Source: Rosettibacter firmus (GTDB lineage: Bacteria > Bacteroidota > Ignavibacteria > Ignavibacteriales > Melioribacteraceae). Taken from it: a stretch of DNA of 64,000 nucleotides. The stretch is from positions 1,240,001 to 1,304,000 of the forward strand of contig NZ_JAYKGJ010000001.1 of assembly GCF_036860695.1 (NCBI RefSeq). Reading direction: 5' to 3'. Numbering within the stretch: position 1 is the first letter of the stretch; each line of letters begins with the position of its first letter. Made by a program: the position numbers and the translations under genes. Below the pieces are notes generated by a model. It worked only from the letters and a program-made list of their open reading frames with translations. It was not told the origin of the DNA and did no database searches. This document shows positions 1 through 64,000 of this stretch, one piece after another.

Positions 1-903
1 AAATACTAATTCTCTTTGACCCAGACTTCCTGGATTTAGAATTGGATGTCGCCATATTTTTGCTGGTTCTTGAGTTCCTGATTTTCGTGATGCTAAATAA
101 ACATAATTATTAAACACACGAATTGCTAATATCTCATCACCAGAATAAAGTCCTGCATAACTCAATGATAAATCTGGTGCAATGATAACAAGATCAGTTC
201 TTGTACCACCTGTATAGAAATATCCATTTTGATCGAAATCGCCAAACTTTACAACTTTTCCAGCAGGTAATCTCAACCAGTCTTTTGTTACTCCTGTATT
301 AACATCAGTCATATCTATTGAACGATTATTGCCACACATATAAAGTTTTCCATCTGGACCAAACTTAGCATCTGTTGGTGCACGAGATGCAACTCCAACA
401 GTAGATTTTTGACCATCTGGTGAAACCTTTATAATATTTCTTGAAGCTGTTTCAATAACAAAAACATTTTCGTTTTTATCAACTGCAATTGCACTTAATT
501 GAAGATTTTCCAGAAACGAACCATATTTATCCAGAACCTTATCTATTTTATATGGACCATATTTAGCAACAACAAGAGCTTGATTAGGAACTACTTTGAT
601 ATAGCAACCTTCAGTAACAAGATTTGGTCTTCTTACAACAATTTTATCTGGTGTTACAGATACCATTTCAGCTGTAATATTATCAAAATATACAGTGGTA
701 CCGTTAACATCAAGATTTTCACCCTGAATTGTAATTGTATTTACACCTGGTGAAGCCTGTGTGGGAATTACTTGAGTTATCTTAGGAATTGGAGCATCAT
801 TAAATTCTTTATCCCACATCGGTTCTGCAACGTCATATTTACATGCTGTTAAAAATTTTATAATTACAATGATTGATAAAAATATTGTAAATGTTTTCTT
901 CAT
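1..903 (-). CDS. TIG/IPT-domain lipoprotein with probable beta-propeller, C-terminus outside window
   Basis: The frame is open from the ATG at 903 to the window edge (301 codons), so the gene is partial. A hydrophobic N-terminus ends in a lipobox (LTAC, Cys21), predicting a lipoprotein. Residues about 42-120 read as an IPT/TIG immunoglobulin-like fold (opening PKITQVIPTQASPG, then GENLDVNGTTVYFDN). From about 135 on, repeated short strands such as LSAIAVDKNENVFVIE and DAKFGPDGKLYMCG look like NHL/beta-propeller blades. A GGGAG ribosome site precedes the ATG. It is the last visible gene of the operon that starts with the TonB-dependent receptor, 47 bp after the PorV/PorQ-like gene. A surface ligand-binding partner of that receptor is plausible, but the substrate is unknown. 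Confidence 0.8.
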   Translation of the reverse strand, partial: MKKTFTIFLSIIVIIKFLTACKYDVAEPMWDKEFNDAPIPKITQVIPTQASPGVNTITIQGENLDVNGTTVYFDNITAEMVSVTPDKIVVRRPNLVTEGCYIKVVPNQALVVAKYGPYKIDKVLDKYGSFLENLQLSAIAVDKNENVFVIETASRNIIKVSPDGQKSTVGVASRAPTDAKFGPDGKLYMCGNNRSIDMTDVNTGVTKDWLRLPAGKVVKFGDFDQNGYFYTGGTRTDLVIIAPDLSLSYAGLYSGDEILAIRVFNNYVYLASRKSGTQEPAKIWRHPILNPGSLGQRELVF

Positions 904-950
904 TTTATTCTCCCTTAACTCTAAGAGATTAACTCATAAATTTTTTAATT

Positions 951-1955
951 CTACAATGAAAATCTTGCAGTAAATCTTTGAACTTTATCAAACACACCAA
1001 ATGGTGTATATGAATAATCAAATGTAAATCCATATTTAGAAATACCTAATCCATATGTAAATGCACTTTCAAAGTTATTTGACATGTAACCAACTCTAAT
1101 AGAAAATGCATTAAAAATTTTATAATCTATTCCAACTTTAATCTGTTCTGGATGATCACGATGATGAGAAGCATCAACACTTAAATAAAGTGATTGATTA
1201 TATGGAAGTTCGTTTATCAAATCTAATAAGTTCATTGATATTCCGAGTGTAAAAACTAATGGTGCCTGAAATCCTTCTTTTGCATATTTAACTTCACTCG
1301 AGAAATTTCTTACAGACATTCCAAATACCAAACTTTTAAATCCTGTTCTATATTGTGTACCAAAATCAAAAACAAGTGGTGATAGTTTATTTGATATTTT
1401 TTCCTGTGATGTATCAACGCCAGTGTTAATTACTGGAATTATACTTTCTCCAAGATCTTGATGAACCCATCGTATTTGACCACCAACGCTAAATTTATCA
1501 CTAAGTTGTTTTGCATAACCTATGCCAATTGCAAGTGCACTCAGCTTAAATATACCAATATCATCATAACCTAAAGGAGATGCTTTATTAACTCTTGTTC
1601 CATAAAATTCACCATAATCAACACTCTGAATAGTAAAACCAATTACACCATAATTTCCATTATAAGGATTTATTGCAAGACTCAAAGTATAATGATTGAT
1701 ATCTGCAATCCATTTATTTGAACTTACAGATACATCAACAAATGTTTGCATATCCGACATACCAGCTGGATTAAAGAATAATGCACTTGATCCAAATTGT
1801 AAACTGGTCATTGCTTCGCCCATTGCAGAAGCTTTTGCATCTGAAACTACACTCAAGAATTGAAAACCACTTTGAGCTAATTTTTGTTTTTGTTGAGCTT
1901 GTAAAATTCCTGCAAGCACGTAAACTAAAATCAACAGGAGCTTTATAGTTTTCAT
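951..1955 (-). CDS. PorV/PorQ-family outer-membrane beta-barrel protein
   Basis: 334 aa with a cleavable signal peptide (about residues 1-20, ending LQA). The N-terminal motif around residues 35-65 (DAKASAMGEAMTS, then ALFFNPAGM) is the hallmark of the PorV/PorQ (UPF0164, FadL-like) family. The rest alternates hydrophobic and polar residues, as expected for a barrel, and ends in a strand finishing with an aromatic/leucine residue (ARFSL). PorV family members shuttle sorting-domain proteins in type IX secretion. In Ignavibacteria-like genomes many paralogues sit beside TonB receptors with unclear roles. It lies 11 bp after the FN3/sorting-domain gene and is clearly co-transcribed with it. Which paralogue this is cannot be decided from the sequence. 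Confidence 0.82.
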   Translation of the reverse strand: MKTIKLLLILVYVLAGILQAQQKQKLAQSGFQFLSVVSDAKASAMGEAMTSLQFGSSALFFNPAGMSDMQTFVDVSVSSNKWIADINHYTLSLAINPYNGNYGVIGFTIQSVDYGEFYGTRVNKASPLGYDDIGIFKLSALAIGIGYAKQLSDKFSVGGQIRWVHQDLGESIIPVINTGVDTSQEKISNKLSPLVFDFGTQYRTGFKSLVFGMSVRNFSSEVKYAKEGFQAPLVFTLGISMNLLDLINELPYNQSLYLSVDASHHRDHPEQIKVGIDYKIFNAFSIRVGYMSNNFESAFTYGLGISKYGFTFDYSYTPFGVFDKVQRFTARFSL

Positions 1956-1966
1956 TTATAATCTCC

Positions 1967-4087
1967 TTATCTAATTACAACAAATTTACGTATAACCGAA
2001 CGGCCATCAGGAGTTTCAACATATAAAATGTAAATACCACTGGAGATAATTTGACCATACTTTGTCAGAGAATCCCACAGTTCGTCACCTGTTCCTCTTG
2101 TATGATCTTTTTCCCATATCAAATCACCTCGTTCTGTAAAAATTTTCAACTTACAAATGGGGGGTAATCCATAAAAAGCAATTCTGTCATATTGAGATTG
2201 GTCACCAAACTGGAATATTCTTGCACGTATATCATACGGATTTGGAACAACTCTAACCGAGTCAAGAGTTGATGTAACAGGTGGTCTTTGCAATGTTGCT
2301 GGTCTTGTTGTTATTGTCCAGAATGGACTGCTATAGAGTGGTTTTCCTGGTTCAACATCATTTTGAGTACCATCATCTTTAGTTTGAATATAATAATAAT
2401 AATCGAAGCCACGCTTTGCAGTTTTATCGTCAAAACTATGAACTACATTAGACTTATCGCATTCAAATATTTTTTCGTATGTAGTTCTATAATCAAGAAC
2501 TCTTCCTTCAGCACGATAAATCACATATCCATTAAAGTGAGGCCAAGAAGTTGCATTGTCTGCCCATTCAAGTTTAATACGATCACCTCCTGATGTAACA
2601 GTAAAAGTTTTTGGAGGTGGTGGTGGCTGAGGAATATTATAATTTGAACCATAATTTTTCATAGCACTTCTATAGCTTTTAAGTATAGAATCTTTACCTG
2701 TAAAGACCCATAATTTTTTATAAAGATTATGATTCTGAGTTTGTGAACCATCAGGTAAAATTAAAGGTGGTTTGGTAGGTGAATTATTTCGCCATTGAAG
2801 CCAGTTATTACCAATTATTCGAGCCATTTCCCATGAAAGTCCATTTACTGCTTCTGCAAATACAATTCGAATACTATCTCCATATTCAAGAGTATAAGGA
2901 CCAAAACCCTGTCCCTGACTTGTACCTCCGCCTGTTTGTCTTCTGGGATCGGTATAATTTATTGGATAATCATTTCCAACTACTTCATCATGTTGACGTG
3001 GTGCATGTCCTTCGCTCATAATTTGATATCTATCTCCCATAAAAAGTTCATCATATTGACTTACATTAGCCTGCATAGCTGTTATATCAGAACTAATAAA
3101 CCATGTGGTTTTTGGTTGATAAATATCATCAGTTTTATCTTTTGCACTTAAATCTGCATGAAGAGTAACAACACCTGCATACTTTGCTGAACCTAAAACA
3201 CCATCTTCAGATTCATTTGGACAACCCCAATCTTCATCATAAGACACAGGTCTATCTCTATTTGGACCATACCACGAATAAAATCCTCTCATATTATAAA
3301 TTGGAGAATTAGGATCTGTAAATTCAGGTGCTGTTGGATTAAAACCAAATGCATGATTGATTGTACTATTTCCCCAGGTTGAAGAAAATGCACCCCAAGT
3401 AGAACCATAACCAGAAGAAGTTACTCCTGCAAAGGCATATCTATAAACAAAGTAAAACCAGACATCTTTAAGTGTTTGTTTATAAACATCTCCCTGTCGA
3501 TTATAAATTCCTGTATTTTTGAAAATATATTCATGAATCAAATAGTCATCATGATTTTGCTGAGAAAATGCATAAACTTTTTTAGTTACAGAAATACCAA
3601 TTGAGGTATTAAATTTTACAATTACCATTCTATCGCATGGAAGATTTTCATCAAGACTATCGAGCACATCATAATTATCAAGTGAACCAGCTTTTTGATC
3701 ATCAACTATAACAGTGGGATGCAGGTTTTTTCCAACTAATTTTATTTCTTTTTCAAAAATTTGATTTACTCTATCACTTGCATCACGTGGTCCAGAACCT
3801 ATTACTTTTACACTTTTTTGTTTTTTCTCTACAGGATCATAAAAATCTTTACAACCAATCCACAACCCTCTCATTCTACATGTATTTTGATCAATACCAT
3901 ATAAAGCTGGCCATGATAAATAGTTAGTATTTCCCTGTGGAAATTCATTTTCATATTCAGCTCCAATTTCATTAATTGGTGTCTGGAGCTGACCAATCCT
4001 TAACCATCTTATATCCTGTGATAGTAAAGGATTGACAACGAATAAAATGAAGAATAATACTGTTATTTTAATTGTATTGTTTTTCAT
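1967..4087 (-). CDS. Secreted FN3-domain protein with C-terminal beta-sandwich sorting-like domain
   Basis: 706 aa with a signal peptide (about 1-23, ending LLSQ). The large central part matches no family I recognise. It is rich in aromatic residues and Asn. After a proline run at about 490 comes one fibronectin type III domain (about 495-595: KTFTVTSGGDRIKLEW, later GYVIYRAEG). The last 80 residues contain VRVVPNPYD and end GIYILYVETPDGRSVIRKF. This is the layout of the beta-sandwich C-terminal domains that act as sorting signals in the type IX secretion system, although NPYD replaces the commoner NPFN. The gene lies 23 bp after the TonB-dependent receptor and 11 bp before the PorV-like gene, so a surface protein working with that receptor is likely. 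Confidence 0.7.
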   Translation of the reverse strand: MKNNTIKITVLFFILFVVNPLLSQDIRWLRIGQLQTPINEIGAEYENEFPQGNTNYLSWPALYGIDQNTCRMRGLWIGCKDFYDPVEKKQKSVKVIGSGPRDASDRVNQIFEKEIKLVGKNLHPTVIVDDQKAGSLDNYDVLDSLDENLPCDRMVIVKFNTSIGISVTKKVYAFSQQNHDDYLIHEYIFKNTGIYNRQGDVYKQTLKDVWFYFVYRYAFAGVTSSGYGSTWGAFSSTWGNSTINHAFGFNPTAPEFTDPNSPIYNMRGFYSWYGPNRDRPVSYDEDWGCPNESEDGVLGSAKYAGVVTLHADLSAKDKTDDIYQPKTTWFISSDITAMQANVSQYDELFMGDRYQIMSEGHAPRQHDEVVGNDYPINYTDPRRQTGGGTSQGQGFGPYTLEYGDSIRIVFAEAVNGLSWEMARIIGNNWLQWRNNSPTKPPLILPDGSQTQNHNLYKKLWVFTGKDSILKSYRSAMKNYGSNYNIPQPPPPPKTFTVTSGGDRIKLEWADNATSWPHFNGYVIYRAEGRVLDYRTTYEKIFECDKSNVVHSFDDKTAKRGFDYYYYIQTKDDGTQNDVEPGKPLYSSPFWTITTRPATLQRPPVTSTLDSVRVVPNPYDIRARIFQFGDQSQYDRIAFYGLPPICKLKIFTERGDLIWEKDHTRGTGDELWDSLTKYGQIISSGIYILYVETPDGRSVIRKFVVIR

Positions 4088-4110
4088 CTATTACCTCTTC
4101 TACTAAACTT

Positions 4111-7100
4111 TTATAAGTTGAAAGAAAGTCTCATTCCAAAATAAAAGCTTCTTGGATTTAAGAACCAGAATGTGGATTGATTGGGCATATCGATATATGC
4201 TTTATCTTCGAGTATTTTATTTATTCTATCTTTATCAACTTCAGACCATTGATTATTAACATATTCATAATATTTTGAAGTAGTTCCTTCAAAATAAATT
4301 ACTTTTTCTTTTCCTGGTTTGTTAGGATCAATTACAGCCTGATATTCCATTGGCTGGAATTCAACGCCAGGTTTTCTATAATCTCCAACTTTATCATTGC
4401 CTGGAATGTTATCATATGCTTCGTTCTTAGGAAGATGTAACGACCTTAAATAATCCTGATCACCTGTATTCCAGAGTCTAAGTGTATTAAAGACATTATA
4501 AACATCCATAAAAATGTTAATTCTGAGTTTTCCAATATCGAATGATTTATCCAGTCTTAAAGAGGTATTAAAATTATCAACCGCTTTAACATTATATGAG
4601 ACAGCGGGCAAACCTTTTGGATTCCAGGTTACATATCCTCCAGCTTGCCAGTCAACAATAACATTCAACATCCAGCCAGAAAAAATTTTATAGCCAAATA
4701 CTGAAGGACCAAAATCTTCGGGTGTAAAGAAGTTCAAATTAATGCGAGCAAATGGTTGAGGAATAGGTCGATCCTGATACAGATTAACTGTTTGTTCATC
4801 CCATTGTTTTTGTAATGATGGATCATCAAAAATTTGAGAGCTACCAAAGTGACCACTTGTTCTTACGAGATAAGTATAATTAGCAAATCCCGACCACCAT
4901 TTTCCACTGGTTTTTCGAAGTGTAATTTCAAAGCCTCTTGTATCTTCGTAACTATTATTTGTGGTTTTTGAATATGAAAAACCTGCAACACTTGAATTAT
5001 ATTGTGTAAGATCCTGCTGGTCGTAAATATCATTATAAAAAGCTGCTATCTGTAAAAATATATTTTCAGTGATTAAATAATCGAATCCCAATTCATAAGA
5101 AATTGTTTTTGCTAAAATTATATTTGGATCACCAATACTCGACATTGATTTTAGTGATGTTCTCTGAATTCTAAAAATACTTTCATATTGTGGTAATTGT
5201 TTGAAGTGACCATAATTAAAAAATAGTTTAGCATTTTCTGTTATGGGATGAGCAATTCCAAGACGAGGACTTAATTGCCATTGTGGTTTCGATTTTTCTT
5301 TAGGGAATGATCTTGTTTCGTTATACTTTGATGAATAAAAATAAATGTCGAATGGATCTGTTTTCCACCATTCTGTATTTGAATTACTATAATCAACACG
5401 TAATCCTAAATTAACTGTTAAACCTTCGAATTCAAGTTTATCCTGAGCATAAAAAGCTGCACGAATTGGATTGACTCTTTGTTGCACTCTTACAGCATAA
5501 GTTTTACCAGCAGTAGCAGAAGCAATGGTACCATAATCCAGGTTCAAATCATTATAAACAAATTCAATTCCAGTTTTTAATAAATTATTAAAATTAATTT
5601 GACTTGTTAAATCTGCTTTGATTGTAGTAGAACTAACAACACTAAAATCTCTTGCTTTAGCAACGTGCTGACCACCAGTTACAATAACACCTTTTGCATC
5701 AAATGGCCAATAACCGAACGGATTTTCATCTTCAAAAAATCCAGGAATAATTTCATATAGTTTGGAAGTATCTCGCCATCGAGTTGGTCTTACATTATAA
5801 TCACTTCTAAAGTGTTCAAGTAGAACTTCGTAAAAAGTATTTGAACCCAGTGAGTGAGTAAGTTTGGCTGCAAAAGATTGATGACCAATATCTGCAAGTG
5901 AAAAATTAAAATCTGAAAATAAAGTTATTAAATCTGAAGGTGCATAAATACCACTTGCAACGCTTGCAATTTCATTTGGATATCTGGGATAGAAATATAT
6001 TCCTGTAGCATCCCAGTTATGTCTGATTGTAAATTGTTTACCCACTAAAGCTGAAAGCCTTAGTTTCAAAGAGCTGGTTATATCAGAATTCAACTGGAAT
6101 GTCCAGTCATAGTCTCTATAATCGGGTCTTGTAAGAGGGAACAATAACATTTCTCGATTACTTCTGTAAGAAGTAAAAAATCTTAAATCTCCAAGAGCTT
6201 TACTTATGAAAGGAACAGGACCACCAAACCCTGCATCAATTTCATAATCTGGTTGATCATTAGGTTGTTTTTTTCTTGTTTCGTACATAAAAACACGCTG
6301 AGCACCAAGAGGTGTAAGGTCGTTTGTAGGATCATTATCACTATTAAGTTTTCTGGATACTTCGTTCCATCCCATAAATTCTGGATATTGTTTTCTTGTA
6401 TATTCGTCCCATGCACCAGTTCCAGTCCAGCATACTTCTGGATCATAAAACGGTCTAAAGATATAAGAATAAGGATCGTGAACATCAAGAATGCCTTCAC
6501 CTTTCCAGTATTTAGGACCAGGTGGTCTATATCGCACTTGAATACTTCCACTATAAGAATGTCTGCTACCTTCTTTAGTTACAACATTAACAATACCAGA
6601 ACGAACCTGGCCATATTCAGCACTAAAGCCACCTCTTTCAAGGGAAATTTCTTTAATAGAACTTAATGGAATATTAGCTGTTGGCTGATTATTTCTTGGA
6701 TCTCGCAATGTAACTCCATCAAGCAGAAATAAAAGTCTATCGCTTCCACCACCACGTACACTCAAACCCTGAACGCCAGCTTGCAAACCGATTGCACCAC
6801 TTACTGAATTAATAGGTAATTCTTGAACTTCATTTCCTGTAATTGCAACTACACTGGTAGCAACGTCGGGTTTAATTATTTTTCGTTCTGCTACAATAAC
6901 CATAGCTCCAAGTTCAATAGCTTCCGATTCTAAAGCTGCATCAATTCTGGTAGTCTGATCTATAAATACACGAACATCGTTAATAATAAGTTTACGATAG
7001 CCGATATAAGAAATTTGGACACTATAAATACCTGGAGGGACATCAAGAATGGTATATTGCCCGAGTGCATCAGTGGATGAACCTAAAGATGTACCAATTA

Positions 7101-7248
7101 TTATAACATTAGCACCAATCAAAGGCTCGCCGGTAGATTTATCGGTAATTTTCCCGGCGATTTTTCCTGTAATTCCAGCAAACAAAACACCCGTAGTTGC
7201 AATCGTTTGCAAAAGCATTAACAAAAAAATGTAAATAACTCTTCGCAT
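4111..7248 (-). CDS. TonB-dependent receptor with N-terminal CarboxypepD-regulatory-like domain
   Basis: About 1045 aa. The reading frame extends to a TTG at 7254, but the ATG at 7248 is preferred because GGAG lies 6 nt upstream of it. After the signal peptide comes a carboxypeptidase-regulatory-like domain (about 30-115: GKITDKSTGEPLIGANVII). Next is a plug domain (about 120-235, with SVRGGGSDRLLFLLDGV and RGGFSAEYGQVRSGIVNVVT), then a 22-strand barrel ending in FGMRLSFNL. This is the SusC/oar-like architecture, but no SusD gene follows. Instead it heads an operon with an FN3/sorting protein, a PorV/PorQ protein and a TIG lipoprotein. The 5' region carries a -24/-12 promoter and the sigma54 response regulator gene lies immediately upstream, so regulated uptake of some polymer or large ligand is inferred. 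Confidence 0.9.
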   Translation of the reverse strand: MRRVIYIFLLMLLQTIATTGVLFAGITGKIAGKITDKSTGEPLIGANVIIIGTSLGSSTDALGQYTILDVPPGIYSVQISYIGYRKLIINDVRVFIDQTTRIDAALESEAIELGAMVIVAERKIIKPDVATSVVAITGNEVQELPINSVSGAIGLQAGVQGLSVRGGGSDRLLFLLDGVTLRDPRNNQPTANIPLSSIKEISLERGGFSAEYGQVRSGIVNVVTKEGSRHSYSGSIQVRYRPPGPKYWKGEGILDVHDPYSYIFRPFYDPEVCWTGTGAWDEYTRKQYPEFMGWNEVSRKLNSDNDPTNDLTPLGAQRVFMYETRKKQPNDQPDYEIDAGFGGPVPFISKALGDLRFFTSYRSNREMLLFPLTRPDYRDYDWTFQLNSDITSSLKLRLSALVGKQFTIRHNWDATGIYFYPRYPNEIASVASGIYAPSDLITLFSDFNFSLADIGHQSFAAKLTHSLGSNTFYEVLLEHFRSDYNVRPTRWRDTSKLYEIIPGFFEDENPFGYWPFDAKGVIVTGGQHVAKARDFSVVSSTTIKADLTSQINFNNLLKTGIEFVYNDLNLDYGTIASATAGKTYAVRVQQRVNPIRAAFYAQDKLEFEGLTVNLGLRVDYSNSNTEWWKTDPFDIYFYSSKYNETRSFPKEKSKPQWQLSPRLGIAHPITENAKLFFNYGHFKQLPQYESIFRIQRTSLKSMSSIGDPNIILAKTISYELGFDYLITENIFLQIAAFYNDIYDQQDLTQYNSSVAGFSYSKTTNNSYEDTRGFEITLRKTSGKWWSGFANYTYLVRTSGHFGSSQIFDDPSLQKQWDEQTVNLYQDRPIPQPFARINLNFFTPEDFGPSVFGYKIFSGWMLNVIVDWQAGGYVTWNPKGLPAVSYNVKAVDNFNTSLRLDKSFDIGKLRINIFMDVYNVFNTLRLWNTGDQDYLRSLHLPKNEAYDNIPGNDKVGDYRKPGVEFQPMEYQAVIDPNKPGKEKVIYFEGTTSKYYEYVNNQWSEVDKDRINKILEDKAYIDMPNQSTFWFLNPRSFYFGMRLSFNL

Positions 7249-7355
7249 ATACAACTCCTGACTTTTATGTATTTAATCTTTTATTTTTATCTTTACTTTG
7301 AACAGGAGGTATATTTTCATTTTAAAATTAAATTTGTCAATTGAAAAATTTTTAT

Positions 7356-7371
7356 GGCAAGGTTTATACCA
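7356..7371 (-). promoter_or_regulatory. Candidate sigma54 (-24/-12) promoter of the TonB-receptor operon
   Basis: On the minus strand the sequence reads TGGTATAAACCTTGCC. It has GG and GC separated by exactly 10 bp, matching the family consensus TGGCAC-N5-TTGCA at the invariant positions. It lies about 108 bp upstream of the receptor ATG, leaving an untranslated leader of roughly 90-100 nt. The gene just upstream encodes a sigma54-activating response regulator, which is what such a promoter needs. No experimental support is available. Confidence 0.55.
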
Positions 7372-7464
7372 GTTAATAGGCAGGTTAAATTATCATAAAA
7401 ATCAGAATCAATAAAAAATATCATAAAATAATATATCGAAATGATAAAATTTTATGACTCAATC

Positions 7465-7481
7465 ATTATCAATTTGATAAT
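7465..7481. promoter_or_regulatory. Perfect 17-bp palindrome, candidate activator site (UAS)
   Basis: ATTATCAA-T-TTGATAAT is a perfect inverted repeat with 8-bp arms. It ends just inside the response-regulator stop region and lies about 95-125 bp upstream of the -24/-12 element, the usual distance for an enhancer bound by a sigma54 activator. A second AT-only palindrome (ATAAAATTTTAT, 7444-7455) lies beside it. It could instead be part of a terminator for the regulator gene, but there is no T-run. Confidence 0.4.
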
Positions 7482-7484
7482 AAC

Positions 7485-8951
7485 TCAGGTATCTTTTGAA
7501 GTCCCTTTAATTCCAAGTTTATTACACATACGATAAAAATTTGATGGTGCCATTCCAAGTAATCTTGCTGCTTCTGATTCAGATTTTGTTTTTTCACGTA
7601 CAAAAGTAAAATATTTGCATCTAAAAAGTCGTTCCATATCTCGCCATTTTAATATCTTATTACCAAACCAGAATTCAGGTTCGGAGATATTTCTTACCTT
7701 GTTTGTATCTAAAATATTTAATACATCTTCCTTTCTAATAATATTCTCACACGAAATTAATAGTCTCTGTATTACATTTTGAAGTTGTCTAATATTTCCT
7801 GGCCATTCATATGACTGTAAAATTTCTATTGCATCATTTTCAATCTCTGGAACCTGCATATCCATTTGAATGGAGTATTTCTCAATAAAATATTTAGTTA
7901 ATAAAGGAATATCTTCAATTCTTTCTTTCAGGGTTGGAGTATAAATGTTTATTACATTTAGACGATAAAATAGGTCTTCTCTAAATCTTTTTTCATTTAC
8001 AGCTTTTTCTAAATCTACATTTGTAGCAGCAATTATTCGAACATCTACTTTAAGTGTGCCAGTTCTCCCTATTTTATCAATTTCGCCATCCTGTAATACT
8101 CTGAGTAATTTAACCTGAGACGACATTGACAATTCTGCAATTTCATCTAAAAAAATAGTTCCATTATTTGCTATTTCGAACAAACCTTTTTTCGAATTCA
8201 TCGCTCCTGTAAATGACCCTTTTTCAAAACCAAATAATTCGCTTTCAATTAATTCTGAAGGAATACTTCCAGCATTTACTGTAACAAAATTTTCATACTT
8301 TCTTTTACTTAAATAATGAATATGGGTAGCTACAAGTTCTTTTCCCGTTCCAGAAGCTCCATAAATTAAAACTGTTGCATCTTTTGCAGCTGCTCTTTCT
8401 ATTTGTTTAATTAAATTTTTAACTGCATTAGATTCACCAATAATCTTTTTGTCATTCAATATATTATTAATTGATTGATTTAATTGTGTATTCGATTTTG
8501 CTTTTTCCAGACTCAATCTTTTTTTCTCATAAGCATTTAAAATCGATAATAATAAATCTGTAGGTTGATAAACATAATCCTGAATGTCAGATGGATATTT
8601 AGTACAGAACCACATTGCTCCTGCTTCTATAAGTCGATTTGCAAATTCAAAATCTGTAACATTAATGGTCATTTTTGTAATAACTATTATCTGAATAAAA
8701 GGATCTATTGATTTTATCTTTCGAATTAGCTTTTCACCTGAGAGTGGACCAACAATTTGATAATCCATTATTATAACATCATACTCATTTTCATGATTGC
8801 TAATTAATTCGATTGCAGTCTGTCCATCTGCAACTACATTTTTTATAATTACCCATTGACTGAAAGGGGCTAAAGTCTTTTTAATTCGATTAACATCATA
8901 AGTTTCATCTTCGATTAATAATAGATTAATTTGTTTATTTAATTGCATCAT
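7485..8951 (-). CDS. Sigma54-dependent response regulator (REC-AAA+-Fis HTH)
   Basis: 488 aa with the NtrC/AtoC layout. A receiver domain (about 8-130) has acidic residues at 14-15, phospho-acceptor Asp63 in IIMDYQ and a Lys in the usual late position. The AAA+ domain (about 170-400) shows Walker A GASGTGKE, the sigma54-contact loop as GSFTGA (Ser for the usual Ala), Walker B TIFLDEIAEL and the arginine-finger region REDLFYRLNV. A C-terminal Fis-type helix-turn-helix ends the protein (SESEAARLLGMAPSNFYRM). ATG codons at 8951 and 8948 both follow AAGGAG; the second has the better spacing. It is the last gene of a kinase/binding-protein block and is followed by the receptor operon with the candidate -24/-12 promoter, its likely target. 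Confidence 0.92.
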   Translation of the reverse strand: MMQLNKQINLLLIEDETYDVNRIKKTLAPFSQWVIIKNVVADGQTAIELISNHENEYDVIIMDYQIVGPLSGEKLIRKIKSIDPFIQIIVITKMTINVTDFEFANRLIEAGAMWFCTKYPSDIQDYVYQPTDLLLSILNAYEKKRLSLEKAKSNTQLNQSINNILNDKKIIGESNAVKNLIKQIERAAAKDATVLIYGASGTGKELVATHIHYLSKRKYENFVTVNAGSIPSELIESELFGFEKGSFTGAMNSKKGLFEIANNGTIFLDEIAELSMSSQVKLLRVLQDGEIDKIGRTGTLKVDVRIIAATNVDLEKAVNEKRFREDLFYRLNVINIYTPTLKERIEDIPLLTKYFIEKYSIQMDMQVPEIENDAIEILQSYEWPGNIRQLQNVIQRLLISCENIIRKEDVLNILDTNKVRNISEPEFWFGNKILKWRDMERLFRCKYFTFVREKTKSESEAARLLGMAPSNFYRMCNKLGIKGTSKDT

Positions 8952-8998
8952 TCACTCCTTTTTTTACTTATCATATATCAATAAGTGTGCAAAAATTT

Positions 8999-10471
8999 TT
9001 ATGTATGTCTAATCATTAAAATAAATTTACATCCTCCCTCTGGTTTATTTTCTACATCCAGTTCCCAACCACATCTTTTAGCCATTTCATAAGCAATATA
9101 ACAACCATATCCACAATTTCTTCCCTCTTCTTTTGTTGATACATTTTCAAGAAATATTTTTTTAATCCCCTGTTCATTCTTTTCGAGCAAGCTTTCGTTT
9201 ATTCCTTTGCCAGTATCTTCAATATTTAAAATTGTAAGATTATTTTCTGAATCATATTTTGTGCTTATTAAAACATTAATAATATCCGTACCAGAGTGAT
9301 CTATAGAATTCTGAATCAATGGTTCAATAATTTCCCAGACCACAAATTCATTTACATATATTGTTGGAAGATTTTCATCAAGGTTTAGATTTATGTTTAT
9401 TGTTTTAACTGGATTTGAAATTCGTAAAAAAATATTATTTACAACAAATCTTATCAATTCATTTAAATTAGTTTTATAAATGGAATTCCTGATTGTCTGA
9501 ATTGGTGGACTATACCATTTCATATCATAAATTACACGAGAAATAAAATTAGCATATTTAGAAATTCGATATTTAATTTCTTTGATATTTTTTTCATCGG
9601 CACTTTCTATATCCTCGATTATAAATCCCATAACTTTTTCGGCTTTATGATGAGTATGATAAATTCTTTTTGTAAACAAATGTTCTTTTTGTTGTGCTAT
9701 TAATTTTTGAAGATGTTCTTCTCTTTCTCTATACAGCATTTCACGTGCTTCGTCTCTTTCTATAATTGTGTATGTAGAAATGTAAAACATTCCGAGTAAA
9801 CCAATTAATATCAAAGAAGAAAATATTAAGACTGTCTTATTAAAGCTCGACAAAATTTGCTGACTAATAAAATTCACATCTGGTCGTACTCTTAGATAGA
9901 CTGCTCCACTATATTCGCCATAAGGTACCAGCGGAATAAAAACATGAAATAAATTCTGTTCTTCTTGAAAGCTTGTTATTAATTCTGATTTCACCATTTT
10001 ATTATGAAGGGAAGAATATTTAATGATGGCTTCTTTATATTTATCACTTACTGTTGTATCGAGAACCTGATGATTATAAAAATAATTATATAATTCCTGT
10101 CCTAAATCAAGTGCAATAAAATGATTATTATATGGAAGAATAACACACATTGCCTCTACATTTCTACGCATAAGTGGTTGTTTCAAAATACTATTTAATG
10201 CATGAATTAAATTTTTTACTCGATTTATTTTGTCTGTTTCACTTTCAATTGGATCTGTTTCGAGTATTAATTCAAGAGCAGAAGTAGTAAGATTTCCAAT
10301 TTGTTCTGCAGAGTTTTGTTTATACCAATCCATTGTATCTGAGAGCAGATCTCTGAGTGTATTTTGCTGCAGATGTGCAACAAACACATGAAACATTATG
10401 AGTATTAAAAAAATTATAAGTATATGTTTCCAGCCAAAATGAATATCTTTAAATTTTTTCAATGCTTTCAT
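8999..10471 (-). CDS. Membrane sensor histidine kinase with periplasmic sensor domain
   Basis: 490 aa. TM helix 1 is at about 16-34, followed by a periplasmic domain of about 175 residues, TM helix 2 at about 212-234, a coiled linker (MLYREREEHLQKLIAQQKE), a dimerisation helix and a HATPase_c domain (about 345-490). The ATP-binding boxes are clear: N-box EPLIQNSIDHS, G1 EDTGKGI and G2 as GYGCYIA. The H-box is not the usual HExRxP. The candidate phospho-acceptor is in YHTHHKAEK (about 270-278), so the DHp subfamily is unusual. The gene lies 13 bp after the solute-binding protein gene and 47 bp before the response regulator, arguing for one signalling pathway in which the binding protein presents ligand to the periplasmic domain. 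Confidence 0.85.
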   Translation of the reverse strand: MKALKKFKDIHFGWKHILIIFLILIMFHVFVAHLQQNTLRDLLSDTMDWYKQNSAEQIGNLTTSALELILETDPIESETDKINRVKNLIHALNSILKQPLMRRNVEAMCVILPYNNHFIALDLGQELYNYFYNHQVLDTTVSDKYKEAIIKYSSLHNKMVKSELITSFQEEQNLFHVFIPLVPYGEYSGAVYLRVRPDVNFISQQILSSFNKTVLIFSSLILIGLLGMFYISTYTIIERDEAREMLYREREEHLQKLIAQQKEHLFTKRIYHTHHKAEKVMGFIIEDIESADEKNIKEIKYRISKYANFISRVIYDMKWYSPPIQTIRNSIYKTNLNELIRFVVNNIFLRISNPVKTININLNLDENLPTIYVNEFVVWEIIEPLIQNSIDHSGTDIINVLISTKYDSENNLTILNIEDTGKGINESLLEKNEQGIKKIFLENVSTKEEGRNCGYGCYIAYEMAKRCGWELDVENKPEGGCKFILMIRHT

Positions 10472-10484
10472 ACAAACCTATCCC

Positions 10485-11816
10485 TCACTTTTTGACAATG
10501 ATCTTTTCATTATTTATTTGCTGTGATGCAAAGTTAAGAGCATCCGAAACCGAGATTTCTTTCTTTAAAGCTTTATGAAATTGTCTTGACATTATTTCTG
10601 AAATACGAGTATAATTTTCTAAAAATGGTCTGTGTTTTCCCCATTGCAATAATTTCTGTATTTGAAGTAATTCTTTGTGATCTTTTAAATAATTAGCATC
10701 TCGAAATACTTCTTCGTTAACCGGAATTACACCTCCTTCTTCATAAAGTATTTTCTGATTTTCTTTTTCAAACATAAATTTGATAAACTTAATTGCTTCT
10801 TCTTTTCTATCAGAAAATTTAGAAATCATCAAACTCCAGCCACCAAATACACCAGAAGATTTATTCCCTTCGAAATGTGGAAGTGGTGCAATTGCCATGT
10901 CTATTATGTGTGAGCTATCTTTTAAGAATTTTTTATACTGTTTATGAAATCCTACCCATCCTCTTAAAAAAACAGCATTATTTTCGTTTGCATAAATATA
11001 ACTTGCAAACTCATCAAATCTTGTTACTTCAATTGGAGAAAAGTTATACTTATGGATAAAATCAACTAATTGTTGTAAAGCTTTTCTTGCTGGCTCTTTG
11101 TTCAATATAATTGGCTCTTTATAAAAAATATTCTCACTTTCTTTTTCAGAAAGCAATTCATGAAAACTGCATACAAGTCCCTCAAAATCGCCTCCCTGAA
11201 AAACATAAAATGGATTTGAATAACTAAATCTTTTCCCGAGTGCAATAAATTCATCCCAGCTAAGTGATTTTTGAATTTTCTCTTCTATCGAACGGCCATC
11301 TGGTAGCTTTTGAATCAGGTCTTTTCTGTAATACAAAACTCCAATATCAAGAAATAATGGAAATGCAACAAGCGTATCGTTCTGATAGCAGGCTTTCAAT
11401 GCCATTTTATTTACATTTCTAAATTCTTCTTTGCTAAAGAATCTATCGAGTGGATATCCCCATTTTGCAAATCGTGGTACCCAGATTAAATCAACAGCAA
11501 AAATGTCAATTCCATCACTTCTATTTCTTAAAGAACGTGTAAGAATTGCTTTTCTATCATTCGTAGTAAAATGATAAAAAGGTAAGTTTACTGGAACAAC
11601 TTCTATTTCACCTTTATGAAGTTCATTAAACTTCTTAATAATCTTTAAATGAGCTGGTGAAATATTATCTACATAATAAATTTTTTGAGCTTTCCCTTTA
11701 GGAAAGAGATTTATTTGAAATGGCAGGTAAATAAAAAAGAAAATAGCAACCAGAGAAATCAAAATTGATATTAACCAGATCGAAGATTCCTTAATCTTTT
11801 TTGTAATCTTTTTCAA
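10485..11816 (-). CDS. Membrane-anchored family 1 extracellular solute-binding protein (sensor type)
   Basis: 443 aa. The start is TTG, supported by a strong AGGGGGAA site just upstream and no in-frame ATG nearby. An uncleaved N-terminal TM helix (about 14-36, preceded by KKITKKIKE) anchors a family 1 (sugar-type) binding domain: DLIWVPRFAKWGYPLDRFF, LFLDIGVLYYRKDL, FGGWSLMISKFS and EAIKFIKFM are typical of UgpB/MalE-like proteins. No permease or ATPase gene accompanies it. The gene is embedded between a hybrid kinase and a histidine kinase, so a ligand-sensing role is inferred rather than transport. This resembles binding-protein/kinase pairs known in Firmicutes such as XylFII-LytS. A carbohydrate ligand is likely but unproven. 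Confidence 0.8.
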   Translation of the reverse strand: MKKITKKIKESSIWLISILISLVAIFFFIYLPFQINLFPKGKAQKIYYVDNISPAHLKIIKKFNELHKGEIEVVPVNLPFYHFTTNDRKAILTRSLRNRSDGIDIFAVDLIWVPRFAKWGYPLDRFFSKEEFRNVNKMALKACYQNDTLVAFPLFLDIGVLYYRKDLIQKLPDGRSIEEKIQKSLSWDEFIALGKRFSYSNPFYVFQGGDFEGLVCSFHELLSEKESENIFYKEPIILNKEPARKALQQLVDFIHKYNFSPIEVTRFDEFASYIYANENNAVFLRGWVGFHKQYKKFLKDSSHIIDMAIAPLPHFEGNKSSGVFGGWSLMISKFSDRKEEAIKFIKFMFEKENQKILYEEGGVIPVNEEVFRDANYLKDHKELLQIQKLLQWGKHRPFLENYTRISEIMSRQFHKALKKEISVSDALNFASQQINNEKIIVKK

Positions 11817-11846
11817 TTGTTCCCCCTAAAAATATAATGAAGATTT

Positions 11847-14800
11847 TTACGACAAGATAATCTTACGTAAAGATTTTTCAATAGCATTCTTAAAGTTGCT
11901 AAGATTAACAGGTTTTTGAAATATATATTCTACACCAAGATTTTTATATTCATTTTCGATTGCTTTATTAATATCACTACTGAGAATTATAACCGGGGGA
12001 CGAACTTTCAAATCCGAAATTAAAAGTTGTTTTACCAGTTCATAACCACTCATTACTGGCATTTTGTGATCTGTAATTACAAGTGCAGGTGTTTGTTGTT
12101 TAATAATTTCAAGTGCCTGTTTCCCATTTTCTGCTTCAAGAATTGTATATCCAGGAATTAAATTCCTTAAGAGTTTGGTATAAAGTATCCGATCATATTT
12201 AATATCATCAACAAGTAAAATTGTTGTTGAAGAAATTGGAATAGTGAAAATAAATTTTGTTCCCTTTCCATATTCACTTTCAACCCAGATATCGCCACCA
12301 TGTTTACTTATTATTTCATGAACAAGCGAAAGTCCTAACCCACTTCCTTTTTCGCCTGCAGTTCCTGTTGTTGTAAACTTTGAATCTATTTTAAAAAGTT
12401 TTGGTAAATCATCTTTTTTAATTCCAATACCAGTATCTTCAATTACAAATTGAACATTTCTCTTTTCAATATTAATATTTGCAGATACTGTAATTTTACC
12501 TCCTGGATTGGTAAATTTTATTGAGTTTGATATTAAATTATTAAATGCCTGTAATAGTAAATTTTCATCTGCGTGTATATGAAGATCATTTTCAACTTCT
12601 GAAATTAACTTTATATTTTTCTGTAATGCAGCCCCAGATAAAATTTGTAACGACTTATCAATTAATATTTTTGCATTTATTTTTTGTGGTTCGAACTTTA
12701 TTCTGCCAGTTTGAAGTCTTGTCCAATCAAGTAATGAATTAACCAAACTCAACATACTTTTAGCAGATTCCTGAATAAATTCTATATACTGTTTTCTTTT
12801 ATCTTCCGAAATATCTTTTTCGTTGAGTAGAAAATCTGTAAATCCAAGAATTGAACTGAATGGAGTTCTTAAATCGTGTGATATAATAGATATAAATCGA
12901 TCTTTTGCTTCGTTAAGTTCTTTTAATTCTCTTGCAGATTTTTTTAAATCTTCTTCTGCTTTTTTAGAAAGAGTTATATCATTTACAATTCCAAATACTT
13001 TCTGTACTTCACCACTTGAATCTCTGTTAACGGTAATTTTGTTTTCAATCCAGATAACATTTCCAAGCGAATCAATTATTCGATATTCAAGAACTTCAAA
13101 ATTTCTTGCAGGATCTTTATAAAACCTTCTTAATTTTTCTACTGTTTCTTTGACATCATCGGGATGAATAATCTTTTTCCACAATTTTGAATCTTTCAAA
13201 AATGAATCGTGAGAATAACCTGTAATCTTTTTAATTGTGGGAGTATAAAATACTTCCTTCAGTTTACCATCTATTCTTTCTGCAGTCCATATGCACTCAT
13301 TAATATTTTCTGTAATACTTCTATATCTTTCTTCGGATAATCTTAAAATTTCTTTTGATTTTTTTTCTTCTGTAATATCTCTTAATATCCAGACAATAAA
13401 CTTTTCGTTATCAACTTCGTAGGAAGAAACAGAATTTTCCAGTTCAATTGTTGAATTATTTTTTGTAATGCCAGTAAATGTCAACTTCGAAGTTGAAATT
13501 TTACCTTCTTCAAGATCTTCAATTAATCTTGCAACTTTTACTATACTATTATTTTCCACAAAGTTTAAGGGATCTTGACCTATTATTTCACTTGCACTTT
13601 TATAACCAAACATCTTCACAAATGAATCATTGACGAGAAATATTTTTCTTTTGTTAATAAGTGCTATCCCATCAAGAGAGGCTTCGAATATTGAACGAAT
13701 GAGTAAAAGATCTTTTTCAAATTCTTTCTTTTGAGTTATATCTGTTAGAATAACATTATAATAAAGGGGAAGATTGGAAGAATCTTTTACTATAGAAAAA
13801 CTTGCAAGTGTATAAATTGTCTGGCGACTCTTTGTAATTAAAGGTATTTCTATTGATTGAATTTTATTGTTTTTAATATCATTTAGATTGAATCCCACAT
13901 TCATTAAATAGTAAGGATCAATCAAATCGCTAAAAAATAATTTTTTAATTTCTTCTTCTGTATAATTAAATGATTCAAGAAGATAAGGATTGGCATAAAT
14001 TATTTTACCTGTCAAATCAAGAATGCAAATAAATTCGTGTGAATTAATTACAATATTCTTAAATCTTTCTTCCGAAGCTTTAAGTTCTCTTTCGAGTTTT
14101 GTCTTTTGAGTAGTATTGGTGCAAAGAAGAATAAATTTCCGTTCTTCTTCATCTTTCAATAAACCAATTCTTATTGTAAAATATTCAGATAAACTTTCAT
14201 CTTCACCAATCTTAAGAACAATTTCTTCGTAACTTTTTGATTCTAATTTTTTACTGAGTTCACTTAAAAATTCTTTGTTTAATTCTGGAAATATTTTCCA
14301 GATTGATTTTCCATAGACCTCACTTTTGGTAAGACCAAACAAATTTGCTGCACCTTCGTTCCATAAAAATATTTCACCATTTTCTTTAATGCCTATTAAT
14401 CCATCAAAAAAATTTGTTGAAATATATTCATACTTTTTAAGTTCATTAATTAATTCTTCCAGATATTTATCTTCACGTATCTTCTTCGAAATTAATATTA
14501 TGAATAATTCCTGCTTATTATCTTCTGTTATTAATGGTATAATAGAAACATTTAATCTCTGTTCTTTTGAATCTTTCAGGAAAGGAATTTCTGTTGAAAT
14601 TATTTTTTCTGCTGTTGCAGATTGTTCAATTAATTTTTTAAATAGTAAGCCAGATAATTTTTTTGGCTTTTTTCCAGGATAAATTGAATCAGCCTCAAAG
14701 AGAAAATTATATTTTTCATAAATATTTTCTTGAACAAATTTTATTTCACAGGATTTATTAACTATTACAAATGATTCACTTATTTGAGAGAGAAAGTTTA

Positions 14801-15227
14801 TAAAATTTTGTGAGTCTATTAAAGAACTTTCTTTTTTAGCTGCATCATATTTTATATCCTCAAGAATTAAAACGCCGCCTTCAAAATTATTATCAATTAT
14901 TATTGGTACACATTTGAGCAAAACAGAGATTTTATTACCAGTAATTGTCTTTAGTTCTGCAATCTCTTTTTCGAAAGCAGTGAAGTTTTTAAGTTCAATT
15001 AAATCTTTTCTCAAATCGATGTTTTCAAAAATTCTATATTCATAGATACTTTTTCCCACCAAAGAATCTGGAGTGCCATTAATAACACCAGGAAACCTGA
15101 AGAAATTATTGTTTACAAATTCTACTCTAAAATCTCTGGAAAAAATCAGTACACCAACTGGAGCAAATTCGAATGCATTTCTAAAAGTAATATTACTTTT
15201 TGCGTTAAATTCAGTCGATGGAATCAT
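11847..15227 (-). CDS. Soluble multi-PAS hybrid histidine kinase with C-terminal receiver
   Basis: 1126 aa with no TM segment. It carries a chain of about five or six PAS/PAC modules (for example FEFAPVGVLIFSRDFRVEFVN, FDGLIGIKENGEIFLWNEGA, IFEASLDGIALINKRKIFLV, and one PAS_3-like with HPDDVKETVEKLRR). Then come a HisKA domain with phospho-His about 783 (SHDLRTPFSS), a HATPase_c domain (EDTGIGI, GSGLGLSLV) and a receiver domain with Asp about 1053 in VITDHKMP. It is the first gene of the minus-strand signalling block and lies 31 bp before the solute-binding protein gene. Cytoplasmic redox or metabolite sensing by the PAS modules is possible. Whether it feeds the sigma54 regulator or has its own output is not visible. 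Confidence 0.9.
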   Translation of the reverse strand: MIPSTEFNAKSNITFRNAFEFAPVGVLIFSRDFRVEFVNNNFFRFPGVINGTPDSLVGKSIYEYRIFENIDLRKDLIELKNFTAFEKEIAELKTITGNKISVLLKCVPIIIDNNFEGGVLILEDIKYDAAKKESSLIDSQNFINFLSQISESFVIVNKSCEIKFVQENIYEKYNFLFEADSIYPGKKPKKLSGLLFKKLIEQSATAEKIISTEIPFLKDSKEQRLNVSIIPLITEDNKQELFIILISKKIREDKYLEELINELKKYEYISTNFFDGLIGIKENGEIFLWNEGAANLFGLTKSEVYGKSIWKIFPELNKEFLSELSKKLESKSYEEIVLKIGEDESLSEYFTIRIGLLKDEEERKFILLCTNTTQKTKLERELKASEERFKNIVINSHEFICILDLTGKIIYANPYLLESFNYTEEEIKKLFFSDLIDPYYLMNVGFNLNDIKNNKIQSIEIPLITKSRQTIYTLASFSIVKDSSNLPLYYNVILTDITQKKEFEKDLLLIRSIFEASLDGIALINKRKIFLVNDSFVKMFGYKSASEIIGQDPLNFVENNSIVKVARLIEDLEEGKISTSKLTFTGITKNNSTIELENSVSSYEVDNEKFIVWILRDITEEKKSKEILRLSEERYRSITENINECIWTAERIDGKLKEVFYTPTIKKITGYSHDSFLKDSKLWKKIIHPDDVKETVEKLRRFYKDPARNFEVLEYRIIDSLGNVIWIENKITVNRDSSGEVQKVFGIVNDITLSKKAEEDLKKSARELKELNEAKDRFISIISHDLRTPFSSILGFTDFLLNEKDISEDKRKQYIEFIQESAKSMLSLVNSLLDWTRLQTGRIKFEPQKINAKILIDKSLQILSGAALQKNIKLISEVENDLHIHADENLLLQAFNNLISNSIKFTNPGGKITVSANINIEKRNVQFVIEDTGIGIKKDDLPKLFKIDSKFTTTGTAGEKGSGLGLSLVHEIISKHGGDIWVESEYGKGTKFIFTIPISSTTILLVDDIKYDRILYTKLLRNLIPGYTILEAENGKQALEIIKQQTPALVITDHKMPVMSGYELVKQLLISDLKVRPPVIILSSDINKAIENEYKNLGVEYIFQKPVNLSNFKNAIEKSLRKIILS

Positions 15228-15465
15228 TGAGCTAACATGTATTTATCCTTAAACTTAATTACAATTTATAAAATAGAAGCAAGAAAATCATGATATTTAA
15301 TAAACACTCATTAAGTTAAGAATTTAATTAAATTATTAATTCACAAAATATCTTGAACAAACAAGTAATTCTTTATCTTAATTCATTAAATCCAGTTTTG
15401 TTTATCACAAATAACTATTTTATTTTTTGAATACAAAATCTTTATTTAAAAATTGCAGGTGATTT

Positions 15466-17586
15466 ATGAAAAAATTATTAGTCAATTCTTCAATAATTCT
15501 TTTCTTATTTGCTTTTCTATTTACAACTAATGCACAATTAAAATTAGACACAGTTAAAGCCCAGCGTTTCGACACTGGTAAGATGTGGTCTTTCGATTAC
15601 CCACCAATTGAATATCTTAAATCAACATATGGAATTGATGTAGACGAAGATTGGTTTGAAGATGTTCGTTTATCTGCATTACGACTCACAAATTGTACAG
15701 CTTCTTTTGTCTCCGAAGATGGATTAATTATGACCAACCATCATTGTGCACGGGGAATTCTTGAAAGATTATCTCAAGAAGGAGAAGATCTGGTTAAAGA
15801 TGGATTTTATGCTAAAACACTTGAAGAAGAAAGAAAAATTCCAAATTACTATGCAGACCAGCTGGTTTTTATTAAAGATGTAACAGAAGAAGTTCAAAAA
15901 GCTGCTGAAACAGGTTCAACTCCAGAAGAAAAAGCAAAAAATAAAGAAGAAAAAATTAAAGAACTTACTGATAAACTCAATAAAGAAACAGGCTTAATAG
16001 CTCAGGTTGTTTCTCTATTTAATGGAGCAAAATATTCTTTATATGGCTATAAAAGATACAATGATATAAGACTTGTTTTTGCACCCGATATGCAAATAGC
16101 ATATTTTGGTGGCGACTTCGATAATTTTACTTATCCTCGTTACAATCTCGATTTTACATTCTATCGTGCATATGAAAACGACAAGCCAGTAAATCCAAAA
16201 AACTTTTTTAAATTCTCATTAAAAGGTATTGATCCTAACGAACCTATTTTTACAGTAGGAAATCCAGGAACAACACAAAGATTAAAAACAGTTGCACAAC
16301 TCGAATATATGAGAGATGTTGTTTATAGAAATAATTCTTTCCTTCTCGATACTTATTACAATGCACTTGAAGAACTAAAAAAAGTTGCACCTGAACGTGC
16401 TGATGAGTTTGAAAAAATTCGTGTTAATATTGGCAATAGCCAGAAAGTAATTACAACTATATACAAAGGCTTAACAGATCCATACTTAATGGCACGCAAA
16501 AAAGATTTCCAGAGAAAACTTCAGGAAGCTGTATGGAATAATCCTGAATTAAAAGAAAAATATGGAACAGTCTGGGAAAATATAGAGAAGACCCAGATGG
16601 AAATGAGAAAATACGGACCAAAGTTAGCAGCTTATTCAATTAATCCAAGATTTACACCTGTTTATTTTTCAATTGCAAAAAAGCTTATTGATTTTGCAAA
16701 AGAAATTAGCAAACCCGAAAGTGAAAGAAATCCTGATTATAAAACAGAAAAACTCGATTCAATAATAAATTCAATTTATCCTGAAAAAGTTGATGAACTG
16801 CTTGAGAATACCAAATTATGGATCTGGGCAGATTTTATGAGAATGAATCTTGGTGATGATGATAATTACATTCAAAAACTTTTTGGAAATAATAAAGGAA
16901 AAGCTGCTGCCGATTTTCTTCTTTCAAATTCAATAATCAGTATAAGAGATAAAGTAATTAATCTTGCAAAAGAAGGTGCCGATGCAATTCTGAATTCCAA
17001 TGATCCATTAATTGTATTTGTTAAAGAAACACAGGAAAAATTGCCTGAACTTCAAAAACTTCTAAGAGAAATTACTAATACAACTCAGGTTTATGATGAT
17101 ATGCTTGGACAGGTAATATTTAAAGTTTATGGAACATCAATTCCACCAGATGCTAATTTTACATTGAGATTAAGTGATGGTAAGCTTGCAAGTTTTGATT
17201 ATAACGGCACCAAAGCTCCACTCTTTACAACTTTCTATGGATTGTATGATAGATGGCATTCTTTCAACAAAGAATATCCATGGGATTTACATGAAAGATG
17301 GCAGAATATTCCAGCAGATTTTGATTTATCTACTCCATTTAATTTTATTTCTACAAACGACATAGTTGGTGGTAACTCTGGAAGTGCAATTATTAATAAA
17401 AACGCAGAAGTTGTAGGACTTGCTTTCGATGGAAATATGGAGAGCATTGTTGGTAATTTCATTTACATGCCTCATAATAATAGATGCGTAGCAGTTGATG
17501 TTAGAGCCATTGTTCATGCTGCAGAAAAAATTTATAAAGCAGATCGAATAGTTTATGAACTTAAAGAAGGCAAAATGAAGAAGTAA
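15466..17586 (+). CDS. S46 family dipeptidyl-peptidase, DPP7-type
   Basis: 706 aa with a signal peptide (about 1-23, ending TNAQ). It has the chymotrypsin-like S46 fold with catalytic His in MTNHHCARG (H92/H93) and catalytic Ser638 in VGGNSGSAI. The residue 18 positions after the Ser, which sets P1 specificity in this family, is Gly656 (GLAFDGN). Gly is the DPP7 state (hydrophobic P1), while Arg there marks the Asp/Glu-specific DPP11. Role: periplasmic removal of dipeptides from peptides, feeding amino-acid catabolism. It stands alone on the plus strand between the signalling block (divergent) and metX (convergent). Length equals the family norm. Confidence 0.92.
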   Translation: MKKLLVNSSIILFLFAFLFTTNAQLKLDTVKAQRFDTGKMWSFDYPPIEYLKSTYGIDVDEDWFEDVRLSALRLTNCTASFVSEDGLIMTNHHCARGILERLSQEGEDLVKDGFYAKTLEEERKIPNYYADQLVFIKDVTEEVQKAAETGSTPEEKAKNKEEKIKELTDKLNKETGLIAQVVSLFNGAKYSLYGYKRYNDIRLVFAPDMQIAYFGGDFDNFTYPRYNLDFTFYRAYENDKPVNPKNFFKFSLKGIDPNEPIFTVGNPGTTQRLKTVAQLEYMRDVVYRNNSFLLDTYYNALEELKKVAPERADEFEKIRVNIGNSQKVITTIYKGLTDPYLMARKKDFQRKLQEAVWNNPELKEKYGTVWENIEKTQMEMRKYGPKLAAYSINPRFTPVYFSIAKKLIDFAKEISKPESERNPDYKTEKLDSIINSIYPEKVDELLENTKLWIWADFMRMNLGDDDNYIQKLFGNNKGKAAADFLLSNSIISIRDKVINLAKEGADAILNSNDPLIVFVKETQEKLPELQKLLREITNTTQVYDDMLGQVIFKVYGTSIPPDANFTLRLSDGKLASFDYNGTKAPLFTTFYGLYDRWHSFNKEYPWDLHERWQNIPADFDLSTPFNFISTNDIVGGNSGSAIINKNAEVVGLAFDGNMESIVGNFIYMPHNNRCVAVDVRAIVHAAEKIYKADRIVYELKEGKMKK

Positions 17587-17612
17587 TAAAGAGAGACTTT
17601 TGTTATTTTAAT

Positions 17613-17682
17613 TGTTCTGAACAAAGTGAAAGTAGATTTTCAAAAATAATTTTTGAGATATTTTGATTTGCTCGATATGACA
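17613..17682. repeat. Degenerate short interspersed element, copy 1
   Basis: The left end reads TGTTCTGAACAAAGTGAA, and the right end, read in reverse complement, is TGTCATATCGAGCAAAT. Both resemble the motif TCATTCTGAGCGAAGTGAAGAATCT, which I recall as a widespread intergenic palindrome in bacterial genomes. A second copy of the same size lies at 35933-36000, also in a convergent gap. The match to the remembered consensus is imperfect. Confidence 0.4.
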
Positions 17683-17709
17683 ATTATCAATTATTCAGAG
17701 GTCTAAAGC

Positions 17710-17771
17710 ATAGAACACGGATAATCCGAATAAAATAAAATTATATTCGTTCTAAATTATCCGTGTTCTAT
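17710..17771. terminator. Long inverted repeat, probable bidirectional terminator of S46 and metX
   Basis: A perfect 16-bp arm ATAGAACACGGATAAT (17710-17725) is repeated inverted at 17756-17771, with an inner stem CGAATA/TATTCG (17727-17732 / 17744-17749). It sits between two convergent genes and overlaps the last codons of metX. No clear T-run follows on either strand, so it may be an interspersed ACACGGAT-type palindrome doing a terminator's job. Confidence 0.55.
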
Positions 17772-18901
17772 CTAATAAATTTTGAAAATATTTCTTCAAG
17801 CTGTTCAAACTCAATAAGAAAAGCATCGTGACCCACATCAGAATTAATTTCTGCATATTCAGCATCAGGAATTTGAGAGACAATTTCTTTTTGTTCTTCT
17901 GGTGGATATAAAATATCGCTGCTAATTCCAATACACAAAGTTTTTGCAGTTATTGATGAGAGTGCCTTTTTTATTCCGCCACGCAAATAACCAACATCAT
18001 GTAAATCCATTGCCCATGTAATATAAAGATAAGTATTAGCGTCAAATCTATTTACAAGTTTTTCTCCCTGATAATCAAGATAGCTTTGCACCTGAAATTT
18101 ATTTAAAGGATTTAATTCATCATTATCATTAAGTCTATCTCTATTAAATCTTCTTTGAAATGAAATCATTGTTCTATAACTAATCATTGCAATTTTTCTG
18201 GCGTTAGAAAGTCCAATTTTTGGTTGAACAGTATAATTTCCATTATTCCATTGTGGATCGTTTATAATTGAAGAGCGAGCAATATCATTCAAAGCAATAG
18301 CCCAGGCTGAGTGAGCAGCAGAAGCACCAATTGGAATAATTTTTTCAACAAAGTCTGGATACATAATAGCCAATTCGAGTGTTTGCATACCACCAAGAGA
18401 ACCACCTGCAGCAACTTTAATTTTTTTAATACCTAAATAATCAGCCAGCTCTTTCTGTACCCGAACCATATCTCTTACAGTTATAAGTGGAAAATTCATT
18501 CCATATTTTTGATTGGTTGATGGATCAATATCAGTTGGTCCTGTTGTTCCATAACATCCTCCAAGAAAATTACTGCATACAACATAAAACTTATTTGTAT
18601 CAAAAATTTTTCCTGGACCAATTAATGGATCCCACCAGCCTGGCTTACCTAAAAACATTTTGTTGTATTTATTTAAAAATTCATATGGAGAAGAATTTTC
18701 AAGTTCTTCTTCTGTTACAATTCCTGCAACATGCGAATTGCCAGTTAATGCATGAAATATCCAGATTACATTATCTCCAGACTTGTTTAATTCTCCATAT
18801 GTCTGGAATGCAACTCGAATATTTTTTAATTGCTTTCCATTCATAAGGGTTAATGATTTGTTATTGAACAAATCAACAAATTTTGTGATAGGTTTTAGCA
18901 T
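17768..18901 (-). CDS. metX: Homoserine O-acetyltransferase
   Basis: 377 aa alpha/beta-hydrolase of the MetX family. It activates homoserine for methionine synthesis by acetyl transfer from acetyl-CoA in the cytoplasm. Visible are the motifs [10 protein letters not shown] and [12 protein letters not shown], the nucleophile elbow [10 protein letters not shown] (Ser168), Asp329 in SSDILYPPE and His358 in VGHDAF, which together form the catalytic triad. It follows metY by 143 bp in the same orientation, downstream of a SAM-I riboswitch, so repression by S-adenosylmethionine is expected. Length is normal. Succinyl-CoA use by some MetX-like enzymes cannot be excluded by eye. Confidence 0.93.
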
Positions 18902-19044
18902 CTTATTATTAAACTCTCACCATTTAATTTTTATTTCAAAAAGTATTTTTACTTTTACATAAAGAAGAATAATTTTAAGTCAACTTTTAAATTACATCCA
19001 TAGTTAATTACCAGATAAAAATTTTGAATGATTATCAAAATAAT

Positions 19045-20349
<1,305 letters not shown>

Positions 20350-20374
20350 TTATAACCTCGTTTTATTTTAATGT

Positions 20375-20412
20375 AAAAAAAAACCCCTTCGGGAAGAATC
20401 CAGAAGAGGTTT
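20375..20412 (-). terminator. Riboswitch expression-platform terminator upstream of metY
   Basis: On the minus strand AACCTCTTC pairs with GAAGGGGTT around a short loop and is followed by a run of nine Ts. It lies directly between the SAM-I aptamer and the metY ribosome site. AAGAG just after the 3' arm of the aptamer P1 stem can pair with CTCTT of the terminator arm, giving a plausible antiterminator. Confidence 0.85.
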
Positions 20413-20424
20413 ATGAAAAATTCT

Positions 20425-20543
20425 CTTTTTCATCTTTCCCGCAACATTTAGTTGGGGCAGGATTTGGCACCTTTCCTGATTTAAGGAAGGTTGCCAAGGT
20501 GTCATCGGGCCTGTTCCCTCGACCTTTCTTGATGAAACTTTTG
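20425..20543 (-). ncRNA. SAM-I (S-box) riboswitch
   Basis: Read on the minus strand, the leader contains the S-box core in order: P1 arm TTTCATC (20531-20537), TCAAGAAAGGTCGAGGGA, the strongly conserved GGCCCGATGACACC, then GGCAACC, GGTGCCAAATCCTGC and GGGAAAGATGAAA closing P1. It is followed by an intrinsic terminator, so SAM binding should stop transcription. It precedes metY-metX, which fits methionine-pathway control. Confidence 0.95.
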
Positions 20544-20569
20544 TAAAGAACAATTTTTAATTTTTAACA

Positions 20570-20598
20570 AAAATATAATATTATTTAAGCCTTGTCAA
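20570..20598 (-). promoter_or_regulatory. Candidate sigma70-type promoter of the metY-metX leader
   Basis: TTGACA (20593-20598, minus strand), a 17-bp spacer and TATTTT (20570-20575) lie just upstream of the riboswitch. Transcription would start about 20 nt before the aptamer. The -10 matches only four of six consensus bases. Confidence 0.5.
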
Positions 20599-20790
20599 GA
20601 ATGCAAAATTTTCACAAAATACTTTCTTTAAACCATTATACTATTATATAACATAAAATTTAATAATTATAAAAAGTATAAATATTTTTTCCTATATGAT
20701 CATTGTATAAAGTTAAACTTTCTTTCATGTAAATGAATTAAATTTATCTAACATTTTAATGCACCTTTCTTTTTTTCTATCTATAGACTT

Positions 20791-20818
20791 TTCTAAAATT
20801 TTATGCCAAATTTTAGAA
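20791..20818. terminator. AT-rich perfect hairpin, possible terminator after the lipoprotein gene
   Basis: TTCTAAAATTT and its exact inverse AAATTTTAGAA flank a 6-nt loop, 54 bp after the stop of the lipoprotein gene. There is no GC core and no clean T-run, so terminator function is uncertain. Apart from this and the metY promoter I see nothing in 20554-20871. Confidence 0.35.
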
Positions 20819-20871
20819 TACATAACTTCCATTGATATACTTATGTTTTATCCTTTTTTAATAAATTTACA

Positions 20872-21999
20872 TTATTCTATACGCTGATATACTTCACTTA
20901 GACGATTCAAATACCGTGTAATTTTATATAAGCCAACATTTCTTTTAATACTAACCCCATATTCGAAGCTATGTGTTGGAACTGATATAATTTCCGGTCT
21001 TCTAATATCTTGAAACCTATTAAATGAAACAGTATCTACCATAGGTAGCCCTTTAATTTTCACTCTATTATATTGATTTATTGAAATTATTATTTTTCTA
21101 TAAGTAGTATTACTTGCAGTCTTAAAAGTATCCGTAACAAAATAAGTTTTTAAATTAGGTTCATATTTTACTGAATCAACATTCCAAGAAGATGTCCCTT
21201 CATTATGAGAAACTTCTCCATTAGTACTAAATGACCAAAAATCATATTTGAATTTATACCTTGTATTCTCATCAAAAGGGAAATAATCAGCTTTTTTACC
21301 TTGTATATATAAAAGAAAATAAAAATTTTCATTTACATATATTTTTCGATGATAATATTGGTAGAAATTTCCAAATGAATCTACAGTTATGGAATGAAAA
21401 CCTTTACACACATTATTAAATTGAAACCCTCCTCCTCCATCAGTAATAGTAGAATCACTATAAAGTAATCCTTTATCAAGATAGACCTTAACACCTCTTA
21501 GGTAATTTCCACTCACATCTTCAATTGGTTGATCCCAAACATATCCTCTTACTGTAAAAGTTTCCTTGCAATATATATCCTTATTTGGCTCAAGTAGAAT
21601 GTTTAAATTAGTATCTGGCGGTACATTTATTTGTCTTGTAAAGGTATTATACGATTTGTCATTTATAAGTATTATATAACTACCTTCTTTAACTTTATCG
21701 AAAACAAATTCCCCGTTTGATCTAATTAAAACAGAATCAAAATTCACAATATTATATAAGTAAATTTTAATTTTCTGATTATCAAACGTTCTCATAGTAT
21801 CCTGTCTTTGTGTACTATCATTTAGATCAAGAAATATATAACTAACAAATCCTTTAACAGAATAAAATTTCTTTTCTAATTGTTCTTTATCGTCTACCGA
21901 AGAAACATTATTGTTACAACTAATTGTTATCATAAAGATCGTTATGGAAAATAAATAAACGATGTGTAGATGTTTTAAATTTTTGTAAATGTTTTTCAT
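20872..21999 (-). CDS. Lipoprotein of unknown function with two prealbumin-like regulatory modules
   Basis: 375 aa. The N-terminal hydrophobic stretch ends in ITISC, a lipobox (Cys at about 28), so it is a membrane-anchored lipoprotein. Two segments (about 45-130 and 148-235) share the pattern of carboxypeptidase-regulatory or transthyretin-like beta modules: a long insertion, then GEFVFDKVKEGSYIILI in the first and GGFQFNNVCKGFHSITV in the second. The C-terminal third (ADYFPFDENTRYKFKYDFW onward) looks like a separate beta domain. It is flanked by gaps of about 320 and 465 bp and so is a single-gene unit. I do not recognise a specific family, and its function is unknown. Confidence 0.65.
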   Translation of the reverse strand: MKNIYKNLKHLHIVYLFSITIFMITISCNNNVSSVDDKEQLEKKFYSVKGFVSYIFLDLNDSTQRQDTMRTFDNQKIKIYLYNIVNFDSVLIRSNGEFVFDKVKEGSYIILINDKSYNTFTRQINVPPDTNLNILLEPNKDIYCKETFTVRGYVWDQPIEDVSGNYLRGVKVYLDKGLLYSDSTITDGGGGFQFNNVCKGFHSITVDSFGNFYQYYHRKIYVNENFYFLLYIQGKKADYFPFDENTRYKFKYDFWSFSTNGEVSHNEGTSSWNVDSVKYEPNLKTYFVTDTFKTASNTTYRKIIISINQYNRVKIKGLPMVDTVSFNRFQDIRRPEIISVPTHSFEYGVSIKRNVGLYKITRYLNRLSEVYQRIE

Positions 22000-22464
22000 G
22001 ATTTTTTTACCCCCGGTATGATAATATAATTTTATTTTTTTTTGCCCCCTAACTTCTTTAATGTTTAATTACATTTCTGGAATTCTTAAATTTATCGAAA
22101 ATTGGAATTTATTTATTCAATCATAATATATTTTATTGAACTTTATATTCCTACGATAAAATTCGTTTCATTATTAAATTTACTTATAAAAAAGCCTATT
22201 TATGTTTGTATTAATTAAAGAACAACTCATGTTTAAAAAATCTATACCGTTGTGATCTAATTTATTAAATTTTTTTATTTTTTATAATAAAAAATTCAGA
22301 CGACTCAATTATGCTTGAAGCTGTAGTTTATTAACCTTCTGAAATTGAGAGCAGATAGTTTTTTATATTTTGAGTGCATAACTATGCTTGAATAAAAAAC
22401 TGAAAAAATTATATAACTATAAGCATAAGAAGATATTAAAAACAACTAACCAATACTTTGTGTT
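22000..22464. other. Intergenic gap between lysC and the lipoprotein gene
   Basis: I see no convincing gene. Present are a weak inverted repeat AGTTTTTTAT (22357-22366) / ATAAAAAACT (22392-22401), possibly a terminator for the aspartokinase gene, and a short direct repeat TATGCTTGAA (near 22311 and 22384). The end next to the lipoprotein gene (about 22000-22050) has two T-rich tracts. Confidence 0.3.
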
Positions 22465-23850
22465 TTATGTAACAAATAATGCATCATGTAAAACATTTAG
22501 TGCTTTTTTTAATTCTTCTTTCTTAATTACTATTGTTAAATTTAGTTGAGATGATCCCTGAGCAATTGCTATTGTATTAATTCCATTTTGACCAAGTGCA
22601 GATAAAACCATTCCAGGAACACCTGGTGTATTTAATAAATCTTCGCCAACTACTGCAAGCATAGAAAGATCTTCAATAATTTCTACTCGCTTTAGTTGTT
22701 TTTCTAATATTTCTAATTTTAGCTCATTTTCAATCGCTCTTTTTGCTTTCAAACTATCAGAAGGAAAAACAGCAAAGCAAATTGTATGTCCCGAAGATCC
22801 CTGTGTAATTAAAAGTACTTTAACTTTTTCTTTAGCAAGAGCATTAAAAATTCTTGCGGAAATTCCTTCAATACCAATCAAACCACTCCCTTCTACCTGT
22901 AACATATGAACATTATCAATTGAAGAAATTCCTTTCATATTGAATTTTATATTGGGTTCTCTTGGTAAAATTAGAGTGCCTCTAAATGATGGATTAAAAG
23001 TATTTCTAATTCTTATTTTTATATTCTTTTGAAGAGCAGGTAACATTGTTGGAGAATAAATTACTTTGGCTCCAAAGTGCGACATTTCCATTGCTTCTTC
23101 GTATGTTACAGCTTTAAGTGGAAATGCACTCTGAACCTTTCGAGGATCAGCAGTCATAATTCCATTTACATCTGTCCATATTTCTATTTCATCAACATCA
23201 AGTGCTGCTCCAATAATCGAAGCTGTATAATCAGAGCCGCCTCTTCCAAGAGTTGTTGTTTCCCCATTATTTGTCGAAGCAATGAATCCTGTTACTATTT
23301 GAAGCTTTTTATTATTTGAAAAATATTCCTTTATTAATTGATTTGTCTTTTCAAAATCAACTTTAGCATTACCAAATTGTTCATCAGTTTTAATAATATT
23401 TCTTGCATCGAGTAAATCACAATCAATTTTTCTTGAAATTAATGTTTGGGAAATTATATAACAGGAAAGGTATTCTCCAAAACTCATTACTCTATCTAAT
23501 GTGCGTGGTGTTAATTCTTTTAATAAATGAATACTTTCCAGTATTTGCAATAATTCATTTAATTTTTCTTCTACAACTTTTCTGGGTTTATTTAGTTTTG
23601 ATTTTTTAATTAAGTCGCTTAAAGTACTTAAGTGTTTTTCTTTTATTTTCAAAAATGATTTTTTATATAAAGCATCTCCCTGTGCAGCTCTTCTTGCAGC
23701 ATTAATTAATTCATCGGTAATTCCAGCCATTGCAGAGCAGACAACAATTATCTGTTCTCTCTTTTGGAGGTAGTCTGAAATAATATTAATTACAGAGTTT
23801 ATACAATCTGAGTTACCAACCGAAGTTCCACCAAATTTTAGTACTTTCAT
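22465..23850 (-). CDS. lysC: Aspartate kinase, monofunctional
   Basis: 461 aa. It phosphorylates aspartate, the first step to lysine, threonine, methionine and the cell-wall precursor diaminopimelate. The N-terminal kinase motif KFGGTSVGNSD, then TTLGRGGSDYTASIIGAAL and EIWTDVNGIMTADPR, is followed by two ACT domains from about residue 310 (MLQVEGSGLIGIEGISARIF; LAVVGEDLLNTPGVPGMV). The ACT region resembles the kinase half of bifunctional ThrA more than LysC of Bacillus, but no homoserine dehydrogenase follows. It lies 11 bp after the ATP-grasp gene, with which it forms an operon. Confidence 0.92.
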   Translation of the reverse strand: MKVLKFGGTSVGNSDCINSVINIISDYLQKREQIIVVCSAMAGITDELINAARRAAQGDALYKKSFLKIKEKHLSTLSDLIKKSKLNKPRKVVEEKLNELLQILESIHLLKELTPRTLDRVMSFGEYLSCYIISQTLISRKIDCDLLDARNIIKTDEQFGNAKVDFEKTNQLIKEYFSNNKKLQIVTGFIASTNNGETTTLGRGGSDYTASIIGAALDVDEIEIWTDVNGIMTADPRKVQSAFPLKAVTYEEAMEMSHFGAKVIYSPTMLPALQKNIKIRIRNTFNPSFRGTLILPREPNIKFNMKGISSIDNVHMLQVEGSGLIGIEGISARIFNALAKEKVKVLLITQGSSGHTICFAVFPSDSLKAKRAIENELKLEILEKQLKRVEIIEDLSMLAVVGEDLLNTPGVPGMVLSALGQNGINTIAIAQGSSQLNLTIVIKKEELKKALNVLHDALFVT

Positions 23851-23861
23851 ATTTTATTAAA

Positions 23862-24908
23862 TTATTTTTTCATCGCATTTAGTTTTCTCTGATATGCAAA
23901 ATCTACAATCATTTTTAAAACAGTATCATATGAATAACCTGCATGAGCAGCAGAACGCATAAATCCAGCATCTTCCTGCAAATCTGGATTGGGATTAATT
24001 TCAAGCACATATAATTTATTATCTTTTGAAAGTCTCATATCCACTCTTGCATAATCTCTACAAGCTACTGCTTTAAAACATTTCAATGCTATTTGTTCAG
24101 CTTCAATTCTAATATTATCTTCAAGTGGAGCAGGACAAATTGGTATTGTCTTGTGATATGAAATATGATATGGATCCCACTTGGCATGAAAACTTACAAT
24201 TGGATGAAGATTCTCCGGTAATTCAGAAAAATCAATTTCACTTATTGGTAAAACAACAGGATCCTTATCGCCAAAAATTGCAACATTAAGTTCTCTACCA
24301 TTTATAAACTCTTCTACAAGAACAGGTTGATTTAAATAACCAAATATAAACTCAATTCTTTTTTTCAATTTTTCAGAATTGTAAACTACCGAATCATTAT
24401 CAATACCTACACTGGCATCTTCATAAGCTGGTTTCACAATTAACGGATAATGTAAACCTAACTTTAAAGGTTCATTTAATGACTTAACAATTTTATATCG
24501 AGGAGTTTTTATCTTTAGAGAATCCAGAATTCTTTTAGTTAAAATTTTATTTTGACAGGTTCCAAGAGTTAAAGGAGGAGCTCCAGTATAGGCTAAGTTT
24601 AGCAATTCAAGTATTCCTGTAAAATTCATTTCAAGTCGAGGTTGATCATTAAAGAGTTCAACAAGATTAAAAATTACATCAGGTTTATTCTTATCTAAAT
24701 CTTTAAAGAATAAATCTAAATTATCCTTTATATTTAATAAATATGCATCATAACCGGATTTTTTAAGAGAATTAACAATTTTTTCATATTCCTGTAAAGG
24801 ATTAACTTCTTCAATTTCGAAATACGGAGTAAATCCTAAATTGCCTTTTTTTTCGTTTTTCTTGCGAGATTCTATTCCAGTATCGTTAAAAACAACTGCA
24901 ACTTTCAT
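23862..24908 (-). CDS. D-alanine-D-alanine-ligase-like ATP-grasp protein
   Basis: 348 aa ATP-grasp enzyme. The fold is visible in PLIVKPAYEDASVGID (nucleotide-binding lysine and loop), VLVEEFINGRELNVAIFG and the metal-binding end RVDMRLSKDNKLYVLEINPNPDL. The N-terminal domain (MKVAVVFND, then PDVIFNLVELFND and YTGAPPLTLGTCQNK) is that of Ddl-like ligases. The usual Ddl motif is altered and the first half lacks the HGxxGEDG sequence, so a general carboxylate-amine ligase acting on another substrate is possible. It is co-transcribed with aspartokinase and diverges from a papain-like protein gene 93 bp away. The true substrate is unknown. Confidence 0.75.
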   Translation of the reverse strand: MKVAVVFNDTGIESRKKNEKKGNLGFTPYFEIEEVNPLQEYEKIVNSLKKSGYDAYLLNIKDNLDLFFKDLDKNKPDVIFNLVELFNDQPRLEMNFTGILELLNLAYTGAPPLTLGTCQNKILTKRILDSLKIKTPRYKIVKSLNEPLKLGLHYPLIVKPAYEDASVGIDNDSVVYNSEKLKKRIEFIFGYLNQPVLVEEFINGRELNVAIFGDKDPVVLPISEIDFSELPENLHPIVSFHAKWDPYHISYHKTIPICPAPLEDNIRIEAEQIALKCFKAVACRDYARVDMRLSKDNKLYVLEINPNPDLQEDAGFMRSAAHAGYSYDTVLKMIVDFAYQRKLNAMKK

Positions 24909-25001
24909 TTTTAATTAAATTTTTTTTACAAAGAAAATAAAAAAGTTGGTGATTACAAAACTTTTATTATTTTTGACAGAACTCAAATTAAGAGTAAAAA
25001 A

Positions 25002-25838
25002 TTGAGCTTTTATCCACAACCCAATAAATACCAATGTGGTCCTTTTGCTCTCAAATATGCTCTCGTCATGTTAGGAATTTTTAAAGACGAAGATCAAATT
25101 GGAATCATTGCCGGTAGCACATGGTGGGCTGGAACAGACGAGTTTGGACTTTCACGTGCTGCAAGAAGATTTAATTGTAAAATGAAACATTTCCAATCAA
25201 GCAATCCAGATGATGCAAGAAGACTCTTGATACAAAATTTAAAAAAAGGTTATCCCTGTATTTTGAGTGTAAAAAACTGGGAACACTGGAATACTGTAGT
25301 AAGCTATCAAAAAGGAAAATTTGTTGTTATCGATAGCGAACTCGATAAAGTTGTAAGTGTTGTTACTTCTTCACAATTAATAAAAAACTGGAAATATATA
25401 GAAAAAGAAACTGGTATTGTTAGTTATGATGGTTATGCACTCATTCCTAAATTTAAAGTTCATACACGTGCTAAATTTACTCCAGAAAAAGCTATTCAAT
25501 TAATGTATGATAAAAATGAAGACCTTGCACGCAAATGGGATCAATATACAAACGACTTAATTACAATTTGTAAACCTCGAACAAAATTAAGCTACAATGT
25601 TATTACATTTACTGAATTTTTAAGACGAAATGAATTAAACCTTGTTAAAAGAGTTGCTAACTGGCATGGCGAACCAACTTATTCCGAATTAAAAAAAATT
25701 CTTATGAATATGAAATTTGTTGCAGAAGTCTATGATCTTGTAATCCCAGAAGACGAAGAAAAAAGAGCAACAATTGATGTGGCTTCTATTCTGATGATGT
25801 ATTCCTGTGGTAAATATGGAATGACACCAATATATTAA
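25002..25838 (+). CDS. Papain-like (C39-type fold) cysteine peptidase or transferase
   Basis: 278 aa, cytoplasmic (no signal or TM segment). The start is TTG after AAGAG; no ATG fits. The first 150 residues have the C39-like arrangement: QCGPFALKYALVMLG with catalytic Cys about 12 and Gln one residue before, WEHWNTVVSYQKGKF with the His, and FVVIDSE with the Asp. The C-terminal 100 residues are helical and of unknown nature. It is divergent from the ATP-grasp ligase/aspartokinase pair, and pairs of ATP-grasp ligases with papain-like proteins are known in peptide-modification systems. It is not a bacteriocin exporter domain because no ABC module is attached. Confidence 0.6.
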   Translation: MSFYPQPNKYQCGPFALKYALVMLGIFKDEDQIGIIAGSTWWAGTDEFGLSRAARRFNCKMKHFQSSNPDDARRLLIQNLKKGYPCILSVKNWEHWNTVVSYQKGKFVVIDSELDKVVSVVTSSQLIKNWKYIEKETGIVSYDGYALIPKFKVHTRAKFTPEKAIQLMYDKNEDLARKWDQYTNDLITICKPRTKLSYNVITFTEFLRRNELNLVKRVANWHGEPTYSELKKILMNMKFVAEVYDLVIPEDEEKRATIDVASILMMYSCGKYGMTPIY

Positions 25839-25840
25839 AA

Positions 25841-26338
25841 TCACTTTAAATATTTTTTGGGATACTCAAATAAAAAAATTTCTCCTCTCCCTCTTTCTAT
25901 TTCATTCCAGCTTTCCAAATTAAATTTAAGACCAACAATACCACAGGTAGGAATATTATCTATATATTTATTACCAAGAAAATTTGCAAACGAAGTTAAA
26001 CCGGGATTATGACCAATTATCATTACCGAAGAAAATTTTTCGGGAAGATTGCTTACTACATCAGATAATTCTTTTATGCCAGCTTCATAAATTTTTTTTT
26101 CTACAATAATATGTTCTTTTCCCAGATGAATTTCTTTTGAGATTATTTCTGCAGTCATTAAAGCACGAAGAGCATGACTTGTATAAATTGTATCAATATT
26201 AATTTCTTTCTCCTTTAAAAGTTTACCCATAAATGGAGCATCGCGTTTACCTCTTTTATTTAATGGTCTTTCAAGATCAGTAAGTGATGAATCTTCCCAG
26301 CTGGATTTTGCGTGTCTTAAAAGAAATAATTTTTTCAT
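25841..26338 (-). CDS. sixA: SixA-type phosphohistidine phosphatase
   Basis: 165 aa histidine-phosphatase superfamily member. The catalytic motif LLRHAKSSW (His8) and second His in IIGHNPGLTSF are present, along with ERPLNKRGKRDAP, typical of SixA. SixA removes phosphate from histidines of phosphotransfer proteins. In this lineage the target is not known. It lies 13 bp after the HD-domain gene, in an operon, and converges with the papain-like gene with only 2 bp between stops. Confidence 0.82.
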   Translation of the reverse strand: MKKLFLLRHAKSSWEDSSLTDLERPLNKRGKRDAPFMGKLLKEKEINIDTIYTSHALRALMTAEIISKEIHLGKEHIIVEKKIYEAGIKELSDVVSNLPEKFSSVMIIGHNPGLTSFANFLGNKYIDNIPTCGIVGLKFNLESWNEIERGRGEIFLFEYPKKYLK

Positions 26339-26351
26339 TTTAGTTAGAAAT

Positions 26352-26954
26352 CTAAGAAGATATTTTAGATAACTCTTCTTTCAGTTTAGAAATGTTTCTT
26401 TTTTTCTGTTCATCATATTCTCTTCTTGCAAATTCAGTAAAGAATTTATGTGAGTTTAAGAATTCAATACTCTTTTTTAACCACTCGGCTTCGGATAATT
26501 GTCTACCAAAGTAATATTCAAATTCTTCTCGAAACAAATCGTTTCTATGCTTAAAAGTTTTTTTGCCAAGATGGGATAAATCGGCATCACATAAAATTTC
26601 TTCTAAAAGACTTTTAGGATTTTGTGGAACTTTTGTAGCAAGAATACAACTTTTTACTTTATCAATCTTAGATTGTGGATAATTTTCTTTTTTAAGAAAT
26701 TCTTCTGCATACTTTGCACTCAATTCTTCATGTCCTTCAACTTCTTCAATATAACCAAGATCGTGAAACCAGGCAGCCAGTATTACAATTTCTAAATCCT
26801 CATCACTTATGTTTGAAGCTCTTCCAATAATTTCGGCTGTTTCTGCTACATTTCTTGTGTGGTCAACATCATGGTAAACATTATTACTTGAGATCTTTGT
26901 TTGAAGAAGATTCAATACATATTCTTTAACTTTTTCTATTAATTCATAATCCAT
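26352..26954 (-). CDS. HD-domain phosphohydrolase
   Basis: 200 aa HD-superfamily protein. The metal-binding residues run in order: YHDVDHTRNVAE (first His), AAWFHDLGY (HD pair), HEELSAKYAEEFL and CDADLSHLG (last Asp). Such small HD proteins hydrolyse nucleotides or phosphate esters. The substrate cannot be told from sequence. It is co-directional with sixA, which follows 13 bp later. The C-terminus is a charged helix. Confidence 0.8.
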   Translation of the reverse strand: MDYELIEKVKEYVLNLLQTKISSNNVYHDVDHTRNVAETAEIIGRASNISDEDLEIVILAAWFHDLGYIEEVEGHEELSAKYAEEFLKKENYPQSKIDKVKSCILATKVPQNPKSLLEEILCDADLSHLGKKTFKHRNDLFREEFEYYFGRQLSEAEWLKKSIEFLNSHKFFTEFARREYDEQKKRNISKLKEELSKISS

Positions 26955-27079
26955 AAATTATATTTAATAAATTGCTTACTCAAAATAATAATTTTTTAGA
27001 AACACACAACTATACTTTTATGATTTGAATCAAAGTTTATATTAACAACAAAATAATTAATTTTGTTTAAGAATTTTAT

Positions 27080-27865
27080 ATGGTGTTTATTATGATCTCA
27101 TTAAAAAACAAAATTATCTTTATAACAGGGGCAACCTCTGGTATTGGTAAAGCCTGTGCATATGCCTTCGCAAAAGAAGGAGCAAATGTTATAATTAGTG
27201 CAAGAAGAAAAGAATTATTAAATGAAATTGCTGATGACATTAGAACAAATCATAATGTTAATGTATTGCCTTTAATGTTAGATGTTAGAAACAGAAAAGA
27301 AGTTTTTGATACTATAAACTCACTTACAGATGAATGGAAGAAAATTGATATTCTAATTAACAATGCGGGACTGGCTCGTGGCTTAAATAAATTTTATGAA
27401 GATAATCCAGATAACTGGGAAGAGATGATCGATACAAATATCAAAGGTTTATTATATGTAACATATGCAATTTTACCAGGAATGATCGAAAGAGGTTTTG
27501 GTCATATAATAAATATTGGTTCTATAGCTGGACACGAAGCATATCCAAAAGGTGCTGTTTATTGTGCAACAAAGCATGCAGTCGATGCAATTACAAAATC
27601 ATTAAGAATGGATACAATTGATAAAAATATTTTGGTCAGTACAATCGATCCGGGACTGGTTGAAACCAATTTTAGCAAAATTAGATTTGATGGCGATGAA
27701 GAAAAAGCAAAAGCAGTTTATAAAGGATTAATCCCATTGACAGGAGAAGATGTTGCAGATGCGGTAATTTTTTGTGCAACTCGTCCTCCTCACGTCAATA
27801 TTGCTCAAATAACACTTCTAGCATCACAGCAGGCATCTGCTACAATTGTTTATAGAAAAGAATAA
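27080..27865 (+). CDS. Short-chain dehydrogenase/reductase (YdfG-like)
   Basis: 261 aa classical SDR. The nucleotide-binding motif TGATSGIG, the NNAGLA motif, and the catalytic Ser in NIGSIAGHEAYPKGAVYCATKHA with the Tyr and Lys five residues apart (Y-x-x-x-K) are all present. The closest remembered type is YdfG/serine 3-dehydrogenase, which oxidises 3-hydroxy acids with NADP. An internal ATG at 27092 (MISLKNK) may be the real start; neither has a good ribosome site. It is a single-gene unit ending in a strong terminator shared with the convergent tsaC. Confidence 0.88.
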   Translation: MVFIMISLKNKIIFITGATSGIGKACAYAFAKEGANVIISARRKELLNEIADDIRTNHNVNVLPLMLDVRNRKEVFDTINSLTDEWKKIDILINNAGLARGLNKFYEDNPDNWEEMIDTNIKGLLYVTYAILPGMIERGFGHIINIGSIAGHEAYPKGAVYCATKHAVDAITKSLRMDTIDKNILVSTIDPGLVETNFSKIRFDGDEEKAKAVYKGLIPLTGEDVADAVIFCATRPPHVNIAQITLLASQQASATIVYRKE

Positions 27866-27868
27866 AAA

Positions 27869-27918
27869 ATACCTTCCTAAAAGTTTTAGAATTTTATGAA
27901 ATACTTTTAGGAAGGTAT
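27869..27918. terminator. Bidirectional terminator between SDR and tsaC
   Basis: ATACCTTCCTAAAAGT (27869-27884) is repeated exactly inverted at 27903-27918 with an 18-nt loop. It lies between two convergent stops (27865 and 27922) and has an A-run on the left and an AT-rich flank on the right, so it can serve both strands. Confidence 0.7.
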
Positions 27919-27921
27919 AAA

Positions 27922-28533
27922 TCATACAAACATACTGATATCACCAGCTCCAACTCTAAGTATTTCGGGCTCTTCTTGACTTAAATCAATTATGCTCGAA
28001 GGTTCCCCTTCAAGCGCACCAGCAGATAACATTAAGTCTACTTTCGTATTAAAAATTATTCTTATTTCCTCAGGATCATAAAGTACTTCGCCTTTCCTGT
28101 TTGTTACACTTGTGCTTACAATTGGATTTCCAAGTTCTTTGGCAAGCATTAGAGCAACTTTATGGTCAGGTATTCTTATACCAACAGTTTTTCTTTTAGT
28201 CCATAATTTTTTAGGTACTTCTCTTGCTGCGGGAAGAACAAAAGTATATGGACCCGGTAATAATTTTTTCATGATTCTATATGCATAATCAGAAACTTTG
28301 GCATATTTAGAAATATCTTTAAAATCTGGACATATAAAGCTGTATAATTTTGTCCCGGTTTCGTGTTTTATTTCATAAATTCTTTCTAATGCTTCGTGGT
28401 TGTATATATCACATCCAAGTCCATACACTGTATCTGTTGGATAAATTATAACACCACCATTTCTTAATACTTCTACAGCTTTATATATGTAACGTAATTG
28501 AGGAGTAACTGGATGTAATTCATAAAATTCCAT
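27922..28533 (-). CDS. tsaC: L-threonylcarbamoyladenylate synthase (Sua5/YrdC/TsaC)
   Basis: 203 aa YrdC-fold protein that makes threonylcarbamoyl-AMP from threonine, bicarbonate and ATP for the t6A37 tRNA modification. The family motifs GGVIIYPTDTVYGLGCD, KLLPGPYTFVLPA and GIRIPDHKVALMLAKELG are plain. The length is that of the single-domain TsaC form without the Sua5 extension. AGGTTCT precedes the ATG. It is a single-gene unit, divergent from the MFS transporter. Confidence 0.92.
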   Translation of the reverse strand: MEFYELHPVTPQLRYIYKAVEVLRNGGVIIYPTDTVYGLGCDIYNHEALERIYEIKHETGTKLYSFICPDFKDISKYAKVSDYAYRIMKKLLPGPYTFVLPAAREVPKKLWTKRKTVGIRIPDHKVALMLAKELGNPIVSTSVTNRKGEVLYDPEEIRIIFNTKVDLMLSAGALEGEPSSIIDLSQEEPEILRVGAGDISMFV

Positions 28534-28697
28534 AGAACCTCCTAAAAAAATTGGAGAATTAATTTATTATGTTATCCCTCCGTTGAATTCCATAAGTAAG
28601 GATTGAATTGACAATATAAATGTTAAAAGTTATTTACAAATAATCAACTCAAAAAATTTTTTCTTAGGTTTGTTTTTACAATTAATAATATTTTATT

Positions 28698-29852
28698 ATG
28701 AAAAGCAAAATTCCTCGTGCTGTTCTTGTTTTAGGCTTAATAAGCCTTTTTACAGATTTTGCAAGTGAAATGTTATATCCTGTAACCCCAATATTTCTAA
28801 CAACAATACTTGGCTCTTCAATGACAATTGTTGGAATTATTGAAGGTGTTGCAGAGGTTACAGCAGGCTTTTTGAAAGGAATATTTGGCGCTTTATCAGA
28901 CAAAATAGGTAAACGTTCTATCTTTGTTAAAATTGGTTATGGAATTTCTGGTATTGTAAAACCATTGCCCGGATTATTCCCTTCTATTTTTACCGTAATT
29001 TTTTCAAGAATAACAGATCGAATAGGAAAAGGAATTAGAACAGCTCCTCGAGATGCTTTATTAAGCAGTTATTCAAATAATAACTCAGGTGCTATTTTTG
29101 GTTTTCATAGAGGAATGGATACACTTGGTGCAGTCATTGGACCTCTGAGTGCAATCTTACTTCTTCATATTTTTCCTGGTAATTATATTTTAATTTTCCT
29201 TTTAGCTTTTATTCCTTCAGTAATTGCAATTATATTTACACTTTTCGTTAAAGATGTTGCAATTCAAAAAAGAAAAGAAGAAAAATTCTTAATTAAGAAT
29301 TTCTGGAAATCTGCACCAAAAAATTACAAAGTAATACTTATGCTTCTTACTATTTTTTCACTGGTTAACAGTAGCGATGTTTTTTTAATATTAAGATCAC
29401 AAAATATTTCTCATTCGGATATAACCGCAATACTTGGTTATGTCTTTTACAATTTTATTTATGCTTTTTCATCATATCCAATTGGAACTCTATCAGATAA
29501 ACTTGGCAAGAAAAAAGTATTTGCATCAGGTTTGTTAATTTTTTCACTGGTCTATTTTGTATTTGCAATAAATAAAGAACCATTAATTGTATGGTTATGT
29601 TTTGCATTTTATGGAATTTATGCTTCGTCTACAGAAGGAGTTGCAAAAGCATGGATTAGTGATATGATTGATATAAATCTACGTGGTTCTGCCATCGGTC
29701 TTTTAACTACCTTGATGAGTTTTGGAGTTATGCTTGGTTCAGTAATCACCGGTATATTATGGGATTACTTTGGTGCATTGGTTCCTTTCATAATTTCATC
29801 AATTATAAGTTTTATAATTGCTTTAATAATTTTAATATGGAAAGAAGTTTAG
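28698..29852 (+). CDS. MFS transporter
   Basis: 384 aa with about 12 hydrophobic segments. The major-facilitator loop motif between TM2 and TM3 reads GALSDKIGKRSIFVK and is repeated in the second half as GTLSDKLGKKKVFA. The segment SRITDRIGKGIRTAPRDAL is typical of a broad prokaryotic MFS subgroup often annotated as efflux proteins. The substrate cannot be assigned. It precedes queC by 93 bp, and an operon with the queuosine genes is possible but not compelling. Confidence 0.85.
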   Translation: MKSKIPRAVLVLGLISLFTDFASEMLYPVTPIFLTTILGSSMTIVGIIEGVAEVTAGFLKGIFGALSDKIGKRSIFVKIGYGISGIVKPLPGLFPSIFTVIFSRITDRIGKGIRTAPRDALLSSYSNNNSGAIFGFHRGMDTLGAVIGPLSAILLLHIFPGNYILIFLLAFIPSVIAIIFTLFVKDVAIQKRKEEKFLIKNFWKSAPKNYKVILMLLTIFSLVNSSDVFLILRSQNISHSDITAILGYVFYNFIYAFSSYPIGTLSDKLGKKKVFASGLLIFSLVYFVFAINKEPLIVWLCFAFYGIYASSTEGVAKAWISDMIDINLRGSAIGLLTTLMSFGVMLGSVITGILWDYFGALVPFIISSIISFIIALIILIWKEV

Positions 29853-29945
29853 ATAATTCAACTGTGACAAAATCGATATAATACTAAATTTTCTTTATCA
29901 AATTCTAATTTACTATTTTTCATTTGTAACAAAACAAAATTTGCT

Positions 29946-30635
29946 ATGAATGATAAAAAAATTGCTGTTGTTGCCTTAAGTGGCGGAATGGATAGTTGTG
30001 TAACAGCTGCTATTGCAAATCAAGAGTATGAACTTGCTTTTGCACATATAAATTACGGTCAAAGAACAGAAAAACGAGAACTAAAAGCATTCAACGACAT
30101 TGCTGATTTTTACAATGTTGAAAAAAGATTAATAATTGACTTTACTCATTTTTCAAAAATTGGTGGTTCTTCTTTAACTGATTATGGCATTGAAGTTACA
30201 AAAGCAAATTTACAAAGCAGAGAAATTCCTACCTCATATGTACCATTCAGAAATGCAAATATACTTTCTGTGTGTGTTAGCTGGGCAGAAGTTCTTGGAG
30301 CCAGTGCGGTTTTCATTGGAGCTGTTTATGAAGATGCAAGTGGATATCCAGATTGTCGACCGGAATTTTTTGAAGCATTTGAGAAAATGGTCGACTTAGG
30401 AACTAAACCAGAAACTAAAATTAAAATTGTTACACCAATAATTCACTTTTCAAAATCAGAAATTGTTAAAAAAGGAATTGAATTAGGGGCACCTCTACAT
30501 CTTACATGGTCATGCTATCAAAATGAAGACGAAGCATGTGGAGAATGTGATAGTTGTGCATTTCGTTTACGTGGATTTCAACTTGCAGGCGTTGAAGATC
30601 CAATCCCTTACAAAACTAAACCCAAGTATGTATAA
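29946..30635 (+). CDS. queC: 7-cyano-7-deazaguanine (preQ0) synthase
   Basis: 229 aa. It converts 7-carboxy-7-deazaguanine to preQ0 using ATP and ammonia in the queuosine pathway. The PP-loop motif ALSGGMDSCV is at residues 10-19. The C-terminal zinc site has four Cys in CYQNEDEACGECDSC. Length is normal. queF follows after 17 bp, giving the last two steps to preQ1 in one operon. No preQ1 riboswitch is apparent upstream. Confidence 0.95.
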   Translation: MNDKKIAVVALSGGMDSCVTAAIANQEYELAFAHINYGQRTEKRELKAFNDIADFYNVEKRLIIDFTHFSKIGGSSLTDYGIEVTKANLQSREIPTSYVPFRNANILSVCVSWAEVLGASAVFIGAVYEDASGYPDCRPEFFEAFEKMVDLGTKPETKIKIVTPIIHFSKSEIVKKGIELGAPLHLTWSCYQNEDEACGECDSCAFRLRGFQLAGVEDPIPYKTKPKYV

Positions 30636-30652
30636 CAAATTAGAATGAAGAT

Positions 30653-31009
30653 ATGAATGAAAAACAAAAAATACTCGAAACATTTCCCAATCCCAATCCA
30701 GAAAGAGATTACACTATAATTCATACAGCACCAGAATTTACTTCTCTCTGCCCTAAAACCGGTCAACCTGATTTTGCTACCATAATTCTCGAATATATTC
30801 CAGATAAATTATGCGTTGAATTAAAATCCTATAAATTTTATCTCCAGTCATATCGTAATGATGGTATCTACTTCGAAGCTGTTACAAATAAAATCTTAAA
30901 CGATCTTGTTGAAGTTCTACAACCTCGCTATATGAAAATTACTGCAAAGTTTAATACTCGCGGAGGTATCCATTCTGATATTATTGCTGAATATAGAAAA
31001 GAAAAATAG
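30653..31009 (+). CDS. queF: NADPH-dependent preQ0 reductase, short (type I) form
   Basis: 118 aa. It reduces preQ0 to preQ1 with two NADPH. The nucleophile Cys33 lies in [13 protein letters not shown] with the acid Asp40, and the QueF signature [16 protein letters not shown] and a nucleotide-contact FNTRGG segment are present. The size fits the unimodular GTP-cyclohydrolase-like QueF of Bacillus. Placed between queC and the tyrosine phenol-lyase-like gene in a plus-strand run. Confidence 0.95.
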
Positions 31010-31039
31010 CCAAAAGCTATTCATAAATAAATCAAATGA

Positions 31040-32437
<1,398 letters not shown>

Positions 32438-32470
32438 TTATTATTTGAAAATTTTTTATGAAATGAAAAT

Positions 32471-35029
32471 ATGTATGAAGCTCTGAAACTAAAAGAATTA
32501 TTCATAGAAAGCAGAAACTCTCTCTTCAATAACAACGAACTTCTCAAAGATCCACTCAATTTCTGCAAAGAATGGAGTGTACTTGTAGAAGAATATATTT
32601 TAAAAGCTCTAAAAGGAATTAAACTTAATTGTGCAATTGCATCGGTAGGAAGTTTTGCAAGAAGAGAACTTTCTCCTTATTCCGATATAGATATAATGTT
32701 TATCTTTGAAAAAGTTGAAGGTAGTGACGAACTAATTAAAAAATGTATTACAATTTTATGGGATACTGGAATCGAAGTCTCTCATACTGTTAGAGAATTT
32801 TCTGATATTAAAAAATTCCTGAGAGAAGATCTTCATGCATTTACTCAATTTTTTGAGACAAGATTTATATGTGGAAATAAAGATGTTTACAATGAATGGA
32901 ATAAAAAAGTATTGAGTTCATTAAAAAACAATAATAAAAAATTACTGATAAATGAATACTTTGAAGATACAAATCTCAGGTATCAGAAATATGGTGCTTC
33001 TGCAAAAGTTTTAGAACCAAATGTTAAATACACAGCTGGTGGATTACGAGATCTTCAGATGATTGAATGGATTTATTCTCTTAAAAATAATATAATCTTA
33101 AATACACAAAATGAAATTACACAAACAGAAACATTTATAAATATACTGAAAGAGAAAAAAATACTTGTGCCCCGTGCTGCTGCAAGATTATTAGATAGTT
33201 ATAAATTTATACTTAACACACGCAATCATCTTCATCTAATTTCTGGCCATCGAAACGATCGTCTTGAGTTTTCTGACCAGGAAAAAATTGCTTATCGACA
33301 TGGTTACAACGAATCGACCTGGCAGAATTATATGAAAAAATATTTTGAATCTGCAAATGTTATAAAACGTTTTGCAACAACCATGTCCAAAAGATTTATG
33401 GACGAACTTTCAAAACCAATTTCAGATTACCTTTCCATTCCACTTGACGATGACTTTAGTTTAAAAGGAGATATAATTTATCTTATAAGCAATACTGAAC
33501 TTACAATGTCTGTAATCTTAAGAGCTTTTTATTATCGAGGTCTACATGATGCTCGTTTTGATGATAACTTACGATCCCAGATAATTGAAGCAGTTGTTGA
33601 TCACGAAGAGGCACAAAATCTTGAAAAACAATCTTCTGTGTTTTTTAGAGAAATACTAAAACTACCAAAGAATGTCAGCAAAACTTTAATAGCAATGAAT
33701 GAGCTTGGTGTACTTGGAGCATTTCTTCCCGAGTTTAAGGAGATTATAAATTTCTTCCAGCCAGGTGTTTATCATTGTTATACTGCTGACGAACATACAC
33801 TTGTTGCTTTGAGTAACCTTGAAAACTTGAATTACGAAAACAATTTTCTTGGTAGACTTTTTCAAAGTATAAAAGAAAAGGATATTCTCTACCTATCAGT
33901 TATTTTTCACGATATTGCAAAACCAATAACCGTATCAGGTCATGAAATTGTTGGTGCTGAAATTGCAAACTCCGTAATGGAACGATTAGGATATGATCAA
34001 AATGAAATTCAAAAAGTTAAATTTCTTGTTCGTCATCATTTAACAATGGAACAGGTTGCATTTAGAAGAAATTTGAATGACGCTACAACTCTAAATAACT
34101 TTGCTGATATTTTCCCATCTTCCGAAATGGTTGACTTTTTATATTTACTCACTTATGCAGACTTATCTGCTGTTTCACCAGCTGTGTGGACTCAATGGAA
34201 AAGTGAACTTCTTTATGAACTCTACTATAAAACCAAGAGAATGATTGATGAAAGAATAACAGGTGAAGAACTTCTTGCATTAAGTATGGAAGAAATTATG
34301 AAAACTTCAGATATATTCGAAGATGAAGCAGTTAAAAATCATATTGATTCGATCGATGATCTTGGATATCTACAATATTTTACAGCAGAAGAAATCAATC
34401 AGCATATTGAAGAAATTGATAAAGGTTCACCTGTTTCTGTCTTTTTCAAAGAAGAAGGAGAATACACTTCAATTACAGTAATAACAAAAGACTCTGATGC
34501 ATTGCTTTCCCGTCTTTGTGGTGCTCTTTCAATTAACGATCTTAATATTCACGATGCAAAAATCTTTACAAGAAAAGATGGAATTGTAATAGATAATTTT
34601 AATGTTACCGATTTCAGAACCAATCAGGTTGTAAATCCAGAAAGATATCCTAAAATATCAAAAGATATTGAACTTGCAGTAACAAACGAACTTCAAATTA
34701 TTAATGAGTTCAACAGAATAAAATCAAAATGGTGGCGTCTTGAAAATAAATTCTTTAAACGAAAAGGTACTATAAAAATAGCTTTTGAAAAACACGATAA
34801 GTTTACAATCATCGATGTCTTTTCTCCAGATCGACTTGGACTTCTTTATCAAATTACAAAAAAGATGCACGAACTTGGTCTTTCAATTTACTTTGCAAAA
34901 ATCAATACAAAAGCTGATGATATTGTTGACTCATTCTATGTGCTCGATAAAAACAAGAAAAAAGTCTCTGTTAATAATTATGAATTAATAAAACACGAAT
35001 TAACTCAATCAATCGAAGAAATGTTATAG
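32471..35029 (+). CDS. glnD: GlnD-type protein-PII uridylyltransferase / uridylyl-removing enzyme
   Basis: 852 aa bifunctional nitrogen sensor. In order: nucleotidyltransferase with GSFARRELSPYSDIDIMFIF (about 57-76), the GlnE/GlnD-type middle domain (GGLRDLQMIEW), an HD domain (VIFHDIAKP, RHHLTMEQ) and two C-terminal ACT domains (about 655-735 and 775-850) that bind glutamine. All catalytic signatures appear intact. No glnB/amtB or glutamine synthetase gene is in the window. It lies 7 bp before murI and 33 bp after the lyase gene. Linkage to an ammonia-releasing lyase is suggestive but unproven. Confidence 0.9.
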   Translation: MYEALKLKELFIESRNSLFNNNELLKDPLNFCKEWSVLVEEYILKALKGIKLNCAIASVGSFARRELSPYSDIDIMFIFEKVEGSDELIKKCITILWDTGIEVSHTVREFSDIKKFLREDLHAFTQFFETRFICGNKDVYNEWNKKVLSSLKNNNKKLLINEYFEDTNLRYQKYGASAKVLEPNVKYTAGGLRDLQMIEWIYSLKNNIILNTQNEITQTETFINILKEKKILVPRAAARLLDSYKFILNTRNHLHLISGHRNDRLEFSDQEKIAYRHGYNESTWQNYMKKYFESANVIKRFATTMSKRFMDELSKPISDYLSIPLDDDFSLKGDIIYLISNTELTMSVILRAFYYRGLHDARFDDNLRSQIIEAVVDHEEAQNLEKQSSVFFREILKLPKNVSKTLIAMNELGVLGAFLPEFKEIINFFQPGVYHCYTADEHTLVALSNLENLNYENNFLGRLFQSIKEKDILYLSVIFHDIAKPITVSGHEIVGAEIANSVMERLGYDQNEIQKVKFLVRHHLTMEQVAFRRNLNDATTLNNFADIFPSSEMVDFLYLLTYADLSAVSPAVWTQWKSELLYELYYKTKRMIDERITGEELLALSMEEIMKTSDIFEDEAVKNHIDSIDDLGYLQYFTAEEINQHIEEIDKGSPVSVFFKEEGEYTSITVITKDSDALLSRLCGALSINDLNIHDAKIFTRKDGIVIDNFNVTDFRTNQVVNPERYPKISKDIELAVTNELQIINEFNRIKSKWWRLENKFFKRKGTIKIAFEKHDKFTIIDVFSPDRLGLLYQITKKMHELGLSIYFAKINTKADDIVDSFYVLDKNKKKVSVNNYELIKHELTQSIEEML

Positions 35030-35036
35030 GTTAATT

Positions 35037-35864
35037 ATGAACTTCATGAATAGAACAAATCCAATTGGTTTTTTCGATTCGGGAATTGGAGGTCTTACAG
35101 TTGTTAAATCTGTAATTGAACTTCTACCAAATGAAAATATTGTTTATTTCGGTGATACTGCTCGTGTACCTTATGGTAATAAATCAAATGAAACTGTAAT
35201 TGAATATTCACTTCAGGCAGCAAATTTTCTTTTAAGAAAAAATATCAAACTTCTTGTGGTTGCGTGTAATACTGCATCTTCGGTTGCACTTAAAGAACTG
35301 AGAAGATTTCTTACAATTCCTGTAATTGGTATGATAGAACCTGGTTCGAAAATGGCTCTTCAAGAAACAAAAAATGGAAATATTGGAGTAATAGGAACAA
35401 TCTCAACCATTAATAACAAAGCATACTCCAATCAAATAAAAAAATTAAATCCCAAAGTTAAAGTGTTTGAAAAAGCCTGTCCACTTTTTGTTCCCTTAGC
35501 AGAAGAAGGCTGGATAAATCATAAAGCAACAGAATTAATAGCCAGAGAATATTTAAAAGAATTAAAAGAAAAAAAAATTGATACTCTTGTTTTAGCCTGC
35601 ACTCATTATCCAATCCTTTCTGATGTAATTCAAAAAGTTATTGGTAAAAATGTTAAACTTGTTCACTCAGGTGAACCTGCCGCAAAAATAATTGAAGAAT
35701 ATCTGAATGGTAGAGGTTTAAGAAATACATCGAATCAGCTTGGCAAAAGAGAATTTTATGTAAGTGATGTCCCGAATAAATTTAATGAAATAGCAGAAAG
35801 ATTTTTAGGAACAAAAATTAAACATCTTTACAAAGTTGAATTAGATGAATTAACCAATGATTAA
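35037..35864 (+). CDS. murI: Glutamate racemase
   Basis: 275 aa. It supplies D-glutamate for peptidoglycan. The motif GFFDSGIGGLTVVKS (Asp14, Ser15), first catalytic Cys77 in VVACNTASS and second in LACTHYPIL (about C188) are in place. Starts at 35037 or 35046 are both possible. It lies 7 bp downstream of glnD, so the two are coupled, and it is the last gene of the plus-strand run beginning at queC. Confidence 0.95.
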   Translation: MNFMNRTNPIGFFDSGIGGLTVVKSVIELLPNENIVYFGDTARVPYGNKSNETVIEYSLQAANFLLRKNIKLLVVACNTASSVALKELRRFLTIPVIGMIEPGSKMALQETKNGNIGVIGTISTINNKAYSNQIKKLNPKVKVFEKACPLFVPLAEEGWINHKATELIAREYLKELKEKKIDTLVLACTHYPILSDVIQKVIGKNVKLVHSGEPAAKIIEEYLNGRGLRNTSNQLGKREFYVSDVPNKFNEIAERFLGTKIKHLYKVELDELTND

Positions 35865-35932
35865 TTTCTGTTGAACCTCAGATTAAAAGTTAATTGAATA
35901 ACTATTCGATACTTCAGAAAAAATACTCTTAA

Positions 35933-36000
35933 GTCACTCTGAATGAAATGAAGAGTCTTTTTACGAAACTAAGTAGACATATTTTGCTTTACTCAATAAC
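35933..36000. repeat. Degenerate short interspersed element, copy 2
   Basis: The left end GTCACTCTGAATGAAATGAA and the right end TTTACTCAATAAC are an imperfect inverted pair of the same kind as the element at 17613-17682. Both are about 70 bp, and both lie in gaps between convergent genes (here murI and the Nudix gene). The left end matches the remembered GTCATTCTGAGCGAAGTGAAG motif well. Confidence 0.45.
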
Positions 36001-36017
36001 AAGAATCTTCTCTTTAA

Positions 36018-36554
36018 TTAAATACCTTTATGTAATTTAAGCATTGTAATTCCGCATATTGTTTTTGCATCAACAATTTCACCTTTTTTAATTTTATCTT
36101 CAGCTTCTTCAAGAGTTAGTTCTAACAATTCCATACCTTCTTCCCCTTCTTCTCGTTGATGATCTCCTTCTTCTAAATTCTCTGCAAGAAAAATATGTAG
36201 AACTTCGTTGCAGAATCCTGGTGTTGTGTAAATTTTACCAAGCTTAATAATATTTTTAGAAGTGTATCCTGTTTCTTCCTTTAATTCTCTTATGGCACAA
36301 TTCAGTGGATCTTCATCTTTATCTAATTTACCTGCAGGAAGTTCAATTATAGTTTCGTTATGAGGATAACGATATTGCTTTACAAAAATTATTTTGCCAT
36401 TGTTTAAAAGTGGAACAATCACTGCCCCTCCTGGATGAACAGCAACCTGCCTTGTTGCTAAATTTCCAGAGCCATTATACTGAATATCGTCGACTTTAAC
36501 ACTGAATACTTTTCCTTCGAATACTATATTGCTTTTAATCATTTTGAAATTCAT
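36018..36554 (-). CDS. Nudix hydrolase, ADP-ribose pyrophosphatase-like
   Basis: 178 aa. The Nudix box is intact as GKLDKDEDPLNCAIRELKEE followed by TGY. The AGKLDKDEDP context and the preceding FVKQYRYPHNETIIELP are typical of ADP-ribose pyrophosphatases (NudF/MutT-like), which cleave ADP-ribose to AMP and ribose 5-phosphate. The start at 36554 has GAGG five nt upstream. It is a single-gene unit, convergent with murI. Confidence 0.87.
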   Translation of the reverse strand: MNFKMIKSNIVFEGKVFSVKVDDIQYNGSGNLATRQVAVHPGGAVIVPLLNNGKIIFVKQYRYPHNETIIELPAGKLDKDEDPLNCAIRELKEETGYTSKNIIKLGKIYTTPGFCNEVLHIFLAENLEEGDHQREEGEEGMELLELTLEEAEDKIKKGEIVDAKTICGITMLKLHKGI

Positions 36555-36683
36555 TAATTCCTCTACTTATTATCAATTATAAAATTACATAATTACAAAA
36601 TAAACACATTATTCTACGAAATAATATTTTGTGAAATGACAAAAGTAAAAATGGAACAATGAGAAGTAAGATTTATTTTAGCA

Positions 36684-36711
36684 ATAGAGACGTTGAGCAC
36701 AACGTCTCTAT
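36684..36711. repeat. Short perfect palindrome downstream of bacterioferritin
   Basis: ATAGAGACGTTG-AGCA-CAACGTCTCTAT is a perfect 12-bp stem with a 4-nt loop, 13 bp after the bfr stop. It may end that transcript, but no T-run follows. The AGAGACGTTG...CAACGTCTCT palindrome is one I recall as recurring in unrelated genomes, so it may be a mobile-type small repeat. Confidence 0.5.
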
Positions 36712-36724
36712 ATTTATACTATCA

Positions 36725-37189
36725 TTACACTTGATTTGAAAGATAACCTTCCAGTCCCATCTGTTCAATTTGAGCTCTTTGAGTTTCTGCCCAATCAACG
36801 TGATCTTCTTCCATTTTCAAAATTTTGGTTAATAATTCTGCAGTAGATTCATCACCAACTTCTCTTGCAAGTGCAATCCCTTTATTATAAGCTTTAATAG
36901 CATCCTGCTCTGCAGCCTGATCATTATAAATAAAATCTGGCACCGATTTTCCAATTTTCATTTCTTTTAATTTGTTTACAATTGGAGTACCTTCAAGAAA
37001 CAGAATTCTTTGAATTAACCATTCGGCATGATGCATTTCATCAATAGCCTGTTTTTCAATTGCTTCGTGCAATTTGTTGTAGCCCCAATTGTTACACATT
37101 TCCGAGTGAACCATATACTGACTGATGGCTGTTAATTCATCAGCTAATAAATCATTTAGAACATTGATCAATTTTTCGTTGCCTTTCAT
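36725..37189 (-). CDS. bfr: Bacterioferritin
   Basis: 154 aa iron-storage four-helix protein. All ferroxidase ligands fall at the canonical positions: Glu18, Glu51, His54, Glu94, Glu127 and His130. The haem-binding Met52 is present in DEMHHAEW, so a haem-containing Bfr homopolymer of 24 subunits is expected. AGGAG lies seven nt before the ATG. It is 15 bp downstream of the aldo/keto reductase gene, probably one transcript. Confidence 0.95.
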   Translation of the reverse strand: MKGNEKLINVLNDLLADELTAISQYMVHSEMCNNWGYNKLHEAIEKQAIDEMHHAEWLIQRILFLEGTPIVNKLKEMKIGKSVPDFIYNDQAAEQDAIKAYNKGIALAREVGDESTAELLTKILKMEEDHVDWAETQRAQIEQMGLEGYLSNQV

Positions 37190-37204
37190 TTTTTTCTCCT
37201 AAAT

Positions 37205-38197
37205 TTATTGAGATAAAATATTTTCGATTAGCTTTAATTCTTCTTCGGAAAAATCCAAATTGTTTAGAGTACCTACTGCATCATCAATTTGTTCAATTTT
37301 GCTTGCACCAATCAATGCAGAAGTAACGACCGGTTTTCTTAAAACCCAGGCTAATGACATTTGTGCTAATGTTTGATTTCTTTTTTTAGCGAGTTCATTT
37401 AGTTTCTTCACTTTTTCAAGTTTATCCTTTGTAATAAATTCTGGTTTTAAGAAACCCCACGGTTTTGAAGCACGTGAGCCCTGAGGTATACCATTTAGAT
37501 ATTTATCAGTAAGTAAACCCTGTGCTAATGGAGAAAATACGATACATCCAATACCTTCTGTTTCGAGAACATCTGTTAATCCATTTTCAATCCATCTATC
37601 GAACATATGATAACGAGGTTGATGAATAAGAAGATGATGACCCATTTGCTTAAGTATCTCTGCAGCTTTTTTGGTTTGTTCAGGATTATATTGAGAAATA
37701 CCAACATACAATGCTTTTCCACTTCGAATAATTTGATCGAGTGCACCCATTGTTTCTTCAAGAGGAGTTTCTGGATCCGGTCTATGATGATAAAAAATAT
37801 CCACGTAATCCAGTCCCATTCTTTTTAAACTCTGATCTAATGAAGCAATTAAATATTTACGAGAACCCCAGTTACCGTAAGGACCAGGCCACATATCCCA
37901 TCCTGCTTTTGTAGAAATCACCATTTCGTCGCGATAACTTTTAAAATCTTTTTTTAGTATAATACCAAAATTTTCTTCAGCAGAACCATAGGGAGGACCG
38001 TAATTATTTGCTAAATCAAAATGAGTAATACCTGAATCAAAAGCACGACGAATAATTGCTCTCCCATTTTCAAATACATCCACACCACCGAAATTATGCC
38101 ATAGACCAAGTGAAATTGCCGGAAGTTTTAAACCACTTTTTCCACAACGGTTATATTTCATTGATTCATATCTTTTATCGGATGCTAAATAATTCAA
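37205..38197 (-). CDS. Aldo/keto reductase, YghZ-like
   Basis: 330 aa TIM-barrel NADPH reductase. The catalytic tetrad is visible as Asp in FDLANNYGPP, its Tyr, Lys in ISTKAGWDMWPG and His in DIFYHHRPD. The sequence tracks E. coli YghZ (L-glyceraldehyde 3-phosphate reductase) closely from the first residues (NYLASDKRYESMKYNRCGKS). That homology plus GAGG upstream supports the TTG at 38197 as start over the ATG at 38161. A role in detoxifying glyceraldehyde phosphate or methylglyoxal is inferred. bfr follows directly. Confidence 0.9.
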   Translation of the reverse strand: MNYLASDKRYESMKYNRCGKSGLKLPAISLGLWHNFGGVDVFENGRAIIRRAFDSGITHFDLANNYGPPYGSAEENFGIILKKDFKSYRDEMVISTKAGWDMWPGPYGNWGSRKYLIASLDQSLKRMGLDYVDIFYHHRPDPETPLEETMGALDQIIRSGKALYVGISQYNPEQTKKAAEILKQMGHHLLIHQPRYHMFDRWIENGLTDVLETEGIGCIVFSPLAQGLLTDKYLNGIPQGSRASKPWGFLKPEFITKDKLEKVKKLNELAKKRNQTLAQMSLAWVLRKPVVTSALIGASKIEQIDDAVGTLNNLDFSEEELKLIENILSQ

Positions 38198-38444
38198 TTT
38201 TTACCTCTGTTTTTTAGGGAAATAACAATACAAAGATAAACTAAATTTTTTTTAAATATTAGTGTGATTTACATGGAATTAGAAAGGGATTTATAATTTT
38301 ACCATACACAATTTCACTTCATTAATGTATGAATTCAAATTTAGATTTACTTATTAGACTTCTGATATTGTAGAAAGAAGACTTATTTTTAATTCTTTTC
38401 ATTTTATAGCTATTAATTTATTTATTCATGTTTAATTAAAATTG

Positions 38445-39224
38445 CTAAAACCTGACTAACATTCTTTCCCGATTAAATAATTTTATTGAAATTTTTGAGA
38501 ATACAATACTTGTAATTAAAGTAAAAACAAAAAGAAATATCAAATACCTATTGTAAAAAATGAGTGTGCCATTACTTATTAACACAAAGAAAACCATAAA
38601 AGGGGATAATACGAGAGTCGCTACGAACTGAGATGTTTGATACTTATTTACCAAACACGAAATAGTAATGGCTACAATATTAATAAAATAAGATATAACT
38701 GGAATTAAAATAAAAATAGAAAAAAGCCATTTCAGGCTAAATAAGTGAGACAATAAAAACCTATAATTATAATAGTATGAAACTATGAGAGTAGAGAAAT
38801 AAAAAAACCAGATTATAATAATTGTTGTAATTAAACTAACTAAGATTTTTCCCAAAAGAATTTCAAAATCCGTAATTGGTAGTGAAAATAAATTCTCTAT
38901 GGTTCTTTCCTCTTTTTCCTTAACTATAAAATCAATAGTTAAAAACATAGGAATAATAAATGACATCACTAAAAGATAATTTAAAAGTTTTATATCTGTA
39001 AGCATGATAATTATGAGATTATTATTATCGAGTAAAGGATTTTGCTGACGATATAAACTAAGTAATTCAGAATAATTATTTACTTGGATACTTTGATAAT
39101 CGACAATGGTTGGCAATATAAACATTAAAATAATTATCATAAAACCTGGTAATAAGAAAAGTAATCTTAGCTTATTAACTTTTATCTGGTGCATAAAAAT
39201 TATTTTAATATTATTTATCTTCAT
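38445..39224 (-). CDS. ABC-2 type permease of the peptide locus
   Basis: 259 aa with six predicted TM helices. Between TM1/TM2 and TM3 it has the conserved segment EKEERTIENLFSLPITDFE typical of ABC-2 permeases (NatB/BcrB-like). Its ATG overlaps the TGA of the ATPase gene by 4 bp (ATGA), so they are translationally coupled and form one transporter. Its base composition is even more A/T-rich than the flanks. It closes the five- or six-gene minus-strand locus. Export of, or self-protection against, the neighbouring hydrophobic peptides is the natural inference. Confidence 0.85.
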   Translation of the reverse strand: MKINNIKIIFMHQIKVNKLRLLFLLPGFMIIILMFILPTIVDYQSIQVNNYSELLSLYRQQNPLLDNNNLIIIMLTDIKLLNYLLVMSFIIPMFLTIDFIVKEKEERTIENLFSLPITDFEILLGKILVSLITTIIIIWFFYFSTLIVSYYYNYRFLLSHLFSLKWLFSIFILIPVISYFINIVAITISCLVNKYQTSQFVATLVLSPFMVFFVLISNGTLIFYNRYLIFLFVFTLITSIVFSKISIKLFNRERMLVRF

Positions 39225-39919
39225 GTTATTATCTTTTTATATAATTCTTCGATATTTATTCCTTGAGAATTATTTTCTTGAGTTTTTCGAATGTCCGAAA
39301 CTATTTCTCCTTTCTTCAAAAAAATATATCTGTTACATAGTTGCTCTAAATCGCTTAATATATGACTGCTAAAAATTATTATTTTGTTATTATTACTAAA
39401 ATTCTTTATGGTTTCTCTAATAGTAATTCTAACTCCTGGATCAAGAGCATTGAATGGTTCGTCTAAAATCAAAATATCTGGATTGTGTATTATAGATTTA
39501 ATGAACAATAATAATTGCTTCTGTCCCTTTGAAAAAGCTCCGACTTTTTTATTCAGGTTTAGATTATATTCATTCAGTTTATTCAAAATATCTGTTCGGG
39601 TTATATTATTAAAAAAACCAGCATAAAAACTTAGGTTTTCAAATGCATTTAATTTATTATAAAAGCCGGATTCTTCAGGCATATATCCAATAATTCTTCT
39701 AAAATTTTCTGGATTTACAAAGACATCATTCCCTTCAAAAGTGATAGTACCACTATCAGGTTTGTAAAGGGTTGCAAGTAATCTTAGTAATGTAGTTTTT
39801 CCTGCACCATTTGGTCCAATCAGCCCTACTATTTCACCTTCGGATAAAGTGAAATTAATATTTTTCAATATAAGTGTATTATTTAAATATTTATCTACCT
39901 TAAATAATTCTAAAATCAT
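39221..39919 (-). CDS. ABC transporter ATP-binding protein of the peptide locus
   Basis: 232 aa, a single nucleotide-binding domain. Walker A is GPNGAGKTT (about 36-44), the signature is degenerate (AFSKGQKQ instead of LSGGQ), Walker B is DILILDEPFNALDPG and the H-loop is SSHILSDLEQ. No C39 peptidase or TM domain is fused, so this is not a bacteriocin-processing exporter (PCAT). It resembles the ATPases of two-component antibiotic or bacteriocin immunity transporters (BcrA, LanF type). It lies 27 bp after the second peptide ORF. Confidence 0.88.
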   Translation of the reverse strand: MILELFKVDKYLNNTLILKNINFTLSEGEIVGLIGPNGAGKTTLLRLLATLYKPDSGTITFEGNDVFVNPENFRRIIGYMPEESGFYNKLNAFENLSFYAGFFNNITRTDILNKLNEYNLNLNKKVGAFSKGQKQLLLFIKSIIHNPDILILDEPFNALDPGVRITIRETIKNFSNNNKIIIFSSHILSDLEQLCNRYIFLKKGEIVSDIRKTQENNSQGINIEELYKKIIT

Positions 39920-39946
39920 AAGTTTATTTATTTTTATTAAATAAAT

Positions 39947-40160
39947 TCAATAACTCCTATTATGCATCGGTGCTATATTTTTTATTAACCGTGCAATTGC
40001 ATATCCAGCACAAAATGCAGTGAAAAAAATACCTGCTGAGTTAGCAACAACAACATCTTTAATGGACGACAACAATATCACTCCAGATTGCGCAATCGGT
40101 ATCCAGAAGATTACCAACATTAATATTAGCTAATACTTCGATATTTGTTATTTCTTTCAT
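39947..40160 (-). pseudogene. Second leader-type peptide, leader and hydrophobic core in different frames
   Basis: The ATG at 40160 has AAGAAGG 5 nt upstream and opens MKEITNIEVLANINVG, whose start and hydrophobic spacing parallel the first peptide's leader (Ile at -4, Leu at -7, Gly at -1, but Val at -2). That frame ends at 40059 after 33 codons. In the +1 frame an ORF (40120-39947, 57 codons from an ATG with no ribosome site) encodes a strongly hydrophobic peptide: IPIAQSGVILLSS, then VVVANSAGIFFTAFCAG and YAIARLIKN. The overlap suggests a one-base insertion, a recoding site, or two overlapping genes. It is placed between the first peptide and the ABC ATPase. Confidence 0.5.
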
Positions 40161-40206
40161 ATGAACCTTCTTTAAAATGGACTATTCTTTGGAAAAAAGG
40201 AACCTA

Positions 40207-40334
40207 CTAAAGACCGATTGCAAAGGCTCCTAAGCCACCAGCAATGCCAACTGCAGTTACTAAAACCATAGCCCCCCAAGCTAATCGCTCGCCCCATTTA
40301 TTTCCTGAATTTCTTCTACATTTAGTTCTTTCAT
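40207..40334 (-). pseudogene. Double-glycine-leader bacteriocin-like peptide with a G-tract frameshift
   Basis: The ATG at 40334 (GGAGGG just upstream) opens MKELNVEEIQEING, a textbook double-glycine leader of the lactobin/cerein 7B kind, but the frame stops four codons later. One base more in the GGGG run at about 40292-40295 would read ING-G followed by ERLAWGAMVL and ending GGLGAFAIGL, a 27-residue hydrophobic core with several GxxxG-type spacings, stop at 40207. So leader, GG site and core are all present but split by a single-base shift in a homopolymer. It starts 7 bp after the small membrane protein gene. Pseudogene, base-calling error and -1 frameshifting are all possible. Confidence 0.65.
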
Positions 40335-40341
40335 CCCTCCA

Positions 40342-40710
40342 TTAATTCGATAATTTCTTCCTATCTTTTAGCAGGAAATATGAAGTATAAATTCCAACAA
40401 GGCTCATTACTATAAAAGCTCCCATTTTGATAAATAGTTCTGCATCTTTGACAAAAAATAATACAAACATAAAAGCAAGAAAATAAACTGTGTTTAATGC
40501 TAAATATCCAGGAATACTTGTGGGGAAATATTTATTATTAACATTATACTTTTCTCCAACATAAATTGAAATGATCGCACTTAACAATGGAATAATCCCT
40601 GGAATAATTCCCATTTCTCTCCGTGCAAAATATAATATCATCAAAGTAGATATTGATGTTGCTATAAAAAGCCAGAATAAAATATGAAATAAGTTTTTCT
40701 TAGAACTCAT
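40342..40710 (-). CDS. Small multi-pass membrane protein, candidate immunity protein
   Basis: 122 aa with about four TM helices (roughly 8-27, 35-52, 68-87, 93-114) and a basic C-terminal tail (KDRKKLSN). I recognise no family. Its position between a C39 peptidase fragment and two double-glycine-type peptides, with a 7-bp gap to the first peptide, suggests an immunity role, since small membrane immunity proteins are usual in class II bacteriocin loci. AGGGAGAA precedes the ATG. Function is inferred from context only. Confidence 0.6.
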   Translation of the reverse strand: MSSKKNLFHILFWLFIATSISTLMILYFARREMGIIPGIIPLLSAIISIYVGEKYNVNNKYFPTSIPGYLALNTVYFLAFMFVLFFVKDAELFIKMGAFIVMSLVGIYTSYFLLKDRKKLSN

Positions 40711-40727
40711 TTCATTCTCCCTAAAAA

Positions 40728-40904
40728 TTAATATAACATATAATTATAAATTATTGTGTTCATCATCTCGCAAATTACGGGAAAGGATATATTACAACCA
40801 TAGTATTTGAGAATTGTTAATAAAAAGGGAGAATCACAATCCGTTTTTTCACATTGTCTTACCAATGGATATTTTATGATCTTTAAGCCCTCAAGAAAAG
40901 TCAT
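40728..40904 (-). pseudogene. Truncated C39 leader-peptidase fragment
   Basis: 58 codons starting ATG at 40904, with GAGG 6 nt upstream. Residues 11-48 read as the N-terminus of the C39 peptidase domain of bacteriocin-processing ABC exporters: KYPLVRQCEKTDC followed by LLTILKYYGCNISF. The catalytic Cys23 and the oxyanion Gln six residues before it are kept, but the usual DCG is DCD. The frame ends before the catalytic His and Asp and before any TM or ATPase domain. So it is a remnant or a minimal fragment, first in the peptide locus. It cannot be an active protease as it stands. Confidence 0.65.
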
Positions 40905-41117
40905 TTAAACCTCTTATATAACAACTTTTCTTCTACTGAAAATTTACGATATCATGAAGATATATCAAAAAAAATTTTCTAAATAATATTTTTTCTAATT
41001 TGTATTAAGTTTGTTAATACATACAATTCATGTTATACATCTTTACAAGAAAATGTAAAATGCTTTTATACTCATTTGCAAAATATTTTAATCTATTCCC
41101 CAATTCTTTAAAAGCAT

Positions 41118-41468
41118 TCACTCATAATATTGCATCAATTCATGTCCAAGAAATTTTATTACTGCTGTTATAACTCCAAGATCATCAAGATAACCAATTA
41201 GTGGTGCTAAATCTGGAATTGTATCAATAGGACTGATAAAATAAATCAACGCACCAATGACAATTGATTTACGATACCATGGAACACTTTTATCTTTCAT
41301 GTATCGGTATAATGCTCTTACATCTTTGGCAAATCGAATTTTGTTGCCAACTTTTTCTAACTTTGTCCATAAACTTTCTTCAATGAAACTTTCTTTTTCT
41401 TGAAATTCTTTTTCTGAATTAACTGTGCTTAATTCTTTTAAATCCCTATCATAAAATTCGTATGCCAT
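41118..41468 (-). CDS. DUF1232 (YkvA-family) protein
   Basis: 116 aa. The family core is VPWYRKSIVIGALIYFISPI followed by DTIPDLAPLIGYLDDLGVI, a short hydrophobic helix plus amphipathic segment. The N-terminal half is charged and helical. The molecular function of the family is unknown. Its ATG lies 2 bp after the stop of the S9 peptidase gene, so the two are translationally linked, which may hint at a shared process. Confidence 0.88.
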   Translation of the reverse strand: MAYEFYDRDLKELSTVNSEKEFQEKESFIEESLWTKLEKVGNKIRFAKDVRALYRYMKDKSVPWYRKSIVIGALIYFISPIDTIPDLAPLIGYLDDLGVITAVIKFLGHELMQYYE

Positions 41469-41470
41469 AT

Positions 41471-43510
41471 TTATTTCTCCTTATAATTTTCAAACCAATC
41501 AAAAACAGTTTTCCACCACAAAAGTGAATTTTGTGGTTTAGTTACAAAATGATATTCATCAGGGAAGTATAATAATTTACTTGGAACACCTTTTCTCTGC
41601 AATGTTGTAAACAGTTCAAAAGCCTGTCCTTCTGGTACTCTAAAATCATTTGCTCCATGAATTACTAAAGTTGGAGTTTTAAAATTTTCTGCATAACGAT
41701 GTGGCGACCACAACTCATATAATCTTCTATTTGTCCAGGGTGTACCATTAAATTCCCATTCAGGAAACCAGAGTTCTTCTGTAGTGCCATACATACTTTC
41801 TAAATTATAAACACCTGCATGAGAAACAAGAGCATTAAACCTATCTGTATGACCAAGAATCCAGTTAATCATGTAACCACCATAAGATGCACCAGCTGCA
41901 AAGATATTTTTTGAATCAATAAATTTGAAATTATCAATTGCAAAATCGCAAGCATTCATCAAATCGATATAAACTTTTCCGCCCCAATCACCAGAAATTT
42001 CATCAACAAACTTTTGTCCATATCCTGTACTACCACGTGGATTTGGTGCAACCACAACATAACCTTTAGCAGCAAATAATTGTAGATTCCATCTATAATG
42101 AAAATCATCTGACCAGTGTCCCTGAGGACCGCCATGTATCAAAAATATCATGGGATATTTCTTTTTTGAATCGAAGAATGGAGGTTTAATTAAAATTGAT
42201 TGAACTTTTGCACCTTGAGCACCTTCAGACCAGAAAGTTTCTGGTTCATTAAATTGAATTTGTGAAAGTAATTCTGAATTTAATTTTGTTATTTGTTCAA
42301 TTCCACCACCATTTGTTTTAAGTGCAAATATTTCAGAAGGCATTGTTGTTTTCTGACGTTTGAAAAATATCAATTCTCCATTTGGAGACATTATCATATC
42401 TTCGTTAACACCATCTTTCACAAAAGTTAATAAATCTCCAGTTTCAACATTTAATCTATATATGGAATTATAAATTTGATTTGCAGCATCAAAGTAAATG
42501 TATTTACCATCAGGTGACCATAAAATTTGACCAACTGATAGATCTATTTTTTCTGTTAAATTTCTCAACTTGCCAGTAGCTCTATCATAAAGAATAATAT
42601 TTTGTTTATCAGCTTCAAAACCGGCACGACTCATCGAACGAAAAGCAATATATTTACCATCGGGAGAATAAACAGGTTGATTATCATTTCCTTTACTTAC
42701 AGATATTTTTTTATAAGGGGCTGGTTTTCCTTTTTTTATATCAGAGACATTAATAATAAAAACATCATTGTTTGTACTTGTTGCAATAACTTTATCCATA
42801 TTCATCACAAATGCAATTTCTTTACCATCAGGCGAAAAAGTATAATCCTGATTACTTCCTAAATCAATCGGAGGAATATCAAATTTTGTATTTAATATTA
42901 AATCGTAATATTCATTCTTTTCAATATCATAAAGAAAGAGATGACTTCTTTTCTCGTCTCTCCATCTATTCCAGGCACGAAACATCAATTCATCAATTAT
43001 TTTTGCTTTTATTTTACTTGCTTCTTTTTCTTTATCTTTCTGTTCATTGCACTCCTGATCAATGCAATCTGGATAAACTTCTGATACAAAAAGGATTTTC
43101 TTTCCATCTTTTGACCAGATTAATCCAGATGCACCTGTATAAAAGTTTGTAAGTTGAACATCATTTTTACCATTTAAGTCGCATAACCAGATATTGTTTT
43201 TATACTCATAAGCAATTGATTTTCCATCCGGTGAAAATTTTGGATTGCTTTCATTTTCATCAGATGTTTTAAGTGGTCTTAAATTTTTTCCATCGCTATC
43301 TATTAACCATATATCAGAATTCCCTTTATTTTTTTCGATGTCATAAGTTGTAACTGTAAATGCAATTATCTTTCCATCGGGAGATAAATCAAAACTTCCT
43401 ATTCTTTTCATTGCCCACAGGTCTTCTGGAATCATTGCTCTTTTTTGCTGAGCAAATGATATATTAACTAACATTAAAACCAAAAACATAATTCTAATGG
43501 AAACTTTCAT
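41471..43510 (-). CDS. S9-family prolyl oligopeptidase-like peptidase (secreted)
   Basis: About 679 aa from the ATG at 43510, which gives a clean signal peptide (MKVSIRIMFLVLMLVNISFA) with GGGG upstream. The longer TTG-started frame from 43564 is unlikely. The N-terminal half is a TolB/WD-like beta-propeller with repeated FSPDGKxIAF motifs. The C-terminal alpha/beta-hydrolase has the oxyanion motif LIHGGPQGHW, the nucleophile AAGASYGGYM, Asp in GANDFRVPE and His in DEYHFVTKP. It cleaves peptides, probably acylaminoacyl- or dipeptidyl-type, in the periplasm. DUF1232 follows at 2 bp. Confidence 0.92.
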   Translation of the reverse strand: MKVSIRIMFLVLMLVNISFAQQKRAMIPEDLWAMKRIGSFDLSPDGKIIAFTVTTYDIEKNKGNSDIWLIDSDGKNLRPLKTSDENESNPKFSPDGKSIAYEYKNNIWLCDLNGKNDVQLTNFYTGASGLIWSKDGKKILFVSEVYPDCIDQECNEQKDKEKEASKIKAKIIDELMFRAWNRWRDEKRSHLFLYDIEKNEYYDLILNTKFDIPPIDLGSNQDYTFSPDGKEIAFVMNMDKVIATSTNNDVFIINVSDIKKGKPAPYKKISVSKGNDNQPVYSPDGKYIAFRSMSRAGFEADKQNIILYDRATGKLRNLTEKIDLSVGQILWSPDGKYIYFDAANQIYNSIYRLNVETGDLLTFVKDGVNEDMIMSPNGELIFFKRQKTTMPSEIFALKTNGGGIEQITKLNSELLSQIQFNEPETFWSEGAQGAKVQSILIKPPFFDSKKKYPMIFLIHGGPQGHWSDDFHYRWNLQLFAAKGYVVVAPNPRGSTGYGQKFVDEISGDWGGKVYIDLMNACDFAIDNFKFIDSKNIFAAGASYGGYMINWILGHTDRFNALVSHAGVYNLESMYGTTEELWFPEWEFNGTPWTNRRLYELWSPHRYAENFKTPTLVIHGANDFRVPEGQAFELFTTLQRKGVPSKLLYFPDEYHFVTKPQNSLLWWKTVFDWFENYKEK

Positions 43511-43642
43511 AAATACCCCGCATTGAATTTTTATCTGATTAAAATTATAAAAAGATGATTGCAAAAGGAATAGTTATTTTGATTTGAAGTGTAAATAATG
43601 AAATAAATTTATTTTATCAATAGACTAAAAGATTGTATTAAT

Positions 43643-44005
43643 TCAAGTAAGTAATTCTTCGTCTCTATAAAGAAGGAGAATGGCAGATTGGTTTACGATT
43701 ACGAATTTTTGTTTTTCAATTTCAACTTCAATTGCATCTTTGCGAAGGAATAATGCAAAATCGCCTTCTTTAGCTTGAAGCGGGAAATACTTTATTGATT
43801 TTCGCTCTTTCCAGGGCTCATCATCATCAACAGGAATACCAATAGGATACCCGGGCCCAACTTTAATAACATAACCCCCCTGTACTTTTTCTTTTTCATG
43901 AACACCTGGAGGTAAATAAAGACCGCTATTGGTTCGTTCCAGATTTTCCTCTGGTTTAATTAGAACCCGATCTCCAACTATTATTATTTTATCTGTGTTA
44001 ATCAA
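43643..44005 (-). CDS. GroES-like co-chaperonin family protein
   Basis: 120 aa Cpn10-fold protein. GDRVLIKPEENLERTNSGLYLPPG matches the GroES N-terminus including the mobile-loop region, and the later part (GDFALFLRKDAIEVEIEKQKF, VNQSAILLLYRD) matches its C-terminal strands. An insertion (YPIGIPVDDDEPWKERKS) makes it longer than GroES (about 95 aa). No GroEL gene is adjacent, so it is probably a diverged paralogue rather than the main GroES. The start is TTG with AGAAG upstream. It diverges from the methyltransferase gene. Confidence 0.75.
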   Translation of the reverse strand: MINTDKIIIVGDRVLIKPEENLERTNSGLYLPPGVHEKEKVQGGYVIKVGPGYPIGIPVDDDEPWKERKSIKYFPLQAKEGDFALFLRKDAIEVEIEKQKFVIVNQSAILLLYRDEELLT

Positions 44006-44062
44006 TGTAAACTTCTTTTATATTTCGTATACAAAAATATAAAAGTTCATTTATCTCATCAA

Positions 44063-44692
44063 ATGAGTAATCTAATGAAAGATTTTTGGAATAGCAGATA
44101 TTCACAAACTGAATATATTTATGGTAAAGAACCAAATGAATTTTTAAAAATTGAATTACAAAAAGTCAAGCCCGGAAAAATTCTATTCATTGGAGAAGGG
44201 GAAGGAAGAAATGCTGTATATGCTGCTAAACTTGGCTGGGAAGTAGACGCAGTTGATTTCAGTGAAGAAGCTAAAAACAAAGCACTTCAACTTGCAAAAG
44301 AAAATAATGTAATAATTAATTACACAACTAAAGATCTTGCCGATTTTACGCCAAAAACAAATTACTACGATGCTGCTGGTATTTTTTATTTACACTTAAA
44401 TGAAGACTTAAGAAAATCTGTTAATAAAAAAATTATCGAAGCATTAAAACCAAATGGAAAAGTCATTCTCGAAGTTTTTGAGAAAGAGCAAATTAAATAT
44501 AATTCTGGTGGCCCTAAAGACGAATCTCTCCTTTATTCCCTCGAAGATATAACAGAAGACTTTATAGAACTTGATTTTGAAATATTCGCCAAAGAAAAAA
44601 TATCCTTAAACGAGGGCTCTGCTCATCAGGGAGAAGCAGTTGTAATTAGATTTGTTGGCATCAAACCATTATTCCCAGATATCCACATATAG
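44063..44692 (+). CDS. Class I SAM-dependent methyltransferase (TehB-like)
   Basis: 209 aa. The N-terminus FWNSRYSQTEYIYGKEPNEFL and the SAM motif ILFIGEGEGRNAVYAAKLG are those of the TehB/thiopurine-like group. Motif II (VDAVDFSEEA) and the post-I region follow normally. Members detoxify tellurite, selenium or thiol compounds, but the substrate here is unknown. It is divergent from the GroES-like gene and 82 bp upstream of the TetR gene. Confidence 0.85.
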   Translation: MSNLMKDFWNSRYSQTEYIYGKEPNEFLKIELQKVKPGKILFIGEGEGRNAVYAAKLGWEVDAVDFSEEAKNKALQLAKENNVIINYTTKDLADFTPKTNYYDAAGIFYLHLNEDLRKSVNKKIIEALKPNGKVILEVFEKEQIKYNSGGPKDESLLYSLEDITEDFIELDFEIFAKEKISLNEGSAHQGEAVVIRFVGIKPLFPDIHI

Positions 44693-44774
44693 AAGAAACT
44701 CTGGAAACTAATATTTGATACTTTAGTTTCTTTATTTATATATTTCTCACAACAATAATTATTCATTCACTTAG

Positions 44775-45410
44775 ATGAATGTAAAAGAAAAAATATTAAA
44801 CCACGCCGAAGAAATCTTTTTTCTGAATGGATTTCACAAAATAACAATGGATGAATTTGCATCTTCACTTAAGATGAGTAAAAAAACAATTTATAAATAT
44901 TTCCCTTCAAAAGAAGATCTGGTAAAAGCAACAGCTCATTCATTTATGCAAAAAATTAAAAGTGAAATAGAAAGTGTAGTTAACAGTAAACATCACTCAA
45001 TAGAAAAAATTGTTGCTATAGTTAATATCATAAAAAACATTGGCTTACATAAAATGAGTGAAAAATGGTTAGAAGATTTACGACATCATCAACCATCTTT
45101 GTGGAAAGAAATCAATTCTTTCAGAACAAAGATGATAAACAAAAACATATCAATAATATTTCATCAAGGCGTAAAAGAAGGTTATATCATTGACGTGCCT
45201 CATCAAATAATAATAAATATCTTTATGAGTTCAGTTCAATCAATTGTAAATCCAGACTTTATAATGAACAACAACTTTTCTATAAGCGAAGCAATCGACT
45301 CAACACTAAAGATACTAATTAATGGAATACTCACAGAAAAAGGGAAAAAGGTTTATAATAAATTAATCAAGAATAAAATGCAGGTTCAAAATGATTCCGA
45401 TGAAGAATAA
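44775..45410 (+). CDS. TetR-family transcriptional regulator
   Basis: 211 aa. The N-terminal helix-turn-helix is clear: FHKITMDEFASSLKMSKKTIYKYFPSKEDL. The C-terminal ligand domain is not identifiable. It overlaps the HlyD-like gene by 10-20 bp and so is translated together with it. It probably represses the efflux genes that follow. Confidence 0.9.
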   Translation: MNVKEKILNHAEEIFFLNGFHKITMDEFASSLKMSKKTIYKYFPSKEDLVKATAHSFMQKIKSEIESVVNSKHHSIEKIVAIVNIIKNIGLHKMSEKWLEDLRHHQPSLWKEINSFRTKMINKNISIIFHQGVKEGYIIDVPHQIIINIFMSSVQSIVNPDFIMNNNFSISEAIDSTLKILINGILTEKGKKVYNKLIKNKMQVQNDSDEE

Positions 45411-46386
45411 TTCTTTAAGACAACTTTTGAGAAAAAGTTTAATATCACTTTACATATTTTCACTTTTATTTATTTACAATTGTAATAATAAAAATGAAAA
45501 TTACATTGAAGAATCTGGCACAATCGAGGCAACTGAAGTAACTCTTAGCTCGCAGGTGGCTGGAAAAGTAATTAAAATACTCAAAGACGAAGGAGATAAA
45601 ATTTTTGCTGGAGATACAATTTTAATAATTGATCAAGAATCATTATTGCTACAATTAAAACAGGCAATTGCAAATAGAGATATTGCAAAAGCACAATATG
45701 AATTGTTATTAAAAGGGGCACGCAAAGAAGATATAAAACAGGCAGAAGAATCATTAAAACAAGCAGAAGCAAATTTCATTCTTGCTAAAAATGATAGAGA
45801 TAGAATGGAAAGTTTGTATCAAACCAATTCAATTAATAAAAGACAATATGAAGAAGCTATAACACGATATGAAATTGCTCTTGCCCAATTGAATTCTGCT
45901 AAAGAATTATATAATAAAATTAAAAACTATGCACGACCAGAAGAAATTGCTCAGGCAAAAGCAAACTACGAAAGAGCTTCTGCTTCGGTGGAAATGATAG
46001 AAAAAAATATTCGTGATTGTTATGTGATTTCTCCTATAAATGGATTCATTGTAAAAAAGTTTGTAGAAGTTGGAGAAAATGTTTCAATGATGTCTTCTCT
46101 TGTAAAGATATCTGATTTGTCCGAAGTAAAATTATCAATTTATGTTTCTGAAACAGATCTTGGAAAAGTTAAACTTGGTCAAAAAGCGGAAATTAGAGTC
46201 GATTCTTTTGATAAAGTTTTTAATGGAACTGTGATCTACATTTCACCAGAAGCAGAATTCACTCCAAAAAACATTCAAACAAAAGAGGAGCGTACAAAAT
46301 TAGTTTTCGAAGTAAAAATAAAAATTCAAAATCCAGATTTTGAACTCAAAGCAGGAATGCCCGCAGATGCAAAAATTTACTTTTAA
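45391..46386 (+). CDS. HlyD/YbhG-like membrane fusion (periplasmic adaptor) protein
   Basis: 331 aa. A single N-terminal hydrophobic anchor, then a lipoyl/barrel-sandwich half (TLSSQVAGKVIKILKDEGD), a long coiled-coil hairpin (about 95-200, with ARKEDIKQAEESLKQAEANF), the second half (CYVISPINGFIVKKFVEVGE) and a beta-barrel. This is the adaptor of tripartite ABC exporters of the YbhFSR type. Starts at 45391 and 45400 both overlap the TetR gene. The ATPase gene follows after 111 bp, but the permease that should complete the pump is absent. Confidence 0.88.
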   Translation: MIPMKNNSLRQLLRKSLISLYIFSLLFIYNCNNKNENYIEESGTIEATEVTLSSQVAGKVIKILKDEGDKIFAGDTILIIDQESLLLQLKQAIANRDIAKAQYELLLKGARKEDIKQAEESLKQAEANFILAKNDRDRMESLYQTNSINKRQYEEAITRYEIALAQLNSAKELYNKIKNYARPEEIAQAKANYERASASVEMIEKNIRDCYVISPINGFIVKKFVEVGENVSMMSSLVKISDLSEVKLSIYVSETDLGKVKLGQKAEIRVDSFDKVFNGTVIYISPEAEFTPKNIQTKEERTKLVFEVKIKIQNPDFELKAGMPADAKIYF

Positions 46387-46497
46387 TATTAATACAAAAG
46401 ATTATTCGACTTTACAATAAAATTATTAAACAAAAAGCTCTACATTTAAACACTAACTTTGAACTAAAAAACTTTTGGCAAAAATAATCATATTAAT

Positions 46498-47397
46498 ATG
46501 AGCATTATTCAGGTAACCAATTTACACAAATCATATGAAACACTTAAAGCTGTAAACGGCATCTCTTTTTCAATTGAAAAAGGAGAAATGTTTGGTCTTG
46601 TTGGACCTGATGGAGCAGGTAAAACAACTACAATTAGAATTTTATGTGGATTAATTAAGCAAGATGAAGGTGTTGTTTTATTAATGGGAAAAGATATACT
46701 TAAAGAAAAAAAAGAAATTCAAAATAATATTGGTTACTTATCACAAAAATTCAGTCTTTATGGAGATCTAACAGTAGATGAGAATATTGAATTTTTTGCA
46801 GAAATACACGATGTAAAAGATTATAATCAAAGAAGAGATGAACTTTTAGAATTCACAAGATTAAAGCCATTTCGAAAACGACTTGCAGATCAATTATCTG
46901 GTGGAATGAAACAAAAACTCGCACTGGCTTGCAGTCTTATACATAAACCCCAAATTTTATTTCTTGATGAACCAACAACAGGAGTCGATCCAGTTTCAAG
47001 ACGTGATTTCTGGAAAATCTTGTCTCAACTTCTTAAAGAAGGAATAACAATTCTTATGACAACTCCATATTTAGACGAAGCTGAAAGATGTAACAGAATT
47101 GCGTTGATGAATAAAGGAAACATCATTGCACTTGATTCTCCAATCAAATTAAAAGAAAAAATTAATAAACAAGTAATTGAGATTGTTTGTAATCCGATAA
47201 GAAATGCATATAAACTCTTAAAAGAAAAATTCAGTCTGGAAGTTCAACTTTTTGGGGATAGAATAAATATTATATCAGATAAATCTTTTGATTACGAAAA
47301 AATTATTGATTTTCTAACTCAAAATGGAATTGAAATTATAGATAAAAGAATAACAACTCCATCACTCGAAAATATTTTTATGCATTTAATAAAATAG
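46498..47397 (+). CDS. ABC transporter ATP-binding protein (YbhF/CcmA-like), permease missing
   Basis: 299 aa. It has Walker A GPDGAGKTTT, signature QLSGGMKQKL, Walker B ILFLDEPTTGVDPVSRRDF and a C-terminal extension of about 80 residues typical of drug-export ATPases. E. coli YbhF carries two such domains; here there is only one. The stop is followed 16 bp later by the end of the convergent aroE, so no ABC-2 permease gene follows although the TetR-adaptor-ATPase order predicts one. The permease may be encoded elsewhere or may have been lost at this junction. Confidence 0.9.
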   Translation: MSIIQVTNLHKSYETLKAVNGISFSIEKGEMFGLVGPDGAGKTTTIRILCGLIKQDEGVVLLMGKDILKEKKEIQNNIGYLSQKFSLYGDLTVDENIEFFAEIHDVKDYNQRRDELLEFTRLKPFRKRLADQLSGGMKQKLALACSLIHKPQILFLDEPTTGVDPVSRRDFWKILSQLLKEGITILMTTPYLDEAERCNRIALMNKGNIIALDSPIKLKEKINKQVIEIVCNPIRNAYKLLKEKFSLEVQLFGDRINIISDKSFDYEKIIDFLTQNGIEIIDKRITTPSLENIFMHLIK

Positions 47398-47413
47398 GAA
47401 TATAATTTGTGCA

Positions 47414-48292
47414 TCAACTTAATAGATAAGATTCTAAAGCTTTAAAAACTTTTTCTTTTGGCATTTGTTCACCAGTCCAGATCTCGTATGACTTAGCTCC
47501 CTGTTCAACAAACATTTTCAGTCCAGTAATAATACTTGCACCTTGAGATTCAGCAATTTTTAGTAACTTAGTTTTTACTGGAGTATAAACTACATCAAAA
47601 ACTATTTGATCTTTAGTAAAAGATTCTGGAATTGTAGTTGCTGCATCATCAACATCTGGATACATTCCAATTGATGTTGTATTAACAATCAATTTAGAAT
47701 TTCTGAATACATCAACCAGATCGGGGGGCACTAAGGGATAAGATTTTATATTAGAGAAAAGCATTTTAGTTGAAAAATAATCTTTCAAAGATTCTGCTAA
47801 TTGTTCAGTACGATTAACAATATTAATTCTTTCTACTTTGAAGTTTCGAATTAAAGAATAAATAACACTTCTCGAAGCACCACCAGCTCCTATAACAGTT
47901 ACAGTTGCACCCTGCAAATCATCTTTATAAGGAAGTAATGATTCTATAACACCAAGAACATCTGTATTATAGCCTCTTAAAATTCCATCATCGTTTACAA
48001 TTGTATTTACAGCACCAATAATACTTGCTTCTTCAGAAATATCTTTTAGATGAGGTAATACTTTTTCTTTTAATGGAATTGTAACATTAAATCCTTTAAT
48101 ACCGAGAGCAATCATACCCCTTAATGAATCTTTAAGAGCTGATGGGGGCACATCAAAAGGCAAATAAATATAATTGAGTCCCGAGAGTTCAAATGCAATA
48201 TTATGCATCAAAGGAGAAAATGAATGCTTAATTGGATGACCTATAACACCTACAATTTTGGTATTATGATTAAATTTATTTTGAATTTGCAT
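47414..48292 (-). CDS. aroE: Shikimate dehydrogenase (NADP)
   Basis: About 292 aa from the ATG at 48292; a TTG at 48304 overlapping the upstream stop is the alternative start. It reduces 3-dehydroshikimate in aromatic amino-acid synthesis. The substrate motifs GHPIKHSFSPLMHN and GFNVTIPLKEKVLPHL (catalytic Lys), YNTDVLG, and the Rossmann motif VIGAGGASRSV with NRTEQL are present. GLKMFVEQGAKSYEIWTG near the end is standard. Directly downstream of the TPR-protein gene, in one operon. Confidence 0.94.
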   Translation of the reverse strand: MQIQNKFNHNTKIVGVIGHPIKHSFSPLMHNIAFELSGLNYIYLPFDVPPSALKDSLRGMIALGIKGFNVTIPLKEKVLPHLKDISEEASIIGAVNTIVNDDGILRGYNTDVLGVIESLLPYKDDLQGATVTVIGAGGASRSVIYSLIRNFKVERINIVNRTEQLAESLKDYFSTKMLFSNIKSYPLVPPDLVDVFRNSKLIVNTTSIGMYPDVDDAATTIPESFTKDQIVFDVVYTPVKTKLLKIAESQGASIITGLKMFVEQGAKSYEIWTGEQMPKEKVFKALESYLLS

Positions 48293-48300
48293 GGCATTCT

Positions 48301-49722
48301 TCAAGATTTGTTTTCTTCAAGTAATTTTATAAACAGCTTTGAAGATTTAACATCGGGATAATCTCTTGAAAATTCATTTTTAATTTCAGGATCAATTTCA
48401 AAAGCTTTTTTAAGAGATTCGATTGCCTGTTGTGTTTGATTTAGAAGAAAATAAATTTTAGCCTTGCTATAATAAATTCCTGCATAGGCTGGTTTTAATC
48501 TCAAGCACTCATCATATGCTGCTAAAGATTCAATCCATCTACCCATTTCAAAAAATGTTTCTGCAAGTTTATACCATGCATTAAAGTTATCTGGATTAAT
48601 TTCTATTGCCTTTTTATAACTTTCTACAGAATCCTGTAACTTACCAAGTGAATATTCAAGATCTGCTTTAGCATACCATGCATCTTCTGCATCAGAAGTT
48701 AATGAAATAGCTGTATTGAAATCTTTAAGTGCCAGTTGATATTTACCTATAGAATCATAACAATATCCACGTGAAAGATATGCTTCGTAATATTCTGGAT
48801 CGATTTTAATTGCTTCGTTATAACATTTAATAGCATTATGAAATGAACCCATCTCTTCGTAGGTTTGTCCCAGATTGTACAGAATTGTTTCATCATTGGG
48901 ATCTAAGTCATAAGCTCTTTTATAAGCATGCAAAGCATCGTTATATTTACCCAATTTGAAATATGCATAACCACAATTAAACCAGGAGCTGGAAAAATCT
49001 TCTTTTAAAGCAATTGAAAACTCAAAAGCATCTATAGCTTTTTCCCATTGTTCCAATCTTAAGAGTACTATTCCTTTATTGTACCATGCAGTATAACTAT
49101 CTGGTTCAAAATTAAGGTAAGTATCATAAGCATTAAGAGCTTCTGTTAGCTTATCAGAATTTTCGTAGCAATAGCCCAATTCGTACCAGGCTTCAATAAA
49201 CGAAGGATCAATATCCAGTGCTTTTTTGAAATAATTGATTGCTTCTTCAAACTTTTCTTTCCTTTCATACAAAAGTCCAAGACTATATAAAGTCTCTTCG
49301 TTATTAGGTTCTATAGAAAGAGCTTTATTAAGAGATTCTATGGCTTCTTCGAACATACCAAGATTATCTTCTGTAATTGATAAATTTACATACGATTCAA
49401 CATCGTTTGGATTAAGAGACAAAGCTTTTTGAAAACATTTATATGCTTCTTCAAATTCAAAAGAATTATTTAAGAAAATTCCTTTAAATTGCCACATATC
49501 TGCATTGTAAGGGGCAATTTCTAAAACTGCATTTGTCAAATATAGACCGTCTTCAATGTAATCGTACTCAAGACAAAGCTGAATTGTCTCTTCAATCAAA
49601 TCCAGATTGGATAATACCTGCCCATCTTCAACATAATTTCTGCATAATTCAATCTTAGATTCAATTTCTTCTTCGCTTATGTATGAATCACTATCATCAA
49701 AATAATCTTCAGAAAAATTCAT
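48301..49722 (-). CDS. Tetratricopeptide-repeat protein
   Basis: 473 aa made almost entirely of 34-residue TPR units (about twelve), for example AYKCFQKALSLNPNDVESYV and EAINYFKKALDIDPSFIEAW. No signal peptide or TM segment; the first 45 residues are very acidic (EDYFDDSDSYISEEEIESK). It is a cytoplasmic scaffold or adaptor with unknown partners. It is followed with no gap by aroE. Confidence 0.9.
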   Translation of the reverse strand: MNFSEDYFDDSDSYISEEEIESKIELCRNYVEDGQVLSNLDLIEETIQLCLEYDYIEDGLYLTNAVLEIAPYNADMWQFKGIFLNNSFEFEEAYKCFQKALSLNPNDVESYVNLSITEDNLGMFEEAIESLNKALSIEPNNEETLYSLGLLYERKEKFEEAINYFKKALDIDPSFIEAWYELGYCYENSDKLTEALNAYDTYLNFEPDSYTAWYNKGIVLLRLEQWEKAIDAFEFSIALKEDFSSSWFNCGYAYFKLGKYNDALHAYKRAYDLDPNDETILYNLGQTYEEMGSFHNAIKCYNEAIKIDPEYYEAYLSRGYCYDSIGKYQLALKDFNTAISLTSDAEDAWYAKADLEYSLGKLQDSVESYKKAIEINPDNFNAWYKLAETFFEMGRWIESLAAYDECLRLKPAYAGIYYSKAKIYFLLNQTQQAIESLKKAFEIDPEIKNEFSRDYPDVKSSKLFIKLLEENKS

Positions 49723-49880
49723 TTAGACTCCTTATAAATTCAATGGAAAATGTATTATTAAGCTATATTAAAATCAAGTTGATTTTGTAGAATAAAATTT
49801 AGTATAAAGAATTAAACTCAAAAAGTTAATTTTTAGAGAAAAATTATGCTATTTCAATTTTAATAACAAGCTGGCAGGTA

Positions 49881-51101
49881 TTAAATTATAGTTTCCAGTT
49901 TTTTTTGAGAGAACAGAAGCACTCCATCTGAAAACTCAAGAGTATAAGTTGTTACTTCTTTATTAAATTTTTCTCGATAAACATTTTTAATATAATCAAT
50001 AAATTTTTCAGAACATTCTTTTCTAACTATATGATACGAACTTCTTATTGATGTGCAACTAATCATTTTCGAACCTATAACACAATCATTTTCAGCAGAT
50101 TTTGAAATAATATAATTCAGGTTATCATTGCTCAATTCATAATCTTCTGCCATACTCCAATGAGATTCAAATATAAATTTACCAAACTCAGTAAGTGAAT
50201 TGTTTTTAATGCTATTAATTGCTTTTTCCACTCGCTCTCTTTCTTTAACATTATATAAAACTCTATTAAAAATTCTTCTTGGAATCATATGATAATGTTT
50301 TAATAAAAATTCAAGTCCTACATCACGTAGATTTTTAATCCCCCAGATATAAAGTCTTAAACCTTTTACTCCAACTTCACATTCTTCTATTCTTTCGTTA
50401 CATATATTTAATGGATTTAATATTTTCTCGTGAGTATCAACAATTACAATTTCAAAATTCTTTTTTACTGGAATAGTATTAAATTCTTTCTTCCGCAGGT
50501 CATGAAAAAAGAGTTTATTCTTTTTGGAAAACATTACAGTATAATAATGAGTTGGATTAGATATTTTCCCGATCAGATTCAATTCATTTTGATGTATTAG
50601 TTCAAAGAGCTTTTCAGCTTCAATTTTTAATCTAAATGATTTTTTTAATGCCATAATAAAACCAGTTTCCATTGAAGAATATTTTCCGATCCCGATACAA
50701 TCAGGTACTTCTGAATAATAGATACACTCAAAACCAGAATTGATTAAATTATTTTTCTTAAGAATTTTTATAAGACCAACATGATACTTGAAATCAATCT
50801 CTTTTACTTCAGGAATATCGCTTAATGTAAATTCAATTTTATTATTATTCTCTGCATTGACAATTTTTACGTAATTGTCTTTTCTTTTTCTTAATATTAA
50901 AATCGTGTATTTATTAAGGGCTACAGATAATAAAATACCATCGTTATAATGAGTGTGATCTCCTAAGAGCATTAGGCTTACAGGTGTAATTGCAAAGACA
51001 GTCCCATTTGAATTTTCAAATACTTTTTCAAATTCAGATTTTAATGATAATATTTTTTCAGAGTGCTTTTTTTCTACTAATACGTCATCAAATATTCTCA
51101 T
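49881..51101 (-). CDS. Galactokinase-like GHMP protein lacking catalytic residues
   Basis: 406 aa. The fold of galactokinase is recognisable throughout: TPVSLMLLGDHTHYNDG lines up with the substrate motif PGRVNLIGEHTDYNDG, GIGKYSSMETGF with the ATP loop GxGLSSSAA, and a late motif IGSKMISCTSIRSS with GARMTGAGFGGC. However, the catalytic Arg of motif 1 is Ser, the catalytic Asp of GIMDQ lies at a His (NPTHYY), and the glycine-rich loop is degraded. A pseudokinase or sugar-sensing protein is more likely than an active galactokinase. It lies next to a debranching-type GH13 gene. Confidence 0.7.
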   Translation of the reverse strand: MRIFDDVLVEKKHSEKILSLKSEFEKVFENSNGTVFAITPVSLMLLGDHTHYNDGILLSVALNKYTILILRKRKDNYVKIVNAENNNKIEFTLSDIPEVKEIDFKYHVGLIKILKKNNLINSGFECIYYSEVPDCIGIGKYSSMETGFIMALKKSFRLKIEAEKLFELIHQNELNLIGKISNPTHYYTVMFSKKNKLFFHDLRKKEFNTIPVKKNFEIVIVDTHEKILNPLNICNERIEECEVGVKGLRLYIWGIKNLRDVGLEFLLKHYHMIPRRIFNRVLYNVKERERVEKAINSIKNNSLTEFGKFIFESHWSMAEDYELSNDNLNYIISKSAENDCVIGSKMISCTSIRSSYHIVRKECSEKFIDYIKNVYREKFNKEVTTYTLEFSDGVLLFSQKKLETII

Positions 51102-51308
51102 TGTTCTACCTTGAATTATTTATTACAGAGCATAGAATATTTTTGTCTTATTAATATTTGCAAAACAAGATTTTTTTAAATGGCAATTATAAGAAAATCT
51201 TGATTTATTGGGAATTTTTTTAAAAAAAATAAAAGCTAAATTAATAAACACAAATGAATTGAAAAAATAAATGAGTAGCCAAAAGGAGAATAATATCAGG
51301 CTCTTAAA

Positions 51309-53354
51309 TTAATGAGCCTGTTTTAATACTGCTCCTGTAACAGGTTTTAGTTCAATTTTTTTTGAGACTTTATATAAGGGCTTTATACCTGCAAAGTTTC
51401 CGTCTACCAGCACATCCCAGTTACCATCAGGAAGTGGGAATTCAAGATTTTTATTTTGTTCTGGATTAAAAAGAACTATGGAATACTCATTTCTATCTTT
51501 TATTAAATAAGAAAAAGCAAATTCGCTTTCATAATGGTCATAAAATGAAATTTCAACATCTTCTGTTTTTCTAAATGCACTGCAGGTTTTTCTCAATTGA
51601 ATTAATCCTTTATAATAATCAAACAATTCTTCATTAAGTTCTTTATGAAAGTAATTTATATAATTAGTTGAATTATCTTTATTGTAGGAATTAAAATCGA
51701 TTTCATTTTTGTGTTTATCGTGTGCTCGACTTCTAAAAGATATAATTTTACTGCGTGCAAATTCCTGTCCTTCATGAATCATAACAATTCCCTGAGAAGT
51801 AAAAAGAAAAAGGGCTGCCAGTTTACTCAGCTTCAATTGTTCTGGAGAAAGTTTTATGAATTTATTGATGTTTTTAATTTTTCCTCCGAATGCCAATTTA
51901 TTTGTTGCAATTCTTATAAAATCACCGAGTGTATAACCGTCATGAGATTCAAGATAATTAACAGAGTGTTCCTGTTTATAAAAAATTCCAGATCCTTCAT
52001 TTTTCAATGTTCCTTTGACATAACTTTTTATTTTTTCTCTGGAATTGTTCTCATACCATTTACCAAAAATCCATCCTAACCCTGTAAAAGGATTTTCACC
52101 TTTAATACCATTTCTTATTTGATCATTCCACGCTGCAAAATTTTTTTCAGAAAATTCTTTTAGATTATATTTATTTCCACCCCATGCTTCTGCAATTAAA
52201 ATTACATCTGGATTTAATTTTCTGGTTTCTTTACTTATTGTTTCTATAGTTTCCCAATCAATTAAAGAACCTAAATCGAACCGAAAACCATCGATATGAT
52301 ATTCTTTCATCCAGTATAGAAGACTATCAATAATTAATCTTCTTACCATTGGTCTTTCGGTTTTCAAATCGTTACCACATCCACTTTGAGAAATAAATCC
52401 ACCATTTTCATCCAGACGGAAGTAATAATCCTTATCAATTTGCTTTAGATTCCCGAGTTCGTATTGAGAAAGATGATTGAAAACAACATCCATAATTACA
52501 GCTATTCCTTCTTTATGAAAAGCTTTGACAACATTTTTAAATTCATTTATTTGCTTTCCATCTTTTCCTATCCATTTATTCCATCTAAAATTAGTTTCAG
52601 TATAATATGATGCAGGTGCAAAGAACGATGCCGTCATATAGCCCCAATGATTTCTTTCATAAGGATTCCATGCATTATAAAAACCTCTTTTTAAAACACG
52701 ATACGGAGCTTCGCAATAACCAAATTCGTGAACTGGCATAAATTCAACTGCATTTACGCCAAGTGATTTGATATACTCAATTCCTCCTTTAATTCCTTTT
52801 TCTATTAAACCTGCATAAGTTCCTCTCTTCTTTGCTCCAGAAGATTTATGAGCTGTCATGTCACGTATATGCATTTCATAAATAATTAAATCACGCCAAT
52901 CAATTTTCTGCCATGAAGTTTCTTCCCAATCATAATATTCATCTTTCAAAACAATTGATAATCTCGGATTAAAATAAGAAGTGAAAGTTGTTATAGCTTT
53001 AGAATAAGGATCAATACAAATTGGTTTATATGAATTAGCTAAATCTTCTTCAGGATGATAAACTTTATAACCATAATATTTTTTATTAAGATCTGAGTTT
53101 ATTTCAATTTCCCAGACGCCATCATTATCTTTAGTCATAAAATATTCTTTGGGAATTTGATCTTCTGGATTATTGAAAAGGCACAATCTTACTTGACTTG
53201 CAGAAGGAACAAAAATTCTAAAGATAGTGTTACCATTTTCTACAAACGAACCAAGTTTCTTATCCGAAAAGAGTTTATCTAAATCAAGATCTCTTTTTAC
53301 GAGAGAAGAAATTGATGCTTCAGCTATATTTTCTTTTCTTTCTATTACAAACAA
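51309..53354 (-). CDS. GH13 glycogen-debranching / pullulanase-type enzyme
   Basis: 681 aa, cytoplasmic. An N-terminal CBM48-like domain (about 35-130: FRIFVPSASQVRLCLFN) precedes a GH13 barrel with the four signature regions DVVFNH, DGFRFDLG (nucleophile Asp), LIAEAWGG (acid Glu) and ESHDGYT (Asp). VNAVEFMPVHEFG is typical of the pullulanase/isoamylase branch. It would cut alpha-1,6 branches of glycogen or starch. The start is uncertain: the frame opens with TTG at 53354 with no good ribosome site, and no ATG lies near. It forms a minus-strand pair with the galactokinase-like gene. Confidence 0.85.
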   Translation of the reverse strand: MFVIERKENIAEASISSLVKRDLDLDKLFSDKKLGSFVENGNTIFRIFVPSASQVRLCLFNNPEDQIPKEYFMTKDNDGVWEIEINSDLNKKYYGYKVYHPEEDLANSYKPICIDPYSKAITTFTSYFNPRLSIVLKDEYYDWEETSWQKIDWRDLIIYEMHIRDMTAHKSSGAKKRGTYAGLIEKGIKGGIEYIKSLGVNAVEFMPVHEFGYCEAPYRVLKRGFYNAWNPYERNHWGYMTASFFAPASYYTETNFRWNKWIGKDGKQINEFKNVVKAFHKEGIAVIMDVVFNHLSQYELGNLKQIDKDYYFRLDENGGFISQSGCGNDLKTERPMVRRLIIDSLLYWMKEYHIDGFRFDLGSLIDWETIETISKETRKLNPDVILIAEAWGGNKYNLKEFSEKNFAAWNDQIRNGIKGENPFTGLGWIFGKWYENNSREKIKSYVKGTLKNEGSGIFYKQEHSVNYLESHDGYTLGDFIRIATNKLAFGGKIKNINKFIKLSPEQLKLSKLAALFLFTSQGIVMIHEGQEFARSKIISFRSRAHDKHKNEIDFNSYNKDNSTNYINYFHKELNEELFDYYKGLIQLRKTCSAFRKTEDVEISFYDHYESEFAFSYLIKDRNEYSIVLFNPEQNKNLEFPLPDGNWDVLVDGNFAGIKPLYKVSKKIELKPVTGAVLKQAH

Positions 53355-53695
53355 AATAATTGGTACATTAGTTATTGAAAAATCCTACTGATATTATCGC
53401 CATCTGACAATAAATCTTTTGGCTGGTGTAAAAATTTTTCTCTTTTTTCAATAAGTAATCAATAATTCTGTTTCGATAAATTAATCTAAGCTTAATTTTA
53501 GATTCTATATTTTTCTAATTAAGCCAAATATTATCAATAAAACAATTATCAATTTCATAATTTTTATTATTATAATAAAACCTTACAGTCCAGGAATTAT
53601 AAAAAGTAACAGATTTTCGTTAAAAATCATTTTTTTATTATGGCATTATTTCTGAGATATAAGAATGTTATGTTAACAATCCAAGGTTGTAATTT
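53355..53695. other. Divergent intergenic region between GH13 and symporter genes
   Basis: 341 bp, very AT-rich, with no ORF I would support. It must hold the promoters of both flanking genes. One small inverted repeat AATCTAA (53483-53489) / TTAGATT (53498-53504) could be an operator. A TGGCAT element at 53641 resembles half of a sigma54 promoter but lacks the -12 GC. Confidence 0.3.
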
Positions 53696-55537
53696 ATGCC
53701 AATACACACAATTGATTTAGCAATTATTATAATTTACTTTGTTATAATATTAATAATAGGAATATTAGTCTCTAAAAGGGCTATTAAAGACATAGGTTCA
53801 TATTTTCTTGGTAGTAATACTCTTCCATGGTGGATACTTGGAATATCAAATGCATCGGGAATGTTTGATATAACTGGAACGATGTGGCTTGTATATTTAT
53901 TATTTGTTTATGGACTAAAGAGTGTATGGATTCCATGGTTATGGCCAATATTTAATCAAATTTTTCTAATGGCTTATTTATCAATCTGGTTAAGGCGTTC
54001 AAATGTAATGACTGGAGCTCAATGGATTGAGACCAGATTCGGTAATGGAAAAGGAGCTCATCTTGCTCATTACATTGTAGTATGTTTTGCATTGGTAAGT
54101 CTTGTAGGTTTTATAGCATACGATTTTAAGGGGATTGGAAAGTTCGCAAAAATTTTCCTCCCATGGGATTTATCGCCAGATACATATGCAGTAATATTAA
54201 TGAGCATAACAGCAATTTATGCAGTAAAAGGGGGCATGGTCAGTGTAGTTGCAACAGAAGTTCTTCAATTTCTGGTAATGACAGTTGCATCGATTACTGT
54301 TGGTATTGTTGCAATGAATATGGTATCGCCAGAAGCATTAAATGCTGTTATTCCACATGGCTGGAAAAATATTTTCTTCGGATGGCATTTAAATCTTGAT
54401 TGGTCTGGAATAATGGATTCTGTCAATCAAAAAATTGCACAGGATGGTTACGAACTTTTTACAATTTTTATGATGATGGTATTATTTAAAGGCATACTGG
54501 TTAGTGCCGCAGGTCCAGCTCCAAATTACGATATGCAAAGAATACTTGCTACTAAAAATCCCAAAGAAGCTGCTAAAATGAGCTGGTTTGTATCTGTTGT
54601 TCTCTTTTTCCCAAGATATATGATGATTTCAGGATTAACTATTCTTGCTTTAGTATTTCTTATGCCAGATCTAAAAGCTATGGGTACAAATATCGACTTT
54701 GAAATGGTATTACCATTAGCATTAAGAAAATTAATTCCTGTAGGACTTATTGGTGTATTACTGGCTGGACTCCTTGCAGCTTTTATGTCAACTTATGCTG
54801 CAACAATTAATGCTGCACCAGCATATGTTGTTAATGATATTTATAAAAAATTTATAAACCCAAATGCTCCAGCAAAGAAATATGTAAGATTAAGTATAAT
54901 TGTTTCTGCTTTCTTTGTTCTTCTGGGATTCATTTTTGGAATACTCGCACAATCTGTTAATCAGGTAACATTATGGATTGTTAATGGTTTATGGGGTGGT
55001 TATACTGCAGCAAATGTACTTAAGTGGTACTGGTGGAGATTAAATGGTTATGGATATTTCTGGGGTATGGTAATTGGAATTGCATGTGCTTTATTGATGC
55101 CTGTATTATTCCCAAGTTTACCTGCACTAAATGCTTTCCCGTACGTTCTTGCAGTCTCAATTCTCGGTTGTGTATTAGGAAGTTATTTAACAGAACCCGA
55201 ACCAGACGAAGTATTAATGAAATTTTATGTGAGAGTTCGTCCCTGGGGTTTATGGAATCCAATTAAAAAGAAAGTTGAACAGCGATTCCCTGAATTTAAA
55301 TGTGATGCCAATCCGAAAAGAGATCTTTTTAATGTAGTTATTGGAATAATATGGCAAACAACACTCCTTGCTGCACCAATGTATCTTGTAATCAAAGAAT
55401 ATACTTGCTTGGTTATAACACTTTCCATCACTTTGATTACATCAATAATTCTAAAATTTACATGGTGGAATAAATTAGAAGAAATTGCAGGTGAAAAAAC
55501 AGAGAAATTCTATCAAGAGCTTGCAGATAAAATTTAA
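53696..55537 (+). CDS. Sodium/solute symporter (SSS family)
   Basis: 613 aa with about 13-15 TM helices. Family features are VSKRAIKDIGSYFLGSNTLPWWILGISNASGMFD at the N-terminus, GAQWIETRFGNG, and the later GLLAAFMSTYAATINAAPAYVVNDIY. The long C-terminal hydrophilic part (about 500-560) is like that of sugar/inositol-type SSS members. The GH130 phosphorylase starts 43 bp later, so import of a mannose-containing disaccharide or oligosaccharide is inferred. Confidence 0.88.
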   Translation: MPIHTIDLAIIIIYFVIILIIGILVSKRAIKDIGSYFLGSNTLPWWILGISNASGMFDITGTMWLVYLLFVYGLKSVWIPWLWPIFNQIFLMAYLSIWLRRSNVMTGAQWIETRFGNGKGAHLAHYIVVCFALVSLVGFIAYDFKGIGKFAKIFLPWDLSPDTYAVILMSITAIYAVKGGMVSVVATEVLQFLVMTVASITVGIVAMNMVSPEALNAVIPHGWKNIFFGWHLNLDWSGIMDSVNQKIAQDGYELFTIFMMMVLFKGILVSAAGPAPNYDMQRILATKNPKEAAKMSWFVSVVLFFPRYMMISGLTILALVFLMPDLKAMGTNIDFEMVLPLALRKLIPVGLIGVLLAGLLAAFMSTYAATINAAPAYVVNDIYKKFINPNAPAKKYVRLSIIVSAFFVLLGFIFGILAQSVNQVTLWIVNGLWGGYTAANVLKWYWWRLNGYGYFWGMVIGIACALLMPVLFPSLPALNAFPYVLAVSILGCVLGSYLTEPEPDEVLMKFYVRVRPWGLWNPIKKKVEQRFPEFKCDANPKRDLFNVVIGIIWQTTLLAAPMYLVIKEYTCLVITLSITLITSIILKFTWWNKLEEIAGEKTEKFYQELADKI

Positions 55538-55580
55538 TTTATATGATAATATGATAAAACATTAAAGGGAGTTTTTATAA

Positions 55581-56780
55581 ATGACTAAAAAACAATTTAA
55601 TGAACGTTTGAAAGCTTTACTTGAAGAACACAATAAATTAATAAAACGTAAAAATGTAAAACTACCAAAAAGCAATGGGATCTTTTATCGTTACAAATAT
55701 CCTGTGTTAACTGCAGAACACACACCAATTTTCTGGCGTTACGATTTAAATTATGAAACCAATCCTTATCTAATGGAAAGAATGGGAATAAATGCAACAT
55801 TTAACTCGGGTGCAATGGAATTTAATGGCAAAATTGTTTTAGCTGTACGAGTTGAAGGTGTTGATAGAAAATCTTTTTTTGCAATTGCAGAATCGCCAAA
55901 TGGAATTGATAATTTTAAATTCTGGGATTATCCTATAATTATTCCAGAAACAGATAATCCAGATACAAATGTTTATGATATGAGACTGGTTAAACATGAA
56001 GACGGCTGGATTTATGGAATCTTCTGCACAGAAAGAAAAGATCCAGCTGCTCCTTCTACGGATACATCTTCAGCAATTGCTCAGGCAGGTATTGTAAGAA
56101 CAAAAGATTTAATTAACTGGGAAAGATTACCAGATCTAAAAACTAAATCTCCACAACAAAGAAATGTTGTTCTTCACCCTGAATTTGTCAACGGCAAATA
56201 TGCTTTTTATACACGTCCCCAGGATGGATTTATTGAAACAGGAAGTGGCGGTGGAATTGGATGGGGATTAGTTGATTCGATTGAAAATCCAGTTATCGAA
56301 GATGAAATTATTATTGATGAAAAAATTTATCATACAATTAAAGAAGTAAAAAATGGTCTGGGACCAGCACCAATTAAAACCGAAAAAGGATGGTTACAAT
56401 TAGCTCACGGAGTAAGAAATACAGCAGCTGGTTTACGTTATGTTCTTTATATGTTTTTGACAGATCTTAATGAACCTTACAAAGTAATTGCAAAACCGGG
56501 TGGATATTTCCTTGCCCCGGAAGGTGAAGAAAGAATTGGAGATGTTTCTAATGTTGTATTCAGCAATGGCTGGGTTGCAAGAAAAAATGGTGAGGTTCTG
56601 ATTTATTATGGCTCATCCGATACAAGAATGCACGTTGCTGTTTCTACTATTGATAAATTATTAGATTATGTTCTTAATACTCCCGAAGATGGATTAAGAA
56701 GTGCAGTTTGTGTTCAGCAAAGAGTTGAATTAATCAAAAAAAATTTAGAAGTCATGAAAAAATTGAAAATAAAAAAATAA
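55581..56780 (+). CDS. GH130 4-O-beta-D-mannosyl-D-glucose phosphorylase
   Basis: 399 aa, cytoplasmic. GH130 subfamily 1 motifs are strong: [43 protein letters not shown] with catalytic Asp133, [24 protein letters not shown] and APGG-like [19 protein letters not shown]. The sequence follows the Bacteroides mannosylglucose phosphorylase closely over its full length. It splits Man-beta-1,4-Glc with phosphate to mannose 1-phosphate and glucose, a step of beta-mannan use. GGGAG precedes the ATG. It forms an operon with the symporter and ends in a strong terminator. Confidence 0.9.
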
Positions 56781-56805
56781 GATCCTCTTCATGGTGTACC
56801 TCCTT

Positions 56806-56850
56806 ATAACCATGCTGTATTAAGTTTCAACTGTGCAGCATGGTTTTTTT
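56806..56850 (+). terminator. Intrinsic terminator after the symporter-GH130 operon
   Basis: AACCATGCTG (56808-56817) pairs with CAGCATGGTT (56836-56845) and is followed by a run of seven Ts. It lies 28 bp after the GH130 stop. Confidence 0.85.
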
Positions 56851-56904
56851 ATTCATTCAATATAAATCAATAAAGAACTCAAATTAATAATGTGTTTACA
56901 AAAA

Positions 56905-57930
56905 TTATTTTTTCTCCCTCATAAATTCAGGTTCTTCAAGTCTAAGTATTAATGAAATTCGATGTGTGTCTGGCAATCTTTCTATTTCCGATTCTGAAAC
57001 TCGTGCAAATGAATAGTCAATTGTAAGTTTGGGAAGTTTTATACCTGCCCCCAATGTTATCTGTTTTAAATCACTATATCCAGCTCTTATTGAAAGAATA
57101 TTTTTATAATTATATTCTATTCCTGTATGTAAATCAAAACTAACTGGACCGATATTAAAATTAGAAGCATATTTTCTGTTTTCAAATCTAATATCAAAAT
57201 CCAATGCGGGTAAAAAATTTCCCCCTAAAATATTTAAGGAATAGGCTGTTCCTAATTTTAAAGTTGGGGTAATAAGTTCGTTTCTTCCAGTGTTCCAGCT
57301 TATTAATGTTGTAGTTACATCCTGAAAGTTTAGACCTAAAAATAGATTATCAACTGGTGTATACAATGCTCCAATATCAAAACCAATTCCTGTTGCACTA
57401 AATTCAGCTATTTCTCTTCTAATAATTTTTACATTTGCACCCCAGAAAAAATTTTCGTTATATCGTTTAGCAAAGGATAATATAAAAGCCCAATCAGAAT
57501 TATTAAATTCAGTAATTTTTGAATAATCTGGCATATCATCGTGAATATCAAGAATTCCATCTCCATTGGCATCATAAATTGCATTACGCGTATCGGGTAT
57601 ACCATCAATACTTAATCTTATAATACTCAAACCAAAACTCATATCATTTTCGTATGGAATTGCAATTGCGCCGTAGTTATAATTTACAAGATTTCCAAAA
57701 TGTTCTTCGTGCATTAAACTAATTTGAGGATAATCTAAGTAAGCCAATCCTGCAGGATTCCAGTATCCACTGGTTATATCATTAACAATAGCAACCTGCG
57801 AACCTCCCATTGCAAGAGCTCTACCACCAACACCAATGGATAAAAATTCTCCAGCATACTTACCTATTACCGTCTGGGAATAAATTAATGCAGGGAGGAG
57901 AAAGAACAATATAAAAATAATTTTTCTCAT
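56905..57930 (-). CDS. PorV/PorQ-family outer-membrane protein
   Basis: 341 aa with a signal peptide (about 1-18, ending IYSQ). The family motif GEFLSIGVGGRALAMGGSQV with SGYWNPAGLAYL is the same as in the protein at 951-1955, and the barrel-like remainder is similar. A short acidic loop (YDANGDGILDIHDDMPD) resembles a calcium-binding DxDGD loop. It is a single-gene unit, convergent with the GH130 operon. The substrate or partner is unknown. Confidence 0.82.
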   Translation of the reverse strand: MRKIIFILFFLLPALIYSQTVIGKYAGEFLSIGVGGRALAMGGSQVAIVNDITSGYWNPAGLAYLDYPQISLMHEEHFGNLVNYNYGAIAIPYENDMSFGLSIIRLSIDGIPDTRNAIYDANGDGILDIHDDMPDYSKITEFNNSDWAFILSFAKRYNENFFWGANVKIIRREIAEFSATGIGFDIGALYTPVDNLFLGLNFQDVTTTLISWNTGRNELITPTLKLGTAYSLNILGGNFLPALDFDIRFENRKYASNFNIGPVSFDLHTGIEYNYKNILSIRAGYSDLKQITLGAGIKLPKLTIDYSFARVSESEIERLPDTHRISLILRLEEPEFMREKK

Positions 57931-58010
57931 AACTTAGTCCCCTTTTAGACAATGTAGAAATAATTCTGTTCTTTCTCCTTTTTATTTGCTTTGAAAATAA
58001 ATCACATTAA

Positions 58011-58757
58011 TTACTTTTTCTCGGTTTGTTTGGCTACAGCATTAATTGCTGCATTGATTGCTTCCTGATCACCAAGATAATAATGTTTAATTGGTTTTAA
58101 ATCATCATCAAGTTCATAAACAAGTGGAATTCCTGTTGGAATATTTAATTCAACAATATCTTCATCTGAAATATTATCAAGATATTTCACAAGAGCTCTT
58201 AAACTATTTCCATGAGCAGCTATTATTACTTTTTTACCACTTTTAATTGTTGGTGCAATTGTTTCGTGCCAGTAAGGTAAAAATCTTTCAACTGTTAGCT
58301 TCAAACTTTCTGTAAGAGGAATATCTTTTTTATCAAGATCTTTATAGCGGGGATCTTTTCCTGGATATCTATCATCATTTTCATCGAGTGGTGGTGGTGG
58401 AACATCATAACTTCTTCGCCATAGTTTAACTTTCTCCATTCCATATTTTTCAGCTGTCTCTGCTTTATTTAATCCCTGCAGTGCACCATAATGTCTTTCA
58501 TTTAATCTCCACGATTTAATAACTGGAATCCACATTAAATCCATCTCTTCGAGAGCAATGTAAAGAGTTTTAATTGCTCTTTTTAGAACTGAAGTAAAAG
58601 CAATATCAAACGTATAACCTTCTTCTTTTAGAACTTTACCAGCTTGATGTGCTTCTTCAATTCCTTTTTCAGAAAGGTCAACATCTGTCCATCCAGTAAA
58701 AAGATTTAATTTGTTCCATTCACTTTCGCCATGTCTTAATAAAACTAATTTGTGCAT
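58011..58757 (-). CDS. gpmA: 2,3-bisphosphoglycerate-dependent phosphoglycerate mutase
   Basis: 248 aa glycolytic enzyme interconverting 3- and 2-phosphoglycerate. [11 protein letters not shown] (phospho-His9), the dPGM-specific [15 protein letters not shown], the acid region [14 protein letters not shown] and [13 protein letters not shown] (second His) are intact. Length is that of the dPGM family. It lies 80 bp upstream of the PorV-like gene on the same strand. Confidence 0.95.
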
Positions 58758-58872
58758 TTTATCTCCATAGATTTTTAAAAAATCAATAGCAAATATATAA
58801 AATTCTATTGCATTCTGTTTATTTTAATCTCTTCTTAACTTATCTTTATATAGAATTTTAGGAATATTTTAA

Positions 58873-59334
58873 ATGAAATCCAAAAGTATTATCTATAATT
58901 TTTTTACCGATGATGATTTTCTAAGATTTTCAAGAAAAATTAAAGAGGTGGAAAAATACACATCGGGTGAAATTCGTATCTGCATAAAAGAGTTCCGAAA
59001 ATTTAATGAAAGAAAAAAAGATCTTCGTGCATTAGCAGAAAAAGAATTTTATAAACTAAATATGCACAATACAAGAGATAAAACAGGAATCCTATTTTAT
59101 CTTCTTCTTGGCGAGAGAAAATTTTATATCCTGGCAGATGAAGGAATCAATTCAAAAGTTGAGCAGGATACATGGGATAAACTTAGAGACGAAATTCAAT
59201 TAATTTTTATGGAAGGAAAATTTTCGGAGGGAATTTTACATTGTATAGAAAAAGCAGGTGAGATTTTGAGCAAATATTTTCCAATTAAGCCAGATGACAC
59301 AAATGAACTTTCAAATAAAATTGTCCTCGATTAA
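58873..59334 (+). CDS. TPM-domain protein
   Basis: 153 aa. The TPM fold is recognisable from RKIKEVEKYTSGEIRICIKE, RALAEKEFYKLNMHNTRDKTGILFYLLLGERKFYIL with LADEGINSKV, typical of YgcG/TLP18-like proteins, though signal peptide and TM anchor are absent. Family members are proposed phosphatases or photosystem-repair factors; no function can be given here. It is followed by the metallo-hydrolase gene. Confidence 0.78.
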   Translation: MKSKSIIYNFFTDDDFLRFSRKIKEVEKYTSGEIRICIKEFRKFNERKKDLRALAEKEFYKLNMHNTRDKTGILFYLLLGERKFYILADEGINSKVEQDTWDKLRDEIQLIFMEGKFSEGILHCIEKAGEILSKYFPIKPDDTNELSNKIVLD

Positions 59335-59396
59335 ACCAATTGAATTTTTTTACTGAAAGAGATGTTATTATTTCAGTAAAAATTATTACCCACTTT

Positions 59397-60344
59397 ATGA
59401 AAATCACAAGAAAAAAATTTTTAAGAAATTTATTGATGTCATTCAGTGGCTCATTACTTTTCCCTTTCTTTTTCAATTCTAAAATTAATGCTAAACCAGA
59501 ATTAAAACTAAAATATAAGCCTCAACCACAGCAATGGCAGAATGATTCAATTACACTTTCATGGATTGGACATTCGACTATATTAATAAATTTATTTGGC
59601 AAATGGATTTTAACCGACCCGGTTTTGTTTGAACGAGTGGGAATTTATTTACTTGGAACAAGTTATGGACCCACAAGAATTTCTCCCCCAGCATTAGACA
59701 TCGATGAAATTCCACAACCCGATATTATTTTACTTTCACATGCACACATGGATCATATGGATTATCCAACATTAAAATATCTCTCAAAAAAATTTCCTCA
59801 TAAAATTGATGTCATAACTGCATACAATACAAAAGATGTAATTAAAAATTTAGACTGGCATTCAATCAATGTGTTAGACTGGAACGAAGAAAAAATTCTT
59901 CATGGAATTCGCTTCAAAGCACTCGAAGTAAAACATTTTGGATGGCGATTTCCATGGGAAAAAGATAGGTCGAGAGGATTTTTCAAAGATGGAAGAAGTT
60001 TTAATGCTTACATTATCGAATTGAATGGTAAAAAAATTTTATTTGGAGGAGATACTGCATTTACAGATAAATTAAAAAAATCAAAAGAAGAAAATATTGA
60101 TATTGCCATTATGCCAATTGGTGCATACAATCCATGGAAAAGAAATCATTGCAATCCAGAAGAAGCATTAAAAATGGCAACAGAATTAAAAGCAAAATAT
60201 TTCATCCCCATTCACACAAAAACATTTAAACTTGGTATCGAGCCAATTAATGAACCAATTGAGTGGTTGAGAAGTTCAGCCCCTAAATATCCACTAAAAA
60301 TTGCTCTCGATGAAATAGGAATGACTTTCCAGCTTAAAAATTAA
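59397..60344 (+). CDS. Exported metallo-beta-lactamase-fold hydrolase (UlaG/NAPE-PLD-like)
   Basis: About 315 aa from the ATG at 59397; the longer frame begins with TTG at 59340 and is less likely. The N-terminus MKITRKKFLRNLLMSF resembles a Tat signal with RK for RR. The metal site is LSHAHMDHMD (HxHxDH), then KHFGWRFPW, the Asp in FGGDTAF and the His in PIHTKTF. This group includes NAPE-hydrolysing phospholipase D and UlaG-like lactonases. The substrate here is unknown. Confidence 0.85.
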   Translation: MKITRKKFLRNLLMSFSGSLLFPFFFNSKINAKPELKLKYKPQPQQWQNDSITLSWIGHSTILINLFGKWILTDPVLFERVGIYLLGTSYGPTRISPPALDIDEIPQPDIILLSHAHMDHMDYPTLKYLSKKFPHKIDVITAYNTKDVIKNLDWHSINVLDWNEEKILHGIRFKALEVKHFGWRFPWEKDRSRGFFKDGRSFNAYIIELNGKKILFGGDTAFTDKLKKSKEENIDIAIMPIGAYNPWKRNHCNPEEALKMATELKAKYFIPIHTKTFKLGIEPINEPIEWLRSSAPKYPLKIALDEIGMTFQLKN

Positions 60345-60443
60345 TTTCTACTTATCCAGCAAACTTTACTTTAATTTCTGCTGATTATTTCAAAAAATAA
60401 TGATAAGTTATAATAAAAGAATTAATTAATGCTCGGGTTTACA

Positions 60444-61280
60444 ATGAAAGCAATAATCATTCTTCAGTTATCACTAATTCTAACACTTACATTTTGTAGT
60501 TGTAAATCAAGTACTACAGAGCCAGATGATAAAGATACAACAGCAATACCTGGATGGGAACTTGTTTGGTCAGATGAATTTAATTACGAAGGTTATCCCA
60601 ATCCACAAAAATGGGGTTACGATATTGGAGATAGTGGATGGGGAAATAACGAAAAACAATATTACTCAGCACGACTTGAAAATGCACGCGTAGAAAATGG
60701 CAAATTAATCATTGAAGCACGAAGAGATTTCTGGAATGGAAAAGAATATACATCTGCTCGTCTTGTTACACGAGGAAAAGGAGATTGGACATATGGCCGT
60801 TTTGAAATTAGAGCCAAACTTCCAAAAGGAAGAGGTACATGGCCTGCAATATGGATGCTTCCTACAGTGTGGAATCTGGGAAATGGAAGCTGGCCAGACA
60901 ATGGTGAAATTGATATAATGGAACACGTAGGTTACGATCCCGGTGTAATTCATGGATCAATTCATTGTAATAAATATTACTGGAGAATTGGAACACAAAA
61001 AACAGCTACAATAAAAATTCCTGATTGTACTGATAATTTTCATAATTACATTTTAGAATGGAACAAAGACGAAATAAAAATTTTTGTCGATGATAAACAC
61101 TATTTCACATTCAAAAATGAAAATAAAGGCTGGGAATACTGGCCATTCTTTAAAGATTTCCACTTAATATTAAACATTGCAATTGGTGGTGATTGGGGCG
61201 GTGCTCAAGGAATTGATAATTCTATATTTCCACAAAAAATGGAAATTGAATATGTAAGAGTTTACAAAAAGATCGAATGA
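60444..61280 (+). CDS. GH16 endo-beta-1,3-glucanase-type lipoprotein
   Basis: About 278 aa from the ATG at 60444 (an ATG at 60429 in the same frame would add five residues). A hydrophobic leader ends in FCSC, a probable lipidation site. The GH16 jelly-roll is complete with the catalytic motif GEIDIMEH (ExDxxE, Glu155, Asp157 and Glu160), plus WPAIWMLP and FHLILNIAIGGDWGG, as in laminarinases. It would cut beta-1,3(4)-glucans at the cell surface. The CotH-kinase gene starts within its last codon (ATGA overlap), so the two are translated together. Confidence 0.9.
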   Translation: MKAIIILQLSLILTLTFCSCKSSTTEPDDKDTTAIPGWELVWSDEFNYEGYPNPQKWGYDIGDSGWGNNEKQYYSARLENARVENGKLIIEARRDFWNGKEYTSARLVTRGKGDWTYGRFEIRAKLPKGRGTWPAIWMLPTVWNLGNGSWPDNGEIDIMEHVGYDPGVIHGSIHCNKYYWRIGTQKTATIKIPDCTDNFHNYILEWNKDEIKIFVDDKHYFTFKNENKGWEYWPFFKDFHLILNIAIGGDWGGAQGIDNSIFPQKMEIEYVRVYKKIE

Positions 61281-63199
61281 ATTTTATAAATATCAAATAC
61301 TCGCTCATAATTTTCTTTATCGTTGTACAAATTTCTTTATCACAGATCAACTTTACTTCATCAAACCTTCCAATTATTGTAATTGATACGCAAGGCAAAA
61401 CAATTTTAGACAAATCTAAAATTGAAGCTCACATGGGCATAATTGATAATGGAGAAGGAAATATTAATCATATTACAGACCCATTTAATGCATACAATGG
61501 AAAAATAGCTATTGAAATACGAGGTCATAGTTCACAACAATTTGATAAAAAACAGCATGGATTTGAAACCATCGATTCACTTGGAAACGACCTTGATGTT
61601 TCTCTGCTTGGATTACCAAAAGAAAGTGACTGGGTATTAAATGCTTCTTATATCGATAAATCACTATTGAGAAATGTTCTTGCATTCAAACTTTTTAATG
61701 ATATGGGCAGATATTCTTCGCGTACAAAATTTTGTGAACTAATAATTAATAATGAATATCGTGGAGTTTATATACTTCAGGAAAAAATCAAAAGAGATAA
61801 AAAAAGAGTTAACATAACTAAATTAGAACCTACAGATATTGAAGGAGAAGCTATTACGGGTGGATATATCATTAAAATTGATAAAGCAGATGCAGGTGAT
61901 AAAACATGGAAATCGCCATATCCACCTTTCCCTGGTGCTTACCAAAGAATAGAATATATTTATTATTATCCAAAGTCCGATGAAATTGACTCGGCTCAAG
62001 CCGAATATATAAAAAACTATGTTACAGATTTTGAAAAGGTAATGAGTGTTTCTAATTATAACGATCCTTTTTATGGTTATCAAAATTATATAGATGTTGA
62101 TTCTTTCGTAGATGTGTTCTTGATGTTTGAATTTTCAAAAAGTGTTGATGCTTATCGTCTAAGCACATACTTTCATAAAGACAGAAATAAAAAACTATGC
62201 GCAGGCCCACTCTGGGATTTTGATTTATCTTTTGGTCTTGCAGATTACTACGAAGGATACAAACCCGAAGGATGGCAATATAAAGTATATCTTGGAAATG
62301 ACTTCTGGCAAAATCCTTTCTGGGTTTCTAAACTTTATGACGATCCTATTTTCAAAAACAAATTTGCAAAAAGATGGAATGAACTTAAAGATAATATTTT
62401 AAGTTACGAATACATTTCTAATTTCATTGATGAATGTGTAACAAAAATTTCGGAAGCAAAAGAAAGAAACTTTACAAAATGGAAACAATGTTTTGATGGA
62501 ATTACCTACATCTGGCCTAATAAAAATAAATTTACTTCTTACGAAGAAGAAATTAATTATCTTAAAAATTGGATTAAACAAAGATTAGAATGGCTTAATA
62601 AAAATATTCCTTCTGAATTTTCTTATGTTGACTGGAATGAGATAAATGATAATATTGAAATTAAATTTAACGGAACTACTACAAAATATATCTTCGATAA
62701 AAATTATTTTATTAATTCTACACACAACATTGATTCTATTACTTTTGTAACAAATAATTCTAATCTAAAAATCTCCTTAGAAAATGATATTGTAAATATT
62801 ACCTTATTTGATTATGGAGAATTTACTGTTTATGGTCTGGGCTGGAAAAAAAATCAGGTTGTTACCATTTCACCAAAATTTATTTTTACTTCAACCTTAA
62901 CAGATATTGAAGAAAACAAAACTCAAAACAACATAACTATTTTATTCCAAAATTATCCCAATCCATTTAATTCTGAAACCATAATAAAATATCATCTTTC
63001 TGAGTCTACACCAGTTGTAATAAAAATTTATGATTTACTTGGAAAAGAAGTTGCAACCCTTTTAAATGAATTTCAAAAAGCTGGTGATTATCAAATAACT
63101 TTTTCGGCAGATAAATTAAATTTATCGGAAGGAGTTTACTTTTATAGATTACAATCAGCTACATCTTCAATTACAAAAAAATTTATTCTAATTAAATAA
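61277..63199 (+). CDS. Secreted CotH-kinase protein with type A sorting domain
   Basis: 640 aa. After a signal peptide (about 1-22, ending LSQ) comes a CotH protein-kinase domain (about 45-390): EIRGHSSQQFDKKQHGFE, LLGLPKESDWVLNASYIDKS, RGVYILQEKIK and the metal-binding Asp pair in GPLWDFDLSFG. The last 80 residues are a type IX secretion type A sorting domain (QNYPNPFNSETIIKYHL, then VYFYRLQS). CotH proteins phosphorylate Ser of secreted proteins in Bacillus spores; here the target is unknown. Coupled to the GH16 gene. Confidence 0.88.
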   Translation: MNFINIKYSLIIFFIVVQISLSQINFTSSNLPIIVIDTQGKTILDKSKIEAHMGIIDNGEGNINHITDPFNAYNGKIAIEIRGHSSQQFDKKQHGFETIDSLGNDLDVSLLGLPKESDWVLNASYIDKSLLRNVLAFKLFNDMGRYSSRTKFCELIINNEYRGVYILQEKIKRDKKRVNITKLEPTDIEGEAITGGYIIKIDKADAGDKTWKSPYPPFPGAYQRIEYIYYYPKSDEIDSAQAEYIKNYVTDFEKVMSVSNYNDPFYGYQNYIDVDSFVDVFLMFEFSKSVDAYRLSTYFHKDRNKKLCAGPLWDFDLSFGLADYYEGYKPEGWQYKVYLGNDFWQNPFWVSKLYDDPIFKNKFAKRWNELKDNILSYEYISNFIDECVTKISEAKERNFTKWKQCFDGITYIWPNKNKFTSYEEEINYLKNWIKQRLEWLNKNIPSEFSYVDWNEINDNIEIKFNGTTTKYIFDKNYFINSTHNIDSITFVTNNSNLKISLENDIVNITLFDYGEFTVYGLGWKKNQVVTISPKFIFTSTLTDIEENKTQNNITILFQNYPNPFNSETIIKYHLSESTPVVIKIYDLLGKEVATLLNEFQKAGDYQITFSADKLNLSEGVYFYRLQSATSSITKKFILIK

Positions 63200-63326
63200 T
63201 AATCTCTCTACTAACCTTCCTTTCACATACTATAATAAAACAAGATCTTTTTTGTTTACGATGAAGTTTCATAAATAATTTATAGATTCTAATAAAGAAT
63301 AAAATTTTATTGTATTGAAATTATTT

Positions 63327-63989
63327 ATGAGCACTGCAATGACAGTAGAAGAAATAATAAAAGAACTTAAGAAACATAAAAACAAAAATAATCTTGCAGG
63401 GATGGCTCGTTTCGGAATTAATGTTGAAAAAGCTTTTGGAATATCAATTCCTTTTCTGAGAGCACTTGCAAAGAAAATTGGTAAAAATCATAATCTCGCA
63501 CTACAACTCTGGGAAACAAAATATCACGAAGCAAGAATTTTAGCTTCGATGATTGATGAACCAGAATTAGTTTCAAAATTGCAAATGGATAAATGGGCAA
63601 AAGAATTTAATTCATGGGATTTATGTGACCAGGTATGTATGAATCTTTTTAGTAAAAGTCCTTTTGCTAAAGAAAAAATATTTAAGTGGTCAAATAGCAA
63701 AAAAGAATTTGTAAAGAGAGCAGCTTTTACATTGATTGCCTGTCTTGCACATGATAAGAATATGAATAACAAAGAGTTTATTAAATTTTTCACATTAATA
63801 AAAAAGCAAGCTCTTGATGAACGTAACTATGTAAAAAAAGCAGTTAACTGGGCATTAAGGCAGATTGGTAAGAGAAACGAGTATCTAAAAAACAAAGCTT
63901 TACAATTATCAGAAGAAATTTTGAAAATGGATTCTAGTGCTAAATGGATAGCTCGCGATGCTATTAGAGAATTGAAAAAAATAATTTAA
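63327..63989 (+). CDS. AlkD-like DNA alkylation repair (HEAT-like) protein
   Basis: About 220 aa from the ATG at 63327; the longer frame begins with TTG at 63315. It is all-helical with the AlkD family motifs ARFGINVEKAFGISIPFLRALAK, SWDLCDQVC, KRAAFTLIACLA and DERNYVKKAVNWALRQIGKRN. AlkD removes 3-methyl- and 7-methyl-purines by a HEAT-like repeat fold. The Trp, Asp and Arg of the active site appear to be kept (WDLCDQ, WALRQIG). It is the last gene in the window and ends 11 bp from the edge. Confidence 0.88.
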   Translation: MSTAMTVEEIIKELKKHKNKNNLAGMARFGINVEKAFGISIPFLRALAKKIGKNHNLALQLWETKYHEARILASMIDEPELVSKLQMDKWAKEFNSWDLCDQVCMNLFSKSPFAKEKIFKWSNSKKEFVKRAAFTLIACLAHDKNMNNKEFIKFFTLIKKQALDERNYVKKAVNWALRQIGKRNEYLKNKALQLSEEILKMDSSAKWIARDAIRELKKII

Positions 63990-64000
63990 TTAATAAAAAT

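Follow-up and report, generated by a model that had tools for sequence, protein, structure and literature searches.

Results

Gene content and setting of the locus

Six elements lie on the minus strand between positions 38445 and 40904 of the window, by which we mean the whole stretch of 64,000 nucleotides analysed, and they follow one another 5'->3' on that strand as a C39 peptidase fragment, a gene for a protein with four transmembrane segments (4-TM), two short peptides (A and B), an ABC ATPase and an ABC permease (Table 1). The preliminary description of this DNA had claimed six elements on one strand, and all of them were found where it placed them. The only intact parts are the 4-TM gene and the genes of the ATPase and the permease, the latter two overlapping by 4 bases. 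To the left, the site is bordered by an aldo/keto reductase gene accompanied by ferritin-like, NUDIX and murI genes, and to the right by a DUF1232 gene and an S9 peptidase gene. Eleven flanking genes are full length by comparison with their relatives, and no stop or break was seen in them. As the named relatives of the S9 peptidase belong to Ignavibacteria and allied MAGs (70% identity for the nearest), the source genome (3.24 Mb, 99.98% complete) was assigned to that lineage.

Table 1. Features of the locus and its borders, in the order in which they are read on the minus strand
Feature	Position in the window	Strand	Evidence
DUF1232 protein, right border of the site	41118..41468	-	Profile match and relatives
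C39 gene promoter region	40905..41010	-	DNA alignment with the G017 and G009 copies
N-terminal remnant of a C39 peptidase-ABC exporter, truncated, 58 aa	40728..40904	-	Pfam search and relatives
Putative deletion junction	40710..40755	-	End of C39 similarity, then the 4-TM gene; arrangement of genes in G002 and G017
4-TM protein, 122 aa, intact	40342..40710	-	Hydrophobicity, model, relative at the same site
Leader of peptide A, MKELNVEEIQEING..., continues to a stop	40281..40334	-	Leader pattern and region analysis
Peptide A hydrophobic Gly-rich core, ERLAWGAMVLVTAVGIAGGLGAFAIGL, in another frame than the leader	40207..40291	-	Frame analysis
Start of peptide B, leader-like, MKEITNIEVLANINVGN..., without a GG motif, continues to a stop	40059..40160	-	Frame analysis
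Peptide B hydrophobic core, open in another frame	39947..40129	-	Frame analysis; TIGR03949 at E=0.22 only
ABC ATPase, 232 aa, intact	39221..39919	-	PF00005, 4e-32, over the Pfam cut-off
ABC-2 permease, 259 aa, intact	38445..39224	-	PF12679, 43.7 bits (cut-off 27.2)
Aldo/keto reductase, left border of the site	37205..38197	-	Relatives and flank-integrity check

The C39 fragment and its promoter

In C39-ABC exporters, the C39 domain cuts after the double glycine (GG) of the leader and the ABC part exports the peptide. The fragment in the window remains on its own under the Pfam cut-off (PF03412, 17.1 bits vs 22). Over 50 residues it shares 50% identity with the C39 domain of the exporter in a genome of the same family, G017 (E=1.6e-11), and its identity to the exporters of two genomes outside the family, G053 and G038, is 44-48%. 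The active-site Gln and Asp-Cys are kept while the remainder of the domain is lost, together with about 90% of the length of the gene. The exporter is thus represented by its first ~50 codons only, and a search at E 1e-80 recovered no C39-ABC exporter elsewhere in the genome, where the single PF03412 match above the cut-off is a standalone protein. A C39-like protein at about 25008-25394 of the window, in a 307-aa frame, was considered and set aside as an exporter, being standalone with no ABC part seen.

The promoter region of the C39 gene contains a conserved block with 72-76% identity. A TTGATA-like -35 element following a T-run is kept, and the poly-C run found in the relatives' spacer is replaced by TATCTTCATGATATC. 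In the G017 copy of the C39-ABC gene, the first ~10 codons are out of frame with the rest (L024:15149-15271).

Peptides, 4-TM protein and ABC pair

The leader of peptide A is preceded by a GGAGG Shine-Dalgarno sequence; only 2 of the 1500 dinucleotide-shuffled versions of the region contained a comparable leader with Shine-Dalgarno match, and the leader DNA is 82% identical to that of a G017 leader (E=2e-8). The match of this leader to the GG type is beyond chance, yet the leader is out of frame with its core. Peptide B is the weaker case, with a leader that ends in NINVGN instead of GG and that the leader pattern search missed.

Profile methods, by which the preliminary description had proposed to search the 4-TM protein and the peptides, placed the former in no Pfam family and returned for the core of peptide B only the match listed in Table 1. 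The 4-TM protein has four hydrophobic segments, and its single-sequence structure prediction consists of four helices at a low confidence (pLDDT 68, pTM 0.39), too poor for a fold search. No relatives were found in a search of named genomes, and weak matches in G021 were dropped because they sit among unrelated genes. A degenerate homologue with stops occupies the same site in G002, a genome of the same genus. We consider the 4-TM protein a candidate immunity or accessory protein.

The models that best match the ATPase are GldA, DrrA and TIGR03740 (lantibiotic protection), all of them under cut-off. A phylum-wide search gave no ortholog of it, the best matches being many ATPases of the phylum at 39% identity, and a second DNA match in its own genome, on contig 3, covers 53 bases of the nucleotide-binding region. 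Neither 58 near genomes nor 395 genomes of the phylum yielded a close relative of the permease, and its tie to the peptides is therefore one of position only. ABC exporters next to such peptides would most likely be what protects the producer, and the pair is a candidate self-protection exporter.

The same site and related clusters in other genomes

Large double-glycine peptide clusters occupy the same chromosomal site in G002 and G017, with a C39-ABC exporter, a TM protein, MauE, a thiol oxidoreductase, GG peptides and ABC exporters. The comparison of gene order that the preliminary description had suggested thus bears out its naming of a double-glycine peptide locus. In G002, the left border is that of the window, and next to the aldo/keto reductase gene lie a degenerate leader peptide and the 4-TM pseudogene. 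Behind them come an ABC ATPase paired with a protein of 540 aa, two GG peptides, a thiol oxidoreductase, then a MauE-like protein, a membrane protein and a C39-ABC exporter without its N-terminal part, followed by a nucleotidyltransferase, an acyl-carrier-like protein and a maturation protein. The G017 island, of ~24 kb, encodes four GG-type peptides with full cores and one leader with a very short core, along with the C39-ABC exporter, MauE, the thiol oxidoreductase and ABC exporters. Two peptides stand in tandem in both genomes. Between the same borders, G009 carries secreted proteins and two fragments of a C39 start. G001, of the same genus, has no cluster at either flank, and its right flank is inverted.

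G017, G053 and G038 have one core order in common, C39-ABC / TM222 / MauE / thiol oxidoreductase / GG peptide, in the latter two with an intact C39-ABC exporter and a GG peptide, and G002 has the same order without the C39 end. The MauE and redox proteins of the relatives are supported by curated models, and their peptides come near class II models, under the cut-off in each case (TIGR03949, 17.1 bits vs 21.5; PF10439, 20.9 vs 27.1).

Three further observations concern these genomes. A streptomycin adenylyltransferase family protein (PF04439) lies within peptide clusters (L024:16278-17126 and L027:11126-11974), with 90% identity between two genera. Further on in G017, a separate peptide operon with a C13 promoter (L079:2921-7743) encodes an ABC exporter, an HlyD-like protein, a Cys-rich 127-aa peptide and a PapB-like radical SAM maturase. 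A TetR gene beside an HlyD/ABC operon is a pseudogene with 9 stops in G001 (L078:10681-11151) and whole in the window (44775-45410).

Poly-C promoters in relatives

In front of the C39 starts of G017 and G009, the spacer following a TTGAC-type -35 element contains a run of 8-13 C, and the same layout precedes other operons in G008, G055, G056 and G017. Such sites occur in 8 of 164 genomes of the order, where the backwards pattern has a single match, and they are absent from the genome of the window. The runs (L024:15328, that is G017:C2:273331-273349; L025:7701 and 9989; L026:7146; L079:7808; L081:7140; L108-L117) sit upstream of peptide-export and secreted-protein genes, the -35 element being not recognised in L081. 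Furthermore, G009 and G017 carry duplicates, placed before different genes, of a block that combines the 3' end of DUF1232 with the poly-C promoter and the C39 start (L025:9667-10205, L024:15122-15573, L026:6910-7355).

Discussion

A cluster probably caught in decay

The locus is very probably what remains of a collapsed double-glycine peptide cluster of bacteriocin type, and decay is the simplest account of it. Descent from a cluster with C39-processed GG peptides is indicated by the homologous parts that relatives carry at the same site. Of the two possibilities raised in the preliminary description, a dying locus is thus favoured by the fuller clusters of the relatives, while a mis-sequenced intact locus is contradicted by the absence of the rest of the C39-ABC gene from the genome and by the full length of the 11 flanking genes. 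Indeed, with these neighbours unbroken, generally poor sequence is unlikely and sequencing error does not explain the locus as a whole, although one of the peptides may hold a local error. The earlier statement that every peptide or protease part is broken holds for the peptides and for the peptidase; the latter was not interrupted by a simple frame error, being cut by deletion or rearrangement.

The window retains both ends of a cluster of the relatives' type, and its central part is gone together with the remainder of the C39-ABC gene: since similarity to C39 runs out near codon 52 and the start of the 4-TM gene is at 40710, all that lay between them is missing. The interval matching this part spans roughly 6-7 kb in G002 and G017. 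The degenerate leader and 4-TM pseudogene of G002, next to the aldo/keto reductase gene, provide an order from which the junction in the window can be derived. That there was a deletion, and how large it was, we infer from the arrangement of genes in other species rather than from an intact copy in the same species, which counts against this reading, and blastn did not locate the exact breakpoint, being too noisy in AT-rich DNA.

In its living form, such a cluster would have relied on a C39-ABC transporter cutting and exporting small peptides with GG leaders. Assistance would have come from a membrane protein, a MauE-like protein and a thioredoxin-like thiol oxidoreductase, which probably handle the cysteines of the peptides, and the producer would probably have been protected by ABC exporters and small membrane proteins encoded next to the peptides. 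In the lineage of the window, a deletion of roughly 7 kb would have fused the first ~50 C39 codons to the opposite end of the cluster, and the two peptide genes that are left have lost their frames. The 4-TM gene and the ABC pair stayed open, which would agree with their being kept against the peptides of neighbours or with their not yet having decayed, and it is plausible that selection retained them. The immunity role is putative, as are two-peptide activity and any antibacterial activity.

Other readings bear on parts of this scenario. It is possible, if rather unlikely, that the ABC pair is an ordinary ABC-2 exporter of another substrate that came to lie beside peptide debris by chance. 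The proximity of the ATPase to generic models of the GldA/DrrA type, its 39% identity to many ATPases of the phylum and the GC content of the pair (25%, lower than the rest) would agree with this, whereas the pair is on the same strand only 27 bases downstream of peptide B, and ABC exporter genes directly adjoin GG peptides in G017 as well. A C39 fragment that never belonged to a full exporter here, but came as a portable block of DUF1232 tail, promoter and C39 start behind which peptides and ABC pair were placed, is improbable. Such blocks do precede secreted-protein genes, twice in G009 and once on contig 12 of G017, but their C39 fragments have ~17-25 codons without the catalytic Cys, against ~50 codons with the Cys motif in the window, and G002, of the same genus, carries the exporter body at this site. 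Least probable of all are functional peptides exported by another transporter, with frame breaks due to sequencing or assembly errors. The leader and core of each peptide are indeed only one frame step apart, and the break in peptide A falls within a short G-run, but the two breaks within 200 bases stand beside a C39 gene lacking ~90% of its length while 0 of 11 neighbour genes are broken, and the genome has no other C39-ABC exporter.

The collapsed cluster appears to be seen in mid-decay, with candidate immunity genes outlasting the weapon. Class II-like GG-peptide clusters, which in Bacteroidetes are known so far mainly as bacteroidetocins, are now placed in an Ignavibacteria lineage; the titles and abstracts of the open literature, of incomplete coverage, hold no evident account of such clusters in Ignavibacteria.

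Poly-C promoters and the site as a possible hot spot

The position of the relatives' C-runs between -35 and -10 suggests phase-variable promoters. These promoters, known here from DNA alone, resemble those under slippage control of the kind exemplified by sabA of Helicobacter pylori (PMC2715451). The operons found at the site are of several types (GG bacteriocins, a radical-SAM peptide and secreted proteins). We tentatively propose, as a possibility short of even, that the site between DUF1232 and the aldo/keto reductase and ferritin-like genes is a hot spot of the family, where exported-peptide operons come under a portable phase-variable promoter (-35 TTGACA, spacer of 8-13 C, -10) and slippage in the C-run switches the clusters on and off; the copy in the window would have lost its C-run and its weapons and kept its shield. 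The poly-C promoter finding is more novel than the decayed locus, which is a mostly ordinary case of gene decay, and it would make phase variation of peptide clusters directly testable in an Ignavibacteria lineage.

Comparison with known systems

The ABC pair is reminiscent of LanFEG immunity transporters (TIGR03740), in that the short ATPase aligns over the full model and is accompanied by an ABC-2 permease. The ATPase scores 142.7 bits vs a cut-off of 309.75, and the window differs by having one permease instead of two, with no lanthipeptide enzymes seen. Class IIb two-peptide bacteriocins (TIGR03949, PF10439) share with the present clusters a GG leader, short hydrophobic Gly-rich cores and the tandem pairs of G002 and G017, at scores that remain under the curated cut-offs, and the peptides of the window are broken.

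The closest described system is the bacteroidetocin locus of Bacteroides and Parabacteroides (PMC6671954), in which full activity requires both the TM protein and the thiol oxidoreductase. These two components are absent from the window and present in G002, G017, G053 and G038, and the paired cysteines of the Ignavibacteria peptides would fit a similar need. A GG-leader peptide, a C39-ABC exporter, a multi-TM protein of unknown function and a thiol oxidoreductase are common to bacteroidetocin loci and to the clusters of the relatives. Beyond this set, the Ignavibacteria clusters have MauE, several peptides and ABC exporters; bacteroidetocin loci have no immunity gene. The window, reduced to fragments, is a degenerate member of this known kind.
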